From Tuwongella immobilis (GTDB lineage: Bacteria > Planctomycetota > Planctomycetia > Gemmatales > Gemmataceae), in contig NZ_LR593887.1 in assembly GCF_901538355.1 (NCBI RefSeq), positions 6,548,920-6,612,919 of the forward strand: a stretch of DNA of 64,000 bases, given 5' to 3'. The notes below the pieces were generated by a model. It saw only the letters and a list, made by a program, of their open reading frames with translations, did not search any database and was not told the origin of the DNA. The stretch's first letter is position 1. Each line of letters starts with the position of its first letter. Shown here one piece after another: positions 1-64,000 of the stretch. Position numbers and translations under genes: made by a program.

Positions 1-602
1 CCGAGTTTCTGTTGGCCAATCGCGGGGAAGCCGATCTGCGGATGGAGTTGCAACTCGATCCCGACACGCTCACGCTGCAGATTCAGGCCACCGGAACAGC
101 GACCACGCCACCACGTCAAGCGACCTGGGCCGATGTTCCCGGAACGGCTCAAGGGCGAATGTCGTGGAAATCGCTTGTCCCCGTTCCGCCGATCCGGCCG
201 TATTCGGATTCATGGGTTGACTATTGGAATCCCGCCTATCAGCCGCCCCCCAACACGGATCCAAAACTTCTCAATCAACTTCGAACGGATGAGACGTTCT
301 CTCTCTACATCGAACGAGGCCGATTGATCAATCGAATCGGTTGGAAACGACGGTTCGACATCTTTCAGGCGATTCGGAATCAACCCGATTGGCAATGGCA
401 AGCCAAGCAGTTACCCAATGAAATCCAAGCATCCATTCGCTTTTCGGGCATGAATCCGTTGGCTTCGCATGCGCTCGATTGGGTGATTTTCCGAACCAGC
501 AACGAATTCAACCTTTTTTGGGTCGATATTCCAGTCGTCTGGTTCGATATCACAACCGAAGAACCCAAATTCTTTGATCTATTTGAGTCAATGGAGCCGT
601 GA
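1..602 (+). CDS. Unknown protein, C-terminal part (5' end outside window)
   Basis: The frame is open from the first complete codon at base 3 to a TGA at 600-602, so only the last 199 or so residues are visible and the real start is probably upstream. The internal TTG at 12 could start translation, but nothing like a ribosome site can be seen before it. The protein is rich in Trp, Pro and aromatic residues and ends in a hydrophobic, acidic stretch (VWFDITTEE near the end). No membrane segment, signal or known catalytic motif is visible. I do not recognise the family. The next gene starts 125 bases downstream and appears to have its own promoter. Confidence 0.6.
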   Translation, partial: EFLLANRGEADLRMELQLDPDTLTLQIQATGTATTPPRQATWADVPGTAQGRMSWKSLVPVPPIRPYSDSWVDYWNPAYQPPPNTDPKLLNQLRTDETFSLYIERGRLINRIGWKRRFDIFQAIRNQPDWQWQAKQLPNEIQASIRFSGMNPLASHALDWVIFRTSNEFNLFWVDIPVVWFDITTEEPKFFDLFESMEP

Positions 603-663
603 TTCGGATGCGGCTGGTCCGCGAGAATCCACCACAGGGGACTCGTCGAACGATTGCCGGGGG

Positions 664-672
664 TGATATACT
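664..672 (+). promoter_or_regulatory. Candidate extended -10 promoter element
   Basis: TGATATACT fits an extended -10 (TGn followed by TATACT, 5 of 6 to TATAAT). It lies 56 bases before the ATG at 728. No good -35 is visible, as expected for an extended -10. If real, transcription starts near 679, inside the longer open frame that begins at 599, which supports the downstream ATG as the true start. Confidence 0.35.
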
Positions 673-727
673 CTTTCGGACGGGAATTCGACGACACGTT
701 CCGGTGGTGGACACTTCGAGGGGTAGA

Positions 728-2785
728 ATGCACATGCTTCAACGAACGCGATTCGGCTGGGGAATCGGCCTCGTTCTGTCTCTGCCAATCGTGATGCCAT
801 GGATCGCCCCTCGGCTGATGGCTGCGGATTCGCCCGTGCATCGGTTGCCGCCGGAAACCGTGCTCGCACTCGAAATTCCGCAGCCGGCCCGCCTGACCGG
901 ACCGCTGTTGAAATGGCTGCCGGGATCAGTGTTGGCCGATCCGTTGGCCGCCATCGAATCCGCCCGAGACGCCGCCGCCAAACACGCCGCCGCCAAACGC
1001 AACGCTGCCCAGTCGCCCAAAACAGCGCCAGACCGCGACATTCCCGAACCAGCCGATGTCACCGAAGATGCCGAAGAACAACTCGATCGCCCCCGCATGA
1101 TGCTGGCCCTGTGGGGCGCGCTCGTGTCGCCGGAATCGTTGGCCGATGTCAGCAAAGCGGAATCGTTCACGCTGGCGTTCGTCAAACTACCCGACCATCC
1201 ACTTCCACGCGGCGTGCTGCTGATCCGCACCGGACAATCGCAGACGCTGCCCATTCTGATGCGTTCCTGGATGATTTATCATCCCTCGCTGCGGCCACTG
1301 CCCAAGATCGGCGAATTTCGGTTGATGCGCGAATTCGTGCAGGAGATCCCCGACGCTAACGACGATGCCCCGCCCGATTCGCCACCACCCATGCCCAAAG
1401 AGCGGACCGATGTTCTGACCATTGCCACGGCACCCGGATGGGTCATCGTGGGCGATCATGTCGATCTGGTCAAACAGATGATTGACCGAGTTCGCTCCGC
1501 CCCCGCCGCCAATCAATGTGCCGCCATAGGAGAACTATCGCGGGAAAATCCCACAATTTGGCTGCAAACTTTGAAATTTTTCCAGAATTCCGGAATTTCT
1601 CGCCTCTTCGACCCATCATTGCTCGGCGGATTGAACGATTTCGTGCTGCCCGCCTCGCAAGTCAAGCCGATCACCCTCGAACTCATTCCACAAGGCGAAA
1701 CGCTGCAACTCATCGCGCGCATGCCGTTGAGCGACTCGCGCGGACCACTGTTGGAATTGCTGCGCTCGCCGGGCCAAGCCGCACCTGCGATGACACCCAC
1801 GACCGCACCGGCGTCTCCCCCCGCAACCGGATCGGGGACGGGGGGCGATTCCGCTGGCGGTGTCGTGACGTGGGCCCTTCCGCCGGGTGAGGAGACCGCC
1901 AACCGCTTGTTGCAATTCGCCGATCGTTGGGCGAAGGCGCATGGCGTGATTGGTGCATTGCCCAGCGAATGGGTCGATGGCTTGGCGCAGCAGAATCCGC
2001 CGATCCGACTTCGAGAAGCACTTGCGAGCGTGCAAACGATTCGCCTGCAATCACCGGCCCGCGGCGAACAGGTGGTGGTGCTGCAACTGCCGGAAAAATT
2101 GTCCGCGATTGCGGCGGAGGCACTGCCCGAGTTGATGACGCGATTGCGAGGGGAGCGCAGTCAGCCCGTGAGCGAACGCATCGATGGCATGATGGTGCAA
2201 TCGTATGTGATTCCGGGTTGGACGTGGGGGGAACGCATCCACGTTGGCAGCGTCGCCGGTCGAGTGGCGATGGGGAGTAGTCGCGCCACCGTTGCCGCCG
2301 CACTCAAACAATCCCTCGATCAATCGCCCCCGCAATCCCGAGCGATTCAGGGGCGCATCCCGTGGAAACAATTGGTCCCCAGCCCCGCACCAACGCAACC
2401 TCCCGCTCAGCCGACCGGCAAGAAACCGCACGATGCCACCATCCGCATGGGACTTCCGGGAGGGGTGCCGGGTGGGGTGCCGGGCGGATTCGTCCCCAGC
2501 GATTTGGACCTGGAGATGGCAGACGATGCGGACATTGCTCGGGAAATCAAAGCGCAGTACGATTCCCGCCATCGTCGATTCGCGCAAGCCATCGCCGCCG
2601 TGCCGCCCTTGCAACTGAGTGTGCAAACCACGCCGCAACACGTCGAGTTCCGCATTCAGTTGGACGGAATGCCGAAGTTATTCCCCGCTGTCAGCGACTT
2701 CGTGCTGTTTTGGCTGGGCATGGAGCCCGGCTCGGAATGGATGGCCGACATGGAACTTCTCCGCGGTCCCATCATCATCGACTGA
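728..2785 (+). CDS. Large exported protein of unknown function
   Basis: The protein has 685 residues. The start ATG at 728 (or 734) is chosen because it begins a clear signal peptide: a basic start, a hydrophobic core (GIGLVLSLPIVMPWIAP) and a probable cleavage site at LMAADS. The frame is open back to 599, but that extension has no signal character. The mature part opens with HRLPPETVLALEIPQPARL, then an Ala/Lys-rich helix near residues 75-100, a Pro/Ala/Gly-rich linker near 355-380, and a GGVPGGVPGG linker near 575-585. The last 80 residues are predicted globular. No catalytic motif is recognised. The layout resembles planctomycetal periplasmic proteins of unknown role. A strong terminator follows. 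Confidence 0.7.
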   Translation: MHMLQRTRFGWGIGLVLSLPIVMPWIAPRLMAADSPVHRLPPETVLALEIPQPARLTGPLLKWLPGSVLADPLAAIESARDAAAKHAAAKRNAAQSPKTAPDRDIPEPADVTEDAEEQLDRPRMMLALWGALVSPESLADVSKAESFTLAFVKLPDHPLPRGVLLIRTGQSQTLPILMRSWMIYHPSLRPLPKIGEFRLMREFVQEIPDANDDAPPDSPPPMPKERTDVLTIATAPGWVIVGDHVDLVKQMIDRVRSAPAANQCAAIGELSRENPTIWLQTLKFFQNSGISRLFDPSLLGGLNDFVLPASQVKPITLELIPQGETLQLIARMPLSDSRGPLLELLRSPGQAAPAMTPTTAPASPPATGSGTGGDSAGGVVTWALPPGEETANRLLQFADRWAKAHGVIGALPSEWVDGLAQQNPPIRLREALASVQTIRLQSPARGEQVVVLQLPEKLSAIAAEALPELMTRLRGERSQPVSERIDGMMVQSYVIPGWTWGERIHVGSVAGRVAMGSSRATVAAALKQSLDQSPPQSRAIQGRIPWKQLVPSPAPTQPPAQPTGKKPHDATIRMGLPGGVPGGVPGGFVPSDLDLEMADDADIAREIKAQYDSRHRRFAQAIAAVPPLQLSVQTTPQHVEFRIQLDGMPKLFPAVSDFVLFWLGMEPGSEWMADMELLRGPIIID

Positions 2786-2816
2786 TCCGAATCTGGAATG
2801 CTTCCAGATCATCACC

Positions 2817-2861
2817 ATCCCTCTCGCAACATCATTCGATGGTTCGGGAGGGATCTTTTTT
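2817..2861 (+). terminator. Rho-independent terminator
   Basis: ATCCCTC pairs with GAGGGAT around a loop, and the arm is followed by a run of six T (2855-2860). It sits 32 bases after the stop of the exported protein gene. Confidence 0.7.
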
Positions 2862-3197
2862 CGGTCGATTCATATGCGAATTCGCATCAATCTGTCACAT
2901 CAAAAGATCATTTTACTGCAATCAATCTGGGCACTTCGTGGTCAAATTGTGAATTTTCTCACATATCTCATCGCCGACTTTTCGATCCATCGGCCAGAAA
3001 TTATCTGAATCCAACTCGAATTCTGATAACGACTTACAGCGATCAGTTTGCCCAGAATCACGGTTCGGCACATCAGTTGCTTAACAGTGTCAGATGTTGA
3101 CGTCCCCGATATCGACGACAATAATGAAGATGGCTTCATGGTTGGCTTCCTACCGGATGATTCTCCTACCGTTGACCGACTGTAAGGATTCGAACTC
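2862..3197. other. A+T-rich intergenic region with leader of the DUF1559 gene
   Basis: About 330 bases without a convincing gene, visibly richer in A+T than its surroundings. The frame open at 2798-3100 has no ribosome site and overlaps the terminator. The only signals I can support are the promoter at 3097-3125 and the ribosome site AAGGA shortly before the ATG at 3198. Confidence 0.5.
3097..3125 (+). promoter_or_regulatory. Sigma70-type promoter for the DUF1559 gene
   Basis: TTGACG (3097-3102, 5 of 6 to consensus), a 17-base spacer, then AATAAT (3120-3125, 5 of 6). The predicted transcript start near 3132 gives a leader of about 65 bases to the ATG at 3198. Confidence 0.6.
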
Positions 3198-4154
3198 ATG
3201 CCCACCGTTTATCGCCCTCGGCGAGGGTTTACGCTCATTGAATTGTTGGTGGTGATTGCCATCATCGCCATCCTGATTGGCTTGTTGTTGCCCGCCGTGC
3301 AGAAAGTCCGCGAAGCAGCGGCCCGCATGAGCTGTCAGAACAATCTGAAGCAAATGGGCCTGGCGTTGCACAATTTCCATGACGCCAATGGCAGCTTCCC
3401 CGGCGGCACGAATCGCGCCACCTTCCTGGGCCCGAACTTCTACCTGCTGCCGTACTTGGAATTGGACAACATCTTCCGATTGGTCGCCACGCCGGAGACG
3501 GCATCGCCGTTTGGCACCGTGTCGGCCTACAAGCCAAAAGCGTTCATCTGTCCGTCGGATATTCAACGCGGTGAATCGACCGTGTTTGGTTACTCGAACT
3601 ATCGCGGGAATTCCGGCACGTGGAATCGGATTTCCGGTTGGGACGGCGTCTTCGGCATGCAATTTCAGTCGGAAGGCTCGCCGGCTGCCGCCGCCGCTCG
3701 CACCAAGATGACCGACATTACCGACGGCACCAGCAACACGGCTGCGTTTGCCGAAGGCTGCAATGCGCCCACGTCGGGTGCCAATGATCGATTGGCGGAT
3801 TGCTTCGAAGGCTCGGTCACGGCCACGACCTTGGTGGCGGCTCGCACCGGCTTCTTGGCGCTGAACTGGGCCACCTCCAGCCTGGCGGGCGGAAGCTGGC
3901 GTGGACGCGGCTACACCTGGGACGAAGGAAGCATGTGGCGCGGATTGTACAACCACTTGCTGCCGCCGAATAACCCCTGCTGGCGACCGGGTGCATATGG
4001 TGCGATGGTGGCTCCGGCCTCGTCGCGGCACACCGGCGGAGCGAATGTCTGCTTGTGCGATGGATCGGTGCGGTTCATCACCTCGAACGTCAACCCGGAT
4101 GCGTGGATGGCTGCTGGCTCGCGATCGGGCGGCGAAGTCTTCACCCTGGAATAA
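3198..4154 (+). CDS. DUF1559 prepilin-like protein
   Basis: This 318-aa protein belongs to the DUF1559 family (SBP_bac_10), which is greatly expanded in Planctomycetota. It starts with a type IV prepilin signal: a short basic leader, then [20 protein letters not shown] with the G/F processing site and the Glu at +5, followed by a hydrophobic helix. The body shows the family markers [24 protein letters not shown] and, near the end, the H-x9-DG element ([17 protein letters not shown]). The family is thought to form pilus-like or pseudopilus structures, but its role is not established. It has a good promoter upstream and a small lipoprotein gene 12 bases downstream, the usual pairing for this family. 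Confidence 0.93.
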
Positions 4155-4166
4155 GGAATTCGCTCC

Positions 4167-4337
4167 ATGCGACGATTGTTGTGGCTGTTGGTCGTGGCGT
4201 GCATCCCGGCGTTCAGCGTCGGCTGCGGGGATAGCGGCGGCGAAGTCGCCAAGCCAGTCTCCAACGAAGACGCGATCAAGAAGGAACGCGAGCGACTGCT
4301 CAAGGAAAATCCACCGCCGGGCTACAAGGCCAAGTAA
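4167..4337 (+). CDS. Small lipoprotein paired with DUF1559 protein
   Basis: This 56-residue gene starts 12 bases after the DUF1559 stop. It has a basic start (MRRLLWLLVVA), a hydrophobic core and a lipobox-like FSVGC, with the lipid-bearing Cys at residue 20. A short charged tail follows, ending in PPPGYKAK. Small lipoproteins in this position are common beside DUF1559 genes in Planctomycetota, so a joint role at the cell envelope is likely. That role is an inference. A hairpin downstream probably ends the transcript. Confidence 0.8.
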   Translation: MRRLLWLLVVACIPAFSVGCGDSGGEVAKPVSNEDAIKKERERLLKENPPPGYKAK

Positions 4338-4362
4338 CGATTCTGCCTGTTGAAACGACACA

Positions 4363-4410
4363 CATCCCCTCCGAGCGATCCGCAAGCGAACCTCGGGGGG
4401 ATGTTCATTT
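4363..4410 (+). terminator. Terminator of the DUF1559-lipoprotein unit
   Basis: ACATCCCCTCCGAG pairs with CTCGGGGGGATGT (one bulged base), followed by TTCATTT. It lies between convergent genes, so it could also serve the minus-strand dehydrogenase. Confidence 0.55.
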
Positions 4411-4451
4411 CCCGGCATCGGCATCATTCCCGAAATCGGGTCGATGGCCGC

Positions 4452-5513
4452 TCAGATGGCGGCCATCACCGCTTCGGCCACTTGCGTGGTGCTGGCGGTG
4501 CCACCCAGGTCGGGCGACATGACTTTGCCTTCCTTGAGCACCGCGGCGACGGCGGCGCGAATGGCATCGGCGGCGGCGGTCATCGTCAAATGATCCAACA
4601 TCAGCGCGGTAGACAGAATCGCGGCCAACGGGTTGGCAATCCCCTTCCCGGCGATGTCCGGAGCGCTGCCGTGGACCGGCTCGAACATGCTGGGGAAGGT
4701 GCGTTCCGGGTTGATGTTGGCACTGCTGGCCAAGCCGACGCTGCCGGTGACCATCGCCGACAAATCGGTCAGAATGTCGCCGAACAGGTTGCTGGCCACC
4801 ACCACATCAAAGACTTCCGGCTTGCGGACGAAATCCATGGCGGCGGCGTCCACCAGCAGCGAACCGGCTTGCACGTCCGGATATTCCTTCTTCACGCTGT
4901 TGAACACATCGTCCCACAGAACCATGCCAAACGGCAGCGCGTTGGACTTGGTGATACTCGTCAGCTTCTTGCGCGGACGCTTGCGGGCCGCTTCAAAGGC
5001 CGCGCGGATGATCCGCTCGCACCCCCGGCGAGTAAACACGGCGGTCTGAATGGCGATGTCGGCGGCGGTGCCTTCGTACAGTCGGCCACCCACCGGCGCA
5101 TATTCGCCTTCGGTATTTTCCCGATAGACGATCATGTCAATCGAGCCGGGCGCTTTGTTCTTCAGCGGGCTGGGCACACCATCGTACAAATAAGCCGGTC
5201 GCAGATTGACGTACTGATCGAACTTGCGGCGCATCGGCAACAGCAGGCCGTGCACAGTGACGGTCTCGGGCACATCCGGCGAGCCGACCGCACCCAACAG
5301 AATGGCATCGTGCTTGGCCAGGGTTTCCCAGCCATCAGACGGCACAATATGCCCCGTTTGCTTATAGTACGCCGAACTCCAGGGCAGCCGATTCCATTCC
5401 AGCGTCCCCCCGCCAAACTTGCGAATCACGGCGTCGACCACTTGAATGGCCGGCTCAATCACTTCCGGGCCAATTCCGTCACCGGCGATGACGGCGATGC
5501 GGGAAGTTGCCAT
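4452..5513 (-). CDS. Tartrate/D-malate dehydrogenase-type decarboxylating dehydrogenase
   Basis: The 353-aa protein belongs to the isocitrate/isopropylmalate dehydrogenase superfamily, NAD- and divalent-metal-dependent beta-decarboxylating enzymes. It begins with IAVIAGDGIGPEVIEPA. It has the substrate-binding region LLLPMRRKFDQYVNLRP, the RENTEGEY motif, the Lys of LTSITKSNA, the metal-binding Asp region SNLFGDILTDLSAM, and the nucleotide-binding loop EPVHGSAPDIAGKGIANP. The FDQYVNLRP and VRENTEGEY wording is closer to tartrate/D-malate dehydrogenases than to LeuB, and no leu genes are nearby. Its substrate could still be isopropylmalate or a related 2-hydroxyacid. It is a single gene, divergent from the lipoprotein at 5689. 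Confidence 0.85.
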   Translation of the reverse strand: MATSRIAVIAGDGIGPEVIEPAIQVVDAVIRKFGGGTLEWNRLPWSSAYYKQTGHIVPSDGWETLAKHDAILLGAVGSPDVPETVTVHGLLLPMRRKFDQYVNLRPAYLYDGVPSPLKNKAPGSIDMIVYRENTEGEYAPVGGRLYEGTAADIAIQTAVFTRRGCERIIRAAFEAARKRPRKKLTSITKSNALPFGMVLWDDVFNSVKKEYPDVQAGSLLVDAAAMDFVRKPEVFDVVVASNLFGDILTDLSAMVTGSVGLASSANINPERTFPSMFEPVHGSAPDIAGKGIANPLAAILSTALMLDHLTMTAAADAIRAAVAAVLKEGKVMSPDLGGTASTTQVAEAVMAAI

Positions 5514-5688
5514 TGCGTCTCCTTGGAGGGCTTGCTATGCGAAACTTTCGAAAATCGCGCGCGGAGTGCTTGAGTCACTCCGAACCAGGTGCCGATGATT
5601 GCAATTGGCGATGCGGACATCGCCTCGATGGATTCATCGGCGGCTAGGGCTTGTAGTGCATCGTAGTTGTCGAGGGGGAGGGGTCAAG

Positions 5689-6636
5689 ATGGCACACACC
5701 ACGGGCTTGGCAACATCCCAGAATCGAACCAACGCACGCTGCATGGCGTGGATCTTGGCCGCCTCGTTGGGATGCGGCGGATGCGGACTCACCGAAGGTC
5801 CACGCGGCGGCGATCCGCTCCTGGGCAATATCCCCCGCCCCATTGCCCCGACCCCCATGGTCGGTAGCGAAGGCGGCACCATCGGCAACGGCGGCAACGA
5901 CGAAATCGCCGCACTCGGCCGACCGACGTTTATCTCCACCGGCACCACCGGCAGCGGCCCATTCAGCCCGATTGGCACCGATGGCAACCCGTCGCAACCG
6001 CCGCCAGCCGCCGCGGCTCCAGGAGATTCGGCACCGCCCGATTCCGGCGGGCAGAATTCGCCACCCCCCGCAACCGCGACACGCATGCCGTCGCTGAATT
6101 TTCCACGCAATCAATCGGCATCCACCACCCCGGCAGCGATGGCGGCGGGTGGCTATCCGCAGGCGAATTCGTCGGGGCTGCGCATTCCCGCCTCGGCTCG
6201 CAAGCCCATGGGTGCGACGCTGCCGCCGTATCCGGCCAATGGATCGCGGGATGAGGTGGCTGATGCCAGTGCCCCGCCGTGGATGGAGCTGGCGAAATCG
6301 TCGGGTTCCGCTGGTGCGGCCACTCCGCCGCCGGAAGCCCGTCAGCCGTTGATGACCGTCGGCGGGCTGAGCGATGTTCCGGTATCCGGCCAGACGACAC
6401 CACCCGCGACGGCTCCGAAGTTCCAATCGGTGGATGAAGCCCAAGCCCACCTGAAGAAACAAGGTGCGCTCTATCAGAAATTGGAACAAGCGGGCAACGG
6501 TGATTGGCAATTCAGCTGTGTTTTGCCGAACGAACAGAATATCCTGGTCAATCGCCGCTACGAAGCCCGCGACCCAGATAAGCTGCATGCGGTACAGCTC
6601 GTGGTGGATCAAATTTATCGGGATCGCGGCAAATAG
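5689..6636 (+). CDS. Pro/Gly-rich putative lipoprotein
   Basis: The start ATG at 5689 is preceded by GAGGGGGAGGGG, a good ribosome site. The frame is open further up, but that part is not signal-like. The 315-aa product has a hydrophobic stretch (MAWILAASLGCGGCGL) with Cys residues that could be lipidated near residues 28-31. It then has a long disordered region rich in Pro, Gly, Ser and Ala (about residues 40-230). The last 70 residues look folded and carry VDEAQAHLKKQGALYQKLEQ and a basic end. I do not recognise the family. The methyltransferase gene starts 11 bases after its stop, so the two are probably co-transcribed. Confidence 0.7.
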   Translation: MAHTTGLATSQNRTNARCMAWILAASLGCGGCGLTEGPRGGDPLLGNIPRPIAPTPMVGSEGGTIGNGGNDEIAALGRPTFISTGTTGSGPFSPIGTDGNPSQPPPAAAAPGDSAPPDSGGQNSPPPATATRMPSLNFPRNQSASTTPAAMAAGGYPQANSSGLRIPASARKPMGATLPPYPANGSRDEVADASAPPWMELAKSSGSAGAATPPPEARQPLMTVGGLSDVPVSGQTTPPATAPKFQSVDEAQAHLKKQGALYQKLEQAGNGDWQFSCVLPNEQNILVNRRYEARDPDKLHAVQLVVDQIYRDRGK

Positions 6637-6647
6637 AGTTGCCCGGT

Positions 6648-7388
6648 ATGACCGATTCCGCTCGTCCGAAATCATCGGTGGCGCAGATTCGCGCACGCTT
6701 TGATGCCGATGTTGACCGCTTCTCCAATCTGGAAACGGGCCAGACCGCCGCGATGGATTCGGTGCTGGCCCAAACATTACTCGCTCAAGCCGCTGCACGA
6801 ATCACCCCGCATGCCCAGCGCATCTTGGATGTCGGCTGCGGCGCGGGGAACTTCACCCTTCGATTGTTGCCTCATCTTCCGCATCGCGAAATCGTGCTGC
6901 TGGATCTCAGCCAGCCGATGCTCGACCGCGCCACGGAGCGCATTCGCGCGGTCAGCCACGGCTCGATTGAAACCGTGTGCGGCGATGTGCGGGAATTGCA
7001 TCGGCCGGATCAATCGTTGGACATCATTTTGGCGGCGGCAGTGCTGCATCATCTGCGGACCGATGCGGAATGGGATGCCGTGTTTGCAGCGTTTCATCGC
7101 TGGCTTCGTCCGGGTGGCAGTGTCTGGATTTACGACCTCGTCACCAGTCAGATTCCCGAATTGGATGCGCTGCAATGGGCGCAATATCGGCACTATCTCA
7201 CGTCGATGCAAGGGACGGACTTCGCCGACAAGGTCATGGGCTACATTGATGACGAAGACACGCCCCGACCGCTGATGGAACAACTCGATCGACTGCGACA
7301 CGCGGGGTTTGCCCAAGTGGATGTGGTGCATCGGCACGGCTGTTTCGCCGCGTTTGGAGCGATTCGCACCGCAGATTCCCTGGCTTAA
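6648..7388 (+). CDS. Class I SAM-dependent methyltransferase
   Basis: The 246-aa protein has the Rossmann-like methyltransferase fold markers: motif I ILDVGCGAGNFTLRLL (about residue 60), an acidic end of strand 2 (EIVLLDLSQPML), CGDVREL as motif II, and ILAAAVLHHLRTDAEW as motif III with post I context. The substrate cannot be read from sequence. The pattern resembles UbiE/Methyltransf_25-type small-molecule enzymes. The ATG at 6648 is used; a TTG three codons earlier is possible. It starts 11 bases after the lipoprotein gene. Confidence 0.85.
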   Translation: MTDSARPKSSVAQIRARFDADVDRFSNLETGQTAAMDSVLAQTLLAQAAARITPHAQRILDVGCGAGNFTLRLLPHLPHREIVLLDLSQPMLDRATERIRAVSHGSIETVCGDVRELHRPDQSLDIILAAAVLHHLRTDAEWDAVFAAFHRWLRPGGSVWIYDLVTSQIPELDALQWAQYRHYLTSMQGTDFADKVMGYIDDEDTPRPLMEQLDRLRHAGFAQVDVVHRHGCFAAFGAIRTADSLA

Positions 7389-7578
7389 CGCAATCGCCGC
7401 CATCCGCCCAAATCCCGGCCCCGTCGCAAACTCCAGCAATTCTCGACATTTTTCGCGGATTTTTCGCTCAAGACTGCGGATTGGGTGAATTCTCCGCATC
7501 ATGACGCCGATAAGAAGATTGACTTCCTGACCGATAGGCGGCAGGACGACCGACAACCAACTGCGACGGGTGTCAACC

Positions 7579-8637
7579 ATGACCAATCCGAAACGGGGTT
7601 TGCGACGGACCTGGGGCACCGCCGCAGTGTTACTGGCCGGTATGGGATCCCCGGTGATGGCGCAACCGGTGGCGTGGCCGCCGATTGCTCCCAGTGCGAA
7701 TTCCGCCGGCATGGCCGCTCCCGCTCAACCGGGGATGATCGTCCCCCCTGGCCCGGCCACCACGGCACCGCGCATGCTGCCGCCGTCGGTCGTCAATGGC
7801 GTGGAAATCTACTACGGCACCAAACAAGTCACGCCGCCGACTCCCGCCAAACCCACCGCCGACGAAATTCGCCAGGCATCTGCCCGCATGGAAGCGGATC
7901 GCCGCAGTCAAGAGGCGATTCAAGCGGTGCATCAAGTGCGAGACGATGTTCGGCAAACTTCCACCAGCTTGCAGCAAACGCTCAGCCAACTTTCGGAACG
8001 CATTGCCCGAGCGGAAGCCAAGCCGACGACGGTGGTGGTGCAAGTGCCGGAAAGCAAATCATCGGGGAATTCCGAATCGGGATCGACGGTGACTCCGCCG
8101 CAAACGATCGTTGTCCGCGAAGGCGCACCGGCATCCAGCGGCATCTCGGCGGAATTCCTGCTGGTGCTGCTGTTTGGCGGCGGCGGGTTCTTCGGGTTGG
8201 CCACACTCGGCCTGGGATTCTTGGCCTTCCGGCACTATGTCGCCGTGAAGAACACCCCTGCACCGGAACCGACTCCCGCCCCGGAAGCGACTCCGCCCCC
8301 GGCAGCGCCGCAACCGACCTTGTCGTTCTATGAACGATTCGCCGACGCCGATCCGAGCGTCCGCATCCTCGATCAATGCGAAATTGGCGAGCTGCCCGAA
8401 CCCGAGAAATTCGAAATCGGCTCCAGCTACGTCGAAGACAAAGCCCGCGAAGAAGCGATCCGCGAGGCCAACGAAGCAGCCGCGCTGCAAATGCTGCTGT
8501 CGCAAAATGTCGCACTCTGGGGAGAGTTGCGGCAGACCATGGAAAGCGAAGCGACCGCGACTCCAGCCAATGGCGATGACGGGGAATCGTCGCCAGTGGC
8601 CCACGCGGAACCGACTCGCACCACTCCGGGGGAATAA
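7579..8637 (+). CDS. Membrane protein with coiled coil, next to MamK-like actin
   Basis: This 352-aa protein has a signal peptide (MTNPKRGLRRTWGTAAVLLAGMGSPVMAQ). A Gln/Glu/Ala-rich helical stretch with coiled-coil character follows (about residues 95-155, RQTSTSLQQTLSQLSERIAR). Then comes one strong membrane segment, AEFLLVLLFGGGGFFGLA and onward (about 190-220). A proline/glutamate linker (PAPEPTPAPEATPPP) follows, and a charged C-terminal domain of about 110 residues presumably lies in the cytoplasm. I do not recognise the family. It ends 85 bases before the MamK-like gene, so it could anchor that filament to the membrane. That link is inference from position and topology. Confidence 0.7.
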   Translation: MTNPKRGLRRTWGTAAVLLAGMGSPVMAQPVAWPPIAPSANSAGMAAPAQPGMIVPPGPATTAPRMLPPSVVNGVEIYYGTKQVTPPTPAKPTADEIRQASARMEADRRSQEAIQAVHQVRDDVRQTSTSLQQTLSQLSERIARAEAKPTTVVVQVPESKSSGNSESGSTVTPPQTIVVREGAPASSGISAEFLLVLLFGGGGFFGLATLGLGFLAFRHYVAVKNTPAPEPTPAPEATPPPAAPQPTLSFYERFADADPSVRILDQCEIGELPEPEKFEIGSSYVEDKAREEAIREANEAAALQMLLSQNVALWGELRQTMESEATATPANGDDGESSPVAHAEPTRTTPGE

Positions 8638-8722
8638 CCCGGCAATCGGTCCTCGCAATCGGTGCGCGGGCCGAATTCTGACCGATCCAGTGTGTTGGTG
8701 ATAATCTCGGGGGGGATTTCCC

Positions 8723-9841
8723 ATGAGCGACACGAATCCGATCTTTGTGGGCATGGACCTGGGCACATTCAAGACATCCGTGGCCAGCTCCACCGGCTAC
8801 CGCGATGTGCTGCAAACCGCCGTCGGCTGGCCGAAGGATCATATCGCCCGCACCATGCTGGGCCGCGATGTTGTCTTTGGCAAAGACTTGGTCGAGCATC
8901 GCCTGGCGTTGGACATTGTTCGCCCGTTCGAGAAAGGCTCGCTGAAATACGTCGAAGCCGCCAGCACGGGAATGTCTGCGGATCAGATCAAGCGGCACCA
9001 ACTGGCCACGCGGCTGATTATCGAATACGCCGTCGCTCGCGTTCGCCCGGAACCGGGTCGCCCCATCTACGGCGTCATCGGTGTGCCATCCCGCGCCAGC
9101 ATGGTCAACAAGCGATTCATCATGGAAGCCGCCTCCGCGGTGTTCGATGGCATCGCTGTGGTCTCCGAGCCGTTCACCATCGCCTACGGCATGAACCGCC
9201 TCAGCGATGCGCTCGTCGTGGACATCGGCGCGGGCACCACCGACCTGTGCCCCATCTACGGCGTTTACCCCTCGGATGAAGAACAAGTCACCATTCCGCT
9301 GGGTGGCGACCACATCGACGAAGAATTGGAAAAGACGCTGCAAGCCACCTACCCCGATGTGCAAGCCTCGCGGAATATGGTGCGGGAAATGAAGGAGCGT
9401 TACGGCTTCGTCAACAGCGTCAGCGAATCCGCGGTGGTGAATCTGACCATCAACGGGCGCCCGCGTCCGTTCGACATCACCGAGCCGCTGAAGTCGGCCT
9501 GCCGCGTGATCGTCGAGCCGCTCGTGGAAGCCATCCGCGACATGATCGGCAAGTTCGACCCCGAATTCCAAGCCCGCCTGCGTCAGAACATCATCCTGGG
9601 CGGCGGCGGCAGCCAACTCAAGGGGTTGGATCGCGTCATCGAACAAGGGTTGGTCGAATTCGGTGGCGGCAAAGTGACGAAGGTGCCCGACGCCGCCTAT
9701 GCCGGTGCCGTGGGTGCGCTCAAACTCGCCATGGGGATGCCGGCCCAAGGGTGGACGCAACTGCGAGCATCGACCGCAGCCACCGCCAGCACCCCGACCA
9801 CGCCGACCACCACCACCGAAAAGCATTCGTTGGCGGTCTGA
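8723..9841 (+). CDS. MamK-like bacterial actin
   Basis: The 372-aa protein has the actin/Hsp70 ATPase fold. Phosphate 1 motif: VGMDLGTFKTSVA (residue 9 on). Phosphate 2 motif: ALVVDIGAGTTDLCPIYG (about 165). Adenosine motif: NIILGGGGSQLKGLD (about 292). The wording VGWPKDHIARTMLGRD, VIGVPSRASMVNK and VVSEPFTIAYGMNRL matches MamK, the magnetosome actin, better than MreB or FtsA. MamK-type proteins also occur in bacteria without magnetosomes, and no magnetosome gene is seen here. It probably polymerises with ATP in the cytoplasm to position an unknown cargo. It lies between a coiled-coil membrane protein and an exported repeat protein. The C-terminal tail is Thr/Pro-rich. Confidence 0.88.
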   Translation: MSDTNPIFVGMDLGTFKTSVASSTGYRDVLQTAVGWPKDHIARTMLGRDVVFGKDLVEHRLALDIVRPFEKGSLKYVEAASTGMSADQIKRHQLATRLIIEYAVARVRPEPGRPIYGVIGVPSRASMVNKRFIMEAASAVFDGIAVVSEPFTIAYGMNRLSDALVVDIGAGTTDLCPIYGVYPSDEEQVTIPLGGDHIDEELEKTLQATYPDVQASRNMVREMKERYGFVNSVSESAVVNLTINGRPRPFDITEPLKSACRVIVEPLVEAIRDMIGKFDPEFQARLRQNIILGGGGSQLKGLDRVIEQGLVEFGGGKVTKVPDAAYAGAVGALKLAMGMPAQGWTQLRASTAATASTPTTPTTTTEKHSLAV

Positions 9842-9895
9842 GTTCGATTTGTCGCAAGGATCATCCCGGCCATCGTGCCGATTGAGGAGCCATAC

Positions 9896-11107
9896 ATGAA
9901 CAAGCGATCGATTCGCAATCGCGGGTGGGCCTGGGCCATGGCGGCACTCACCGGCACGATGACCACCCCCGCCTGGGGTGCCGATTATCCGCCCGCGTTC
10001 GTCACGCCGACCACTCCGGCCAGCAGCGTCACCAGCCTGCCGCGCCCCGTGCCGATGCCGACGAGCATGTCAACACCGGCGATGAGCAAAACGGCCTCGC
10101 CCTTTTCGCCGATTCCGACACCCGGAACACCACTGCCTCCGCCGCAGTTTCCGCCCGTGTTCAAGCCGACCTCGTCGCCCGGCACGCCATCGGCGTTTGT
10201 GACACCGGCTGCGTTTGCGACGCCAGCGCAACCCATGACTCCGCCGGCATTTGCGACACCGGCTCCCAGTGCGGTCCAACGTGCGGCCACGATTCAACCG
10301 GCGTCGTACTCGGCCCCGGTGAGCAATCCGCCCGCGTTTGTGACGCCCGCTCAAGCAATCGGTGGATCGACCAATCCCCCGGCGTTTGTGCCACCCCGCC
10401 CCGCTGGCTATGCACCCTCGTACTCCAGCGGTCTGCCGTCGGTCAACGCACCGATTCAACCCGCCCAAGCCATGGCAGTGATGGCGTCGCCAATGCCGAT
10501 GACCGCCGCCCCGGTGATGGTCGCGGGTACGAGCTGCGGGCCGGATGGGTGTGCCCTGCCCGCTGCGGCCTGCACCACCTGCAAGGAACCGCGTACCGGT
10601 GTGCTGGCACGATGGTGGCGCTGCATCAAAGCACCTGCGCCAGGTGTGCCGCCGGTGGGGGAATCGACCCGTGCCGCGTTTGCGATGCAGAAACAAAATG
10701 CCCTGGCAGAATACTTCGTGGTCTACCGCGAAGATTTCCTCAGCAATACTGCGGATCTGAATGCCACGGGTGATCGACATGTCGAAGGCATCGCCAAGCG
10801 ACTGTCGCAACTGCCCGGCGCGGCCATCCGCGTGGAGCCGACCGGCAACACCGAGTTGGACCAGAAGCGACTCTCCGCCACGGTCGATGCCCTGTCGAAA
10901 CACGGAGCATCGCTGCAAGAAGCGACCGCACGCGTAATGCTGGGCACCACCCGCGCCGAAGGCTTGCGTGATCGCGATATCGAAGTGATCCCGTACCCGA
11001 ACTTGAGCAGCGGCGGCGCTGGTGGCATCGGCGGCGGACTCGGTGGCGGATTCGGGGGAGGCTTTGGTGGCGGATTCGGCGGCGGATTCGGCGGCGGATT
11101 CCGCTAA
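9896..11107 (+). CDS. Exported Pro-rich repeat protein with Gly-rich tail
   Basis: The ATG at 9896 follows GAGGAG; the GTG 21 bases earlier is a weaker choice. The 403-aa protein has a signal peptide (AMAALTGTMTTPAWGADY). A repeat region follows with at least six copies of a (P)PAFVTPA-type motif (about residues 25-165). Next comes a Cys cluster (CGPDGCALPAAACTTC), then a folded domain of about 100 residues (AEYFVVYREDFL to DIEVIPYP). The tail is made of GGGFGGGF repeats and ends in Arg. The folded part has a weak resemblance to OmpA-like periplasmic domains. Its position after the MamK-like gene suggests a joint unit. Function unknown. Confidence 0.72.
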   Translation: MNKRSIRNRGWAWAMAALTGTMTTPAWGADYPPAFVTPTTPASSVTSLPRPVPMPTSMSTPAMSKTASPFSPIPTPGTPLPPPQFPPVFKPTSSPGTPSAFVTPAAFATPAQPMTPPAFATPAPSAVQRAATIQPASYSAPVSNPPAFVTPAQAIGGSTNPPAFVPPRPAGYAPSYSSGLPSVNAPIQPAQAMAVMASPMPMTAAPVMVAGTSCGPDGCALPAAACTTCKEPRTGVLARWWRCIKAPAPGVPPVGESTRAAFAMQKQNALAEYFVVYREDFLSNTADLNATGDRHVEGIAKRLSQLPGAAIRVEPTGNTELDQKRLSATVDALSKHGASLQEATARVMLGTTRAEGLRDRDIEVIPYPNLSSGGAGGIGGGLGGGFGGGFGGGFGGGFGGGFR

Positions 11108-11132
11108 TCGCCACGCGATCGACTCAACATCT

Positions 11133-11178
11133 CACACTCCTCAGGACGATGGCAATCGCCGACCTCCTGAGGAGTGTG
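11133..11178. terminator. Bidirectional terminator between convergent genes
   Basis: A perfect 14-base inverted repeat, CACACTCCTCAGGA with TCCTGAGGAGTGTG (11133-11146 and 11165-11178), lies between the ends of the plus-strand repeat protein and the minus-strand beta-roll protein. Confidence 0.7.
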
Positions 11179-11197
11179 TCATTTCATCAGGCGGAAA

Positions 11198-12796
11198 TCA
11201 CACGAAAATTTCAATCCCCACCTTCGTGACCGTCAAGAATCCAAGCGCATTGGCCGTATCAATCCCCGATCCGCCGTTGAGGATCTTGGTCGTGCCGCCG
11301 AAGACGGCTCCGTTATCGATCGCCAGATCGTCACCGGCACCAAGGTTGACGTTCATTCCAGTGATGGTCGCGGTGGCTTCGAAGATCACGGTATCGCTGC
11401 CAGCCCCGCCATCCACGGTCAATTGGCCGGTATGATCGCTGGCAAGAATCAGCGTATCGTTGCCGGCACCCAGCAGGATATTCGTGAGTCCGCCGATGCT
11501 GGCGGTTGCCCCCAACGAGACAATGTCGCTCCCATCGCCCGCGTTAATGCTCAATCGCAGGCTTGTCCCGACGATGTCCCGATTGAATTCGAGGAAATCG
11601 TCGCCGGTGCCCAGATCAAAGGTCGCGCGGCCAATCAACGCGGTCGCGTTGTCGGCGATGATGACCGTATCATTGCCGCCACGCGTGGCAACGCCCAGAT
11701 TCCGAGTCACCGCGCCACTCACTTCCACGACATCATCGGAATTCGTGCCGGTGTACAAGAAATCGCGGTTAATCTTCGCACCGGAGTTAATCAACACATT
11801 CGTTCCGAATTGCGAGATTAACGTCCCGCTGACGGCAAAGTCCCGGCCAATCACGGAATTTGCCCCGACGTTGATATTGCTATTGCCGATCAAATTCCCC
11901 GCCATCATGGGCAACGAGAACCGCACATCCAGCGTCACATCGCCGTTGATGGTCACATCGTTGCGCGTGTTGCCACCATAGATCAGGAACGACTTCGCGA
12001 CTGACGATGCCCCGCCCAGAGTGAGGTCATTGACCGCAACCGTGGTCAGATTTCCGAGCAATTGCGATTTCGCGATCAATGCCGTATCGTCAGAACCACC
12101 GACAAGTTGAATCGAGGTATCGCCCGCAACGGTGACATTGTCCAAGAGGACCGAATCGGTGCCCAGGCCGCCGCCGATTCCGAGGGTGCCGTTGACCGTC
12201 GTATTTTCGAGCGCGATGGTATTTTCGCCATTGCCAAACGCAACCACCAGTCGGCTCGTGGTGGTCAGGCCATTGCTGACGATCGTGTCATTGCCCGAGC
12301 CACCGTAAAGGGCCAATGTGCCGGTGATATTCAGACCCACTTTGTGGGCAAATGTGTTGTCGCCGTTGCCCAAATTGAAGACGGCAACGCCTTTGATATT
12401 CGAATCGAGATTGAGCGAATCGTTGCCGTTGCCGCTGATCACCGTGATATTGCCGGTGAGCGTGCCGTTGTTGATGGTGAGGGCGTTATCGCCGGTGCCC
12501 AGATTGCCGACGACTTGGCCAGTATAGCCGCCGCCCAGATCGAGGAGGACCGTGTCATTCTCACCGCTGGTGGTGAATCGCACGGTGGTGACTTTGGCGA
12601 AGGTGCCGACCGACGTGGCGCCATCCGACACCTCGAAGGTGCCAGCGCCCTGATGTTCGATGGTAATGATGTCGCCGGGCGTGGTGACCGACCCGAGAAT
12701 GTTGAGGATGCTGCCCGAGAGCGATGCGGTGACGGCGGGGGTTGTTCGATCTTCGAGCAATGAAATCTGTAGCGGCGAAGCGTGGCGCGATCGCAT
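11198..12796 (-). CDS. RTX-like beta-roll surface protein with LEDR motif
   Basis: The 532-aa protein starts at an ATG 8 bases after AGGAGG. Its N-terminus lacks a classical signal peptide but carries LLEDRTTPAV (residues 13-22), the planctomycetal motif found near the start of many surface proteins. The rest is made of short glycine/aspartate repeats such as YGGSGNDTIVS, LGTGDDFLEF and DGGAGSDTVIF, spaced every 20-40 residues. This is typical of calcium-binding parallel beta-rolls of the hemolysin/RTX type, although exact GGxGxDxLx nonapeptides are sparse. A role as an extracellular adhesive or structural protein is likely. It lies directly downstream of the Tad pilus locus on the same strand. 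Confidence 0.8.
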   Translation of the reverse strand: MRSRHASPLQISLLEDRTTPAVTASLSGSILNILGSVTTPGDIITIEHQGAGTFEVSDGATSVGTFAKVTTVRFTTSGENDTVLLDLGGGYTGQVVGNLGTGDNALTINNGTLTGNITVISGNGNDSLNLDSNIKGVAVFNLGNGDNTFAHKVGLNITGTLALYGGSGNDTIVSNGLTTTSRLVVAFGNGENTIALENTTVNGTLGIGGGLGTDSVLLDNVTVAGDTSIQLVGGSDDTALIAKSQLLGNLTTVAVNDLTLGGASSVAKSFLIYGGNTRNDVTINGDVTLDVRFSLPMMAGNLIGNSNINVGANSVIGRDFAVSGTLISQFGTNVLINSGAKINRDFLYTGTNSDDVVEVSGAVTRNLGVATRGGNDTVIIADNATALIGRATFDLGTGDDFLEFNRDIVGTSLRLSINAGDGSDIVSLGATASIGGLTNILLGAGNDTLILASDHTGQLTVDGGAGSDTVIFEATATITGMNVNLGAGDDLAIDNGAVFGGTTKILNGGSGIDTANALGFLTVTKVGIEIFV

Positions 12797-13128
12797 GAGT
12801 AAGCCTCCTGGTGCTGTTCTTCAAGGTGTTCGAGTCGCCCCGCGGATCGTCCATTTCCGACGACACCGAGAACGCCACATCCCAACTATGAACCTTCAAA
12901 GGGCGCATGGAGCATAAAAATGGGAAACGCTCGGAAACAGCCGCTGGTGTGATTGTGGAATTCCATGCAATTCGCCTGAATTCCGGATCCGCACAGCCGC
13001 TATAATCAATCTATTCGAATTATTCGATCAAAACAAGCACCCCGATCAACTCCAGTTGCCTGGAATCATCGGGGTGCTTGTGACACGTCAGAAATTTCAG
13101 CCTGGGGGATGAATCCCCCTCGGTCGGC
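12797..13128. other. Intergenic region upstream of the beta-roll gene
   Basis: This interval holds the tadD terminator (13033-13081) and the leader of the beta-roll gene, including its AGGAGG. No other gene is seen. A TATAAT at about 13001 is on the plus strand, where no gene follows. Confidence 0.5.
13033..13081 (-). terminator. Terminator after tadD
   Basis: A perfect 14-base stem, ACAAGCACCCCGAT with ATCGGGGTGCTTGT (13033-13046 and 13068-13081). On the minus strand it is followed by TTTGATCG. It lies 47 bases after the tadD stop. Confidence 0.75.
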
Positions 13129-13893
13129 TTACGAGCCGGGAGTTTGCTCCTCCAATGCGGCGGGTAATGGTGCGGGCACCTTGCCTGCGAGTCGATCCAG
13201 AGCTTGTCGGGCGAGCGTGAGCGCGGGTTCCAGTTGTAGGGCTTGGCGATAGGCGGCAATGGCCTCGTCGCGCTTGCCTTGTGCGGCCAACACGAAGCCC
13301 AAATTCGCTTGCGCCTCGGCCGGTGTGACCGACTGCGTGAACCAGTGCAACGCTTCTTCGACCTGCCCCTGTTGGGCCATCGTCAGCCCCAGATTCAGCG
13401 CGGCCCGCTTATTCTTGGGATCGGCCTGCACAGCCCGGCGCAGATACGATTCCGCCTCGCTCCACTGACCCCGATTGTAATAGCTGTAGCCCAGATCATT
13501 GAGCAACGCACTATCCTTGGGGTACTTCTGGAGCAGGGCTTGATATTCGCCCATCGCCTTGGCTTGTTCGTCCAGTTGATCGTACAGCACGGCCAAACGT
13601 CGGCTGGCACGATCGGCATAATCCGGACTTTGCGTGCGGGCTTGCTCGTAATAGGCCGCCGCTTCCAATTCTTTGCCTTCGCGTTCCAGCGATTCCGCCA
13701 TCGCTAAGCTGAGCGATGCCGAATCTCGGGCATCCAAGGTCGGCTCACTCGCGGAGCTGGCCACCGCCGTGTTCATCGACGTGGTATCCATCCGCAGGCT
13801 CATGCTGGTCTGCTTGAAGCAACCCACGCTCGACAGCGTGATCCCCATCATGATTGCGAGCGTGCGACACACCCGCCATCGTCCCCGATTCAT
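13129..13893 (-). CDS. tadD: TadD-like TPR lipoprotein
   Basis: The start ATG at 13893 is chosen because GAAGGGGG precedes it by 7 bases and because it opens a lipoprotein signal (CRTLAIMMGITLSSVGC, Cys about residue 24). An upstream frame to 13980 is not signal-like and overlaps the secretin end. The 254-aa protein has four to five tetratricopeptide-like repeats from about residue 55: ESLEREGKELEAAAYYEQA, LLNDLGYSYYNRGQWSEAE, ALNLGLTMAQQGQVEEALH and AIAAYRQALQLEPA. TPR lipoproteins of the TadD/PilF type act as pilotins or assembly factors for the pilus secretin. The position 83 bases after the secretin gene fits that role. Confidence 0.82.
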   Translation of the reverse strand: MNRGRWRVCRTLAIMMGITLSSVGCFKQTSMSLRMDTTSMNTAVASSASEPTLDARDSASLSLAMAESLEREGKELEAAAYYEQARTQSPDYADRASRRLAVLYDQLDEQAKAMGEYQALLQKYPKDSALLNDLGYSYYNRGQWSEAESYLRRAVQADPKNKRAALNLGLTMAQQGQVEEALHWFTQSVTPAEAQANLGFVLAAQGKRDEAIAAYRQALQLEPALTLARQALDRLAGKVPAPLPAALEEQTPGS

Positions 13894-13976
13894 CACAACC
13901 CCCTTCGCCATGCTGGTGATGCGCTCGCAACGAGACGTTCCCCCCATCTCCCTGCGATGCTGGGTGCCAACCGCCA

Positions 13977-16031
13977 TCACGGCGTTAGCGGAGTATATCC
14001 CGATGGGCCAAACACGTTGGCCTGTTCCACTTTCTGGAACGATTTCACGCGGCTGATGCTGGTGCGGATCGGGCTGCGGAAATCCCCCGTGTGCCCTTCG
14101 ATGCGACCCAGCACATAGAATTCCAGATCGTTGGGATCGAGAATTTCATGCCCCGGCAAGCGGATGATTTGTTGCGGATCGATCGGGCGAGCCATTTCCG
14201 GCGTCACGAAGATGACCAGCTCCTTCTCGCCAGCCGTGTGATTGGTCACCCCGGTCAGCGGCCCGACGATCGGCAGTTGGCCCAAGAACGGCAAGCGATT
14301 GCTGTCCGCACCTTGGTTGCTTTCAATCAGCCCGGCGACTGCCAGCGTTTCCCCCTGGCGAAGTTCGACGATCGTGTTCACATTGCGGCTGTTCAAACCC
14401 GAGACGGCCGCTCCGCCGATGTTCGTGCCCGAGGCGACATCTCGCGTGCTGACCGCCGCATTGAGCCGCAAGCGAATGCGGTCGCGATCGGTGATGAACG
14501 GAGTGAAGCTCAATTGCACGCCATAGGGCACATACGACACGCCTTGCAGACCGGAACCGGCCCCATTCAGATTGCCGAAGCCCCCCAGCACCGGCACCGG
14601 AAATTGGCCACCCGCCAGAAAGCTCGCCGTTTGGCCGTTCATGGCCACCAGAGTCGGCTCGGCCAGCGACTTGGAATACTGCATCAGCCGCATGGCTTTG
14701 AGTGCGAACGGCAGTCGGCCGGCATCGAAATTCGCGATGATGCCGTTGAATCCGCCCCGTCCGCCGAATCCGCCGCCGCCCAAGCCACCGCCGAGTCCGC
14801 CCAAGCCCGCGCCGCCGATGCCGTTGAGCAGGCCGCCGGTGGTGTTGGCGAACACGGTGATCCCTTGTTCGTTTCGGATGCTGAAATTCAAGCCGATGCT
14901 GCGAGCGGCCGCTCGGTTGACTTCCGCGACCACCACCCGCAGCATGACTTGCTGCTCACCGGCCACTTCCAGCAGGTTGATGATGTTCGGGCCACCGGCC
15001 GCCTGAAACTTTTCCAATCCGCCCACTCCAACGGCTTCGCCGGTCTCGCCGCCAGTGGGCAACAATTCGACCTTGGCAGCGGTGCCGCCACCGTTGTTGC
15101 CTCGACCGCTGCCGCTGCCGCCGCTCATGTTGGCGCGGATGATTTGCAGCACTTGTTGGCCTTGGGTGTAGTCGCGCACTCGGCCACTGACCACGAGTTT
15201 GTCGCCCAGCAATTTCAGCCGAATCGACGTATCTTTGAAGTAGCCATTGATCTCTTTTTCGAGTGCGGCATAGGCCCGTTCCAGACGCTCTTTCGCCTGC
15301 GGATCCGGATAGACGCGAATGAGATAAGTCAGCGTTTCTTGCTTGGCCGGATCGTCTTTATCGCCAAACCAGAGATTCAGGACCGTCGCCCCAATTTCCT
15401 TGCCTTGCAGCAGAATTTCGGTGGGCGAACTGACGGTGAACGACAGGACTTTTTCGTCGCCAGCCTGCACCCGAAACGGCGTGTTCTTCAGCACCAGCAC
15501 CCGCGTTTGATTGGCGATCAAATCAAGGGTCGATTCGGGATCCAACAGCCGTTCGATGTATTTGTCGACTTTTTGCTTCGTGTTGGCGTTCGGCTTCGGC
15601 GCGGTGGGCACCGACAGCGGAGCCGGCGACAGAAGCGGATCGGACAACACGCCGCTATAGGGTCCCGGCAGCGGCGGCGGGGGCGTTCCCGGAGTGGCGC
15701 CATCGGCGGCAGGCATCGGCGAGCCACCCATCGGCACCGCGGGCGTCCCGGAATTCGGCGTACCCGAATTCGGTGTTCCCGGGGCTTGCGCCGCACTGGC
15801 CGGCGTGAGCACGGGAGTGGCACCCAACGGCAGCGAATTGCCATCCACAAACGGTGAGCCCCCGGGCGCGGTGGGAATCACCGGAAATGGATTAGCGGGA
15901 TTCTGTCCCCACGCGGTGCCATTGCCCCCCAGCATCAGCACACCAATCACCCACATCGCCAGCGTCGATGGGGCGAACGCGGACTGTTGGCCCGCTGTCG
16001 GCTGTTCCCATCCATGAAGTCGCCTCATCAT
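13977..16031 (-). CDS. cpaC: Tad pilus secretin (CpaC/RcpA type)
   Basis: A 684-aa outer-membrane secretin for the Flp/Tad pilus. It starts with a signal peptide (LAMWVIGVLMLGGNGTAWGQ). A Pro/Gly-rich linker follows (about 45-140), with PNSGTPNSGTP repeats. Then come the pilus-assembly N-terminal domain (about 160-250, VLKNTPFRVQAGDEKVLSF) and a BON-like segment (LGDKLVVSGRVRDYTQGQQ). The secretin core covers about 360-640 and ends near GETLAVAGLIE and VTPEMARPIDP. Two glycine-rich insertions stand out: GGSGSGRGNNGGG before the core and GGLGGGLGGGGFGGRGG inside it. AAGGGGG precedes the start. It appears to begin a transcription unit separate from tadC, because a terminator lies between them. 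Confidence 0.9.
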   Translation of the reverse strand: MMRRLHGWEQPTAGQQSAFAPSTLAMWVIGVLMLGGNGTAWGQNPANPFPVIPTAPGGSPFVDGNSLPLGATPVLTPASAAQAPGTPNSGTPNSGTPAVPMGGSPMPAADGATPGTPPPPLPGPYSGVLSDPLLSPAPLSVPTAPKPNANTKQKVDKYIERLLDPESTLDLIANQTRVLVLKNTPFRVQAGDEKVLSFTVSSPTEILLQGKEIGATVLNLWFGDKDDPAKQETLTYLIRVYPDPQAKERLERAYAALEKEINGYFKDTSIRLKLLGDKLVVSGRVRDYTQGQQVLQIIRANMSGGSGSGRGNNGGGTAAKVELLPTGGETGEAVGVGGLEKFQAAGGPNIINLLEVAGEQQVMLRVVVAEVNRAAARSIGLNFSIRNEQGITVFANTTGGLLNGIGGAGLGGLGGGLGGGGFGGRGGFNGIIANFDAGRLPFALKAMRLMQYSKSLAEPTLVAMNGQTASFLAGGQFPVPVLGGFGNLNGAGSGLQGVSYVPYGVQLSFTPFITDRDRIRLRLNAAVSTRDVASGTNIGGAAVSGLNSRNVNTIVELRQGETLAVAGLIESNQGADSNRLPFLGQLPIVGPLTGVTNHTAGEKELVIFVTPEMARPIDPQQIIRLPGHEILDPNDLEFYVLGRIEGHTGDFRSPIRTSISRVKSFQKVEQANVFGPSGYTPLTP

Positions 16032-16183
16032 ATCCCCCTTCGTGATCCCACGTTGGCTCGCAACCTACGGCAGTCGAGCAGTCTCAACTCGCAGGTCGAT
16101 CCGATGACCGTGTTTATGGCACGAACTTCTGCGTGTCATTGGGGGCAATACCTGAATCTTCGGGTGAGTCAATACCAACCAAT

Positions 16184-16210
16184 AAAAATCCCCCCGGAGT
16201 TCCGAGGGGA
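16184..16210 (-). terminator. Terminator between tadC and cpaC
   Basis: On the minus strand, TCCCCTCGGA-act-TCCGGGGGGA folds into a strong stem followed by TTTTT. It lies 48 bases after the tadC stop and about 150 bases before the secretin start. Confidence 0.75.
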
Positions 16211-16258
16211 CTTGAGTCAATTCGACTCATTTGCACCGAGTTACGAATCATCCCAGGA

Positions 16259-17224
16259 TCAATTCCCAGGATTGGCCGCCGAGGATGTCCCACTCGGAGT
16301 CGCCGACTGCTGATTCTCATTCAGCACTTGCTGGGCCTGTTGGGTTTCCAGGGCAATCTTTTGCAGTTGCTCGCGCACTTCCAACACCATCGGTCCCAAC
16401 AGCACAATGCCGGCAGCGGTTAGCAAGCAAAACACGGTCGGGAACAGCATGTAGAATCCGGTGCGGTTGGCGCGTCCTTCCGCCCGTTGCCGCGCGGTGA
16501 CTCGGTAATTGTCGGCCATCTCACCCAATCCGCGAGCGACATCCGACCCGAGCCGTTCGCCTTCCGCAAGTAGGAACGCCAGGTTGACCAACTCCGGCAG
16601 GGGCAGTCGCCGACGGAATTGCTCCAGGGCAAATCCCAGGCTGTACAATTCGCTTTGCCGGGCGACCAATCGCATCTCGGCGGCCAATTCCGGGGCACTG
16701 CGACGCAGCGATTCCCCGGCCTCTTGCATGGCATCGGTCAGCCCTTGCCCGGCGGATAGCGACACCGCCAAGTGATCGGTCAACGTCGGCAATCCGCCGA
16801 TGAGTTTTTCCGATCGTGCATTCGCTTGGGTGCCAATCCAGACGCGCGGAAATGCGAATCCCAGCAATCCCGCGATTGCGCCGATGATCCACGCCAGATT
16901 GCCGCCCGGCTTCTGACCGATCAGCACGGACATGCCCAACCCCAGCACCAACGGCACCAGGGTGACAAACGCGCGAATGGCGTAGAAATTCAACGCCGCA
17001 TCGCGGTGATAATATCCCGCCAGCGAGAGATCCCGTCGCACGCGTTCTTCGCCACTGCGAGTCGGCGGCAGCAGCGACGCAATCACCGGCGTGAATCGAC
17101 CAAAGGCACGCGCGGGTGGTTCCAGCGGATCATCTGCGGGTTTGCGTCCGGCCAACGGCAGCAGCGCCAACACGGTCCCGGTTGTCCCACCGAAGACCAA
17201 TAAATCGACCAATCGAAATTCCAT
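16259..17224 (-). CDS. tadC: Tad pilus inner-membrane platform protein TadC
   Basis: The ATG at 17224 is used (GAGGCGGA upstream). The 321-aa protein has an N-terminal membrane segment (LVDLLVFGGTTGTVLALLPL), two more in the middle (ALNFYAIRAFVTLVPLVLGL and IIGAIAGLLGFAFP), the T2SSF-type domain (about 165-280, LTDHLAVSLSAGQGLTDAMQEAG) and a last membrane helix (MLFPTVFCLLTAAGIVLLGP). With TadB it forms the membrane platform that couples the CpaF ATPase to pilin assembly. The start is 97 bases after the tadB stop. Confidence 0.88.
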   Translation of the reverse strand: MEFRLVDLLVFGGTTGTVLALLPLAGRKPADDPLEPPARAFGRFTPVIASLLPPTRSGEERVRRDLSLAGYYHRDAALNFYAIRAFVTLVPLVLGLGMSVLIGQKPGGNLAWIIGAIAGLLGFAFPRVWIGTQANARSEKLIGGLPTLTDHLAVSLSAGQGLTDAMQEAGESLRRSAPELAAEMRLVARQSELYSLGFALEQFRRRLPLPELVNLAFLLAEGERLGSDVARGLGEMADNYRVTARQRAEGRANRTGFYMLFPTVFCLLTAAGIVLLGPMVLEVREQLQKIALETQQAQQVLNENQQSATPSGTSSAANPGN

Positions 17225-17320
17225 ACGAGTTCCGCCTCGGTTTGGGAGTCCTTCCCGAAACCGATTCACCGGATTGCGAATCGAGCCATGCCCGACTCGC
17301 AACCCAGGCGAATCGATCGA

Positions 17321-18247
17321 TCAATACCGCGATTGCCGACGCAACAACAACGCCACCCAGATCATGCCAGTGATTTGCGCGACCACGGCCACCAGCAGCA
17401 TGAGCATCCCGAAGCGATCCTTGAAGAAGTTGTTGAACAACTCGGGGAAGCTCACCGCATAGTAAATGGCCAGGATGATCGGCGTCACGGCGACGAATCC
17501 GGCGCTAATCACGCTCAGCGAAGTGGCGCTGGCGAAATAGCCGCGAAACTGCTGACGATCGCGGATGGATGTGGCCACGCGATCCAGATAATGCGGCAGA
17601 TCGCCCCCGGTTCGGGAATGCAACGCGATGACCGATGCGACTTGCTCGAAATCGGTCAGTTGCAATTCTTCCGCGACTGCATGAAACGCCACCGGTGGAG
17701 TCAATCCCATGGCGAGTCGTTTGCCACAATTGCGGAACACATCGGAAAGCGGCAACGGGGCATACCCGGCGGCGGTCTCCAAGGCCGCTTCCAAACTCAA
17801 CCCCGCCCGTAGCGAGCGAGCCAACTGCGAGCAGCCATCCGCGAGTTGGTCACGAACGGCGGCCCGATAGCGATTCTGAGCGGCGGCAAATACGGCCAAC
17901 GGCAGCATCGCCCCGAACAGAAAACCCGCCAATGCCCCTTCCACGCGACGCGTCAGCAGGTATCCCACAACCGCCAGCACCGATCCGACGAACAGCACCC
18001 ATTCGATCCCGCCTCGAGCGGTCAGCCCCCAGTTGGTGCCGCGCATCATGCGATCGAATCGGCGATCCAAGCGTTCGGACCAGGATTTCGCCGGTCGCAC
18101 GGCAGCGGCGGCTTCCACCAGCGTCGGTTCATCGGCGACTTCTTCGGTTTCGGCGGGCAACAGCGCGGCCAGCAGCAGATAGCCCAGCACCAGAAAGGCC
18201 ACCACCGACCCGAAAATCAGCAGCAATCCTGTGGATTCGCTTAACAT
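17321..18247 (-). CDS. tadB: Tad pilus inner-membrane platform protein TadB
   Basis: A 308-aa protein with an N-terminal membrane helix (LLLIFGSVVAFLVLGYLLLAA), a pair of helices near residues 80-125, and the T2SSF domain (LADGCSQLARSLRAGLSLEAALETAA). That domain ends in HSRTGGDLPHYLDRVATSIRDR, and two final membrane helices follow. It starts 4 bases after the cpaF stop, so the two genes are translationally close and surely in one operon. Confidence 0.88.
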   Translation of the reverse strand: MLSESTGLLLIFGSVVAFLVLGYLLLAALLPAETEEVADEPTLVEAAAAVRPAKSWSERLDRRFDRMMRGTNWGLTARGGIEWVLFVGSVLAVVGYLLTRRVEGALAGFLFGAMLPLAVFAAAQNRYRAAVRDQLADGCSQLARSLRAGLSLEAALETAAGYAPLPLSDVFRNCGKRLAMGLTPPVAFHAVAEELQLTDFEQVASVIALHSRTGGDLPHYLDRVATSIRDRQQFRGYFASATSLSVISAGFVAVTPIILAIYYAVSFPELFNNFFKDRFGMLMLLVAVVAQITGMIWVALLLRRQSRY

Positions 18248-18250
18248 GGG

Positions 18251-19600
18251 TCAGTTACTCCCTTCCGGATTCCAGCCGGCGGATTCGATGCGCGGCAGGA
18301 AATCGCTTTCCGGCAGATCCATCCCCGCCGCCGAAAATCGCTTCAGCAAGCGTGGCACCTTCCCGGTAATCTCGAAGTGGCCGATGGCGCGGCCATCGCT
18401 GACGCCGGTTTGCACGAAGCGGAATAGATCCTGCATGCGATACTTTTGCGACTTGTTGGAATAGCCGACCAGTTCGGTGATCCGCGTGACTTTGCGATCG
18501 CCGCCGGTGAGCCGCGAGACATGCACGATGAGCGAAATCGCCCCCGCAATGTAGCCGCGCATCACCGCCACCGGCAACTCCACGCCGGCCATGCCGACCA
18601 TCATCTCCAGTCGAGCGAGCGCATCGCGGGTGTCGTTGGCATGCACCGTGGTCAGCGAGCCATCGTGCCCGGTGTTCATCGCCTGGAGCATGTCCATGGC
18701 TTCCACGCCACGACATTCGCCGACGATGATGCGATCGGGCCGCATCCGCAGGGCGTTTCGTAGCAATTGCCGCTGGGTGATTTCGCCTTGCCCTTCGAGA
18801 TTGGCAGGGCGAGTCTCCATTCGCACCACGTGCGCCTGGCGAAGCTGCAATTCGAGCGTATCTTCGATGGTGACGACGCGCTCGGTGGGGCCGATGAATT
18901 CCGATGCCGCGTTCAGCAATGTGGTCTTGCCCGCGCCACCGCCCCCGGAGATGAGGATATTGGTGCGTGATGCCACCGCCGCGGTCAGAAATTGCAACAT
19001 GGTCGGCGTGATGCTGCCCGTGTTGAGGAGCTTCTGGGCAGAAAGTCCTTTGCCGAATCGGCGAATGGACAGCACCGGCCCTTCGGAAGCGAGCGGGCGA
19101 ATCACCGCATTCACCCGAGAGCCATCCGGCAGCCGAGCATCGACCATCGGCGAACTTTCGTCGATTCGCCGCCCCACCCGCGAGGCGATCCGCTGCACCA
19201 ATCGCATCAGGTGCGATTCATTGGCAAAGCGAATCATCGTCGGTTGCAGGGTGCCGTTGCGCTCGACATACACTTTATCGGGGCCATTGGCGAGAATTTC
19301 CGTCACGAGCGGATCTTGCATCAACGGCTCAAGCGGCCCGAGTCCGAACACCTCGTCGATGAGTTCGGTTCGCAGCCGATCGCGGTTCATCGAGCTTAGC
19401 GAGACGTGCATGTCTTCGGCCAAGCGATCGCACAATTCGGTGACTTCGCGATGCACCCGCTCACGCGGCCAGAGTGCCAGCCGCGAGGGATCCACCGCTT
19501 CCGCCAAGGTGCGATGGGCTTCTTCTTTCAATCGCTGGTATTCCGACTCCGGCGTCGTTTCCAGCATCGCGGTACTGCGAGGCTTCCACATGGGTACCAT
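18251..19600 (-). CDS. cpaF: Tad pilus assembly ATPase (CpaF/TadA)
   Basis: A secretion-type hexameric ATPase that powers pilin assembly from the cytoplasm. The start ATG at 19600 is one of several (19648, 19591 and 19567 are alternatives); the first residues are not conserved. The 449-aa product has the N-terminal all-alpha domain (LIDEVFGLGPLEPLMQD). The ATPase core has Walker A SGGGGAGKTTLLNA (about residue 220-233), an Asp box ERVVTIEDTLELQL, Walker B region RPDRIIVGECRGVEAMDML, and the His box NTGHDGSLTTVHAN. All key residues look intact. It is the third of the assembly genes after cpaA and cpaB, 78 bases from the latter. Confidence 0.94.
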   Translation of the reverse strand: MVPMWKPRSTAMLETTPESEYQRLKEEAHRTLAEAVDPSRLALWPRERVHREVTELCDRLAEDMHVSLSSMNRDRLRTELIDEVFGLGPLEPLMQDPLVTEILANGPDKVYVERNGTLQPTMIRFANESHLMRLVQRIASRVGRRIDESSPMVDARLPDGSRVNAVIRPLASEGPVLSIRRFGKGLSAQKLLNTGSITPTMLQFLTAAVASRTNILISGGGGAGKTTLLNAASEFIGPTERVVTIEDTLELQLRQAHVVRMETRPANLEGQGEITQRQLLRNALRMRPDRIIVGECRGVEAMDMLQAMNTGHDGSLTTVHANDTRDALARLEMMVGMAGVELPVAVMRGYIAGAISLIVHVSRLTGGDRKVTRITELVGYSNKSQKYRMQDLFRFVQTGVSDGRAIGHFEITGKVPRLLKRFSAAGMDLPESDFLPRIESAGWNPEGSN

Positions 19601-19677
19601 CCTGGATCGGTTGCTCGGGGAAACAACGGCGATGCCCGGTCGAGTCATTTCAACCGGACATCGCCCACCCGCAAGAA

Positions 19678-20802
19678 TTACAGTTTCTTCGGCGCGGCCG
19701 GTGCCGACTTCGGTCCAATCGGCGAAACGACCGGCGACGGCCGAGGCTTGGCAGCCTTGTCGTCATCCGCCTTGGGCTTATCCGGAAGCGGTTGGAAGGT
19801 GTATTGCGGCCGCTCTTGCGACACCGGGGTCATCGCCGGGGCAAATTTCTGCTCGCCACTGCGTGACACCCCCGTGAACACTTCGACGGTGCGGGCCGGC
19901 GGCATCATCACCGGCACGGGCAACGGCTCCAGGGCGAAAATGTCCATCAATTCCGAATTGCCGATCACCAGCGAACCTTGTTGATAGGCTTGCAGACGGG
20001 CCAATTCCCGCTGATGGGCTTCGGACTTGGCATCGGGGAAGCTCAGCGACACGACATCGGCGGGTTCTTTGAGTTCGTCGCGTTGTTGCTTCAAACGGGT
20101 CTGTTCGTCTTTGCTCACCGTCACCAGCGACAGTTTGCCGACGGTCTGAGCATATTCCAGCATCGCCGCCCGGAACGGATTCACCGCCAGCGTGTGATAG
20201 ACCGGCTCATCTTTGGCCAACGGGGCATACACCGGCCAAAGCGAATTCCGCTTGGACACCACGAGGGCCGCCTTGGCCAGCAGCGCGGTGCGAATCGCCG
20301 AATCGCCCTTGTCACTGCGACCCACAACGCTGGTCACATAGACATCAACCCAATCGCCGACGGCGATCTGGCCCCCTTCGGCCATATTCACATCGATGCC
20401 AAGGTTGATCGCCTTGGTTCCCGGCGGCAGACGTTCGGCCAGCGGTTCGGGCTTGCGCATGGCATCGAGATCGGACAATTTCAACGGCCGATCGGCGGGA
20501 ATATCCCCAGCGGCATAACGCAGATAAGCCGCCTGAATGGAAGGCGGCAGATATTGCGCTCGGTTGGCTTCGTAATCTTTGACTTCGTCCACTCGCAGAG
20601 GACGCAGCGCCAAGTCGGGCGGGAAGAACACGTCGCCCTTGAAGAAGGTCCGCGACGCCACCAGGACCAACGGCCCTTGCTGGGGTTCGGCTTTGACCAC
20701 CGGCGCGGGCGGGTTCAACAGGCCGGATTGCCGCACAAACACGGCGACGGCCAATCCCACCAAAACAGCTAGCGTAATCACTAGCAGCAGGCTCGCTCTC
20801 AT
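19678..20802 (-). CDS. cpaB: Tad pilus assembly protein CpaB
   Basis: The ATG at 20802 follows GGGAGATCAAGG; the frame extends to 20958 but without a sensible N-terminus. The 374-aa protein begins with a membrane helix (MRASLLLVITLAVLVGLAVA). A SAF-like domain follows (about residues 45-115: LVASRTFFKGDVFFPPDLAL, then the RAQYLPPS region). Then comes the RcpC/CpaB domain with GTKAINLGIDVNMAEGGQIAVGDWVDV. The C-terminal 90 residues are Pro/Lys-rich and end in APKKL. CpaB/RcpC is a periplasmic component that contacts the secretin. Confidence 0.88.
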   Translation of the reverse strand: MRASLLLVITLAVLVGLAVAVFVRQSGLLNPPAPVVKAEPQQGPLVLVASRTFFKGDVFFPPDLALRPLRVDEVKDYEANRAQYLPPSIQAAYLRYAAGDIPADRPLKLSDLDAMRKPEPLAERLPPGTKAINLGIDVNMAEGGQIAVGDWVDVYVTSVVGRSDKGDSAIRTALLAKAALVVSKRNSLWPVYAPLAKDEPVYHTLAVNPFRAAMLEYAQTVGKLSLVTVSKDEQTRLKQQRDELKEPADVVSLSFPDAKSEAHQRELARLQAYQQGSLVIGNSELMDIFALEPLPVPVMMPPARTVEVFTGVSRSGEQKFAPAMTPVSQERPQYTFQPLPDKPKADDDKAAKPRPSPVVSPIGPKSAPAAPKKL

Positions 20803-20996
20803 CCTTGATCTCCCAAACGGGTTTGTGGAGGATCCTTCGCCCACGGAAAAATCCCGCGAGACGATTCCACATCGCTCAGAAGCTAATTCGGATGATTGTG
20901 CCGCGCCGATTGGCACCATGCGAGCAGATTCTACCGGCTTGCAGCCGCAACAGGCCATACACCCATCACAGCCCGCACAACCGGCACGATCGAATC

Positions 20997-21626
20997 TTAT
21001 TCCTTGGGCGAGACCATTCCCTGTGGCGATTCCGGCGGGGGAAACCAGCGTTTGAAATCTTCTGCCGCCAGTCCGAACAAGGCCAAGAATGTCCCCACCG
21101 CCAACGGTAGCGAAAAGCTCAACCGCTGCCCGCGCTGCTTGAGCGGCACATTCGACGGCCGCGATACCGTCTCGCTCATCTTACCGCTGAAGATTTTACC
21201 AACGGTCTTGCCAATGGCCGTCACCAGCACCACCAAGAATGCCCCGGTCATCGCCACCAGAAAGCCATACGGCCCCAGCCACACGCCGAGCGCCCCGGCC
21301 AGTTTGGCATCGCCGCCACCGGCCACGCCAATGAGCCAGATTCCAAAGAAGATCAGAAAGCCGGTGAAGAATCCCGCGATGGCAAACAGGAACGCATCGC
21401 CCAGCCCGGTCAACCACCCGCCCGGCTCCAGCGTCCAGACCATCCCGCCCAGACTCCCCAGCCACGCACCGCGCATGAGCGTCACCACCAGGCCGAGCGC
21501 CAGCAGCCCCACCGAGATCCACTTGGGAATCCGAAACGTGCGCATGTCAATGACCGCCGCCGCGACCAACGGCCCCAGCAGCAGGATGCCAAAGAGAACC
21601 GCAAACCATTCATTGGGGAAGAACAC
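20997..21626 (-). CDS. cpaA: Prepilin peptidase, CpaA/TadV type (A24 family)
   Basis: The GTG at 21626 is preferred because GGAGGAG sits 5 bases before it and the first membrane helix follows at once. The longer frame to 21728 would start inside a terminator hairpin. The 209-aa polytopic membrane enzyme carries both catalytic aspartates of the A24 aspartic peptidases, in AAVIDMRTFRIPKW and in GVAGGGDAKLAGA (GxGD motif). It removes the leader of the pilin at the inner membrane. Its neighbours are the pilin gene (upstream) and cpaB (downstream). Confidence 0.9.
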   Translation of the reverse strand: MFFPNEWFAVLFGILLLGPLVAAAVIDMRTFRIPKWISVGLLALGLVVTLMRGAWLGSLGGMVWTLEPGGWLTGLGDAFLFAIAGFFTGFLIFFGIWLIGVAGGGDAKLAGALGVWLGPYGFLVAMTGAFLVVLVTAIGKTVGKIFSGKMSETVSRPSNVPLKQRGQRLSFSLPLAVGTFLALFGLAAEDFKRWFPPPESPQGMVSPKE

Positions 21627-21707
21627 GCCAACTCCTCCGCGCGACCGAGAAAGCCCCACGCCGCCAGCATGCTCCAGAATGCCCAAACGAACAACCCCAA
21701 ACGCCGA

Positions 21708-21742
21708 AAGGCCAACCTCCCTGCGCATAGGAGGCTGGCCTT
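21708..21742 (-). terminator. Terminator/attenuator between pilin gene and cpaA
   Basis: On the minus strand AAGGCCAGCCTCC pairs with GGAGGTTGGCCTT (one wobble pair), followed by a T/G-rich stretch (TTTCGGCGTTTGGGG). It lies 26 bases after the pilin stop and before the cpaA start. It would allow high pilin and lower assembly-gene expression from one promoter. Confidence 0.65.
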
Positions 21743-21768
21743 CTGGGGACTAAGCGAACGAATCAAAC

Positions 21769-22116
21769 TCACGGATTAGGTGTCACATAAACGTTCGCAG
21801 CAACAATCACACCACCGGCTGCTGCATCGACTTTGCCCAGAGTCAGATATTCGGTATTCGCGCTAAGTTGGCCATAACCATCGACCGAGGCGATCGTCGA
21901 GTCCGGCCCAAGCACATCCAACCCATCAAATTTCAGACCACCCACTTGCGAGTGGATAATGTTTCCAATGGTAAGCAGGCTTGCAGACAGTTGGTTGCGG
22001 AAACCAACGAATGCTGGCACCAGGCCGAGCAATAAAATGGATGCGATCAGCAAAAATTCGGTCGTAATCACGGCACCTTGATCATCCGCCCAAAAACGAT
22101 TCATCAACTTTTTCAT
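21769..22116 (-). CDS. Flp/Tad-type pilin
   Basis: A 115-aa protein at the head of the Tad locus. The leader is short and charged (MKKLMNRFWADDQG), then AVITTEFLLIASILLLGLVPAF forms a hydrophobic helix, the architecture of Flp or TadE-like prepilins. If cut after Gly14, the conserved glutamate falls at +6 rather than the usual +5, and Phe replaces the usual Tyr after it. At about 100 mature residues it is longer than classical Flp (about 50-60), with a Gly/Asp/Ala-rich C-terminal part. It has a good promoter (22193-22221), a ribosome site AGAGGTGG and its own terminator. Confidence 0.8.
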   Translation of the reverse strand: MKKLMNRFWADDQGAVITTEFLLIASILLLGLVPAFVGFRNQLSASLLTIGNIIHSQVGGLKFDGLDVLGPDSTIASVDGYGQLSANTEYLTLGKVDAAAGGVIVAANVYVTPNP

Positions 22117-22150
22117 GATCCACCTCTTGAATGACGAAGCCCTGTTCCCG

Positions 22151-22185
22151 TGAGATGCGATGTTTTGCCCAAACTCACCATCTCA
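22151..22185 (-). promoter_or_regulatory. Hairpin in the pilin mRNA leader
   Basis: TGAGATG (22151-22157) and CATCTCA (22179-22185) form a perfect 7-base stem with a 21-base loop. It covers the predicted 5' end of the pilin transcript, about 35 bases before the start codon. It could stabilise the mRNA or serve as an operator; this is only a suggestion. Confidence 0.35.
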
Positions 22186-22192
22186 TGCTGAA

Positions 22193-22221
22193 GATATACC
22201 CTCGCCAAACTAACAAGTCAA
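22193..22221 (-). promoter_or_regulatory. Sigma70-type promoter of the Tad pilin gene
   Basis: On the minus strand TTGACT (22221-22216), a 17-base spacer, then TATATC (22198-22193). The predicted start near 22186 gives a leader of about 70 bases before the ATG at 22116. Confidence 0.55.
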
Positions 22222-22293
22222 AGAAAAAACCCCTATTTAACTCAGACAACCAAGAATTTCCAGACTTCCCATTTTAACAACCAGCGTGGATGT

Positions 22294-22331
22294 AAAAAAA
22301 CCACCTAGCCCTCGTGTTGAAGACTAGGTGG
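22294..22331 (-). terminator. Terminator after the large beta-helix protein gene
   Basis: CCACCTAG and CTAGGTGG (22324-22331 and 22301-22308) form an 8-base stem. On the minus strand it is followed by seven T. It lies 29 bases after the stop codon and separates this gene from the pilin promoter. Confidence 0.8.
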
Positions 22332-22360
22332 CTGGCGAAGCTTGGACTTGATTTAGTGAC

Positions 22361-25300
22361 TTAGGCAATCGTCACGCCAGGAACGGTGATCCCTGCACCA
22401 AGGCTAGATACATCCAAAGGAGGGTTGCCAACCGCTGGAGTCAACGTACCATTTGCGAAATTAAATCCGGTAACCCGAAGATCGTTGGTAGCCAGATCCG
22501 AAGGTTGAACAACGTACAGGAAAGTCAACGTCCCCGTTCCGTTGCCCGAAGAGTAAGTCGCGATTCCACCGTTGCTAAGCACCAATCGGGGTGTCCCCGA
22601 GGCCAGCATCGTTGCAGAAAAGCTCACTCGAATCCGAATAGTTTGCCCGTCTTGGTAGGTTCCGATCGGAGTAAATGGTCCGCGAGAAACCCCAGTCACA
22701 AGCGTCCCTGGAGCATTGATCGAGACGCCCTGAAGCGTTACAGGCTCAAAGGTGGTGGTTGCTGCATTTCCAGTCAATACAGAAACCAGTTGACCACCCG
22801 ACACCGATAGCCCCAAAACTCGAATATTCGAAACATTCAATGGAGCAACAACGGTGTAGTTGAAGGTTAGCGATCCAGTGCCCAAGCCACTCACAAGGGA
22901 CGCTGTCGCATCGGGGGTGTTATCTCCATTGAAATCCAAAAGCAATCCAACCGTGCCTGCAGTCAACTGAACTGTTTCATTAAAAGTAACACGAATACGA
23001 AGTTGTTGATTGTTGACATACGTACCCAGCGGCGATGTCACACTCACTCCGGTAACGCTCGGTCCGGGGATTCCGACCACGACGCCCGTGAACGCCGTTG
23101 GGAACAATCCAGAGTTCGTCACAACCGATTCACCCGCGAGATTGGTGATCGAACCACCATTCAACGCAAGCCCCGTAACCGTCAATGGATCTTGAGATTG
23201 TGAAGCCAACAAAACCCGATACACAAATCGCAACGTGTTCGTTCCACTTCCAGAAACGTAAGTCGCATTCCCCTGAAGTGTAGTAAGCACAGGAGACCCA
23301 ATTAAGAAGACCGAAGACGAGAATCCGACATCAATGTAAATGTCGCTTCCTGGGCCATACAATCCCATACCAGCCGGTGTTGTGATTGACTGAATCACAG
23401 GTGCGCCAGCAACAATCGAAATATTGGTGGTGTCGGCAAGTGATCCCGTTGTCCCCGGTGCTGGCAAAGTCAGATTCGCAGATTGAGCTGGTGTTGCGGC
23501 CCCTCGGATAAAGACACCACCGAGAAGAATCAGCGACGAACTGGAGTTATAATCGAGCGACGCAGTCGTTTGTCCCAAATCAACTGCATACTCAAATGTC
23601 AACGTGTTGGTACCACTCCCAGACGTATAAATGGCTGTCGCACCATTGTTCAGCGCCAATCGAGGAACCGAAGTCACATTAACCCGTTCGCTGAAACGGA
23701 CCTGGATCTGGAACTTATCACCCGGCACGTAGCTTTCATTTGTCGGCGAAGAGGTCACGAACAGGACGGACGGCACTTCGGCGGAGTCGATGTTGGCGAG
23801 TTGGAAGCCGTCGCTGTAGTCGGCCCAGAGTTGGACGGTGTTGAACTCGGTGGCGTGGCCTTGTTGCAATTCCAAGGCACCGATTGGACTGCCGACATTG
23901 AAATTGCCGGTTGCGGGGCCAGCGGCGTCGATCAGCGTGAACTTCCCGCCGGCGGTGGGGACGTGCGTGCCAGCGAGGCCGACCTTGGCGCCGTCCGCAA
24001 TCGTCAGCGAGCCGGACACCGTCACCGGGGAGAACTTGCCGTCTGTGCCGAGGTCGATGGCGAAATTCGACATCGCGCCGAACGACAGATCGCCATCAAT
24101 CACCGCAGCGGCCTTCACTTCCAACTTGCCGCCCACCGAAACATTGCCGACGATCGATTGATCGGTGGCGAGCGTCAATTCCGTGCCATCAGCGGCTTCG
24201 ATACCGCCCGAAACGAAATTACCCAGGCCCAGCACCAAGCCACCAGTCGAGTTGGCATTCTTCGAGATCAGAATGCCCGTACCGCTACCATCCGGGGTAA
24301 TCGTGTTCCCGGTCACCGTGTGGCCGCTGGCCCAAATTTCCAGGGCCGCGTAGCTCGTGGTTCCCGTAAAGTCATTGTCGGTGATGCTTCCGCCGCTCGA
24401 TTCCAAGCCCAGCAGCGTGCCGCCACCCACGGAACCAGCAAACGTGTTGCTCGAAATCACGACGTTGCTCGTCGCGTTCGCCATGCCAAGGCTGGCTGCC
24501 CCGTTGATGTAGACCAACGGTCCAGTGGTTGTACCTTGGAAGAGATTTCCCGACACGGTCAGATTGTCGACATCGCCTTCGGTTTCCAGCGCTTCATCGC
24601 CGTTGGCCGTGACGATGTTATTCAGCACGGAGATGCCTTGAACATTGGCATTCAGGTAGATGCCTTGCTTGCCCACACCAGGATTCACCGTGAAGCCATC
24701 CAACGTCGCGCCATCGGCGGTCGTGAAGAAGGTCACTTTCCCTTCGATGATGCTGGCGTTGCTCGGTGCCCCTTGGAGTGTGACATCGGCCTTCACGCCA
24801 ATATCGCCCTTGAAGGTTCCCGCCGTCGCCAAAATCACCGAGTTCGCGGGAGCTCCCGCCGCCAAGTTGATCAGCGAATTGGAGATCGTCCCGGTCGTTT
24901 GACCTTGGACGTATGCTGCGCGATCGAAGGTGTTGTCGGCGATCAGATCCGCAAGCGATTGACTGATATTCTGGGTGAAGAGGTGCCCGGTCGCAACACT
25001 CAAGCCATCGCTATTGAATATGTTGCCCGTGATCGTCGTTCCCGGTCGGCGAACGCGGAGGCTAGTTCCAAAGCGGGTGGTCGTGCCATCAAACGTATTG
25101 CCACTGATCGTGGAGTTCGAGACATCCAACGTTACTAGGTTGTTGCCTTGCTCTTGATTGCTGGCATTCAACCCGCCAGCCGTACCGGAGATCACGTTGT
25201 TCGTGAACGTCACATTCGTGGCCTTCGCGTCCACGGCGCCACCACCGTCGCCCATCACCACCAATTGGCGAGGCACGTTTGCTTCGGTAAATTGGGTCCC

Positions 25301-25966
25301 GAATCCGGACCCGCCAGCCTTCGCACCGACGAATGTCGTCCCGCTGAATTCATTTCCCGTGATGACGAAGTTGCTGATGGCCAGGCCAAACTCGGTGACT
25401 AGGCCCGCTTCGCCGCCGGCGCGGATTTCGTTGTCTTCAATCGTCGCATTGCTATGCGATCCCGTGAAGTACACCGCGGCTCGTTCCAGTCCGGGGCTGT
25501 TGTTGTCCGTGCCAATGATCGTGAAGCCTTTGCCCACTCCCCCGATCGTCACCCCGCTGGAGCCGGGGTTGACGTTGATCGTGTTGAGGTTGGCCAAGCC
25601 TTGAATCGTCGTGGTGGCTCTGCCGTTCACGGAAAGCAGCGACAGATTCTTCGGAATCGTGATCGCTTCGGTATACGTGCCATCATTGACGATCACCGTG
25701 CCACCCACGCTCACCTTATCGATGGCAGCTTGGATGGTCGCAAATGCATCGGTGCCAAACGCGGTGGCGGGACCGGCGGCATCCGGATCCGCGCCCGGCG
25801 TCGTCCCCACCCAATCATCATCGACGTAGACCAACATGGCCGGAACGCTTCGGTCTTCGAGTGTTTCGAGTTTGCCGACGAGGGGGGCTTGGCGGCGCGG
25901 TTGTTGCGTCGATTGCGATTGTGAAACGCGAGCCAGCCAACGACGAATCAGCGATTGAGACCACAT
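22361..25966 (-). CDS. Giant LEDR-motif surface protein: beta-helix plus Ig-like repeats
   Basis: A 1201-aa predicted surface protein. The N-terminus has LETLEDRSVPAML (residues 33-45), the same motif as the beta-roll protein at 11198-12796. The next part opens with a DDDW segment and FATIQAAIDKVSVGGTVIVN, the typical start of a pectate-lyase-like right-handed beta-helix, which runs to about residue 600. A small region with LAGTHVPTAGGKFTLIDAAG follows. From about residue 735 to the end there are four related repeats of 105-125 residues, each with a pattern like GTYxxGQxIRIRVSFxxxV, then RLxLxNG, then YxSGxGTxTLTFxYxV. These look like Ig-like surface repeats. An adhesive role is likely but inferred. 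It lies just upstream of the Tad locus. Confidence 0.85.
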   Translation of the reverse strand: MWSQSLIRRWLARVSQSQSTQQPRRQAPLVGKLETLEDRSVPAMLVYVDDDWVGTTPGADPDAAGPATAFGTDAFATIQAAIDKVSVGGTVIVNDGTYTEAITIPKNLSLLSVNGRATTTIQGLANLNTINVNPGSSGVTIGGVGKGFTIIGTDNNSPGLERAAVYFTGSHSNATIEDNEIRAGGEAGLVTEFGLAISNFVITGNEFSGTTFVGAKAGGSGFGTQFTEANVPRQLVVMGDGGGAVDAKATNVTFTNNVISGTAGGLNASNQEQGNNLVTLDVSNSTISGNTFDGTTTRFGTSLRVRRPGTTITGNIFNSDGLSVATGHLFTQNISQSLADLIADNTFDRAAYVQGQTTGTISNSLINLAAGAPANSVILATAGTFKGDIGVKADVTLQGAPSNASIIEGKVTFFTTADGATLDGFTVNPGVGKQGIYLNANVQGISVLNNIVTANGDEALETEGDVDNLTVSGNLFQGTTTGPLVYINGAASLGMANATSNVVISSNTFAGSVGGGTLLGLESSGGSITDNDFTGTTSYAALEIWASGHTVTGNTITPDGSGTGILISKNANSTGGLVLGLGNFVSGGIEAADGTELTLATDQSIVGNVSVGGKLEVKAAAVIDGDLSFGAMSNFAIDLGTDGKFSPVTVSGSLTIADGAKVGLAGTHVPTAGGKFTLIDAAGPATGNFNVGSPIGALELQQGHATEFNTVQLWADYSDGFQLANIDSAEVPSVLFVTSSPTNESYVPGDKFQIQVRFSERVNVTSVPRLALNNGATAIYTSGSGTNTLTFEYAVDLGQTTASLDYNSSSSLILLGGVFIRGAATPAQSANLTLPAPGTTGSLADTTNISIVAGAPVIQSITTPAGMGLYGPGSDIYIDVGFSSSVFLIGSPVLTTLQGNATYVSGSGTNTLRFVYRVLLASQSQDPLTVTGLALNGGSITNLAGESVVTNSGLFPTAFTGVVVGIPGPSVTGVSVTSPLGTYVNNQQLRIRVTFNETVQLTAGTVGLLLDFNGDNTPDATASLVSGLGTGSLTFNYTVVAPLNVSNIRVLGLSVSGGQLVSVLTGNAATTTFEPVTLQGVSINAPGTLVTGVSRGPFTPIGTYQDGQTIRIRVSFSATMLASGTPRLVLSNGGIATYSSGNGTGTLTFLYVVQPSDLATNDLRVTGFNFANGTLTPAVGNPPLDVSSLGAGITVPGVTIA

Positions 25967-26431
25967 CGAGTCATTCTCCAGGTGCGAATCGGCAGGATGG
26001 TTCCGGGGGCAGGAGTGGTAAGAGTTTAGGGAGAATCATGCGTCAATGGACCAATCTCCCCAAGCTCCCAACCAACCCAGTCATCCGATCATGCGCAAGT
26101 TAACAGCCATTTTCAAGACAGAAACTCCATCTACATGACGAAGTTTCTGCCTCGGATTATCATGTCGCTCTTCAAGGCATCTGATGAAGTATCATCCAAT
26201 TCTGGATACTCCAAAGAGCCTTATACCCAAACTAGCGTATTCCGAGGTTCTGTCGGACAAAATATGAGAACTTTCTGGCAAAATTATCCAGAGTCCGCAA
26301 ATTCCCTAGCCCCTATTGATAGAACCCACAATTCCGCCAATCGGATCGGTCAAAATTTCTTCGGTGGGCCTAGCCGCCTCACGCAAATCCATGTGACGGC
26401 TAGGGTTCGGTAGGTTTGCCTGGCACGACGA
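25967..26431. other. A+T-rich intergenic region
   Basis: About 460 bases, visibly A+T-rich, between the start of the giant surface protein gene and the end of the nucleotidyltransferase-HD gene. The only clear element is the hairpin at 26369-26404. The frame open at 26135-26413 has no ribosome site and unlikely codon use. Confidence 0.5.
26369..26404 (-). terminator. Terminator after the nucleotidyltransferase-HD gene
   Basis: CCTAGCCG (26369-26376) and CGGCTAGG (26397-26404) pair, with further pairing inside (CTCAC with GTGA). It lies 27 bases after the stop codon on the minus strand. The T-rich tract is weak. Confidence 0.5.
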
Positions 26432-27544
26432 TCAATCGTCGCCTTCGTTGGATTGTGCCAGTTCGCGGAGATAATCCAGGGCATCATCGACGGTGCCAAC
26501 CGTGACACCGACTTGTCGCCCCTGATTATCCAGTTCTCGCAGCAGCATCAGATCCTCAAAATCTGGGGAGGATTCGAGTCTTAGACGCATGCGGTGCCCT
26601 AAAGTTCCCGATTTTAACGCCTGCGCATCCATATGATGGGCAATCAGGAACTCGGTGCGTTCGGAGATCACCCCTTCGAGCGCTTGCAGGCCGGCATTCA
26701 CATGGTCGTAGGGGTCAATCCCCTTGCCAATATCATGCAGCAATGCCGCTTGCAGAAATTCCTCGTCGTAGGGACGGGCCTCTTTCGCCAGCTCAAAGAC
26801 TTGCAGCAGATGATACAGCACATCCCCTTCGGGATGATACTTCGCCGACTGCTTAACCGATTCGAGCGGCAGCAGCAACAGTCGAAATAGCGAATACGGA
26901 TCGATCGCCTCTTCGCATTCCTGCACCGCCTCATCGAGATTCACATCCGGATATTCCCGCGTGATGAGTTCTTCCAACTCGCGGATGGATGCCCGCTCGA
27001 TCGCCTTGCCGGTGATGGAACTGCGAAACACGTAATGGGCCTTGTCCTCGGCGTAAACCGTCAATTCAAAGGGGTGCGTATCGTACACATGAATGTGCGT
27101 AAAGACGCGGCTCTCTTGATGTTTAGTCACGAGCTTATGTTCCACTTCGAATTGCAGTCCCTCAGATTCGAGGATGGAGGTGATCGGCTCAATGGCATTG
27201 CTGAAGAGGTGCAGATCGATATCCGACCCCTTGCGAATGTGGCCGGTCATGACCGAACCAATCAATCGGGGTCGAAACGCTCGCAGCAGCCGCATCATCC
27301 AGAGCGCAGCCAGGCGCATTTTCTGGAGATTGGCAGTGCGTTGCTCGCCTTCGTGGAGACGAGCGAAAGTCTGAATCAATTCCCGAATCTCGGCATTTGC
27401 CGGGAGATCCGAGGGTTTCACTTCCCCGCGACAGATCCGTTTCGCAGCCTTGCGTTTGGCCGTGAAATATTCGGATTCGACGCGCTCATACATCAACCGG
27501 GCCGCCTCGAACGCGATGGCGTGCCGAAGTCGAGCATCGGACAT
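26432..27544 (-). CDS. Nucleotidyltransferase-fold plus HD-domain protein
   Basis: A 370-aa protein. Residues 1-75 are helical and charged. About residues 90-190 show a polymerase-beta-type nucleotidyltransferase core, with IGSVMTGHIRKGSDIDLHLF supplying the GS motif and the DxD metal pair. About residues 225-330 form an HD phosphohydrolase domain, with EGDVLYHLLQVFEL and LLHDIGKGIDPYDHV (HD pair) and a later IAHHMDA. The combination resembles tRNA CCA-adding/HD and GlnD-like fusions, but the length and order match neither, so the substrate is unknown. It ends a three-gene minus-strand group. Confidence 0.8.
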   Translation of the reverse strand: MSDARLRHAIAFEAARLMYERVESEYFTAKRKAAKRICRGEVKPSDLPANAEIRELIQTFARLHEGEQRTANLQKMRLAALWMMRLLRAFRPRLIGSVMTGHIRKGSDIDLHLFSNAIEPITSILESEGLQFEVEHKLVTKHQESRVFTHIHVYDTHPFELTVYAEDKAHYVFRSSITGKAIERASIRELEELITREYPDVNLDEAVQECEEAIDPYSLFRLLLLPLESVKQSAKYHPEGDVLYHLLQVFELAKEARPYDEEFLQAALLHDIGKGIDPYDHVNAGLQALEGVISERTEFLIAHHMDAQALKSGTLGHRMRLRLESSPDFEDLMLLRELDNQGRQVGVTVGTVDDALDYLRELAQSNEGDD

Positions 27545-27665
27545 TGCAAACCGCCGAAGTTGGTTCAGCCCATATTATTCGGCGCGGGGCTGTGCGGGAC
27601 TCGCATCACCGCATCGGGCCACCTCCCCAGCATTTCCCTGTGAAACGCCGGGGAAAGCATCCCGT

Positions 27666-27797
27666 TCAATCGAAGCGGCCCAAGTAACCGGCGGCCGCGA
27701 ACATTCCCACGATCATCAGCGGAATGCCGAAGATCAGGAAGAACCACATGATCATTTGCGATCGGTACGAATCTTTCAACTTTTCCATGAACGACAT
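27666..27797 (-). CDS. 43-residue single-span membrane protein
   Basis: A short frame of 43 codons with a good ribosome site (AAAGGGCG before the ATG at 27797). The peptide starts MSFMEKLKDSYRSQ, then MIMWFFLIFGIPLMIVGMF forms one membrane helix, then AAAGYLGRFD and a stop. An amphipathic charged start plus one span is typical of small regulatory or complex-stabilising membrane peptides. It lies 48 bases after the HD hydrolase gene and 121 bases before the nucleotidyltransferase-HD gene, on the same strand. Family not recognised. Confidence 0.6.
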   Translation of the reverse strand: MSFMEKLKDSYRSQMIMWFFLIFGIPLMIVGMFAAAGYLGRFD

Positions 27798-27845
27798 GGT
27801 TCGCCCTTTCCTGGGATTCCCATCGTGGATTGTCTTGCTACCAGA

Positions 27846-28541
27846 TTATGGCATGGAGACACTGGGGTCAACCGATTGTGAAAATTCTCCCGAATGCAAA
27901 CGAGCAATCTCAGCTTCGAGATTCGCACGGGCAGGAGCCTCGCCGACAGCGGCCATGCGTTCGGTCTGGTAGATCGCCGCGCGATTTAGGAAACCCTGTA
28001 ACACGCGAAGTCGGCCATCGCGGTATTCTGTATCGGGAACATGCCGATATTCGCGTCGAATGTCAGCCGCATATCGCAGATAACGCGATTCTGCCGATCC
28101 CAAAATCGATAGGTCAGCATCTTGCAACAACACCGCATCGCCCACCGATTGGGACGATTCCGCGGCCCCGTGTCGAGTTGCCAGAATCATCGTCTCGATT
28201 CGGGCCAACGATTCTTCGCTCAACCCCAACGGCGCGAGCAATCGCCGAGCCAGCGCCGCGCTTTGGGCTTCGTTATCGACCGCGGTTGGATCATAGACCG
28301 CATCATGAAACCACGCCGCCAGCATCAAATCCGCAGGATGTTCCGCCAAATCGATGAGTTTGGACAGCACCTTCAGCACCTCGGCAATATGTTCCAAGGT
28401 GTGATAATATCGTCCCGGCTGGGCATAGGCGGCCAACAATTCATCGAACACTGGATACGCCGCCGCAGGCGTGACTCCGTACCGATCCAACAGCCGCGCC
28501 CACTGAATTTGCAGAATGTTGATCCGCTCGGGTGAAAGCAT
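27846..28541 (-). CDS. HD-superfamily predicted metal-dependent hydrolase
   Basis: A 231-aa cytoplasmic protein. It has GRYYHTLEHIAEVL (first His), MLAAWFHDAVYDPTAVDNEAQSA (HD motif and the following DNE), MILATRHG, and LLQDADLSILG with a later REYRHV. This is the pattern of the predicted HD phosphohydrolases of COG4339. The substrate of the family is not known. ATG at 28541 is preferred over the adjacent GTG because AGAGGG fits its spacing. It heads a minus-strand group with a 43-aa membrane peptide and a second HD-containing protein. Confidence 0.82.
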   Translation of the reverse strand: MLSPERINILQIQWARLLDRYGVTPAAAYPVFDELLAAYAQPGRYYHTLEHIAEVLKVLSKLIDLAEHPADLMLAAWFHDAVYDPTAVDNEAQSAALARRLLAPLGLSEESLARIETMILATRHGAAESSQSVGDAVLLQDADLSILGSAESRYLRYAADIRREYRHVPDTEYRDGRLRVLQGFLNRAAIYQTERMAAVGEAPARANLEAEIARLHSGEFSQSVDPSVSMP

Positions 28542-28630
28542 CACGCGCCCTCTGATCTTTTCCGTTGCAAGGCCACCATCACCGCGAGATAGTGAAGCCG
28601 GTCCTATTTTCCCACCGCGGAGCCTGTGCC

Positions 28631-29509
28631 ATGACTTCTAGTCGAGCCCTCACCGAATATCGCTACGAAAAACTCACCTGGCCGGAAATCAACGATGCCG
28701 TCGATTTGGGCAAAGTCTGCATCGTTCCCTGCGGCGCAGTCGAACAACACGGGCCGCACCTACCGCTGGATGTCGATTTAATCTGCCCCAACGGCATCGC
28801 TCACGGCGCGGGCAAAGAAATTCCCGAATCGATTCTGGTGCTGCCAATTGTCGCCTATGGCTACACTGGGCATGTCATGGATTTTCCCGGAACCATCAAT
28901 CAAGATTTCGAGCATTTCATGCACCATGTGCTCGATATTACCAAGTCGTTGGCCTATCACGGGTTCCGGAAAATCATTCTGCTCAATGGCCACGGCTCGA
29001 ATATGCCAAATCTGGATCTCGTCGCCCGGCGAACCAATCTGGAAACCGATGCGGAATGCACCCTGGCCGCATGGTGGCAATTACTCACCGTGGACAAGAC
29101 ATTTTTGCCCAGTTGGCGGCAAAGCAAATTCCCCGGCGGCTGCGCCCACGCCTGCGAATTGGAAACCTCGTTGTATCTGTATCTGGATGGCGAAAACGTC
29201 CGCAAAGACCTCATCAAAAACGGCACCATCTCATTCAACGAAGAAGGCAGCCCGTTCAACTGGGTCGATCTGTTCGCCGCCGGCCCCGCCACAACCGTTT
29301 CCTGGACATCGAGTTACAGCGATACCGGCGTGCTAGGCGAAGCCGAACTCGCAACCGCCGAGAAAGGCCAACGCGCCTACGAAGAAGCGGTCAAACAGTT
29401 GGTCCGCTATGTCACCTGGTGGAAGAATCGCCCGAAAGACGTCCGCAAAGATCACCATCGCAAGCCACCCACGATGCCGATTCCCTGGGGCCAAAGGCCC
29501 ATTTCATAA
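28631..29509 (+). CDS. Creatininase (creatinine amidohydrolase) family enzyme
   Basis: The 292-aa protein (ATG at 28631; the frame upstream to 28565 is not conserved-looking) has the family metal-binding motifs. These are PCGAVEQHGPHLPLDVD (Glu and His ligands, then Asp), ILLNGHGSNM, and CAHACELETSLYL (His and Glu ligands). Creatininase-family members hydrolyse cyclic amides or related bonds: creatininase, MftE peptidase, FAPy deformylase. The true substrate here is not evident, and no mycofactocin genes are nearby. The final residues (GQRPIS) are encoded by the first unit of a tandem-repeat tract that continues past the stop. Confidence 0.85.
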   Translation: MTSSRALTEYRYEKLTWPEINDAVDLGKVCIVPCGAVEQHGPHLPLDVDLICPNGIAHGAGKEIPESILVLPIVAYGYTGHVMDFPGTINQDFEHFMHHVLDITKSLAYHGFRKIILLNGHGSNMPNLDLVARRTNLETDAECTLAAWWQLLTVDKTFLPSWRQSKFPGGCAHACELETSLYLYLDGENVRKDLIKNGTISFNEEGSPFNWVDLFAAGPATTVSWTSSYSDTGVLGEAELATAEKGQRAYEEAVKQLVRYVTWWKNRPKDVRKDHHRKPPTMPIPWGQRPIS

Positions 29510-29692
29510 CGGCCAACGGACCATCGCATCACGGCCAACGGACCATTGCATCACGCGGCGAAAGGCACATTGCATCACGCGGCCAACGGACCATTTCATG
29601 ATGGTGAACGACCGCATTTCCTCGCGGCCAGCAACCGCAATTCATCGCGGGCGCTGGCCGATTTCGTGACCGAGAACGACCAATTCAAGAAT
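29488..29692 (+). repeat. Degenerate 22-24 bp tandem repeats
   Basis: Eight to nine units in a row resemble GGCCAACGGACCATTGCATC. Clear units start at 29488, 29511, 29533, 29557, 29581, 29603, 29626 and 29649. The middle units (29511-29602) differ by only a few bases and the outer ones are more decayed. The tract begins inside the last codons of the creatininase gene and ends before the TerB-like gene. There are no spacers, so it is not a CRISPR array. Confidence 0.75.
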
Positions 29693-29772
29693 TTCGATTC
29701 ACCAGCCTAGCATTCTTGGAATCGCCTGGGTAAATTGCTGCGGGGTCGGATTCCCGTCTCGGAGGTATTTCC

Positions 29773-30213
29773 ATGGGATTGTTTGACAGTCTGCTCGGCG
29801 GCGGTAGCTCTTCCACCATCACCCCCCAAGAAGCCTACTTGGGGATTCTGCTCGCCGCCAATGCGAGCGATGGCCACGTTAGCCCCGAAGAAGTGCAAGG
29901 ATTCGTCACCAGCGTCATTCGCATGAAACTGTACAGCGAATGGAACGGCGACAAGATCAACAAGGCCATCGACAAGATGCTGGGCGTCATCAAGCGCAAA
30001 GGCGTGGACGAAACCGTTGATTCCTGCGCCAAGATCCTGCCGGAAAAGCTCCACAAAACCGTGTTCGCCAACGCCGTCGATCTCGTGCTGGCCGATGGCA
30101 CCGTGGAAGATGAAGAGAAGGAATTCATCAACCGCCTGCGCCAAGTTCTCGGCCTCAGCGGTGACGATGCTCAAATGATCGCCACCGTCATGGTCTGGAA
30201 GAACCAAGGCTAA
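29773..30213 (+). CDS. TerB-like (tellurite resistance TerB family) protein
   Basis: A 146-aa cytoplasmic helical protein with a ribosome site GGAGGTATTTCC before ATG. It starts MGLFDSLLGG. Two helix pairs carry the acidic signature of the family: LLAANASDGHVSPEEVQGF (about residue 25) and LVLADGTVEDEEKEFINRL (about 100). TerB-fold proteins bind metal ions and are associated with membrane-stress modules. No terC/D/Z partner is visible, so the gene stands alone. Confidence in the fold is high; in a tellurite role, low. Confidence 0.82.
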   Translation: MGLFDSLLGGGSSSTITPQEAYLGILLAANASDGHVSPEEVQGFVTSVIRMKLYSEWNGDKINKAIDKMLGVIKRKGVDETVDSCAKILPEKLHKTVFANAVDLVLADGTVEDEEKEFINRLRQVLGLSGDDAQMIATVMVWKNQG

Positions 30214-30229
30214 TCGCCTCGTGATTCCC

Positions 30230-30279
30230 CCATCGGCGGCAAGCGAAGATGCCCGATCTGCGTTTGAATCCGCCGATGG
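30230..30279. terminator. Bidirectional terminator between TerB-like gene and ruvX
   Basis: CCATCGGCGG (30230-30239) and CCGCCGATGG (30270-30279) form a perfect 10-base stem between convergent genes. No strong T run is present, so efficiency is uncertain. Confidence 0.5.
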
Positions 30280-30310
30280 CTCATTTCCGAACCCATTCCC
30301 CCAGCACGAC

Positions 30311-30811
30311 TTATTCCGATTCGGATTCCGGGTCGGGTGACAGCGCCAACGGGATGGATGGTGGTGGACAGCCCGCATCCAAAAAGGTTTGCAAGAGAAT
30401 CTGAGCCGCGACACGATCCCGACGTTCTTTGCGACGTTTGTGCGACAGCCCGGCCTGCCAGAGTGCGGATTCGGCTTCGCGGGTGGTATAGCGTTCGTCC
30501 CAATACACCAGCGGCAAATCGGCGAGTGCCAGCAACCATTGCCCCATCCGTCGCGAGGCGGCTGCGCGTGCGCCCTCGGTGCCATTCAAATGCACCGCCA
30601 AACCGACGAGAAAGCCGACGATTTGCTCATCGGCAATCAATTTGCGAAAATATGCGGCATCGAGAGGTTCGCTTCGCCGCGTGTAAGTCTCCAATGGCGA
30701 AGCGATGATGCGATCAGGATCACAGACAGCCAAGCCGATGCGGACATCGCCGGGGTCAACACTCAAAATGCGACCTTTGGGGGGCAGTGGCTTGGCGGTC
30801 GGTTCACTCAC
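30311..30811 (-). CDS. ruvX: RuvX/YqgF putative pre-16S rRNA nuclease
   Basis: The 166-aa protein has the RNase H-like fold of YqgF: ILSVDPGDVRIGLAVCD (catalytic Asp), the VGLAVHLNGTEGARA loop, LVYWDERYTTREAE (catalytic Glu), and RRDRVAAQILLQTFLDA (last Asp). The family processes the 5' end of 16S rRNA in E. coli and was first proposed as a Holliday junction resolvase. The C-terminal 15 residues are Pro/Ser/Glu-rich and probably disordered. Its ATG overlaps the stop of the upstream guanylyltransferase gene by 4 bases (30808-30811), so the two are translationally coupled. Confidence 0.92.
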   Translation of the reverse strand: MSEPTAKPLPPKGRILSVDPGDVRIGLAVCDPDRIIASPLETYTRRSEPLDAAYFRKLIADEQIVGFLVGLAVHLNGTEGARAAASRRMGQWLLALADLPLVYWDERYTTREAESALWQAGLSHKRRKERRDRVAAQILLQTFLDAGCPPPSIPLALSPDPESESE

Positions 30812-31890
30812 AGATAAATCTCCCGGCCCGATTTCTTCAGCGCTTCGACGAGTTGCTTCACGGCGGCCTCATCGCGGCGGTCGGCGATCAGCGTCGCATC
30901 GCCATCTTTGACAATCAACAAATTACTGACACCGATCGTGGTGACGAGGTGACCGGGTTCATCGCAAACGATGATACTATCGTTGGTATCGATTCCAAAG
31001 TGCGTCGCCAAAACGGTGTTGCCGTTGGCGTCTTGCGGATTGCGGCGTTCCAATGCCTGCCAGCTTCCGACATCATCCCACTGGAACGGGGCTTGCAGCA
31101 CCAGCACTTCGGCGGCTTTTTCCATGACAGCGTAGTCGATGGAGATTTTTTCCAACCCTTCGTATTCCTTGCGGAAGACGGCCTCTTGTTCGGGGGTTCC
31201 CCAGGCATCGGCGATGCGGAGAATCGCGGCGTGGAGCGCGGGACGTTGTTGGGCCAATTCGTGGAGGATGGTTGCGGCCTTCCACACGAAGATGCCGCTA
31301 TTCCAATAGTATTCCCCGGATGCGAGAAACTGCTCGGCCAATTCGCTGTTCGGTTTTTCCCGAAAGGCTTGCACCTTCATCGCTTGCAAATTTTGTCGGC
31401 TGGCGACCACCGGCCCACGATGGATGTAGCCAAATCCCGTCGAGGGGTATGTCGGCACAATGCCAAAGGTAATCAGAGCATTGGGAAAATCGTTGGCGAT
31501 TTGCTCGGCGGCATGGGCAGCCCGGCGAAATTCTTGCACCGGTTCAATCACGTGATCCGCGGGCATGACCATCATGGTGGCATCGGGATCGGTGCGAGCG
31601 ATCAGCGCCGCTCCCAGGCCGATGCAGGCTGCGGTGTCGCGTCCAAACGGCTCCCCAACGATATTCCCCGTCGGGAGTTCCGGCAATTGGGCCGATGCTT
31701 CCCCGGCGTGAACCGCGGCGGTCAGCACCCACGTTTGCGCAGCGGGCACTTGCGATTCAATGCGGTCGCGGGTGCCCTGAAGCAGCGTGCGATCCCCGAC
31801 GAATCGGAGAAATTGCTTCGGGCGAGCCGATCGACTGCGCGGCCAAAATCGCGTGCCACCACCACCCGCCATAATCATTGCGTGCAACAT
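30808..31890 (-). CDS. manC: Mannose-1-phosphate guanylyltransferase
   Basis: Makes GDP-mannose from mannose-1-phosphate and GTP, a precursor for exopolysaccharide. ATG at 31890 follows GGAAGG; the frame upstream to 31974 does not look coding. The 360-aa protein starts MLHAMIMAGGGGTRFWPRSR and continues SARPKQFL, the nucleotidyltransferase signature. It has EPFGRDTAACIGLGA, VMPADHVI (metal-binding Asp), GFGYIHRG, AFREKPN, YYWNSGIFVW and WDDVGSW. It lacks the C-terminal isomerase domain of bifunctional enzymes, so it is the short, monofunctional form. The exopolysaccharide locus at 52-58 kb may use its product. Confidence 0.92.
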   Translation of the reverse strand: MLHAMIMAGGGGTRFWPRSRSARPKQFLRFVGDRTLLQGTRDRIESQVPAAQTWVLTAAVHAGEASAQLPELPTGNIVGEPFGRDTAACIGLGAALIARTDPDATMMVMPADHVIEPVQEFRRAAHAAEQIANDFPNALITFGIVPTYPSTGFGYIHRGPVVASRQNLQAMKVQAFREKPNSELAEQFLASGEYYWNSGIFVWKAATILHELAQQRPALHAAILRIADAWGTPEQEAVFRKEYEGLEKISIDYAVMEKAAEVLVLQAPFQWDDVGSWQALERRNPQDANGNTVLATHFGIDTNDSIIVCDEPGHLVTTIGVSNLLIVKDGDATLIADRRDEAAVKQLVEALKKSGREIYL

Positions 31891-31958
31891 ACGGAATCCT
31901 TCCTGGAGCCGATCCTCAAACGCCGATCCTGACGCCTGAGTGAGAATAACCCATCTGA

Positions 31959-33356
31959 TTACTCCAACCGGCATGGCGCTTCCGTGAGCGCAAATCCCGA
32001 TGGGAGTTTGCTTTGCAGCTCGGCCGCATCCAATGCGTAACCCGCGGCAATTTCAATCGGCACCCGAACGTGCCCCGATTCATCTCGCGGAATCGACACC
32101 CCCGATTGGGCCAGCCAATGGGCGTACAAATCCGAAATCGCTTGTTGGACCGTCTGTGGCGAATCCGCCCCCGTCGCATTCTTCAGCGGGGCAAACTCCA
32201 GCGCACGATCCGTTTCGACCGCCAGCCACCGATTGGCCAACGGAAGCGCATCGAAGATGAACATTTCAAATTTCAACGCATTTTCTTGCGTCGGATTCAC
32301 CGTTTGCCCCGTTGCCGGATCCCAGTATGGAACCTTTTTGCGGGCCAAATGAACCGGCAAACTCCCGGCATCTGCGGTGATCCGCTTCAGGAACGCCAAA
32401 TCGAACAGGTGAATCGCCGGATTGCCGGCCCGATAGCTCAGCCGACCATCCGCATCCCGGAGTTCCGCCAGATCATCCGGCAAATCCGAATACTCGATAA
32501 TCGAGCATCGCTGATCGATCAAGGCAAAAACCCCCATCTTCTCACGGGGCTGTTGCTTCTCGATGACTTTGACCGACACTTCGGCCTGCGTTTGCAGATG
32601 CAGCCCCAGAAACGCGGGATCGGCGATCCGCACCAGGGGGTTATCCACTTGAAAATAGTACAAATGCCGAATGCCCTGATGCATCAGTTCGTCCAGAAGT
32701 CCGGAATCGGCCAGGGCTTTCAGCGTGCCACCGTGACCATTCGGACTGCTGAACACCACTCCAGGACGTTCGAGCAATAGTTTTCCAGTTGCCAAATCGA
32801 GCGTGGGCAGTGTTCCTTGCTGGAAGAATCGCACGCTCGTTGGCGGGAGACCGAAGTAATTCTGCTCCGCGAAATACGCTTCGGTATCGGCGTGCGTGGC
32901 GGAGCTGGTCATCACCAGAAATGGGATCGTCTTTTTGTAGCGATTCGACAGCGCAACCACTTTCTCCGCATGGAGTTGGAACAACGTCGCTTGTCGAATC
33001 GGCGAAACCGGGAACATGCCTTTGGGCTTGTCGAATCCCAGTCGAGTCCCCTGCCCGCCAGCGACCACCAGCACCGCGACTTCACCGGCTTTGAGCGCGG
33101 CCTCACCACGAGCGATCACCACCGGGTCAATCGGTTCGGGTTCGGTGGGTAACGGTGCAATGCGGTCGCGGGCGGGGGGTGAATAGGGTTCATCGCGGCG
33201 GGCATACAAGGTTTGCAATTCCGCCAGATCGATTGTCGCAAGTTGTTGTTGCAATTCGGTTTGCGCGGCGGCTGGCAATGATTGCCAGTGGGCGGCCAGT
33301 TCCGATTGGCCCAACTGTTCCAGGGTGGCGAGGAAATTCGAGGGGGCTTGCGACAT
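31959..33356 (-). CDS. UDPGP-family UDP-(N-acetyl)hexosamine pyrophosphorylase
   Basis: The 465-aa protein belongs to the eukaryotic-type UDP-sugar pyrophosphorylases (UAP1/AGX-like), common in Planctomycetota. Evidence: VLVVAGGQGTRLGFDKPKGM (nucleotide-binding loop), FLVMTSSATHADTEAYF, FFQQGTLPTLD, FSSPNGHGG, YFQVDNPLVRIADP, GVFALID and ENALKFEMFIFDALP. It probably makes UDP-GlcNAc or a related UDP-sugar in the cytoplasm. The exact sugar cannot be told. GGGAGGA lies 3-4 bases before the second of two adjacent ATGs, so 33356 is used (33359 possible). It lies 47 bases after the MBL gene and 68 bases before manC. Confidence 0.88.
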   Translation of the reverse strand: MSQAPSNFLATLEQLGQSELAAHWQSLPAAAQTELQQQLATIDLAELQTLYARRDEPYSPPARDRIAPLPTEPEPIDPVVIARGEAALKAGEVAVLVVAGGQGTRLGFDKPKGMFPVSPIRQATLFQLHAEKVVALSNRYKKTIPFLVMTSSATHADTEAYFAEQNYFGLPPTSVRFFQQGTLPTLDLATGKLLLERPGVVFSSPNGHGGTLKALADSGLLDELMHQGIRHLYYFQVDNPLVRIADPAFLGLHLQTQAEVSVKVIEKQQPREKMGVFALIDQRCSIIEYSDLPDDLAELRDADGRLSYRAGNPAIHLFDLAFLKRITADAGSLPVHLARKKVPYWDPATGQTVNPTQENALKFEMFIFDALPLANRWLAVETDRALEFAPLKNATGADSPQTVQQAISDLYAHWLAQSGVSIPRDESGHVRVPIEIAAGYALDAAELQSKLPSGFALTEAPCRLE

Positions 33357-33403
33357 CATTCCTCCCGGTTGACAGACCGCCCAAACCATCGTTCGGGGGT
33401 GAC

Positions 33404-34186
33404 TTAGAACTCCAACGTCAAACCATCGTATGCCATTTGGACGGGCGAAGGTAGCATGCGTGGTAGTGAGTCGTAGTCAAATTCGTGGGACATATGCGTG
33501 AGAAAGGCCCGCTTCGGTCGCACAGTTCGAATAATGTCCAAGGCTTCATCCAAACCCAGGTGAGCGGGGTGCGGCTTGAAGCGCAGACAATCGATAATCA
33601 GCGTATCGAGCCCTTCCAACAAGTCCCAACTTTGTGTGGGAATGCGATTGCAGTCGGTGCAGTAGGCGAGGTCGCCGATGCGGTAGCCAAACGACGTAAA
33701 CCGTGAATGCACCAGGGGAATCGGCGTAATCCGTTCGCCCAGCGCATCGAATGAACCACCGTTGAGCCGCCGGAAGATGAGTTTCGGCACAAACCCGGCG
33801 GGGGCGTCTTCGGTCTCGGCGGCAAAGGCGTAGGGGAACGCCGTGCGAATCACGCACTCCACCTCTTCGGTGCAATAGATCGGCAGCGGCCCACCTAGCA
33901 GCCGCGGGAACAATCGCACATCATCCAGACCGAACAAATGATCGGCGTGATAGTGGGTGTAGGCGATGGCGTGGACCAGCTCGACGCGCTCGCGGAGCAA
34001 TTGCAGCCGCAATTCGGGGCCGGTATCGATGAGGAGATTCCCTTCCGCAAGGCGGAATAGAACACTCGAACGATAGCGGGAGTTTTTTGGATTTGTGGAA
34101 CGGCAGACCGCGCAATCGCAGCCAATCATCGGTACGCCGACCGATGTGCCTGTGCCCAGAAATGTGATCGTTCGCGGACCTGCCAT
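33404..34186 (-). CDS. MBL-fold (PhnP-like) metal-dependent hydrolase
   Basis: The 260-aa protein (ATG at 34186 after AGGTGG) starts ITFLGTGTSVGVPMIGC and has CAVCRS, as in PhnP/RNase Z-like metallo-beta-lactamases. Metal ligands are visible in AYTHYHADHLFGLDD (HxHxDH), in PIPLVHSRFTSFGYRIGDLAYCTDC, and in FLTHMSHEFDYDSL near the C-terminus. PhnP cleaves cyclic ribose phosphates; related proteins act in lipoate or nucleotide metabolism, so the substrate is open. It is the first gene of an apparent operon with the UDP-sugar pyrophosphorylase, manC and ruvX. Confidence 0.85.
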   Translation of the reverse strand: MAGPRTITFLGTGTSVGVPMIGCDCAVCRSTNPKNSRYRSSVLFRLAEGNLLIDTGPELRLQLLRERVELVHAIAYTHYHADHLFGLDDVRLFPRLLGGPLPIYCTEEVECVIRTAFPYAFAAETEDAPAGFVPKLIFRRLNGGSFDALGERITPIPLVHSRFTSFGYRIGDLAYCTDCNRIPTQSWDLLEGLDTLIIDCLRFKPHPAHLGLDEALDIIRTVRPKRAFLTHMSHEFDYDSLPRMLPSPVQMAYDGLTLEF

Positions 34187-34310
34187 GATCCACCTGTTCC
34201 CACGCAAACGACCACCGGGTCGCCAGCAAACTGTTGTCTTGGTTATTTGATCCAGATTTCCAATTGGCGGCAAGAGCGATTCGGCAGGGAGAGGAGAATC
34301 GGCAAGAAAT

Positions 34311-34350
34311 CCTCGGCGAATTCCGCAGGCCATGCGGGGATTCGCCGAGG
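34311..34350 (-). terminator. Terminator after the DUF1549/DUF1553 gene
   Basis: CCTCGGCGAATTCCGC pairs with GCGGGGATTCGCCGAGG (one imperfection) to give a long stem 25 bases after the stop codon on the minus strand. The tail is not T-rich. Confidence 0.6.
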
Positions 34351-34375
34351 TGGGTGTGCGAGCATTCCGACGACG

Positions 34376-36886
34376 TTAGTAGTTGAACAGGAACGCTTTG
34401 CTGTTAATCAGCGCCCAGATCATATTCTCGTAGGCTTGCTTCGGATCTTTCGGATTCTGCTGCAAATGTTCCAGCGCCATCTGCTTTTGTTTCGCCGACG
34501 GCTTGTGGCCAACCACCCAGAGAAACAGTTCGTCAATCTTCTCGTCATCGGACTTGGATTTGTCCTTGGCGAGTCGATCGGCCCGGCCATCGCCCCGCGA
34601 CAGTTTGCTTTGCACTTCATCCGAGTTGAGCAGGTGCAGCGATTGCGCCAGATTCGCTTCGTTGACCCGTTCGCATTCGCATGCACTGATCCGTTGCGGA
34701 CGACCAAACACATCCAAGAAGTACGATGTGAACGATTCATCCGGCAGCATGATTGCCCGATTCGGGGCGAAGCGATCATTCGGCAGACCGGAGAAATTCG
34801 ACGGCGAATCCGTCACTTGGCAGACCGCATCGAACAGCACTTCCGCCGACAGCCGCTTCGGATAGTACCGCGAATACGCCTGTTTATCGCGGGCGTTGAA
34901 GTCGTTCGGCGTCGAACTCAGTTGATACGTCCGACTATTGACAATCGTGCGAATCAGCGACTTGAGACTATATCGATTCTTGACCAGATCCGCAGCCAAG
35001 GCATCGAGCAGTTCCGGGTTGCTTGGCGGGTTGGTGATACGCATGTCGTCCAGCGGATCGACGATGCCACGCCCCAGGAAGTGAGCCCAGTAGCGATTGG
35101 CCACCGTCTTGGCAAAGAACGGATTCTTGGCATCGACCATCCAATCGGCAAGTGCCAATCGCGGATCGGTGTCTTCGGCGATGGTCAATTCGTCGCCATC
35201 GAGTGGCTTGAAGGCGGCGGCTTTGCCCGTTCGCTTATTCGTCACTGTGCCATTAGATCGCACAAACAGCAATTGCCGCTGATTGCGTTGATTTTGCGGC
35301 GTAACCCCTGGCAGTGTCACGGTTTTGCGACCGAGTCGCCCGTAGAATGCGGCCAAGCCCCAATAATCGTCTTGGCTCCACTTTTCATACGGGTGATGGT
35401 GACAATTCGCGCACGCAAGGCGTTGTCCCAGAAACACTTGCGACAAGTCATCCACGAATTGTTCGGCCGTCTGAATTTCTTTATACCAGACCGCCGGCGG
35501 ATATTTCGACTCATCGCCGACTGCCGACAAAATCGATCGGGCGAATTGGTCGTACGGCACATCGCGGGCAATGGCATCCCGAATCCAGCCGTGGAACGCA
35601 AACGTCCCAAAGGCGCGATCGGGTTGCTGCCGCCGCTTGACTCGCAGAATATCGGCCCACTTGTTCGCAAAATAGAAACTATATTCGGGCGTTTCCAGCA
35701 AGCGATCGACGAGCTTGCTGCGCTTGTCGGCAGCGGCGTCGGCGACGAAATCGCGGATCTGCTGCGGCGTCGGCAAGGTGCCAGTCAGGTCGAGCGTGAC
35801 GCGGCGGATGAATTGCTCGTCCGAGCAAAGATCCGAAGGAACCAGCCCCAACTCACGCCATTTCGTTTGCGTGTGCGTATCGACGACCGTCTGCACCGGG
35901 AAGGAGATACTCGGCACCGGTTTACCCAAGGGAATCGTCGCTCGGAAGACCGCGACTTGCCCTTGGAAGCGGGCCATAATCGCCGCTTCTCCGCTCATAG
36001 AAAGGGTTTGCACGCTTCCGGTATCGTTGACCGTGGCGATGTCCAGATCGTTGGATTCGTATTGCGCTTGCCGGGTGACATCCAAAGTCGAACCATCGCT
36101 GTAGTGTGCCGTCACCACAAGCTGCTGACTGATCTGACGATCCAACACCCGTCGATCCGGTGTCACGCTGATTTTCACAATGGTGGGATCTTCAGGTGAT
36201 CCGTAGGGCATCCCGGCAGCAATCCAACGGCGAACAATCTTGTATTCGTCCGAATCCGGTTCCATCTTCCGCCCGCCACCGTGCGCCACTTTGCCGGTGC
36301 CTTTGAGCAGGAACAGGCTGTGATCCGGCGCGGTGGGAATCAGACGGCGACCGCGAGATTCCTTCACCAATGTCATATAATCCAACTCGGGATCGAATCC
36401 GAGCAGCGACAGACGGAACCCGTTTTGCCCACTGAGTTTACCGTGACAGCCGCCCGAGTTGCAGCTCAACTTCGAGAAGATCGGCACGACCTGGTTCGGG
36501 AAGTTGATCGGCAGCGATTCGTCCATGGCGGTCAGATTCACGGGCAGTTGCAGTTGCTTGCCCGCCGCCTGGATGGAGATGCTCGTTTGGCCGTTCTTGA
36601 GCGGGGTCACGCGGCCCGTGGTGGTGACGCGGAGCAGTTGCGGGTCGGTGACGGTGTATTGGGCGGTGGCGGTGAGGTCGATGAGACGGCCATCCGCTCG
36701 TTTTCCGGTAATCAGCAATTGCGGGGAATTTTCGATTCCTCGGAGCCGGAGTTCGGACGGAAACACCGTCACGTCTTGGATTTCGGGCGTCGCCGCGGGA
36801 GTCGGTGCGGCCGCCAGGACTGGGTGGTGGACACCCAATGACCAGATGGTCCCGATCAGGCAGGAGAGAATCAGACGACGAAGCAT
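34376..36886 (-). CDS. Ig-like/DUF1549/DUF1553 planctomycete cytochrome-type protein
   Basis: An exported 836-aa protein: signal peptide MLRRLILSCLIGTIWSLGVHH to about residue 27. A bacterial Ig-like (BIG2) domain follows (about 38-120, VTVFPSELRLRG and RVTPLKNGQTSISI). Then comes a segment with FSKLSCNSGGCHGKLSG (CxxxxCH, possible haem or metal site, about 140). A second Ig-like domain covers about 240-320. DUF1549 lies about 345-550 (DEQFIRRVTLDLTGTLPTPQQ, CANCHHHPYEKWSQDDYWGL, which holds a CxxCH). DUF1553 lies about 590-830 (NRYWAHFLGRGIVDPLDDMR). These proteins are a planctomycetal hallmark whose biochemistry is unknown. The CANCH motif could bind haem c. It pairs with the DUF1501 gene upstream. 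Confidence 0.9.
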   Translation of the reverse strand: MLRRLILSCLIGTIWSLGVHHPVLAAAPTPAATPEIQDVTVFPSELRLRGIENSPQLLITGKRADGRLIDLTATAQYTVTDPQLLRVTTTGRVTPLKNGQTSISIQAAGKQLQLPVNLTAMDESLPINFPNQVVPIFSKLSCNSGGCHGKLSGQNGFRLSLLGFDPELDYMTLVKESRGRRLIPTAPDHSLFLLKGTGKVAHGGGRKMEPDSDEYKIVRRWIAAGMPYGSPEDPTIVKISVTPDRRVLDRQISQQLVVTAHYSDGSTLDVTRQAQYESNDLDIATVNDTGSVQTLSMSGEAAIMARFQGQVAVFRATIPLGKPVPSISFPVQTVVDTHTQTKWRELGLVPSDLCSDEQFIRRVTLDLTGTLPTPQQIRDFVADAAADKRSKLVDRLLETPEYSFYFANKWADILRVKRRQQPDRAFGTFAFHGWIRDAIARDVPYDQFARSILSAVGDESKYPPAVWYKEIQTAEQFVDDLSQVFLGQRLACANCHHHPYEKWSQDDYWGLAAFYGRLGRKTVTLPGVTPQNQRNQRQLLFVRSNGTVTNKRTGKAAAFKPLDGDELTIAEDTDPRLALADWMVDAKNPFFAKTVANRYWAHFLGRGIVDPLDDMRITNPPSNPELLDALAADLVKNRYSLKSLIRTIVNSRTYQLSSTPNDFNARDKQAYSRYYPKRLSAEVLFDAVCQVTDSPSNFSGLPNDRFAPNRAIMLPDESFTSYFLDVFGRPQRISACECERVNEANLAQSLHLLNSDEVQSKLSRGDGRADRLAKDKSKSDDEKIDELFLWVVGHKPSAKQKQMALEHLQQNPKDPKQAYENMIWALINSKAFLFNY

Positions 36887-37000
36887 GGGTTGGATCTCGC
36901 GGCGAGTTCAAACAGGGAGAATCGGGTCAATCCGCCGACTCTCCCGCAGTCGGTCGACGACTGGGGAGAGCGGGAAGGTGATGCGAGACAGCACAAACCA

Positions 37001-38293
37001 TCAAATCAATTCACGAACCGGCTCGCGGTCATCGAGAATGTACATCGGTCGGCCAGCCCCGTTCATGAAAGTCATGGCGGGGTCGATGCCCATGGCGCGG
37101 TAGATGGTGGCCAGGACTTGCGGCACGGTGTAGGGGTTATCCTTGGGTCGTTCGGCGCGCTCGGTGGAGGAGCCAATCGCTTGGCCCATCTTCAGCCCGC
37201 CGCCGGCAATCATGGCCGACATGACCGGCGACCAGTGATCGCGGCCCGCGCCGGAGTTGATCTTCGGCGTTCGGCCGAATTCGCCCCAAACCACGGTGAC
37301 GACATCATTTGCGAGTCCGCGATCGTGGAGATCGTTGATGAGATTCGCAATGGCGCGGTCCAGTTGCGGGAGCTGCCGTTTGAGCGTGGTGAAATTCTGG
37401 CCGTGCGTGTCCCACCCGCCGATCGACAGCGTAATGCACCCCACACCGGCTTCCACCAATCGGCGAGCGGTCAGGAACTGTTCGACGCCCTTGTAGCGTT
37501 CGCGGGTGGCGGCATCTTCTTGGGTCAGGTCGAGCGCCTTGCGGACCACGCCGGACGTGACCATTTCGATGGCCTTTTGACCGAACGTATCCAGGCCGCT
37601 CATGGTGCCGGATTGATCCAAGTCGCGGCGCAGATCGTCAAACCCGGTGAGCAGTTGCTTGCGGGCTTCGAGCCGTTCGGCGGTGACACCGTTGGCGAGC
37701 CGCAGATTCGACTGCCCTTGCCCGCTGGGGGTGAACGGGCGATGCGAGATGCCCAGGTATCCCGGTTCCGTGCCACGCGACATGCCACGCAGACTCACAA
37801 AGTGAGGCACCGACGAGGCTTGCGACGAACGGATCTTCGAGACAATCGAGCCAAACGACGGGTGCCCGGCGGTCATATTGACCCGTTCGGGGTACCCGGT
37901 GGTAACGAGCGAATCCGAATGCTCATCCACCGAAACGAGCGAGCGAATGATGGCAAGCTTGTCCATCATCTTGGCCTGCATCGGGAAATGTTCGCTGATT
38001 TGAATTCCCGAGACATTGGTCGCGATGGGCTTGAATTCGCCGCGGAATTCGGCCGGAGCGTTTGGCTTGAGGTCGTACATATCGATGTGCGACGGGCCGC
38101 CCGGCAGATAAATCATGATGGCGGATTTGGGCCGACCCGTTGTGCCCGCAGCGGGATTCACTGACGAAGACGCAGCTCGAGCGCGGAGTACGTCGGCCAG
38201 GGTAATCCCTGCACCAAACGCACCAATTTGCAGGAAGTTACGGCGAGAGATTCCGTCACAGAATCGGTGAGATGATCCGGTGATCTCCAACAT
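37001..38293 (-). CDS. DUF1501 protein, Tat-exported
   Basis: The ATG at 38293 is used. The 430-aa protein starts with a twin-arginine signal (ISRRNFLQIGAFGAGITLAD) ending near ARAASS. The DUF1501 body follows: MIYLPGGPSHIDMYDLKPNA, then HFPMQAKMMDKLAIIRSL, VWGEFGRTPKIN and the C-terminal GRPMYIL. DUF1501 belongs to the alkaline-phosphatase-like superfamily and is nearly always next to a DUF1549/DUF1553 gene, as here (114 bases apart, same strand). Tat export suggests that it folds, perhaps with a cofactor, before leaving the cytoplasm. Catalytic activity is not known. Confidence 0.92.
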   Translation of the reverse strand: MLEITGSSHRFCDGISRRNFLQIGAFGAGITLADVLRARAASSSVNPAAGTTGRPKSAIMIYLPGGPSHIDMYDLKPNAPAEFRGEFKPIATNVSGIQISEHFPMQAKMMDKLAIIRSLVSVDEHSDSLVTTGYPERVNMTAGHPSFGSIVSKIRSSQASSVPHFVSLRGMSRGTEPGYLGISHRPFTPSGQGQSNLRLANGVTAERLEARKQLLTGFDDLRRDLDQSGTMSGLDTFGQKAIEMVTSGVVRKALDLTQEDAATRERYKGVEQFLTARRLVEAGVGCITLSIGGWDTHGQNFTTLKRQLPQLDRAIANLINDLHDRGLANDVVTVVWGEFGRTPKINSGAGRDHWSPVMSAMIAGGGLKMGQAIGSSTERAERPKDNPYTVPQVLATIYRAMGIDPAMTFMNGAGRPMYILDDREPVRELI

Positions 38294-38575
38294 GGGGAGC
38301 ACCCCCTGAGGTAGGTACGCCAACGGTCGAACGGAAGTGGGCAGATCGCTCGATATCCGACCGAACGATCCGGACAATCATGCATAATTGTGGATATGAC
38401 ACAATCATGCCCCAAGTGTAAATGGAACCCGCAGCGATTGCGATGGTTTCGCAAAATTTTTAAGAAATTTTCCCGGGCCGCTTCCAAGATCCGGGAAAAT
38501 AGGTGCGACCGCTTCCCAGAGTCGCCAGACTTCCCAAACTGCTCAACCATCGCAGTCCGCGCAGTTGCGTGGAAT

Positions 38576-39829
38576 TCACGCCGCTTGTTCGCCCCAGACT
38601 TGAGCGAGTGACACGAGCACGGCCACGGCGGATTCCATCTCTTCCAAGCAGGTCCATTCCAACGGCGAATGCGGATTGTGTTCGCCGGTCGAAAGATTCG
38701 GCGTGGGCACCCCTTTGGCGGTCAGCAATGCCCCATCGGTGCCGCCGCGAATGAAGCGATGAATGGGGGTGATGCCGATTCGGCGATGGGCTTCATCCGC
38801 GAGTGCGATTGCCCGGGGATCTTTGGCAATCCCGTCGGCCATGTTGCGGTATTGCGGCTTGATTTCGACTTCGATTTTCGCTCGCGGGTCGGTCGATTCG
38901 ACTTCTCGAGCGATTTGTCGGAGCATATCGGCTTGATCGGCAAGTTTGGCAGTCACAAAGTCGCGCAACAGCAGACCAATGGTGACTTCGGCGACTCCGC
39001 CGCTGATTTGGTACGGATGGATGAAGCCATCGCGTCCATCGGTGGTTTCCGGGCTGAGCGTGGCTTTGGGCAAGCGTTCCAGCACCATGGCTGCCAATCG
39101 GACGGCGTTGACCATTTTGCCTTTGCCGATGGAGGGGTGAATATTGACCCCGCGCACGGTAATCGTCGCCTTATCGGCAGAGAAGGTTTCCGCTTCGATT
39201 TCGTGAGCGGCGGCCCCGTCGAGGGTGTAGGCCACGACCGCCCCCAACTCGGCGGGTTCGACATGGGCGATGCCTTTGCCAATTTCTTCATCGCAGGTAA
39301 AGCACAGTCGAATCGGGCCATGCGGAATTTCGGGATGGGCCAACAGCGTGGCGGCGGCCTGCATCATCACGGCGACACCCGCTTTATTGTCGGCCCCTAA
39401 AAGCGTTGTGCCATCGGTGGTGATGATCGTTTTCCCAATCAGGCCAAGGAGTTCGGGATTATCTGCGGGGTCGATGACCTTGTTGGGATTGCCCGGCAAC
39501 ACGAGCGGTTGCCCCTGATATTGGGTGACCACCTGCGGGCGGACATTCTTCCCGGTGGTTTCCGGGGAGGTGTCCACATGGGCGATCCAGGCGATGACCG
39601 GCGTGGGTGTGGAGATCGTCGCCGGGATGGTCGCATAAACAATGCCCCATTCCGTCTGATGCGCATCGGCCAAGCCCATGGCTTTGAGTTCGTCCACCAG
39701 CAGGCGGCCGAGTTCGAGTTGGCCGGGAGTGCTGGGGTAGTGCGTGGCGGCTTCATCGGCTTGCGTGTCGATTTTCACGTAGCGAAGGAAGCGGTCCAGC
39801 AGCGCGGCAGTATCAATCGAGGCGGTCAT
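38576..39829 (-). CDS. pepT: Peptidase T (tripeptidase)
   Basis: A 417-aa M20B zinc aminopeptidase that releases the N-terminal residue of tripeptides in the cytoplasm. Motifs: LLDRFLRYVKIDTQADE at the start, AWIAHVDTSPE (HxD metal site), TTLLGADNKAGVAVMM (bridging Asp), CFTCDEEIGKG (catalytic and metal Glu), AYTLDGA, and the C-terminal FIRGGTDGALLTAKGVPTPNL with EHNPHSPLEW. The length is normal for the family. The start ATG overlaps the nth stop codon by 4 bases, so it is the second gene of a coupled pair. Confidence 0.94.
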   Translation of the reverse strand: MTASIDTAALLDRFLRYVKIDTQADEAATHYPSTPGQLELGRLLVDELKAMGLADAHQTEWGIVYATIPATISTPTPVIAWIAHVDTSPETTGKNVRPQVVTQYQGQPLVLPGNPNKVIDPADNPELLGLIGKTIITTDGTTLLGADNKAGVAVMMQAAATLLAHPEIPHGPIRLCFTCDEEIGKGIAHVEPAELGAVVAYTLDGAAAHEIEAETFSADKATITVRGVNIHPSIGKGKMVNAVRLAAMVLERLPKATLSPETTDGRDGFIHPYQISGGVAEVTIGLLLRDFVTAKLADQADMLRQIAREVESTDPRAKIEVEIKPQYRNMADGIAKDPRAIALADEAHRRIGITPIHRFIRGGTDGALLTAKGVPTPNLSTGEHNPHSPLEWTCLEEMESAVAVLVSLAQVWGEQAA

Positions 39830-40581
39830 GATGCTTCGGAATCCTGCGTCAGAGAATGCGGCGGGGATGATTCCGCCGGGGACGACGAACGAGACTTGGA
39901 AATCGCGCGATTTGGCTTTTTCGCCGATTTGGGCGCGACCACACCGACTTTCGGACAGCTACTGGCGAGCGCACACTGATCGCAAGTCGGTTTTCGAGAA
40001 TGACAAATCTGGCGGCCATGCAAAATCATGCGGTGGCTGAAGGTGGTCCAATGCTTGCGGGGGATCTTTTCCATCAGGTCGTGTTCGACTTTGACGGGGT
40101 CTTCATGCACGGTCAGCCCCATGCGCCGCGACAACCGGCCCAAGTGGGTATCGACGGTAATTCCCGGCGTGGCAAAGGCATCTCCCAGCACCACATTGGC
40201 GGTTTTGCGTCCCACCCCGGCGAGCTGCACCAATTCCTCCAGCGTGCTGGGCACTTCGCCTTGGTGACGCTGCAAAATTTGATTGCAGCAGGTTTGAATG
40301 TTTTTGGCTTTGTTGTGGTAGAAGCCGGTCGAGGCGATGAGTCGCTCGATTTCCGCAATTTCCGCTTCGGCGAAGTCGCGCACCGTTGGAAAGCGAGCAA
40401 ACAGCGCCGGCGTCACCTGATTCACACGTTTATCCGTGCATTGAGCCGAGAGAATCGTGGCGATCAATAATTGAAGCGGCGTCTCGAAATTCAGCCCGCA
40501 TTCCGCATCGGGATACAGCGTTTCCAGGGTGGCCATGAGCCGCCGGATGCCGATTCCCCGCCGTGACTGTTCTGCAACCAT
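39826..40581 (-). CDS. nth: Endonuclease III (DNA glycosylase/AP lyase)
   Basis: Base-excision repair enzyme that removes oxidised pyrimidines. The 251-aa protein has the helix-hairpin-helix LVQLAGVGRKTANVVLGDAF with the catalytic Lys, the catalytic Asp in TVDTHLGRLSRRMGL, and the 4Fe-4S cluster motif CHSRKPTCDQCALASSC (C-x6-C-x2-C-x5-C). A basic/serine-rich C-terminal tail of about 35 residues after the cluster is longer than in E. coli (211 aa). The ATG at 40581 is accepted; Met15 (40539) is a possible alternative. It is coupled with pepT. Confidence 0.95.
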   Translation of the reverse strand: MVAEQSRRGIGIRRLMATLETLYPDAECGLNFETPLQLLIATILSAQCTDKRVNQVTPALFARFPTVRDFAEAEIAEIERLIASTGFYHNKAKNIQTCCNQILQRHQGEVPSTLEELVQLAGVGRKTANVVLGDAFATPGITVDTHLGRLSRRMGLTVHEDPVKVEHDLMEKIPRKHWTTFSHRMILHGRQICHSRKPTCDQCALASSCPKVGVVAPKSAKKPNRAISKSRSSSPAESSPPHSLTQDSEAS

Positions 40582-40960
40582 GCGCGTTGTCTCCCGCTCG
40601 TCTTGTTGTGCATGATAGCAACCGGAAGCGGCGAGAAACCATCAAATCTCGCGGTGCAATTTGGGAAAGATTGGCCCCAATCGCAAGCGGATGGCTGGCC
40701 GAAGAGACCGATCGGAATATCCGATATTCGCACGATCAGGGTGATGCCAGACAAGAATTCTGTTGCCAATCCTGAAAAACGTGGAATTCCCCGTTGATTC
40801 GCCGGGATTGCGGAACACAATAATTCGGAATGATCACGTTCAGAATCGCCCACCCGGTGGTATACCGCAACGAATTGGACTATCATCAACCGTAGCGATT
40901 GGGACCGTTGGATAAACCGAATGCGTGATGTTCAGATGGATTCCTGGCAGGATGGCATCC
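40582..40960. other. Divergent intergenic region, nth and bacteriophytochrome
   Basis: About 380 bases between divergent genes that must hold both promoters. The inverted repeat ATCGGA-ATA-TCCGAT at 40711-40725 is the only clear dyad and could be an operator. I see no convincing -35/-10 pair and no small gene with a ribosome site. Confidence 0.45.
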
Positions 40961-43900
40961 ATGACCTATGATCCCGGATCGATCCTGGTGTCGGATGAGG
41001 CGCTTGCGGAATGTGCGCGCGAAGCGATTCATCTGCCCGGTGCGATTCAACCGCACGGTGTGCTGCTGGCCTTCGATGCGGCCTTGCGGTTGGGCCGGTG
41101 GAGCGCGAAGGCAGCCTCGTTGTTCGGCTTCGTGGGCAAGGAATTCGCCGGGTGCCAATTCGCAGACTTATTCACCGATTCGACTGCCGCGATGCTCGAA
41201 CAATCGAGCCGCGAGTTACTCGTTGGCGGCATCGAAGATTGGGGCGAAGTCACCTTTCGCGGCGGGGATTCCGGACCGCATGTCGCGTTCGCGCATTGGA
41301 GCGGCGGTTGGCTGATTGTGGAACTGATCGATCCGCGATGCAAACGGCCACTGGTGGGCTATCCTCGTCATGCGGAAGGGATCACCCGGCTGCTGCAAGA
41401 AACCGCCGAATTGCTGACGGCGAATCTCTCCCTGGAAACGTACTGCGAACGGATTCTGGAGAAACTGCGACGGCGGACTGGCTATGACCGCCTAATGGTC
41501 TACCGATTTTGCGAAGATTGGCATGGCGAAGTGATTGCCGAATCGCGGGATGAATCCGCGACGGAAGAGCCGTATCTGGGGCTGCATTACCCGGCGAGCG
41601 ACATTCCGCCGCAGGCACGGGAGTTGTACCGCCGCAATCGAGTGCGGGTGCTGGTGGATGTGCTGGCCGAGCAACAGCCGCTGCTGCCGCCGCTTGCGCC
41701 CGGTCAATCGGAATTGGATCTCAGTTATGCGCTGTTGCGGTCGTTCTCGCCGATTCATCGAGAATATCTGACGAATATGGGCGTTCGGTCCACATTGGTG
41801 GTCTCGATTCTGCGCCATGGCCAATTGTGGGGATTGATCGCCTGTCATCATCACGAACCGTATGTGGCCAGCCACGCGGTGCGGTCGCTGGTGGTGGCCA
41901 TGGCGAATCTGATCGAAGCGCAAGTCGAACTCTTGGATGCCCACGAGAAAGACCAAGCGTTTCGCCGCCAACAGGCCATGCTCGCGCGGCTGCCCGAGCA
42001 ATTGGATAGCGACGGCGGCTGGCTCAAGTCGTTTTCCGAGATGGAAGCCGTGCTGCGGGAAACTCTGGCGGCAGACGGAGTTGCGATTGTCAACGGCACC
42101 GAGATTGCCACCTTCGGCACCACTCCCAATCCCAACCAAATGCAACAATTGGTGCGATGGTTGGAAAAACAGCGGGAATCGGTGGTGATCAGTTCGCGGT
42201 TCACGCTCGATTGGCCCGAGTTTGCGGAACTTCGCGAATCCGCCAGCGGATTGGTTGCCTTGAATATCCCGCATTGGGAACGGGGTTGGTTGCTCTGGTT
42301 TCGCTGCGAACAATCGGTGTCGGTGACTTGGGCTGGCGACCCGCGAAAGGGGTTGTCACTGCGAAACGGCAAACCGCGATTGGCCCCGCGAGAATCATTC
42401 GCATTATGGCTTGAGCAGATTCACGGCACCTCGCGCCCGTGGACGGCACGCGATCAGGAATTCATCCGCGAGACGTTGCGGGTGCGATTGTTGGAAGCGC
42501 GAGCGCGCGGCTTGCGGCAACATGCCGAAACCCTGCGGCGATTCCGCGGCATTGTGCTGGAGCAGATTACCGATGCCGTCGTGCTGACCGATCTCCAGCA
42601 TCGCATCACCTTTTGGAACGATAGTGCCAAGCGCATCTACGGCTGGACATCGCAACAAACCTTGGGCCGCGATTTCACGCTGCTGCATCGCTTGGTTCAG
42701 CCACAACGACTGACGGAAGCCTTGAAAATCCTGACCGAACAAGGCCGCTATCAGGGGGAATGGCAGGGGTATCGTGCGGATGGCACGGTCATCTGGGTGG
42801 CGATTCGCTGGCAGATGATTCACGACGATCACGGCAAGCCGCTGGGGGCAGTCTGCATCGCCAGCGATGTGACTCCGCGTCGGGCTACCGAGGAACAATT
42901 GCGGCTGATGCAAGCGGTGGTGGAATCCGCGCGAGACGTGATTCTAGTCACCGAAGCAGAGCCGATTGATTTGCCCGGGCCGCGCATTCTGTACGTCAAC
43001 CCGGCATTTCAGCACGAAACCGGGTACAGTCTGGAAGAAGTCGTTGGCCAAACGCCACGGATTCTGCAAACGCCCAAAACCGATCGCGCCGAGCTGGATC
43101 GATTGCGGCACGCCTTGAAAAACTGGCAACCCGTGCGGGTGGAATTGCTCAACCGCCGCAAAGATGGCAGCGAATTTTGGGCGGAATTGGACATTACCCC
43201 GCTGAGCGATGCCTCCGGGTGGTGTTCGCACTGGATCGCGGTGCAACGCAATATCACCGAACGCAAACAAGCCGAAGTCAATCTGCGGGCCAGCGAAGCG
43301 CGATTTCGCAATATCATTCGCAATTCGGCAATCGGCATGGCGCTTGTCTCGCCAGATGGACGCTTCATGCAGGCCAATCCGGCGTTGTGTCAGATTTTGG
43401 GATATTCGGAATCGGAATTAGTCGGCAAGACCGTCGTGGAGTTGACCCACCCCGATGATTTCCACCTCGATTGGGACCAGGCCAAGCAGTTGATGGCCGG
43501 CAAGATCGATCGCTATACGCAGGAAAAACGCTATTTCCACCGCGATGGCCGAATTGTCTGGGGGTTGCTAAGCGTCTCTGGGGTGCGCGATGAGCAGGGC
43601 GAGTTTTCGTACTTCATTTCGCAAATCCAAGATGTGACCCAACAACGCTGGGCCGCCGAGGAGTTGCGATTGGGCGAAGAACGGCTGCAACTGGCGCTGA
43701 CCGCTGGCCGAATGGCCACCTTCGATTGGGATATTGCCCGCAATGTGCTGACTTGGTCGCGGCTGCATTACGAACTATTTGGCTACACGCCGGAAGAAAT
43801 TCCCCAGTTGCGGCAGGAGCATTTTCTCGCTCGCGTGCATCCGGATGATCGGCGGATCATCGACGATCGCATGCACGATATGCTCACCAATCGATCGCCC

Positions 43901-45574
43901 TTTGCCGAGGAATACCGCATTCTGCACCCCAGCGGTGAGATTCGCTGGGCACTGTCGATTGGCCGCATGTTTTTTGACGCCCATGGAAGCCCCGTGCGCA
44001 TGCTGGGTGTGGTGCAAGACATTACCGCCCGCAAACAGGCGGAATCCGAGCTGAAAGAGGCCAACGAACGCTACCAATTGCTGGCGGCGACCATTCATGA
44101 TGTCGTGAGTCTGCACGATGCCCAGGGGCGGGTGCTATACGCCAGCCCATCGTCGATCAACATGAGCGGCTACACTCCGCTGGAAATGCTGGAAATCGAC
44201 TACTTGCAGCTTGTGCATCCGGACGATCATGGTCGGGTGATCGAGGCGCATCTGCGCAATCAGCAAAACATTCCCACGCTAATCGAATGGCGGCATCGGC
44301 ACCGCAATGGCGATTTCTTCTGGGTGGAAACGACCGCGCACCCCATTTGTGATGAACATGGGAAATTGACCGGGATTGCCTGTTCCACACGGAATATCCA
44401 TCGTCGGCGCATGCTCGAAGACCAGATGCGACAATCGCAAAAATTGGAGGCGATTGGCCGACTCGCAGGCGGAGTCGCACACGATTTCAACAACTTGCTC
44501 ACCGTGGTGAACGGCTGCGCGAGTTTGCTGCTGGAATCGCTGCCAGCCGGGCATTCCGAACGAACGATTGTCGAAGATATTCTTCGGGCCGGGGAACGCG
44601 GCGCAGCGCTCACCAAGCAGTTGCTCGTCTTCAGCCGACAAAAACGCGCCAAATCCGATGTCTTTGATCCCAATTGGATCGCTCAGGAAACCATCGATTT
44701 GCTCACTCGGGTGCTCGGCGAACAGATCCAATTGGTCGTCGATCTCGCTCCCCAGGTGGGATTTGTGCAGGCCGATATGAGCCAATTTCAACAAGTGCTG
44801 ATGAATCTGATTGTCAACGCTCGCGATGCCATGCCCAAGGGGGGCCGACTGGAAGTGCGCAGCATGCGCTGGCAAGTCACGGAAGAGAATCGCACCGAGC
44901 CGCAAGTCGCATTCGGGCCATATATCCGCATCACCGTCACCGATAGCGGCGTCGGGATGACCGAAGAGGTCAAAACCCATTTGTTCGAGCCATTTTTCAC
45001 CACCAAACCGGTCGGCAAAGGGACCGGATTGGGACTGGCAACCGTGTATGGAATTCTTCAACAATCCAAGGGATTTATCGCCATTGATTCCGTCGTGGGA
45101 GAAGGAACGTCGTTTCATGTGCATTTCCCAGCTCACCCCGGCCCCGCCACGCAACAGCGAGTGGTCAGCCAACCAACTCCCACCCGGCGCGGAAACGAAG
45201 TGATTCTCCTGGTGGAAGATGAAGATGCGGTGCGGACGCTGACTCGCGTGCTGCTGGTGCGAGCTGGATATCAGGTCTTGGAAGCCGAATCCGCCGAGCA
45301 AGCACTGGAAATTTACCCGGAACACGGCTCCCGCATTCAACTGATTGTCACGGATGTGGTGATGCCCGGCATGAGCGGCTGCGAGTTGGTCACGCAATTG
45401 GAATCGCGGCATCCGGCCAATCGAGTGCTGTTTCTGTCGGGCTACACGCCCAGCGCGCCAGTTCGCGAGCATTTGGCCACTCATGGCAGCATGTTTCTGC
45501 AGAAGCCATACTCTCCGGAGCTGCTCGTTCGCATGGTTCGTGAAATTTTGGATCGTTCCCCCACGGGCATGTAA
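40961..45574 (+). CDS. bphP: Bacteriophytochrome hybrid histidine kinase with multiple PAS domains
   Basis: A 1537-aa red/far-red light sensor kinase. The ATG at 40961 follows AGGATGG. The N-terminal PAS domain has [18 protein letters not shown]: Cys18 is at the place where bacteriophytochromes bind biliverdin. GAF domain: [14 protein letters not shown] (about 210-224), [14 protein letters not shown] and [11 protein letters not shown], all chromophore-pocket motifs. A PHY-like region follows (to about 510). Then come five PAS/PAC domains (about 525-1155). The histidine kinase has [13 protein letters not shown] with the phospho-His at about 1174 and the ATPase motifs TDSGVGM and [15 protein letters not shown]-terminal receiver domain has Asp1465 in [11 protein letters not shown]. 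No response-regulator gene or heme oxygenase is adjacent. Confidence 0.93.
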
Positions 45575-45679
45575 CCCCCACTGGCGAACGAACGGACAAC
45601 CTCGTGGGCGAACCGATCTGCGCATCCGCGTGTCATGCCCAATCTCTGGTCGGATTTTTCTGGTGCAAGAGGCAATCCG

Positions 45680-46345
45680 ATGGCCGTTGTGCTGCAATCG
45701 ATTCAGGTGGGGTTGCCGCGAGAATGTGGCAATCCCGAATCGGATCATCCGCTGGATCAGCCCTGGGTGAGCGGCTTTTACAAGCTCCCCGTTTCCGGGC
45801 CAGTGGTCATCTCCCGCACGAATTTGGCCGGCGATGGGCAGGCCGATTTGGTCAATCATGGCGGAGCCGACAAAGCGATTTGCGTTTACGCTGCGGATCA
45901 TTATCCGCATTGGCAGACGGAATTGGCGATGGCCGAGATTCCGTTTGGAGCCTTTGGCGAGAACTTTTCGCTGCTGGGACTCACCGAAGATGATGTTTGC
46001 ATTGGCGATCGGTTCCAGGTGGGCAGCGTGCTCGTGCAGGTATCGCAACCCCGACAGCCATGCTGGAAATTGGGCCGTCGCTGGCGGATGAAGGAAATGC
46101 CCGCGCGGGTGATTCAGACCAACCGCACCGGCTGGTATTTCCGCGTGTTGCAAGAAGGAATTGTCGAACCAGGGCAACCCGTGGAACGCATCGCCCGCAC
46201 GCAACCAACGTGGAGCATTACCGCCGCCAATCGGGTGATGTATCTGCTCAAAACCGACCGCGACATCAACCGGGAATTGGCGAGCGTGCCCGAATTATCC
46301 GCATCCTGGCGGGAAACCTGCCTGCGACGCGCTGCGGGCAGTTAA
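45680..46345 (+). CDS. MOSC-domain protein (YiiM-like)
   Basis: A 221-aa protein; ATG at 45680 follows AAGAGG. The MOSC (molybdenum cofactor sulfurase C-terminal) fold is shown by VNHGGADKAICVYAADHYPHW, FGAFGENFSLLG and VSQPRQPCWKLGRRW, with the conserved Cys. YiiM-type proteins carry molybdenum cofactor or take part in reduction of N-hydroxylated compounds. No partner reductase or molybdenum genes are adjacent. It lies 105 bases after the phytochrome gene and could be co-transcribed with it, but a functional link is not obvious. Confidence 0.88.
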   Translation: MAVVLQSIQVGLPRECGNPESDHPLDQPWVSGFYKLPVSGPVVISRTNLAGDGQADLVNHGGADKAICVYAADHYPHWQTELAMAEIPFGAFGENFSLLGLTEDDVCIGDRFQVGSVLVQVSQPRQPCWKLGRRWRMKEMPARVIQTNRTGWYFRVLQEGIVEPGQPVERIARTQPTWSITAANRVMYLLKTDRDINRELASVPELSASWRETCLRRAAGS

Positions 46346-46347
46346 TC

Positions 46348-46377
46348 GGGCCGAGGCCGCAAATCCGACATCGGCCC
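46348..46377. terminator. Weak hairpin between convergent genes
   Basis: GGGCCGA (46348-46354) and TCGGCCC (46371-46377) can pair between the MOSC gene and the Ser/Thr kinase gene. There is no T run, so this is only a possible terminator. Confidence 0.3.
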
Positions 46378-46442
46378 CGCCCTGCTCCATTCCGGCGATC
46401 GCTCGGCATCCGCGATGGGATGCCCATCACGAGTGCCCGCAA

Positions 46443-48830
46443 TTATCGGCTGCTGGCTTCTGGCTCGGTCTGCCGCATCAGCCGGAACAACCACCACCAT
46501 ACCCCGCCCAGAAGCACGCCGACAATCCCCAGCAGAAACCACCCAGCAGAGATGAGCGTATTGCGCAGTTCTCGCAACGGGGCCAGTGCGGTTTCTTGCT
46601 GCGTTTGCACAATGACCATCCAATCTTGATACCCCAGATCATCGGGCGCGGGTTGAAAGCGGGCCACCCCCGCCAGATAGGCATGTTCCGGGTCGAGCGG
46701 ATCCTGATAATCGGGGATGCGTTCTCGGGTGCGCGGTTGATTCCAATCTTGTGGACGCAGCAGCCATTGCGGATCGTCCATGTCGCGGACATCGCGAATG
46801 CGATCGTGCTTCAGCACTTGGCCGCGATCGTTGACCACCACCGGAAACGCCGCCCGCACGGTATTGCCTGGCCCGTGCGCTCGAAATGCGGAATCAATCC
46901 ATTGATAAAATCCCGTCAAATTGATGCCGCTGAGAATCAGCCCCAAAATCGGGCCATCTTCACTGGCGCGAATCGGCGTGGAGAGCGTAATCAACATGCT
47001 ACCATCGCTGGCCTGGGATTGGTACGGCTGCGAAATATGCGTCGATTGAATCGGGAACGCGCGGAAATCCGGATTGTCTTGATCGCCACTGCCATTGAAC
47101 CAATCCCGCCATGCCCAATTGCGCTGATAATAGGCTTCGTTGCCTTGATACGGCTCAATTTCGCCTTCGCGGGTGAGTCGGGCGACAATGTACGCTTGAT
47201 CCTGAATCGCCATCACCAGCGACAACCCAGATGAGAAGAAACTTTTGCCCCCGGCATGGTGATAATGATGATGCACCCATTGCCCCAAAAACGCGCGATC
47301 CTCCGGCGTTAGCGCCTCGGCGGGCACACGGTCCTTGGCCGCCGACATTTTCTCATGCATCTCCGCGAAGCGCTTGCGGAACACCGGATCATTTTTTGCA
47401 AATTCTTCGATGGTGCTGACCCGTTCCTGGAAGATTTGCTCCAATCCGTTGGCGGCAATTTTGGCCGTGGATTGATTGCTTTCCAACAGCGACCGCGTGA
47501 GTTCCTCGCGGGTGTGGTCCAACAACTTGGAACCAACTGCGACACTCACCCAGCCGATGATGCCGATGAGCAGCACGCTCAGACCGATGCCGAAATACGC
47601 CAGGGATCGCCGCCGTCGCATCACTTCGCGCTGTTGCAACGCGGCCAACACTTCGCCCGCCTCACGGAATCGCTTCTCCGGGTCGATTTCCAGACAGCGC
47701 TCGATGATGTTGGCCAACGCGCGATCGACGCCGGGAATCTGCCGATGCTTCCGCGGACGGGGCGAATTGGTGATCTGCTGCCGATACAGCTCCAATCGAC
47801 TGTTGAGATTCGTTGTCCGCCGCAATCGGTCGATCAACGTCCCCTCGAATCGGGGCAGATCCCGCGTCAGCATTTCGTACAACACCGCGCCAAGACCGTA
47901 GACATCCCAGCGACTGTCGGCAATCTTGGCTTCGAGCGTGGCCTGCTCCGGGGCCATGTAGAAATAGGTGCCCAACGTGGGGCGGGCATCATTGGCCAGG
48001 TGCGCTTGACCAAAGTCGGCAATCAACGGCTCATTGCGGGCATCCAACAGCACATTGCCCGGCTTCAAATCGCAGTGGCGAATCCCCTTGGCATGCACAT
48101 ACGCCATCGAGCGCGTCATCGCCGTGAACAGCCGCAGCGCCTCGGCCACCGGCAGCGGACCTTTCTCCAACAATTGCGCCAGCGATCCATTTTCGGCATA
48201 CGAAATCACATAGTACGGCGGATCATTCTCCGGGTTCGCCGTCCGCAACTGCACAATGCCCGGTGCCCCATCGGTGCGGGCCAGCATCTGCATATCGTCT
48301 TGCAGCTTCTGCCACTGCCGATCGGTCCCATGAGCGAAGAATTTGATCGCCACACGAACGCTGGTAAGTTCTTCCTCAGCCAGCCAGACCGACCCATACG
48401 TGCCTTCGCCCAGATGACGCAAAATTCGGTATCCCGGCGCAATTGGCCGCGTGCGGGCCATGCGCGGTGCCGGTCGATTGGCACGCTCGGCCGGGGCTTT
48501 CGCCGCCGTGGGCAGCGAGTGCTTGCCGCTTTCCGCAGCAGCAGCCGCTCCTCCCCCAGCGGCAGCCGATTGCGCTGCCGAATCATCACTGGGCGGAATC
48601 TCCAAGCTATACTGCGAGATATACCGCGATAGCCGTTTGATGCGTTCATCACCCGAACCGATGGAATCCGATTCGAGCGTTTGCCAAACCGAGAATCCAC
48701 TGATCTCCGCCGATGGATGCGCTTCGGTATGCGCAAGCGGATTGGGAATCGATTGCTCGGAGGTTGGTGGTAAACTCGAACGCGGTCCCGATTGCGCATT
48801 GCCATCGGGTGGTGGTGTAGGCTCGCTCAT
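46443..48830 (-). CDS. Ser/Thr protein kinase with extracytoplasmic sensor domain
   Basis: A 795-aa membrane kinase. Residues 1-130 are Ser/Pro/Ala-rich and disordered. The kinase domain (about 133-400) has the glycine loop GEGTYGSVWL, Lys163 in VAIKFF, catalytic loop HCDLKPGN (Asp254, a non-RD kinase because Cys replaces Arg), DFGQAH (Asp272) and YMAPEQAT. A first membrane helix (about 410-433) follows. About 320 residues outside the membrane come next, with a helical start and a part resembling double-Cache sensors (YYQRNWAWRDWFNG, LSTPIRASEDGPILGLILSG). A second helix (about 757-780) and a short tail end the protein. It probably phosphorylates cytoplasmic targets in response to an external signal; ligand and substrates are unknown. 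Confidence 0.9.
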   Translation of the reverse strand: MSEPTPPPDGNAQSGPRSSLPPTSEQSIPNPLAHTEAHPSAEISGFSVWQTLESDSIGSGDERIKRLSRYISQYSLEIPPSDDSAAQSAAAGGGAAAAAESGKHSLPTAAKAPAERANRPAPRMARTRPIAPGYRILRHLGEGTYGSVWLAEEELTSVRVAIKFFAHGTDRQWQKLQDDMQMLARTDGAPGIVQLRTANPENDPPYYVISYAENGSLAQLLEKGPLPVAEALRLFTAMTRSMAYVHAKGIRHCDLKPGNVLLDARNEPLIADFGQAHLANDARPTLGTYFYMAPEQATLEAKIADSRWDVYGLGAVLYEMLTRDLPRFEGTLIDRLRRTTNLNSRLELYRQQITNSPRPRKHRQIPGVDRALANIIERCLEIDPEKRFREAGEVLAALQQREVMRRRRSLAYFGIGLSVLLIGIIGWVSVAVGSKLLDHTREELTRSLLESNQSTAKIAANGLEQIFQERVSTIEEFAKNDPVFRKRFAEMHEKMSAAKDRVPAEALTPEDRAFLGQWVHHHYHHAGGKSFFSSGLSLVMAIQDQAYIVARLTREGEIEPYQGNEAYYQRNWAWRDWFNGSGDQDNPDFRAFPIQSTHISQPYQSQASDGSMLITLSTPIRASEDGPILGLILSGINLTGFYQWIDSAFRAHGPGNTVRAAFPVVVNDRGQVLKHDRIRDVRDMDDPQWLLRPQDWNQPRTRERIPDYQDPLDPEHAYLAGVARFQPAPDDLGYQDWMVIVQTQQETALAPLRELRNTLISAGWFLLGIVGVLLGGVWWWLFRLMRQTEPEASSR

Positions 48831-49367
48831 GCGTTCGCTTCCATTCGCAGGCGGTGGGCGTCTTCCCCAGGGATATTAGGCTATGCACTGGCGTCGCCAG
48901 GTCAAGCGTGGTTGCCCCATGGGAATACTCGCGGGATTGATCCACATTTTCCGATGCGTTGTGGCACTTTCTCATGGACAAGTGGAAAAACAGCAGGTAG
49001 GCTGAGATCGTGCATCATATCCTTACGACGTTCATTCGCTAGTCCGGTTTGCGATCCACGTGCCGATTCTCACGAATCGATCGGACGCGAACCAAAAGCA
49101 CAATCGCCGTGAACTTGCGCGGCATGTCGATGATTTTTGTCTCCAAGTCGATGACAGATCAGGAGATCTGTCAAATTAGGCAGACCAACACGATTCTGCG
49201 GATTCTCACGCTCGTTCGCAAGGAAGGCAAAATCGGCACCATGCCCCGATTGGGGAACGAACGTCGTCGCCGATGCGTCAAAGGCCAGGACCATCTCGGA
49301 AACGGTTTGGTTCATTTCAGCAGACGAAACCAGGGGAATCGTCGGGGCGATTCCGAAAGGTGATTTC
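48831..49367. other. Long divergent intergenic region with two palindromes
   Basis: About 540 bases between the kinase gene and the small-membrane-protein gene. Visible elements are a perfect dyad TGGCGTCGCCA (48889-48899), directly beside a TTGACC on the minus strand that could be the kinase -35 box, and TGACAGATC-agga-GATCTGTCA (49152-49173). Open frames here lack ribosome sites. Confidence 0.45.
49152..49173. promoter_or_regulatory. Perfect 9-bp inverted repeat, possible operator
   Basis: TGACAGATC and GATCTGTCA are separated by 4 bases. The dyad lies about 200 bases before the small membrane protein gene. A regulator-binding site is the likeliest use, since no T run follows. No regulator gene is seen nearby. 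Confidence 0.35.
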
Positions 49368-49637
49368 ATGACCGTGCACATCGTCGTCAACGAGAATGGC
49401 CAGCCCAAAATTGTCTGGAGCGGGGCAGCGCTGTTTTTCCTGGGAATCTGGGCAGTCTGCGGCGGAATTCCCGCGTTGGGCTATGGCATGGCCTTCCGCG
49501 ATTGGAAACTCGCCGGCATGGCCCTGCTCGCCGGCCTGTTCATTGGCTGCATCACCTTCCCCATGCTGCTGATCCAGCAATACCGCACCCCAGTCGATCA
49601 ACTCCCCAAACGCGAACGCCCAGCCCGAGGGCGATAA
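49368..49637 (+). CDS. Small two-span membrane protein
   Basis: An 89-aa protein; GAAAGG precedes the ATG. After a polar start (MTVHIVVNENGQPKIVW) come two membrane helices: SGAALFFLGIWAVCGGIPALG and LAGMALLAGLFIGCITFPMLL. A basic C-terminus ends KRERPARGR. I do not recognise the family. It is the first of four same-strand genes that end with an ATP-grasp ligase, though 156 bases separate it from the DUF350 gene. Confidence 0.65.
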   Translation: MTVHIVVNENGQPKIVWSGAALFFLGIWAVCGGIPALGYGMAFRDWKLAGMALLAGLFIGCITFPMLLIQQYRTPVDQLPKRERPARGR

Positions 49638-49793
49638 TCGGCGCCGTCAGAATTCCGATTCTTCGATTCAATCTGCGGCGGTTCCCGGCGAATAATCCGT
49701 CAGGAAACCGCTAGCGGGGAATTCGGAGGGTTCGTATACTCGTCCTCATTCCGAAACCAATCGGGAATCGAATCAATTGGAATGAGGTGTCGA

Positions 49794-50009
49794 ATGCTGC
49801 CGGAAGGGTTCTGGGCGGGACTACTGGCGTCGGTGATTTACGGCTTGACCTTCATCGGCTTGCTGCTGTTCGGATTCAAACTGTTTGATTGGATCACTCC
49901 CAGTCTGGACATTCAAAAGCGACTCGATGAGAACCCCTTGGCGGTGGGCATTGTCGTGGGGGCGTTCATGATCGCCATTGCGCTGATCGTCTCATCCGTC
50001 GTGCATTGA
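49794..50009 (+). CDS. DUF350 membrane protein (YjfL-like)
   Basis: A 71-aa membrane protein; the ATG at 49794 follows GAGGTGTCGA. It matches a single DUF350 unit: IYGLTFIGLLLFGFKLFDWI, then TPSLDIQKRLDENPLAVGIV, then a second membrane helix VGAFMIAIALIVSSVV. DUF350 proteins such as YjfL usually have two such units, so this is a half-size form that might dimerise. Together with the lipoprotein and the ATP-grasp gene that follow, it resembles the yjfL-yjfM-yjfC order of enterobacteria. Function unknown. Confidence 0.82.
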   Translation: MLPEGFWAGLLASVIYGLTFIGLLLFGFKLFDWITPSLDIQKRLDENPLAVGIVVGAFMIAIALIVSSVVH

Positions 50010-50036
50010 GTTCGACCCATTCGCGGGGCACCCACC

Positions 50037-50483
50037 ATGTCGATTTCTCGCATCGTTCAGCATCGCTTGACCAAGTCGATCAACTTGGTGCTGCTTGGAA
50101 CCCCATTGGCACTGGTGGGTTGCGAACGCCCCATTCCAACCACAAGCAGCGTTCCGACCACCGCAATGAGCAGTTCCAGCGGCAATTCGCACAGTTCCGG
50201 CGGCACTCGGCCCCATTCGCACGGGTCGGGAATTCCGCCGGTGGTGTTTCTCCCCGGTTTGGGGGGTGGCTTGGGCGGCGGGCTGGGTGCGGGGGCGGGA
50301 CGACCGGTGATTGATCCCAATGCCGATCCGCGCAGTTCGCCCGGCGGCGTCCCGTTTGCGGGTGGCGCTCGCCCGAATCAGCCGGGGACATCGTCACCGG
50401 GCAGTGGCGCCAAACCGAGCGGTAGCAGCACGCGCAGCGGGTTCGGCGGTGTCGGCAGTGTCTTTTCCGGGTCGAGTAGTTAA
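50037..50483 (+). CDS. Gly/Ser-rich lipoprotein in the position of YgiB/YjfM
   Basis: A 148-aa protein with a lipoprotein signal (INLVLLGTPLALVGC; Cys at about residue 29). Then come a Ser/Thr/Pro/His-rich linker (HSSGGTRPHSHGSG), a hydrophobic glycine patch (PPVVFLPGLGGGLGGGLGAG), a disordered Gly/Pro/Ser part, and a C-terminus with STRSGFGGVGSVFSG. E. coli YgiB (DUF1190) also is a lipoprotein with a low-complexity middle and a conserved RGGFG near its end. The resemblance of RSGFG and the gene order suggest an equivalent, but overall similarity is too low to claim the family. It is 27 bases after the DUF350 gene and 2 bases before the ligase gene. Confidence 0.7.
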   Translation: MSISRIVQHRLTKSINLVLLGTPLALVGCERPIPTTSSVPTTAMSSSSGNSHSSGGTRPHSHGSGIPPVVFLPGLGGGLGGGLGAGAGRPVIDPNADPRSSPGGVPFAGGARPNQPGTSSPGSGAKPSGSSTRSGFGGVGSVFSGSSS

Positions 50484-50485
50484 TC

Positions 50486-51610
50486 ATGCAACGATTCGTG
50501 CATCCGCCACGCTTGGACTATGTCGCCAAACTCGAATCCCATGGCATGGTCTATCACACCACCGATGATGGCCCTTATTGGGACGAAACCGCGCACTACG
50601 AATTCACGCCGTCGGAAATTGATACGCTCGAAGCCGCCACCGTGGAATTGGATCGCATCTGTCTGGAAGCGGTCGAGGTGGTCCTTTCGCAGGGGCGACT
50701 CGGGGAATTCCATATCCCGGAAGACTATCACGATTGGATCGCCGAAAGTTGGGAGCGGGACGAGCGGACCATCAATGGGCGGTTTGATCTCTGCTTCGAT
50801 GGCCGATCACCGCCGAAACTCCTGGAATACAATGCCGATACGCCAACGGGGTTGCTCGAAGCGGCGGTGTCGCAATGGTTTTGGCTTCAGGATTGTCACC
50901 CGCATCGGCAGCAATTCAATTCGATTCACGAACGATTGATCGAAGCATGGCGGGCGGCGCGGCATGGTCGTTCGGGGCGGATTCTGTTCACCGCGATGGC
51001 CGATCATCCCGAAGATTGGATGACCATCCAATATCTCCGCGATACCGCCATGCAGGCGGGTTGGGAGACCGATTCGCTCACCATCGATCAATTGGGTTGG
51101 GACGGCGATCGACGCTGTTTCACCGATCAGAATGAGAATCCCATCGCCGATTGCTACAAACTATATCCCTGGGAGTGGCTGTTTCTGGATCGGTTCGGCC
51201 CGCATCTGCTGGAGGCAGACACGCGCTGGTTGGAAGCCCCCTGGAAGGCGATTTTGAGCAACAAGGCAATTCTGCCCGTGTTGTGGGAGTTGAATCCCGG
51301 CCATCCCAATCTGCTCGAAGCCGCGCATCAACCGTTGCCCAGCGGCAGTTATGTGCAGAAGCCGATTCTCAGCCGCGAGGGGGCGAATATCCGCATCGTG
51401 GAGAACGGTTGGCCGATTGCGCAAACCCAGGGGCCATACACCGGCCCGAGCATCTTCCAGCAGTTGTGCAAACTCCCGAATTTTGATGGCAATTATCCAG
51501 TGATCGGCAGTTGGGTGGTCAACGGCTGGCCCTGCGGAATTGGCATCCGCGAAGATCGCACCTTGGTGACGGGGAATCTCAGCCGCTTCGTGCCGCATTG
51601 CTTTGGCTGA
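50486..51610 (+). CDS. Glutathionylspermidine synthase-like ATP-grasp ligase (YgiC/YjfC type)
   Basis: A 374-aa cytoplasmic protein of the glutathionylspermidine synthase C-terminal family, ATP-grasp enzymes that form amide bonds. Markers: KLLEYNADTPTGLLEAAVSQ (about 112-131), KLYPWEWLFLDRFG, ILSNKAILPVLWELNPGHPN, then YVQKPILSREGANI (nucleotide-binding Lys) and GSWVVNGWPCGIGIRED at the end. It lacks the amidase domain of full glutathionylspermidine synthases, as do YgiC and YjfC, whose substrates are not established. Amidoligases of this group are proposed to modify peptides or proteins. The gene abuts a lipoprotein gene, which makes that lipoprotein the natural candidate substrate (inference). 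Confidence 0.88.
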   Translation: MQRFVHPPRLDYVAKLESHGMVYHTTDDGPYWDETAHYEFTPSEIDTLEAATVELDRICLEAVEVVLSQGRLGEFHIPEDYHDWIAESWERDERTINGRFDLCFDGRSPPKLLEYNADTPTGLLEAAVSQWFWLQDCHPHRQQFNSIHERLIEAWRAARHGRSGRILFTAMADHPEDWMTIQYLRDTAMQAGWETDSLTIDQLGWDGDRRCFTDQNENPIADCYKLYPWEWLFLDRFGPHLLEADTRWLEAPWKAILSNKAILPVLWELNPGHPNLLEAAHQPLPSGSYVQKPILSREGANIRIVENGWPIAQTQGPYTGPSIFQQLCKLPNFDGNYPVIGSWVVNGWPCGIGIREDRTLVTGNLSRFVPHCFG

Positions 51611-52063
51611 TGCATTCCGATCAACGGAATACCAGCGCGGCCTGATCGCATCCCAATCGGCGAAATGGCCGTGCGGGTGCGATTGCGATGGTGCGGGAGT
51701 CGAAAAAAGTTGGGCTTGTAAAAAATTTCAGTGAAGACGCGGCGCAGGATGGGCTTGCAGTCCCGAGTCCGCGGAATTACACTGCCTGCCATCCAGGATT
51801 ATCTCTTGGTAGGCGGTGGGCGCAGGAGTGCCCCCGCCCGGCGATCAGGACGATCTGCCGAAATGAACCCACGGATGGGCCTGCCTGAGCGACACGTCTC
51901 GCATCATGCCTCCCATCCCTCACCACTCGATAGCGGTTGTTTGAGTGGTCGGCGGACCCGATCCCTGATGGATGATTCGGGCGAATACCGTTGCCGAGCC
52001 GGGGCGTCAAGCCGATTTCTTGGCTCGCGGTCGCAGCTCGATCCCTGTTTCACGGATGATGCC
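51611..52063. other. Long leader region upstream of the exosortase gene
   Basis: About 450 bases without a convincing gene. Visible elements: TTGCAG (51755-51760), a 17-base spacer and TACACT (51778-51783), a weak promoter; a GC-rich hairpin GGCGGTGGGC/GCCCCCGCC (51812-51838); and a hairpin ACCACTC/GAGTGGT (51922-51949). The exosortase frame itself is open back to 51731, but that extension is Arg/Ser/Gly-rich, without membrane character. The arrangement would fit a structured, possibly regulatory, mRNA leader. Confidence 0.4.
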
Positions 52064-52924
52064 ATGCAATCGAATGCTCGCACCTCGTTGTTTTGGACCT
52101 GGATTGCCCTTGGTACCATGCTCATCTGGGCGTATCTGCCGACGATGGCGAACCTGTTTGATGAGTGGATGCATGTTCCGCAGTATTCGCACGGGTTCTT
52201 GGTGCCGGTGTTTTCGGCGTATTTGCTGATGCAACGCAAGGAAACGCACTTCGGCATGGGTCAATCGATGCCGTGGATTGCCTTCCCGGTGATGCTGGTG
52301 GCGCTGGTTTGTCGCGTGATTTCCGGCTGGATTGCCTTTCCTTGGTTGGACGGATTTTCGCTGCTGGTGTTCCTGACCGGGGCATCGCTGCTCTACGGCG
52401 GGATGAAGTTCCTGCGCTACACCTGGCCGGCCATCGCGTTCTTGTTCTTCATGATTCCCCTGCCGCACCGCGTGGAAGTCATGACCGGCAGCACCCTGCA
52501 AACCCTGGCGACGCACAGTAGCACCTTCTTCCTGCAAGTGTTGGGCCAACCCGCACTGTCCGAAGGCAACACGATTCTGGTGCAAGAGCACAAGCTCGAA
52601 GTGGCCAACGCCTGTAGCGGTTTGCGGATGATGATGACCTTCGCGGCGTTCTGCTTCGCGGCGGTCCTGCTGATTGATCGCACGCGGCTGGAAAAGGCGC
52701 TGATTCTGGCAAGCTGCATCCCCATCGCCATGATTACCAACGTCTTCCGCATCGTCGGCACCGGCATGGCCTACCTGTATCTGGGGCCGACCAGTGGCAT
52801 CTCGGAAACCATTCACGATCTGTACGGCTGGCTGATGATGCCCATTGGCCTGGGATTGTTGATGTTTGAACTCTGGATTCTTCGCAATTTGCTGCTCACG
52901 CCCACTCCGCGAAAAACTCGCTGA
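52064..52924 (+). CDS. xrt: Exosortase
   Basis: A 286-aa polytopic membrane cysteine transpeptidase-like enzyme that cleaves and sorts proteins with a PEP-CTERM-type tail and is tied to exopolysaccharide export. It starts at the ATG at 52064, just before the first membrane helix. About seven to eight membrane helices are visible. The catalytic triad is in place: Cys184 in VANACSGLRMM, Arg229 in NVFRIVGTG and His251 in ETIHDLYGW. Early conserved parts include WMHVPQYSHGFLVPVFSAYL. Its neighbours (chain-length protein, EpsI, sugar transferase, glycosyltransferase) make up a typical exosortase/EPS locus. No target protein with a recognisable sorting tail is seen in the window. Confidence 0.93.
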   Translation: MQSNARTSLFWTWIALGTMLIWAYLPTMANLFDEWMHVPQYSHGFLVPVFSAYLLMQRKETHFGMGQSMPWIAFPVMLVALVCRVISGWIAFPWLDGFSLLVFLTGASLLYGGMKFLRYTWPAIAFLFFMIPLPHRVEVMTGSTLQTLATHSSTFFLQVLGQPALSEGNTILVQEHKLEVANACSGLRMMMTFAAFCFAAVLLIDRTRLEKALILASCIPIAMITNVFRIVGTGMAYLYLGPTSGISETIHDLYGWLMMPIGLGLLMFELWILRNLLLTPTPRKTR

Positions 52925-53008
52925 GTCGGTCGTTGCATGGCTTTCGGATCACCGTTGGACGATGTGTCTTGACCATCTGGACATGGACTCAGTGGAGCGA
53001 ACTCGGCT

Positions 53009-55315
53009 ATGACTCCTTCGATTCGACAACCGCTCCGTCTCCGCCGGTTACCGGCCACGGTGTCGCCCGGCGGTGAGACGGATGCCATGGAATACCGCGA
53101 ATTACCCCAACCGCAACCCATTCCATCCGATGGGCTTGCGGAAGCGGCCAGCCCCAATCGATTGCTGGGGTATCTGCTGCTGCACTGGCCGATGGTGCTG
53201 ATTCTGGGCAGCATGCTCGGCGCGGGTATGGCCTACCTGGCGTACACGCTGATCCCGGCGAAGTACACCACCTACGCGATGATTCGCGTGGCCTTGGTGC
53301 CGCCGTCAGTTTCCGGCTTCCAGAATGAAGAGGCCGCCCGAAATGATTTTCTCACCTGTCTGAAAACGCAAACGCAGTTGATTAAGTCGCACTTTGTGCT
53401 GAATGCCGCCATTCGCGACCCGGCGATTGCCGAACTGCCCATGATCCGCTCGCAAGTGGACCCCGTGGCATTCCTGCAAGACGAAGTGCGCGTGGAATAC
53501 ACGGACAACTCGGAAATTATCAAAATCATTCTCAGCGGCGATAACGCCAGCGAGATCACCAAGATTGTCAACTCCATCCAAGACGCCTATTTCCGCGAAG
53601 TGGTGGACGAAGAAGGCAACCGGAAGAAAAATCGCCTGGTGGAACTGGAAAATCTCAAGCACCAGACGCAAGAAAGTTTGAACAAAAGCTACGAAGCGAT
53701 TCGCAATGATCTGACCGTGCAAAATCAACTTCCCGGTGGCGCGAAGCCAACCCTCTCGAAGGTGATTCTGGATGATCCGATTGCGAAAGCGATGGCGGAA
53801 GCGGCGGACGTCAACCGCATGAATCAACTGCTAATGGGGCAAGCATCGGGATTACGCAATGCAATGCTCAAGCAAGATGCGGAAATCAGCGCCACCAAGC
53901 GACGAATCGAGCGGCTGAAGGTCGCGCTCACGCAGCCCGCGCCGATTGATCCCGCTGCCGAATTGAAGCTCCGCGATCAACTGGACAAAGAACCGGTCAT
54001 CATCACTCAGCAGCAAAAAGCGCTGAGCACCAAGAAACGCTACGATGCGCTGAAGGCCAATGCGTTGAATCCGAATGCGCCGGAACTGCAAAATCTGGCA
54101 AAGGCCGTGGAGCGCGAAGAAGCCGAACTCAAGCGATTGGTCGAACTGGCGACCAAGGAATTCAACGACCTGCGATCGGAAGCCCATCATCTGCAAGTGC
54201 GATCGGAATTGCAGGCAGCGGAAATCCAACTCGCGGAATTCCAAGAGCAGCGCAAAGACACGGAATCGACGCTGACGACGGTGGAATCCAAAGTGCTTCC
54301 GACTCCCGTGTTGCCCACGCAGAGCAAAGAAGGCATGGCCTTGTCGAAGCTCGAAAACAAGGAAGTTGCGATTCTGGACTTCGATAAAGTGGCCGTCGCA
54401 CACCAGGAAGAGATTCTGCATAAGATCGTTGACAAAGTGAACCTGCTGAAGCTAGAAGAGAAAGCCCCACCGCGGGTGCGTCGCTTGGCGGCGGCTCCGG
54501 TGCCGTCGAAGAAGGAATACAAAAAGCAGCTCGTCGCCACGGCGGGGGGCGGATTCATGGGCTTTGTGCTGGTCGCGTTGGGGGCGATTCTGTTTGAATT
54601 GCGATTGCGGCGGATGCTGTCGCTGCAAGATTTGCAGCAAATCGCCCGCGGCCCGGTCTTGGGCGTGATTCCGCAATCCGAATTCGACCGCGCCACGGAA
54701 ATGATGCCCGTGCATGTGCTGGAAGCCGTGGATAAGTGCCGAACGCAGATCGTGCAGCACACCCTGGCGCTGGATCATAAGTCGATCATGATTACGAGTG
54801 CCCTGGCAGACGAAGGCAAAGCCAACTTCACCTGGCAATTGACGCAATCGTTCGTGCAATCGGGCTATCGCACGCTGCTGATCGATCTGGATGTCCGCTC
54901 GCCGATGATGCACGAATTTTACGGCGTGCTCAACGAAGGCGGCGTCTGCGAAGTGCTGCGAGGCGAATCCGAATTGAGCAACTCGATTCAGACATTCGCC
55001 GATGGGCTGAGCTTTCTGCCCGGCGGAAAATGGACCGATTCCATCCGTCAGGATTTGGTGACGGACAAGATTGGCATGCTCTTGGCCAAGGTGCGGGAAT
55101 ACTACGACGTCATCTTGGTGCATGCCCATCCGCTGCTGGAAGTGGCCGATTCGTATCTGATTGGTCGCCAAGTGGATAGTGTGATTTTGACCGTGCAAAA
55201 GCTGGTCACCCGGCAACCGCTGTTGGACCGTGTGCAAGAACGGGCCAACGAGTTGGGCAAAGAACCCTTCGGGCTGGTGTTCCTGGATGCCACCCCGAAC
55301 GAATCGCTGTGCTAA
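53009..55315 (+). CDS. Wzz-type exopolysaccharide chain-length protein with degenerate tyrosine-kinase domain
   Basis: A 768-aa inner-membrane protein. Residues 1-50 are cytoplasmic. The first membrane helix (about 58-80) follows LLGYLLLHWPMVLILGS. A long periplasmic part (about 85-510) is mostly coiled coil (EISATKRRIERLKVALTQ, AEIQLAEFQEQRKDTES). A second helix lies about 514-535. The C-terminal domain resembles BY-kinases, ITSALADEGKANFTWQLTQS standing where Walker A (GEGKS/T) is expected and LLIDLDVRSPM as Walker A'. Asp replaces Gly and Ala replaces the Ser/Thr of the P-loop, and no Tyr-rich tail is present, so kinase activity is doubtful. It probably controls polymer length together with the neighbouring transferases. 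Confidence 0.86.
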   Translation: MTPSIRQPLRLRRLPATVSPGGETDAMEYRELPQPQPIPSDGLAEAASPNRLLGYLLLHWPMVLILGSMLGAGMAYLAYTLIPAKYTTYAMIRVALVPPSVSGFQNEEAARNDFLTCLKTQTQLIKSHFVLNAAIRDPAIAELPMIRSQVDPVAFLQDEVRVEYTDNSEIIKIILSGDNASEITKIVNSIQDAYFREVVDEEGNRKKNRLVELENLKHQTQESLNKSYEAIRNDLTVQNQLPGGAKPTLSKVILDDPIAKAMAEAADVNRMNQLLMGQASGLRNAMLKQDAEISATKRRIERLKVALTQPAPIDPAAELKLRDQLDKEPVIITQQQKALSTKKRYDALKANALNPNAPELQNLAKAVEREEAELKRLVELATKEFNDLRSEAHHLQVRSELQAAEIQLAEFQEQRKDTESTLTTVESKVLPTPVLPTQSKEGMALSKLENKEVAILDFDKVAVAHQEEILHKIVDKVNLLKLEEKAPPRVRRLAAAPVPSKKEYKKQLVATAGGGFMGFVLVALGAILFELRLRRMLSLQDLQQIARGPVLGVIPQSEFDRATEMMPVHVLEAVDKCRTQIVQHTLALDHKSIMITSALADEGKANFTWQLTQSFVQSGYRTLLIDLDVRSPMMHEFYGVLNEGGVCEVLRGESELSNSIQTFADGLSFLPGGKWTDSIRQDLVTDKIGMLLAKVREYYDVILVHAHPLLEVADSYLIGRQVDSVILTVQKLVTRQPLLDRVQERANELGKEPFGLVFLDATPNESLC

Positions 55316-55429
55316 TTGAGTTTGCAACCTTCAATCGTGCGGCTCGAACGGGGAGGATTCCCGGTCCGGGCCGCGGATTGGAATTGACGCTGGAACGGAT
55401 TCCCACAGGTTGACACGGAGGTACCACCC

Positions 55430-56065
55430 ATGCCGCGCCGCTCGCATCTGTTCATCATGGGCGTGTTGATTGCCCTGACTGCTGTTTGCCATGGCTATTT
55501 GACCAATCGCTGGTCGGTGTTCGCTGCCGGTCAGTTCGACCCCGATATTCTCCGCTCGATTGACGATCGCATTGGCGACTGGGAAGCCAGCGAAGCGACA
55601 ATTTCGCCGGAAGACCGCATGAAAGCCTATGCCGTCTCGCGGAAATTCACGCATCCCGGCCTGGGCCGCACCATTCAAGTGACGCTGATTTCCGGCCACC
55701 CCAGCAAGGTCGCCACGCACACGCCGGATGTCTGCTTCCCCGGTAGTGGCTATGCCCTGAAATCGTCGATGGATCGCACCGCGTACCCCACCGTGGATGG
55801 CACCAATCGCATTGGCGCCTATGTCGCCGACTTCCAGAAGACCACCGCCACCAGCACGGAAACGCTGAAGGTGCGTTGGACCTGGACCAGCGACGGAGTC
55901 TGGGAAGCGCCGGAATATCCCCGTTGGTACTATGGCCGCTCGCCGGTGCTGCACAAGCTGTATGTGGTGCATTCCGTGGTGGATGGTGACCCCGTGAAGG
56001 AAGAAGCCTATCGGGAATTCGTCGCTCAACTGATTGACCGACTCAACCCCCGAATCAAGCGATAA
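55430..56065 (+). CDS. epsI: EpsI-like exosortase-associated protein
   Basis: A 211-aa exported protein of the EpsI/DUF3485 family; CGGAGGT precedes the ATG. It has an N-terminal membrane anchor (LFIMGVLIALTAVCHGYL), a conserved opening on the outside (SIDDRIGDWEASEATIS) and the signature SKVATHTPDVCFPGSGYALK (HxPxxCxPGxG). EpsI domains nearly always go with exosortases, sometimes fused to them, and contribute to exopolysaccharide or sorting function by an unknown mechanism. Here it is a separate gene, 114 bases after the chain-length gene. Confidence 0.9.
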   Translation: MPRRSHLFIMGVLIALTAVCHGYLTNRWSVFAAGQFDPDILRSIDDRIGDWEASEATISPEDRMKAYAVSRKFTHPGLGRTIQVTLISGHPSKVATHTPDVCFPGSGYALKSSMDRTAYPTVDGTNRIGAYVADFQKTTATSTETLKVRWTWTSDGVWEAPEYPRWYYGRSPVLHKLYVVHSVVDGDPVKEEAYREFVAQLIDRLNPRIKR

Positions 56066-56146
56066 ACCCCCTCCGTTGCATTCCCGTTGGTGGCTGGTTG
56101 GATCGCACAATGGATTTGAATGCCCACGGATGGGCAGAGGATTGGA

Positions 56147-56914
56147 ATGACGAGTTTGGAAACGCCGATTTCGTTGAACCGTGGCCCTCAGCTCCGGGGT
56201 CGTAACGCTATGCCTGCACTCGCCCCGGACCGCTCCGGTATGCTCGCTCCACGCTGTCGAGTTCCGGCGGACCTGCCGCGAATCTGCCGACAAAAGTCGA
56301 TCTTCGATCGCATTGTCGCGAGCTGTTTGCTGGTGGTGGCGGTGCCGGTGGTGGCGATCGCGTGTTTGCTGGTGCGGGCGACCTCGCGCGGCCCGGCGAT
56401 CTACTCGCAACGCCGCGTGGGTCAATACGGCAAAGTCTTCACCATCTATAAAATTCGCACCATGTTTCACGATTGCGAGAGCTTCAGCGGCCCGCGTTGG
56501 TCCACACCCAACGATCCCCGCGTGACCCGACTGGGGAAGATTCTGCGAGCGCTGCATATCGACGAATTGCCCCAGCTCATCAATGTTCTGAAGGGCGAAA
56601 TGAGTCTGATTGGCCCGCGCCCCGAACGTCCGGAAATCGCCAGCAAACTGCGGGAATCGATCCCCGGATACGATCTCCGCGCCACCATTAAGCCAGGTGT
56701 CTCGGGATTTGCCCAGATTCACCTGCCGCCGGATACCAATCTCGCCAGCGTTCGCAAGAAATTGCTGCTGGACCTGCACTACATCGAAAACGCGAGCCTG
56801 TGGTTCGATGTCAAGATTGTGCTGGCCACCGCGTTGAAGGTGTTCGGCATCCATCGTCCGCAGGGGATCGCGGCCCTTCCGCAAGCCCCCAATGCCGAAT
56901 GGATTGATGGCTAA
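56147..56914 (+). CDS. Initiating sugar transferase (undecaprenyl-phosphate sugar phosphotransferase)
   Basis: A 255-aa protein of the bacterial sugar transferase (WcaJ/PglC) family, which loads the first sugar-phosphate onto undecaprenyl phosphate at the inner membrane. ATG at 56147 follows AGAGGATTGGA. One membrane re-entrant helix is present ([21 protein letters not shown]). The catalytic block follows: [26 protein letters not shown], then [35 protein letters not shown] and [11 protein letters not shown]. It is the short form without the four-helix N-terminal extension. The end is close to the GT2 gene. Confidence 0.93.
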
Positions 56915-57003
56915 TGTCGCGTTCTCTCCCGAGGCGGGGCACGCTTCGCCTCGGGACGCCCGATTCCCGACCCACGCTCGACCGAACCACCCGAGGATGC
57001 CCC

Positions 57004-58062
57004 ATGGCGCTGTTCATTAGCGTGGTCGTCCCCGTTCGCAATGAAGCCAAAGCGATCGAAACGACGATCCGTCAACTCTACGCCCAAGATTACCCCCCGT
57101 CGCAATTCGAAGTCATCGTCGCCGATGGCCGCTCGACCGACGATACCGTCGCCATCGTTCGCCGACTCCAGGCCGAATTCCCCAGCCTGCGACTCGAAGA
57201 CAACCCCCGCCAACTGGCCAGCGCGGCCCGCAACGTCGGCATCCGTGCCAGCCAAGGCGATGTCGTCATCATTATCGACGGGCATTGCAATATCCCCGAT
57301 CCGAACTATCTGCGACATATCGAACAGGCGTTCGTGACCTCTGGCGCGGAATCGCTCGGTCGCCCGCAACCGCTGCGCGTGCCCAACCCGACGCCGTTTC
57401 AACTCTGCCTCGCCATTGCCCGCGAATCCAAACTCGGGCACAACCCGCACTCGGCGATTTACGACGATCAACCGCAATATGTCGCCCCGCAGAATGTCGC
57501 CGTGGCCTATCGCCGGAATGTATTCGAGAAAGTCGGATTATTCGATGAATCCTTCGATGCCTGCGAGGATGTCGAATTCAACACCCGAGTCGATCAGGCC
57601 GGATTTCGCTGCTACTTCGAGCCGAAACTCCGCATCGATTACCACCCCCGCTCCACCTATCGCGGCCTGTTCGTGCAGATGGCCCGCTACGGCACGGGAC
57701 GCTGCCGATTGGCCCGCAAACATCGCGGCTCACTCACACTCCCCGCCTTGGTGCCGCCGCTGTGGTTGGCCTTCCTGATCGTCGGCGGGCCACTGTCGCT
57801 GATCGCCCCGATGTTCGGCTGGCTGTTTGGCGGATTGGTCGCGCTGTATTCCGCCGTCATTCTGCTCGAATCACTGCGATTGAGTGCGCGGCACGGATGG
57901 TGGACCTTCCCGCGCATCCCGTTGCTGTTGCTCACGATCCATGCCGGATTCGGCTGGGGCTTTCTGCGTGAATGCCTGCCGAAATTCGCACGCACCCGCC
58001 GCACGTTGGCCCCGCTTCCGAAATCGGCCACCAACTGCGCCTCAGCCGCCATTTCGTCTTAG
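57004..58062 (+). CDS. Family 2 glycosyltransferase
   Basis: A 352-aa GT-A fold glycosyltransferase; ATG at 57004 follows GAGGATGCCCC. It begins FISVVVPVRNEAKAIETTI, with VIVADGRSTDDT, ASAARNVGIRASQGDVVII and a DGHCNIPD in place of the usual DxD. The acceptor motif region is FDESFDACEDVEFNTRV, with the catalytic Asp of the ED motif. Two C-terminal membrane helices (PPLWLAFLIVGGPLSL and ALYSAVILLESLRL) place it at the membrane. It most resembles exosortase-locus glycosyltransferases that extend exopolysaccharide units. It lies 90 bases after the sugar transferase gene. Confidence 0.9.
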   Translation: MALFISVVVPVRNEAKAIETTIRQLYAQDYPPSQFEVIVADGRSTDDTVAIVRRLQAEFPSLRLEDNPRQLASAARNVGIRASQGDVVIIIDGHCNIPDPNYLRHIEQAFVTSGAESLGRPQPLRVPNPTPFQLCLAIARESKLGHNPHSAIYDDQPQYVAPQNVAVAYRRNVFEKVGLFDESFDACEDVEFNTRVDQAGFRCYFEPKLRIDYHPRSTYRGLFVQMARYGTGRCRLARKHRGSLTLPALVPPLWLAFLIVGGPLSLIAPMFGWLFGGLVALYSAVILLESLRLSARHGWWTFPRIPLLLLTIHAGFGWGFLRECLPKFARTRRTLAPLPKSATNCASAAISS

Positions 58063-58248
58063 CGATTCGCGTCTGAACGCTCCAACATTCTGCCCCGATT
58101 CGGCGAATCCGCCTTCCCCGCGAACCCCGGGAAGACCTCGCCAAATCGGGGCAAATGTTTTTTGATGAATTCTCTTGCGGATGTTTGGGACGCATCGGTA
58201 CACTTTTGCACAGTTCCTCCTCCGGCTGTCTCCAATGAGTGGATGCAG

Positions 58249-61200
58249 ATGTCGACCACGATTGTTTGTCCATCGTGTGGGCTGACTCGCCGCTATCGGA
58301 ATGAGTTTGCTCAAATCAGCCAATTGCGATGCACCGCGTGCAACTCCCGCTTTTTCGTCAACGACGAAGGCGAAGAAATTCCGGCACCGAACCAATCCAC
58401 CCATGATTCTCGCAATTCGGCCAAGCCCCGCACGCCGGACACCGCAACCGCCAGCGCTCCTTCCACATCAGCCAAGAATCGATCGCAATCCGAATCCGCT
58501 TCAGCCAAGAATCGATCGCAATCCGAATCCGCTTCGGCCAAGAATCGATCGCAATCCGAATCGTCCCATTCCACCGAGCGAAAACCAGCAGCCCAATCCC
58601 CGCGTGCGAATTCGAATGCGGATGAGAATTCGATTCAGACGCAACTCAAATCGATGATTCTGCCGTTGAGTCTTGCGGCAGTGGTGGCATTCGGTCTGTC
58701 GGTTCTCGCGGGCTGGCAATTCTTTGGCCCCGTCGCCAAGCCAAATCTCTCGATTGCGCTCACCTCGCCGAACGACTCGATCCCACAACCATCGATCCCG
58801 CTTGGCATCAATCCGCCCAACCCCGAACGCCCCACCGAACCGCCGGTCAATCGGGTGAATCCCGCAAATCCGCCCGAAAAAATGGGCAACCCAGGAAACT
58901 TGGGCGTTCCCGCGATTCCGCCTGGCCAGGGTACTCCGGTTGTCAGCGATATGCTCAACGAGAGCAAGCAATATCCCTGGGCCACTTTCGGGCTGAATTC
59001 GCGGCCTGCGTATCTGCCAGACCTGGAGTTCAATCGGCCTGATCCCACACGTCGCGTGGGCAAACCGACGCGATCATTTGTGCTTCCAAGCAAAGCCACC
59101 GAACTGGTCGCCACTCAGGATTCGCTGATCGCTTTGGAATCCCAGCGCAGCGTGATCAATCAATACACATTTGAAGGCCGCTTGTTAACCCGGATGCATC
59201 TGCCGCAAAACCATGTGGCGCATTCCCTTCGGATTGCTCCCGATGGAATGTGGGTATGGGCCATTCGCGCACCGAAGTTGACCGGCGGGGTGAACATCGC
59301 CAACGATGAAATCATCCGCTTGAATCTGATGACGAAGCGCTGGGAGCACATCTCGGCGGGCAAACCGATCCGCAGTTTCGTCCCTCTGCAGGGCAACGAT
59401 TTCGTCGCATTAATCCAAGAACCTGACAATCGCCACAAAATTGGGATGGGCCGCATCCAGGGCGAAACCGTGCAATGGGGGCCGATCACGGGGCAACTGC
59501 CCGACGGCCAATTGGTGCTCGATTCCCGCCGGAACCGCATGACATTCATCGGTGGCGGCGAAACGGAAACGATCATCGGACAATTTGAATTCGAAGGATT
59601 CGGTCTCGTCCACAGCCGAGATAAAGCGGTTCGCGTCTTCACCAGTCGCTACGATCCTGGCCATGAAGTGCGCATTGGCGGCGATGGCAACTATTTCGCG
59701 ACGCAAGCTGCGACCTTCACTTGGGATTTGTCCAAACAGTCTCCGATTCAAACGCATCGCCCACTGCTGCTGAGCGCGGATCTGGCGATTTCGTCGACAA
59801 CCGTGCGACCATTAGCATCATCGGCGGCAGCTCAATATTTCGCCAATGCCATCAGCCTCGCGACAATCGCACCAGACGGCTCCGGATTCTGGGCGATGAA
59901 TCTGCTCGATACCCGAGTGCAATTCTATCCATTTGTGCCACAACAGCTTGCGGAAGATCCCATTCCAAATCGCATCACGGACACTCTGGCGATGAATACC
60001 CCGCCAAAGACTCCACCGATGCCCACCGTGGAGCCAGCGCCGAAACCGCCAACACCGACGCCAACACCGATGCCGATGCCGATACAGCCGACTCCGACGC
60101 CGATGCCAGCGCCAACACCGATGCCGATGCAGCCGAAACCGCCGACGATTCCGACGCGCCCCACTCGGCCCAGCGCGAACGGCACGCAATTGGTGCTGCC
60201 AGTCCGTAAATCACCGATCCCCGAGCGGCCCGCAGCCCCCATCAGCGAGTTCACCCGTGTGGGCGATGCCACCGAAACGGTGAAATCGACTGGCCGCATC
60301 GAGGAATTCGTCATCTTGGAAGATCCGAAATGGGCATTTTTGTTGGTGGATGCGGGCGATCATCTCGAACAGATCGACCGTTCCACACAAAAACAATTGA
60401 GCACACATCGCCAGAAAAATGAGTCCTTTTTCGAACTGCAAGCCTCGCCCGATCAGAAAACGGTCTGGGCGCTGTCGGGGTTAGCCGACGGTCCCCCCAG
60501 TCGCCGAACTGCCAATTCGCTCCACCGGCTGATCGTGAGTGAAAATCGCTGGGTGCAGCACACGTTGGATCAGCCGATCGTCCGTCTTGCTACGGTGGAT
60601 GCCAACCATGCCGTGGTCATGCTGCGAGACACGCAAAATTCGACACAATATCAGTTTGCGGTGCTCGAGATTGTCAATGGTCGCGTGGAATTGGGCCCAC
60701 GTGTGGGACCAGTCAGCGCGGGCAATCTGGCGCGCGATCACACGGGAGCGACGGTCTATTATGTCGGTGGAGCCACTTCTCGGATGATCGTCCGAATGCA
60801 CACCGAAGAGCGACAATTGGTCCGCAACCGCACGGATGAAATCATCGCCCAACCCATTTCAACGATTTCGCGTTCCAGCTTGGCCAAACTGCAGGTCTCC
60901 ACCGATGGCAAAACGCTGGCATTGGGCACCCGACTCTTTGAATTCGATAATCCCAACGCTTCGAGCAACATTCCAACTACTTTCATCGGAATCACGCCGA
61001 AGCTGGCGTTCACCAATACGGAAGTGTTTCAGCTGCCCACCATGCAGCGGGTACAACTGTTCCAGTCGTCCCTTCGGCAAGTCGTGCCCGCAAGCGACGG
61101 CAAAGGCATTTGGGCAACAACCACGTTCACGAATCAGTCGGGTAGCGTGGTCGCGTATTTTCCCTTTGTGGCGACGGACAAAGCGCCGGCCCAATTGAAA

Positions 61201-62442
61201 AGCATCGCCACCGACGCGCCGAGAAATGATTCGCCGATGGCCAGTAATTCAGGCGTCAATCCGCGTCCGAATCCGCCGATTCGCCCCATGAATCCCAACA
61301 TTCCCAACCCCGGAATGCCAGGCGGGCCATTCCCAGGCGGGCCGTTGCCAGGCGGACCATTCCCAGGCGGACCGTTGCCAGGAGGCATGCCGGGAATGCC
61401 GGGGATGCCGCCCATTCTTGCCAACCTGATCGGCCCCTTGCAATCGATTCAGTTACCGAAAGATCCATCGGTTGCCATTCCGAAGATGCCCCTGCCGACG
61501 GCCAACGGCAAACAAATCAAACTAACACCGGTTCACTCCATTCCCTGGAACGGACCGGGCGATGGTAGGATTGTCGTCTCCATGTCGCAGAAGCGAATCG
61601 TCGCGATGCGGGGCAACTCACAGGTGATCCTCGTCGATTTCGAAGGGAAAACCGTGGGCAATTGGAATGCGGAATCGGGCAAAGTCTTCCGGGATGTGCA
61701 ATTGGATCCCACCGGGAAATACGCCTTCGTTTGGGAAAATGACACCGTCGATAACCCATTCGTGCTGCTGCAACTGCCGCCGGACAAACTGATCACCAAC
61801 TGGCGACGCATCGATTTGACAACGGGCCAATCCAGCTCCGGGAAATCCATTGGCAGTGCGGCCAGTTTCGCCGTGGTCGATGCCGAACATCTGCTCACAG
61901 TCGAACTGACCCCCAAGCGAGAATTCCAACTCGCCACGTGGAAATGGGGCGAGAAACTGACGCCGATTTCGCAAGTCCCCTCGGTTCGAGCCGGTCGAGT
62001 GGTCTATCATGCGGAGAGCAAACGGGTGTTCTACTTGCCCATTCGACCTGGCCCACAAGTGCCCCAAGAATGGGTCAATCTTGTCTGCGTGGGTGGCGAA
62101 TTATGCAGTGGTCCCGAATCGGGATACCACACCACGCACACCGCCGGCATGACACCGCCCATCACCCCAATTTCGAGTGATGGAACGCGATTGTACGTTG
62201 ACACCAAGCAAATCGAACCGCATCAGCCCGACAAGAAGGATCTGTTCTTCCCCGAACCGATCGTCGCCGCATCTCGCGATCTCGCCTTTTCCCGCAGCGG
62301 ATATTGGGACGTGACTACCGGCAAACCACTCGGCAACTGGTCCGGCCGCATGCCCGATCGATCCATTGGCACCGATGGCAAATTTGTCTGGGTGCTGGAT
62401 GTGATGCAGGGCAAAATGGTGATTCGTGAAATTGGCGAATGA
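58249..62442 (+). CDS. Giant zinc-ribbon, transmembrane, beta-propeller-like protein
   Basis: A 1397-aa protein; the ATG at 58249 is chosen because it starts the zinc ribbon MSTTIVCPSCGLTRRYRN ... LRCTACNSRFF (CxxC-x17-CxxC, MJ0042-like finger, residues 1-38). Then come an 11-residue repeat SAKNRSQSESA in three copies (about 74-106), a basic Ser-rich linker, one membrane helix (about 136-160) and a long outer part. The outer part is made of WD/YVTN-like propeller blades with repeated elements such as LYxxGxxTR and GKGIWATTTFTNQ. They are interrupted by a Pro/Thr/Met linker (about 580-650) and a GGPFPGGPLP repeat (about 1023-1046). Function unknown; a surface-bound or sensor protein is possible. 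The next gene is a paralogue. Confidence 0.75.
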   Translation: MSTTIVCPSCGLTRRYRNEFAQISQLRCTACNSRFFVNDEGEEIPAPNQSTHDSRNSAKPRTPDTATASAPSTSAKNRSQSESASAKNRSQSESASAKNRSQSESSHSTERKPAAQSPRANSNADENSIQTQLKSMILPLSLAAVVAFGLSVLAGWQFFGPVAKPNLSIALTSPNDSIPQPSIPLGINPPNPERPTEPPVNRVNPANPPEKMGNPGNLGVPAIPPGQGTPVVSDMLNESKQYPWATFGLNSRPAYLPDLEFNRPDPTRRVGKPTRSFVLPSKATELVATQDSLIALESQRSVINQYTFEGRLLTRMHLPQNHVAHSLRIAPDGMWVWAIRAPKLTGGVNIANDEIIRLNLMTKRWEHISAGKPIRSFVPLQGNDFVALIQEPDNRHKIGMGRIQGETVQWGPITGQLPDGQLVLDSRRNRMTFIGGGETETIIGQFEFEGFGLVHSRDKAVRVFTSRYDPGHEVRIGGDGNYFATQAATFTWDLSKQSPIQTHRPLLLSADLAISSTTVRPLASSAAAQYFANAISLATIAPDGSGFWAMNLLDTRVQFYPFVPQQLAEDPIPNRITDTLAMNTPPKTPPMPTVEPAPKPPTPTPTPMPMPIQPTPTPMPAPTPMPMQPKPPTIPTRPTRPSANGTQLVLPVRKSPIPERPAAPISEFTRVGDATETVKSTGRIEEFVILEDPKWAFLLVDAGDHLEQIDRSTQKQLSTHRQKNESFFELQASPDQKTVWALSGLADGPPSRRTANSLHRLIVSENRWVQHTLDQPIVRLATVDANHAVVMLRDTQNSTQYQFAVLEIVNGRVELGPRVGPVSAGNLARDHTGATVYYVGGATSRMIVRMHTEERQLVRNRTDEIIAQPISTISRSSLAKLQVSTDGKTLALGTRLFEFDNPNASSNIPTTFIGITPKLAFTNTEVFQLPTMQRVQLFQSSLRQVVPASDGKGIWATTTFTNQSGSVVAYFPFVATDKAPAQLKSIATDAPRNDSPMASNSGVNPRPNPPIRPMNPNIPNPGMPGGPFPGGPLPGGPFPGGPLPGGMPGMPGMPPILANLIGPLQSIQLPKDPSVAIPKMPLPTANGKQIKLTPVHSIPWNGPGDGRIVVSMSQKRIVAMRGNSQVILVDFEGKTVGNWNAESGKVFRDVQLDPTGKYAFVWENDTVDNPFVLLQLPPDKLITNWRRIDLTTGQSSSGKSIGSAASFAVVDAEHLLTVELTPKREFQLATWKWGEKLTPISQVPSVRAGRVVYHAESKRVFYLPIRPGPQVPQEWVNLVCVGGELCSGPESGYHTTHTAGMTPPITPISSDGTRLYVDTKQIEPHQPDKKDLFFPEPIVAASRDLAFSRSGYWDVTTGKPLGNWSGRMPDRSIGTDGKFVWVLDVMQGKMVIREIGE
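58468..58566 (+). repeat. Three tandem 33-bp coding repeats
   Basis: Three near-identical copies (58468-58500, 58501-58533 and 58534-58566), each encoding SAKNRSQSESA (last copy SAKNRSQSESS), in the cytoplasmic linker of the giant protein. Copies 1 and 2 are identical; copy 3 has TCG for TCA and a changed end, a pattern of recent slippage or unequal crossing-over. Confidence 0.9.
61318..61377 (+). repeat. Four tandem 15-bp repeats encoding PGGPx
   Basis: Units CCAGGCGGGCCATTC and CCAGGCGGGCCGTTG (and their GGA-codon versions) alternate, giving a 2 x 30-bp higher-order repeat that encodes PGGPFPGGPL twice. It forms a flexible linker in the giant protein, between propeller segments. Confidence 0.85.
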
Positions 62443-62532
62443 CCGAAGCGACGGCAGCGAATTCGTCAACGGCAAAATAGGCGGCTGGGGTGAAGCGGAC
62501 TTTTTTCGGGGCGGATGCCCCACGAGGCGATG

Positions 62533-64000
62533 ATGCCGATCACGATTGTTTGTCCCAAATGCGAATGGTCGGCCCCGATGCCCGACTCCATTCTCGGCCG
62601 GAAATTGCGCTGCCCATCCTGTCACCATGCGTTTCGCGCGGCGGCAACGCTGGACTCCGTGGAAGATGTCCCCGATGCCCCGCCCAAGCCGGGACATGCG
62701 CCGCGTCCCGTCTCGCCGCCGGTTGAATCACCCGCGCCCATCGCTCCCGCTCCCACGGTATCGGTGGCCCCCCCTGCGCCTGTCGCTCCACCGAAGCAAG
62801 TGATTCAGCCGCAACCACCCGCCCCCAAATCGGTTGCGTCTGCGAATCCTTCGCCGAGTCGCCCACCGATTGCGCCGCCAGTCGCTCCGCCAGCCGCGCC
62901 ACCGAGTCAGCCGCCGATTGCTCAGGCACCCGCACCGATGCCATTGGAATTGGACCTGGATTTGGACCTGCCACCCCCGACAGCCAAATCCGCGCCCGCA
63001 TCGCCCCCCAGTTCATCGCCCGCGCGGACGAAATCGCCTGGATCTCGCAGCGAATCGCCCGAACCCACGCACGAAACCGCACCAGTCAAATCCAAAGGCA
63101 TTGATTGGAACGCACTGCCAAAGCCAGGCCAAACCGACGCGAAATCGGCGAAATCAACCGGCAATTCCACCCAGGTGGAAGCCGACCCATTTACCGATGA
63201 CGACTTGGAATTGGACGATACCCCATCGGCCAATCGCCGGAATCCTTCCGCGAAACGGACCGCCTCCCGCGCTACATCCCAATCGCGAGCCGGCACCGCA
63301 AGCGACGACGATGCCGACGATTTTGATGCGGACAAACTCACCAAACGACGATCGAACCGGAAGTTGGGCATGGCGTTGACTCTCATGATCGGCATCATGT
63401 TTGCAGTCATCATCGGCGGCGGGTTGTTCCTGGGCAGTCTGATTCCGCGGAGCGGTGGTCAGACTGCGGTGCCTTACGCTGGCAATTCGTCACCACGGCC
63501 TGTCCCCACAACAGCCGTTGAAGCCCGCGAGCCGATGCCAGCAGGTCAGCCCGGGATTCAACCCGGAATTCCGCCAGCTCAGCCGAGATTTCCAGCGAAT
63601 CAACCAGTCACGCCGCAGCCAGTCACGCCGCAGCCAGTCACGCCGCAGCCAGTCCCGATGCCAGTGATGCCGCCAGTGGGGATTCCCAATCCGTTCGCCG
63701 CGAATGGTCAGCCGGGCAATGCGCCACAGGCGGATGCGGGTGAGCCCGATGCCTCGATTGCGCCGTGGGCCGGGGTGCTGCAAGGTGATGGCGAACTGAG
63801 CAAATTGGTGCCTGCCCGGACGGTGAAAGCCAACGGAAACGCAGAGCAGCTGTTGATTTCAAAAAAGCACAACCGCTTAATCGCACGAAATTCCGGCAGC
63901 GCAATTTCGGTGATTGATCTCGCAAGCGGCAAATTGATGGGGATTCAGCGGGCCCAGCATCGCTTTCTGGATATGGGCCTATCGCCAGACGAATCGGTAC
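62533..64000 (+). CDS. Second zinc-ribbon, transmembrane, propeller-like protein (3' end outside window)
   Basis: An open frame with no stop runs from the ATG at 62533 (or 62530) to the window end, about 489 codons. It starts MPITIVCPKCEWSAPMP ... KLRCPSCHHAFR, a CxxC...CxxC zinc ribbon like that of the gene before it. A Pro/Ala-rich segment follows (about 55-130), an acidic/basic linker (EADPFTDDDLELDD, about 215-230), and a membrane helix (ALTLMIGIMFAVIIGGGLFLGS, about 280-302). Then comes a VTPQP repeat, and from about residue 415 a beginning of propeller repeats (ARNSGSAISVIDLASGK). The layout is a copy of its upstream neighbour, so the two are paralogues from a tandem duplication. It starts 90 bases after that gene. 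Confidence 0.8.
   Translation, partial: MPITIVCPKCEWSAPMPDSILGRKLRCPSCHHAFRAAATLDSVEDVPDAPPKPGHAPRPVSPPVESPAPIAPAPTVSVAPPAPVAPPKQVIQPQPPAPKSVASANPSPSRPPIAPPVAPPAAPPSQPPIAQAPAPMPLELDLDLDLPPPTAKSAPASPPSSSPARTKSPGSRSESPEPTHETAPVKSKGIDWNALPKPGQTDAKSAKSTGNSTQVEADPFTDDDLELDDTPSANRRNPSAKRTASRATSQSRAGTASDDDADDFDADKLTKRRSNRKLGMALTLMIGIMFAVIIGGGLFLGSLIPRSGGQTAVPYAGNSSPRPVPTTAVEAREPMPAGQPGIQPGIPPAQPRFPANQPVTPQPVTPQPVTPQPVPMPVMPPVGIPNPFAANGQPGNAPQADAGEPDASIAPWAGVLQGDGELSKLVPARTVKANGNAEQLLISKKHNRLIARNSGSAISVIDLASGKLMGIQRAQHRFLDMGLSPDESV
63604..63648 (+). repeat. Three tandem 15-bp repeats encoding PVTPQ
   Basis: CCAGTCACGCCGCAG occurs three times exactly (63604-63618, 63619-63633, 63634-63648), followed by a diverged fourth copy, in the external linker of the second giant protein. 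Confidence 0.9.

Follow-up and report, generated by a model that had tools for sequence, protein, structure and literature searches.

The C-terminal tail of a neighbouring membrane-anchored protein as a candidate substrate of YgiC/YjfC-type ATP-grasp ligases

What does a ligase of the YgiC/YjfC type modify? The question is posed by a gene group in a Gemmataceae genome (6.69 Mb, single contig), where such a ligase follows a DUF350 membrane protein and a lipoprotein-like protein. The genes lie in a window of 64,000 nucleotides, by which we mean the whole stretch of DNA that was analysed. The original prediction held that the ligase attaches an amine or a peptide to the tail of the lipoprotein, or to something near it, with DUF350 as membrane partner. 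Our analysis makes it probable that the enzyme is a peptide-polyamine ligase acting naturally on the C-terminal tail of the membrane-anchored protein whose gene adjoins its own.

Gene arrangement and the ligase

Table 1. Features of the locus in window coordinates, and GGK proteins of related genomes
Feature	Position	Strand	Remark
P0001, small ORF	49368-49637	+	orphan
P0002, half-size DUF350 membrane protein	49794..50009 (alternative start 49782)	+	PF03994 4e-13, profile 3-65/133
P0003, lipoprotein-like with C-terminal tail, proposed substrate	50037..50483	+	Gly/Ser-rich, no Pfam match
Lipobox LVGC of P0003	50112..50123	+	read from sequence
P0003 tail RSGFGGVGSVFSGSSS-COOH: proposed recognition motif (50433-50447), spacer, C-terminal acceptor	50433..50480	+	
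P0004, YgiC/YjfC-type ATP-grasp ligase	50486..51610	+	PF03738 2e-141, full length
GGK proteins (L225, L229, L230, L233, L235, L239, L240, L241)	just before DUF350		about 59-75 aa

The four open reading frames occur on the plus strand as predicted. P0001, however, which had been counted as a member of the group, is present in 1 of 95 Gemmataceae genomes, namely this one. Since it has no match in the other 94 genomes searched, it is not a conserved part of the system and was ruled out as a component; among the ORFs of loci L031-L080, the window's own copy is likewise the only match. P0002 scores 50 bits against DUF350 (cut-off 26) and covers the first half of the profile only, in line with its description as half-size. 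P0003 has a lipobox, and the features ascribed to it, RSGFG near the C-terminus and a spacing of 2 bases (TC) between its TAA and the ATG of P0004, are confirmed. RSGFG is followed by 11 residues and starts 16 residues from the Ser end. P0003, encoded beside the ligase, thereby carries what we term a tail (a small last residue with [R/K]-x-GFG starting 12-19 residues before it) and, through LVGC, a membrane anchor (lipobox or N-terminal hydrophobic segment). A profile search of the entire gene gives no Pfam match up to E 10 and therefore no DUF1190 (PF06693) match, and P0003 was rejected as a DUF1190 member.

Downstream of the ligase, exosortase EpsH (52064-52924; PF09721, 6e-57) precedes a protein (53009-55315) that combines an ATPase domain with a weak match to a chain-length determinant, which suggests an exopolysaccharide cluster. 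On the other side, a protein kinase with a weak, below-cut-off Cache match (46443-48830, minus strand) is divergent from the DUF350-lipoprotein-ligase genes.

P0004 shares 44% identity with E. coli YgiC and 41% with YjfC, and it matches the PDB entries of both (YgiC, 7uk8, 3e-95; YjfC, 7uk6, 4e-83). It contains the two predicted YgiC/YjfC motifs, LLEYNADTPTGLLEAA and SNKAILPVLWEL, matches PF03738 over its full length and is nearer to YgiC/YjfC than to GspS. The ATP-binding residues, on whose presence the prediction had been made to depend, are kept: R99, D101, E114, N116, K260, K292, and R355 correspond to seven ATP/Mg residues that we take to be catalytic in E. coli GspS. In contrast, the GspS positions T441, W442, and T446, presumably the substrate contacts, differ in P0004. 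RefSeq names both YgiC and YjfC peptide--spermidine ligases, so the earlier statement that the function is not known is outdated for the enzyme; the title of Pederick et al. 2023 agrees with this naming. Because of these names, the attached group is more likely to be a polyamine than a peptide.

The tail beside the ligase

We compared 130 loci, comprising 50 from Gemmataceae (window included) and the best 80 of 578 loci confirmed in titled genome records, the latter being, by this selection, the nearest relatives of one query rather than a random sample. The Gemmataceae loci are the near-full-length ones among 66 PF03738 matches and were taken with their flanks, while 16 fragments were left out. 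By a strict rule, the tail lies beside the ligase in 107 of these 130 loci (50 Gemmataceae and the best 80 of 578), compared with backgrounds of 3/3018 and 9/4277 ORFs. A relaxed rule, in which R may be replaced by H, S, N, or T and F by L, Y, or A, with an extra residue allowed, raises the count to 126 of 130 for the same two sets (50 Gemmataceae, best 80 of 578), with backgrounds of 28/3083 and 36/4277 ORFs and of 18/1921 random slots. Since the relaxed rule was devised after inspecting the strict-rule misses, the strict figure is the fairer one. Three loci are the same DNA as others (L108 = L073, L112 = L057, L125 = L034), leaving 127 distinct loci, 123 of them with a tail (best 80 of 578 included).

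The tailed partner is a lipoprotein or an N-terminally hydrophobic protein with a Gly/Ser-rich end, encoded directly upstream of the ligase. Among the strict hits from the best 80 of 578 loci, 63/69 lie at most 32 bases from the ligase start; gaps of 120-170 bases occur in 15/38 Gemmataceae strict hits. The best 80 of 578 loci represent 14 named phyla, assigned from record titles, plus one unassigned record, and a tailed locus occurs in every phylum; as the sole Hydrogenedentota locus (L148) is tailed only after ORF correction, we state the spread as at least 13 phyla. The tail is also present beside 3/3 additional full-length ligases, which belong to two other planctomycete families. Thus, the proposed survey for a conserved lipoprotein or GFG motif beside the ligase finds the tailed neighbour kept across phyla.

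Four loci lack a neighbouring tail. For two of them, the tail gene is elsewhere in the genome, on another contig than the ligase in G041 (the genome of L067) and with a degenerate STGGFG in G008; no tail is seen in the stretch examined of L109 and L126. In 22 loci from distant relatives within PF03738, two of which fall below the family cut-off, the strict regex gives 2 hits; in both, L086 and L102, the hit runs antiparallel to the ATP-grasp gene and has no Gly/Ser end.

In the pooled tails (n=125; titled-record part 77/80 from the best 80 of 578, L148 left out), the motif starts 12-19 residues from the C-terminus in 120 cases and is degenerate, that is, not [R/K]-x-GFG, in 24. The last residue in this set, which includes the best 80 of 578, is S in 60 tails, G in 49, E in 7, A in 6, T in 2, and L in 1, with S/G/A/T in 117/125, and the penultimate residue is G in 92/125. 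R, H, and F make up 21% of positions -8 to -3, yet they are last in none of the 125 tails (best 80 of 578 included); the probabilities computed for this terminal-residue constraint ignore relatedness. Such a constrained end fits a carboxylate entering a narrow active site.

The bodies that carry the tail vary. A lipobox is recognized by regex in 53/125 tailed proteins (best 80 of 578 included). Of 20 tail proteins scanned besides P0003, YgiB, YjfM, L129, L079, and, barely, L124 pass the DUF1190 cut-off, while L115 touches this profile only in its last 24 positions, which are the tail. Without their last 30 residues, the 77 bodies from the best 80 of 578 loci yield 238/2926 pairs with similarity at E 1e-3, and 50 bodies become connected under single linkage. 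Judged by sequence, many bodies may share common descent, and the constant element among differing bodies is the tail.

Tail and ligase also co-occur at the genome level. A tail HMM (A2) matches 47 of 95 Gemmataceae genomes, 47/55 with the ligase and 0/40 without (Fisher 4e-19, ignoring relatedness; absences are soft, since many of these genomes are incomplete). Of the eight ligase genomes missed by the HMM, five encode a divergent tailed protein next to the ligase (L080 in G000, L045 in G032, L039 in G061, L034 in G064, L031 in G066); in G008 and G077 a degenerate tail adjoins DUF350, and G079 has a ligase fragment only.

A variant was observed in G016, G019, and G023 (L056, L064, L071), where KGGLG replaces R/KGGFG beside the ligase; a second tail beside the DUF350 of these three genomes was not found. 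A DNA-level pattern, R-[G/S/other]-G-[F/Y]-G, applied to three whole genomes was dropped as too unspecific: among the matches listed, it gave 83 versus 108 in the reversed control for this genome, 139 versus 82 for G010, and 74 versus 46 for G072.

Candidate substrate, amine, and rival readings

In E. coli, GspS attaches spermidine to glutathione at the Gly carboxylate, and the small Gly/Ser ends of the tails would fit a GspS-like chemistry by analogy. In the mechanism that we propose, R/K-x-GFG would act as the recognition motif, and the Gly/Ser-rich spacer of about 7-14 residues would carry the C-terminal carboxylate into the ATP-grasp active site. Once activated as an acyl phosphate, the carboxylate would be coupled to one primary amine of a triamine, here most likely sym-homospermidine, giving a membrane protein with a permanently cationic C-terminus; within the membrane, this protein would have DUF350 as its working partner. 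We infer this scheme in each of its parts, the tail as substrate, the C-terminus as site, the identity of the amine, and the cellular role. The tail is well supported by gene context as the ligase target, which makes it a candidate substrate. The predicted action on the lipoprotein tail thus gains from its retention across phyla, while the predicted choice of amine or peptide shifts toward a polyamine. In an AlphaFold model of a tail-linker-ligase read-through chain (26 rows), the ligase has a mean pLDDT of 84.1 (pTM 0.84), and the tail, judged from the confidence values of the same 26 rows, stays below 50 and is therefore not confidently placed.

With its lipobox or N-terminal hydrophobic segment, the tailed protein is predicted to have an exported C-terminus, and no signal peptide is visible by eye in the ligase, so the tail would have to be modified before export. 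It is here that an unlikely alternative finds its footing, in which the tail only docks the ligase at the membrane, and what the enzyme really modifies is a small diffusible peptide. A cytoplasmic enzyme could not reach an exported C-terminus, the motif is kept more strictly than the spacer, and YgiC appears in an inner-membrane proteome table despite its cytoplasmic annotation (available part of PMC4858940). Docking, however, needs neither the constrained last and penultimate residues nor the fixed motif distance of the tails. Not every end suits C-terminal amidation either, as 7 of the 125 tails (best 80 of 578 included) end in Glu and 1 in Leu, which we count against it. The degenerate motif of about a fifth of the tails, the tailless loci L109 and L126, and the DUF350 genes whose tail is missing despite a ligase, or degenerate without one, weigh against it too.

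Rather improbable is a tail with a job of its own, such as sorting or membrane or metal interaction, whose adjacency to the ligase would reflect a shared envelope process without direct modification. DUF1190 is called a metal-chelating lipoprotein in PspA-linked operons in the available text of PMC11237479, which suits this reading; against it, the tail HMM is restricted to ligase genomes in Gemmataceae, the tail is retained on differing bodies beside one enzyme, and no convincing tail accompanies the distant PF03738 relatives. The original form of the prediction, in which an amine or a peptide is added to the tail or a nearby target with DUF350 as an obligatory membrane partner, has very little probability. 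DUF350 is near the ligase in the window and in 32/129 other loci (best 80 of 578 included), but a narrow HMM leaves 97/130 loci without it in the stretch covered, although its gene could be located in another part of those genomes, and the precedent within the family points to a polyamine.

For the polyamine ligation of the tail, the biosynthetic genes point to one amine. AdoMet decarboxylase (SpeD) has no match in this genome, and nspC has none here either, while 37/95 Gemmataceae match nspC, all below the curated cut-off; SpeD occurs in 10/95 Gemmataceae, 3 of these with the ligase. A deoxyhypusine-synthase-like (SpeY-like) gene is present in this genome (9e-92) and in 81/95 Gemmataceae, with 50/55 ligase genomes versus 31/40 others; being common also without the ligase, it shows that the amine is available, not that the ligase uses it. 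SpeY-type deoxyhypusine synthase homologues make homospermidine according to the available text of PMC10407285, and sym-homospermidine is the only one of the four polyamines in Table 8 of PMC4334474 (available part) for Gemmata obscuriglobus. Taken together, the lack of SpeD and nspC matches, the SpeY-like gene and this literature make sym-homospermidine the most likely amine in this genome. Spermidine via SpeD/SpeE was rejected here, as SpeD has no match and the two SpeE-like matches lie in frames of 766 and 960 aa.

The E. coli order is yjfL-yjfM-yjfC, as claimed, and of the RGGFG ascribed to its DUF1190 lipoproteins, YgiB has RGGFG while YjfM has RGGYG; both end in GG. YjfL-YjfM-YjfC and YgiB-YgiC thus resemble the window in gene order, ligase subfamily, catalytic residues, and an RGG[F/Y]G tail with a small end, whereas the window differs in a lipoprotein that is not DUF1190, a half-size DUF350, and homospermidine as the likely amine. 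With GspS, the likeness lies in the family fold and the catalytic residues, while the window ligase has no amidase domain and differs at the presumed substrate-contact positions; the structural match, to YjfC and YgiC, comes from the Streptomyces homologue L182 rather than from the window protein. YgiC is reported to lack GspS activity (Sui 2012, as cited in the available part of PMC12506659). PspA/CesT-YjfL-DUF1190-ATP-grasp operons unite DUF350, lipoprotein, and ligase as in the window, and the available text of PMC11237479 contains no mention of a common tail in them; no PspA or CesT is found among the window genes scanned. In eukaryotic SUMO-spermidine conjugation, spermidine is placed on a C-terminal Gly carboxylate (+127.147 Da), with E1/E2 enzymes and unrelated proteins (available part of PMC12270671).

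The accessible part of the searchable literature names no natural substrate of YgiC/YjfC that we could find. The link of the ligase to YgiB/YjfM may already be in print, and the novelty of the tail as target is provisional. The shared C-terminal tag points to YgiB and YjfM as natural substrates in E. coli K-12 and predicts a modification site and a mass shift, hence a simple mass-spectrometry test. If true, the proposal would mean that bacteria have a new class of protein modification; it would also assign polyamines to a definite site on the cell envelope and suggest a working partner for DUF350.

DUF350 and the GGK proteins

DUF350 is present in 41/95 Gemmataceae genomes with 46 matches, 7 beside the ligase and 39 away from it (38 places). 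Of the latter, 24 loci from ligase-positive and 11 from ligase-negative genomes were read by eye, leaving out G021 and G034 (contig edge) and G042 (no hit with the narrow DUF350 HMM). Away from the ligase, DUF350 adjoins another tailed protein in 16/24 ligase-positive versus 1/11 ligase-negative loci (Fisher 0.003, ignoring relatedness and based on loci read by eye). One such second tailed protein ends in SISRGGFGSTGSSSSSSSSS; two of the 16 tails are degenerate (KTGGFG, STGGFG), and the DUF350-linked tail is absent in 8/24 loci of ligase-positive genomes. A degenerate PTGGFG tail stands beside DUF350 in G007, a genome of 86% completeness that has no ligase match.

Since tailed proteins lie beside many ligase-distant DUF350 genes, DUF350 seems to belong with the tailed proteins, and one ligase may serve several of them in trans. 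The role of DUF350 as membrane partner is weaker with respect to the ligase, near which the narrow HMM places it in 33/130 loci (best 80 of 578 included), always on the ligase strand, and gains from its pairing with a second tailed protein elsewhere.

Directly in front of eight Gemmataceae DUF350 genes lies the gene of a small membrane protein whose last residues are GYRGGK (7 cases) or GFGGK (1 case); among 16317 other ORFs, 2 have a GGK end. In 8/8 cases, the stop of the GGK gene overlaps or lies within 1 base of a possible DUF350 start, and the two GGK proteins tested against Pfam give no match. Six of the eight loci lie ~2.5 kb from SpeD (G001, G004, G031, G036, G090, G091); G087 has SpeD elsewhere in the genome, and in G089 SpeD was not found. 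Two more SpeD genomes, G028 and G051, have no DUF350 match. SpermidineSynthase-like/DUF350/lipoprotein operons are known from the available text of PMC11237479.

Going by sequence context, the C-terminal Lys of the GGK proteins could possibly be aminopropylated, which would suggest a second route to a polyamine tail, with two chemistries for one end product. Combining both routes, we tentatively advance the wider proposal that a dedicated C-terminal polyamination of membrane-anchored proteins, marked by a transferable R-x-GFG tail, extends over at least 13 bacterial phyla, and that a second, unrelated chemistry, aminopropylation of the C-terminal Lys of GYRGGK in SpeD/SpeE-like sets, leads to the same kind of product, a membrane protein partnered by DUF350 whose C-terminus bears a polyamine. 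At locus L211 (G093:C28:30500-35500), a SpeD-DUF350-SpeE-like set contains an RGGFG-tailed lipoprotein in place of the GGK protein.
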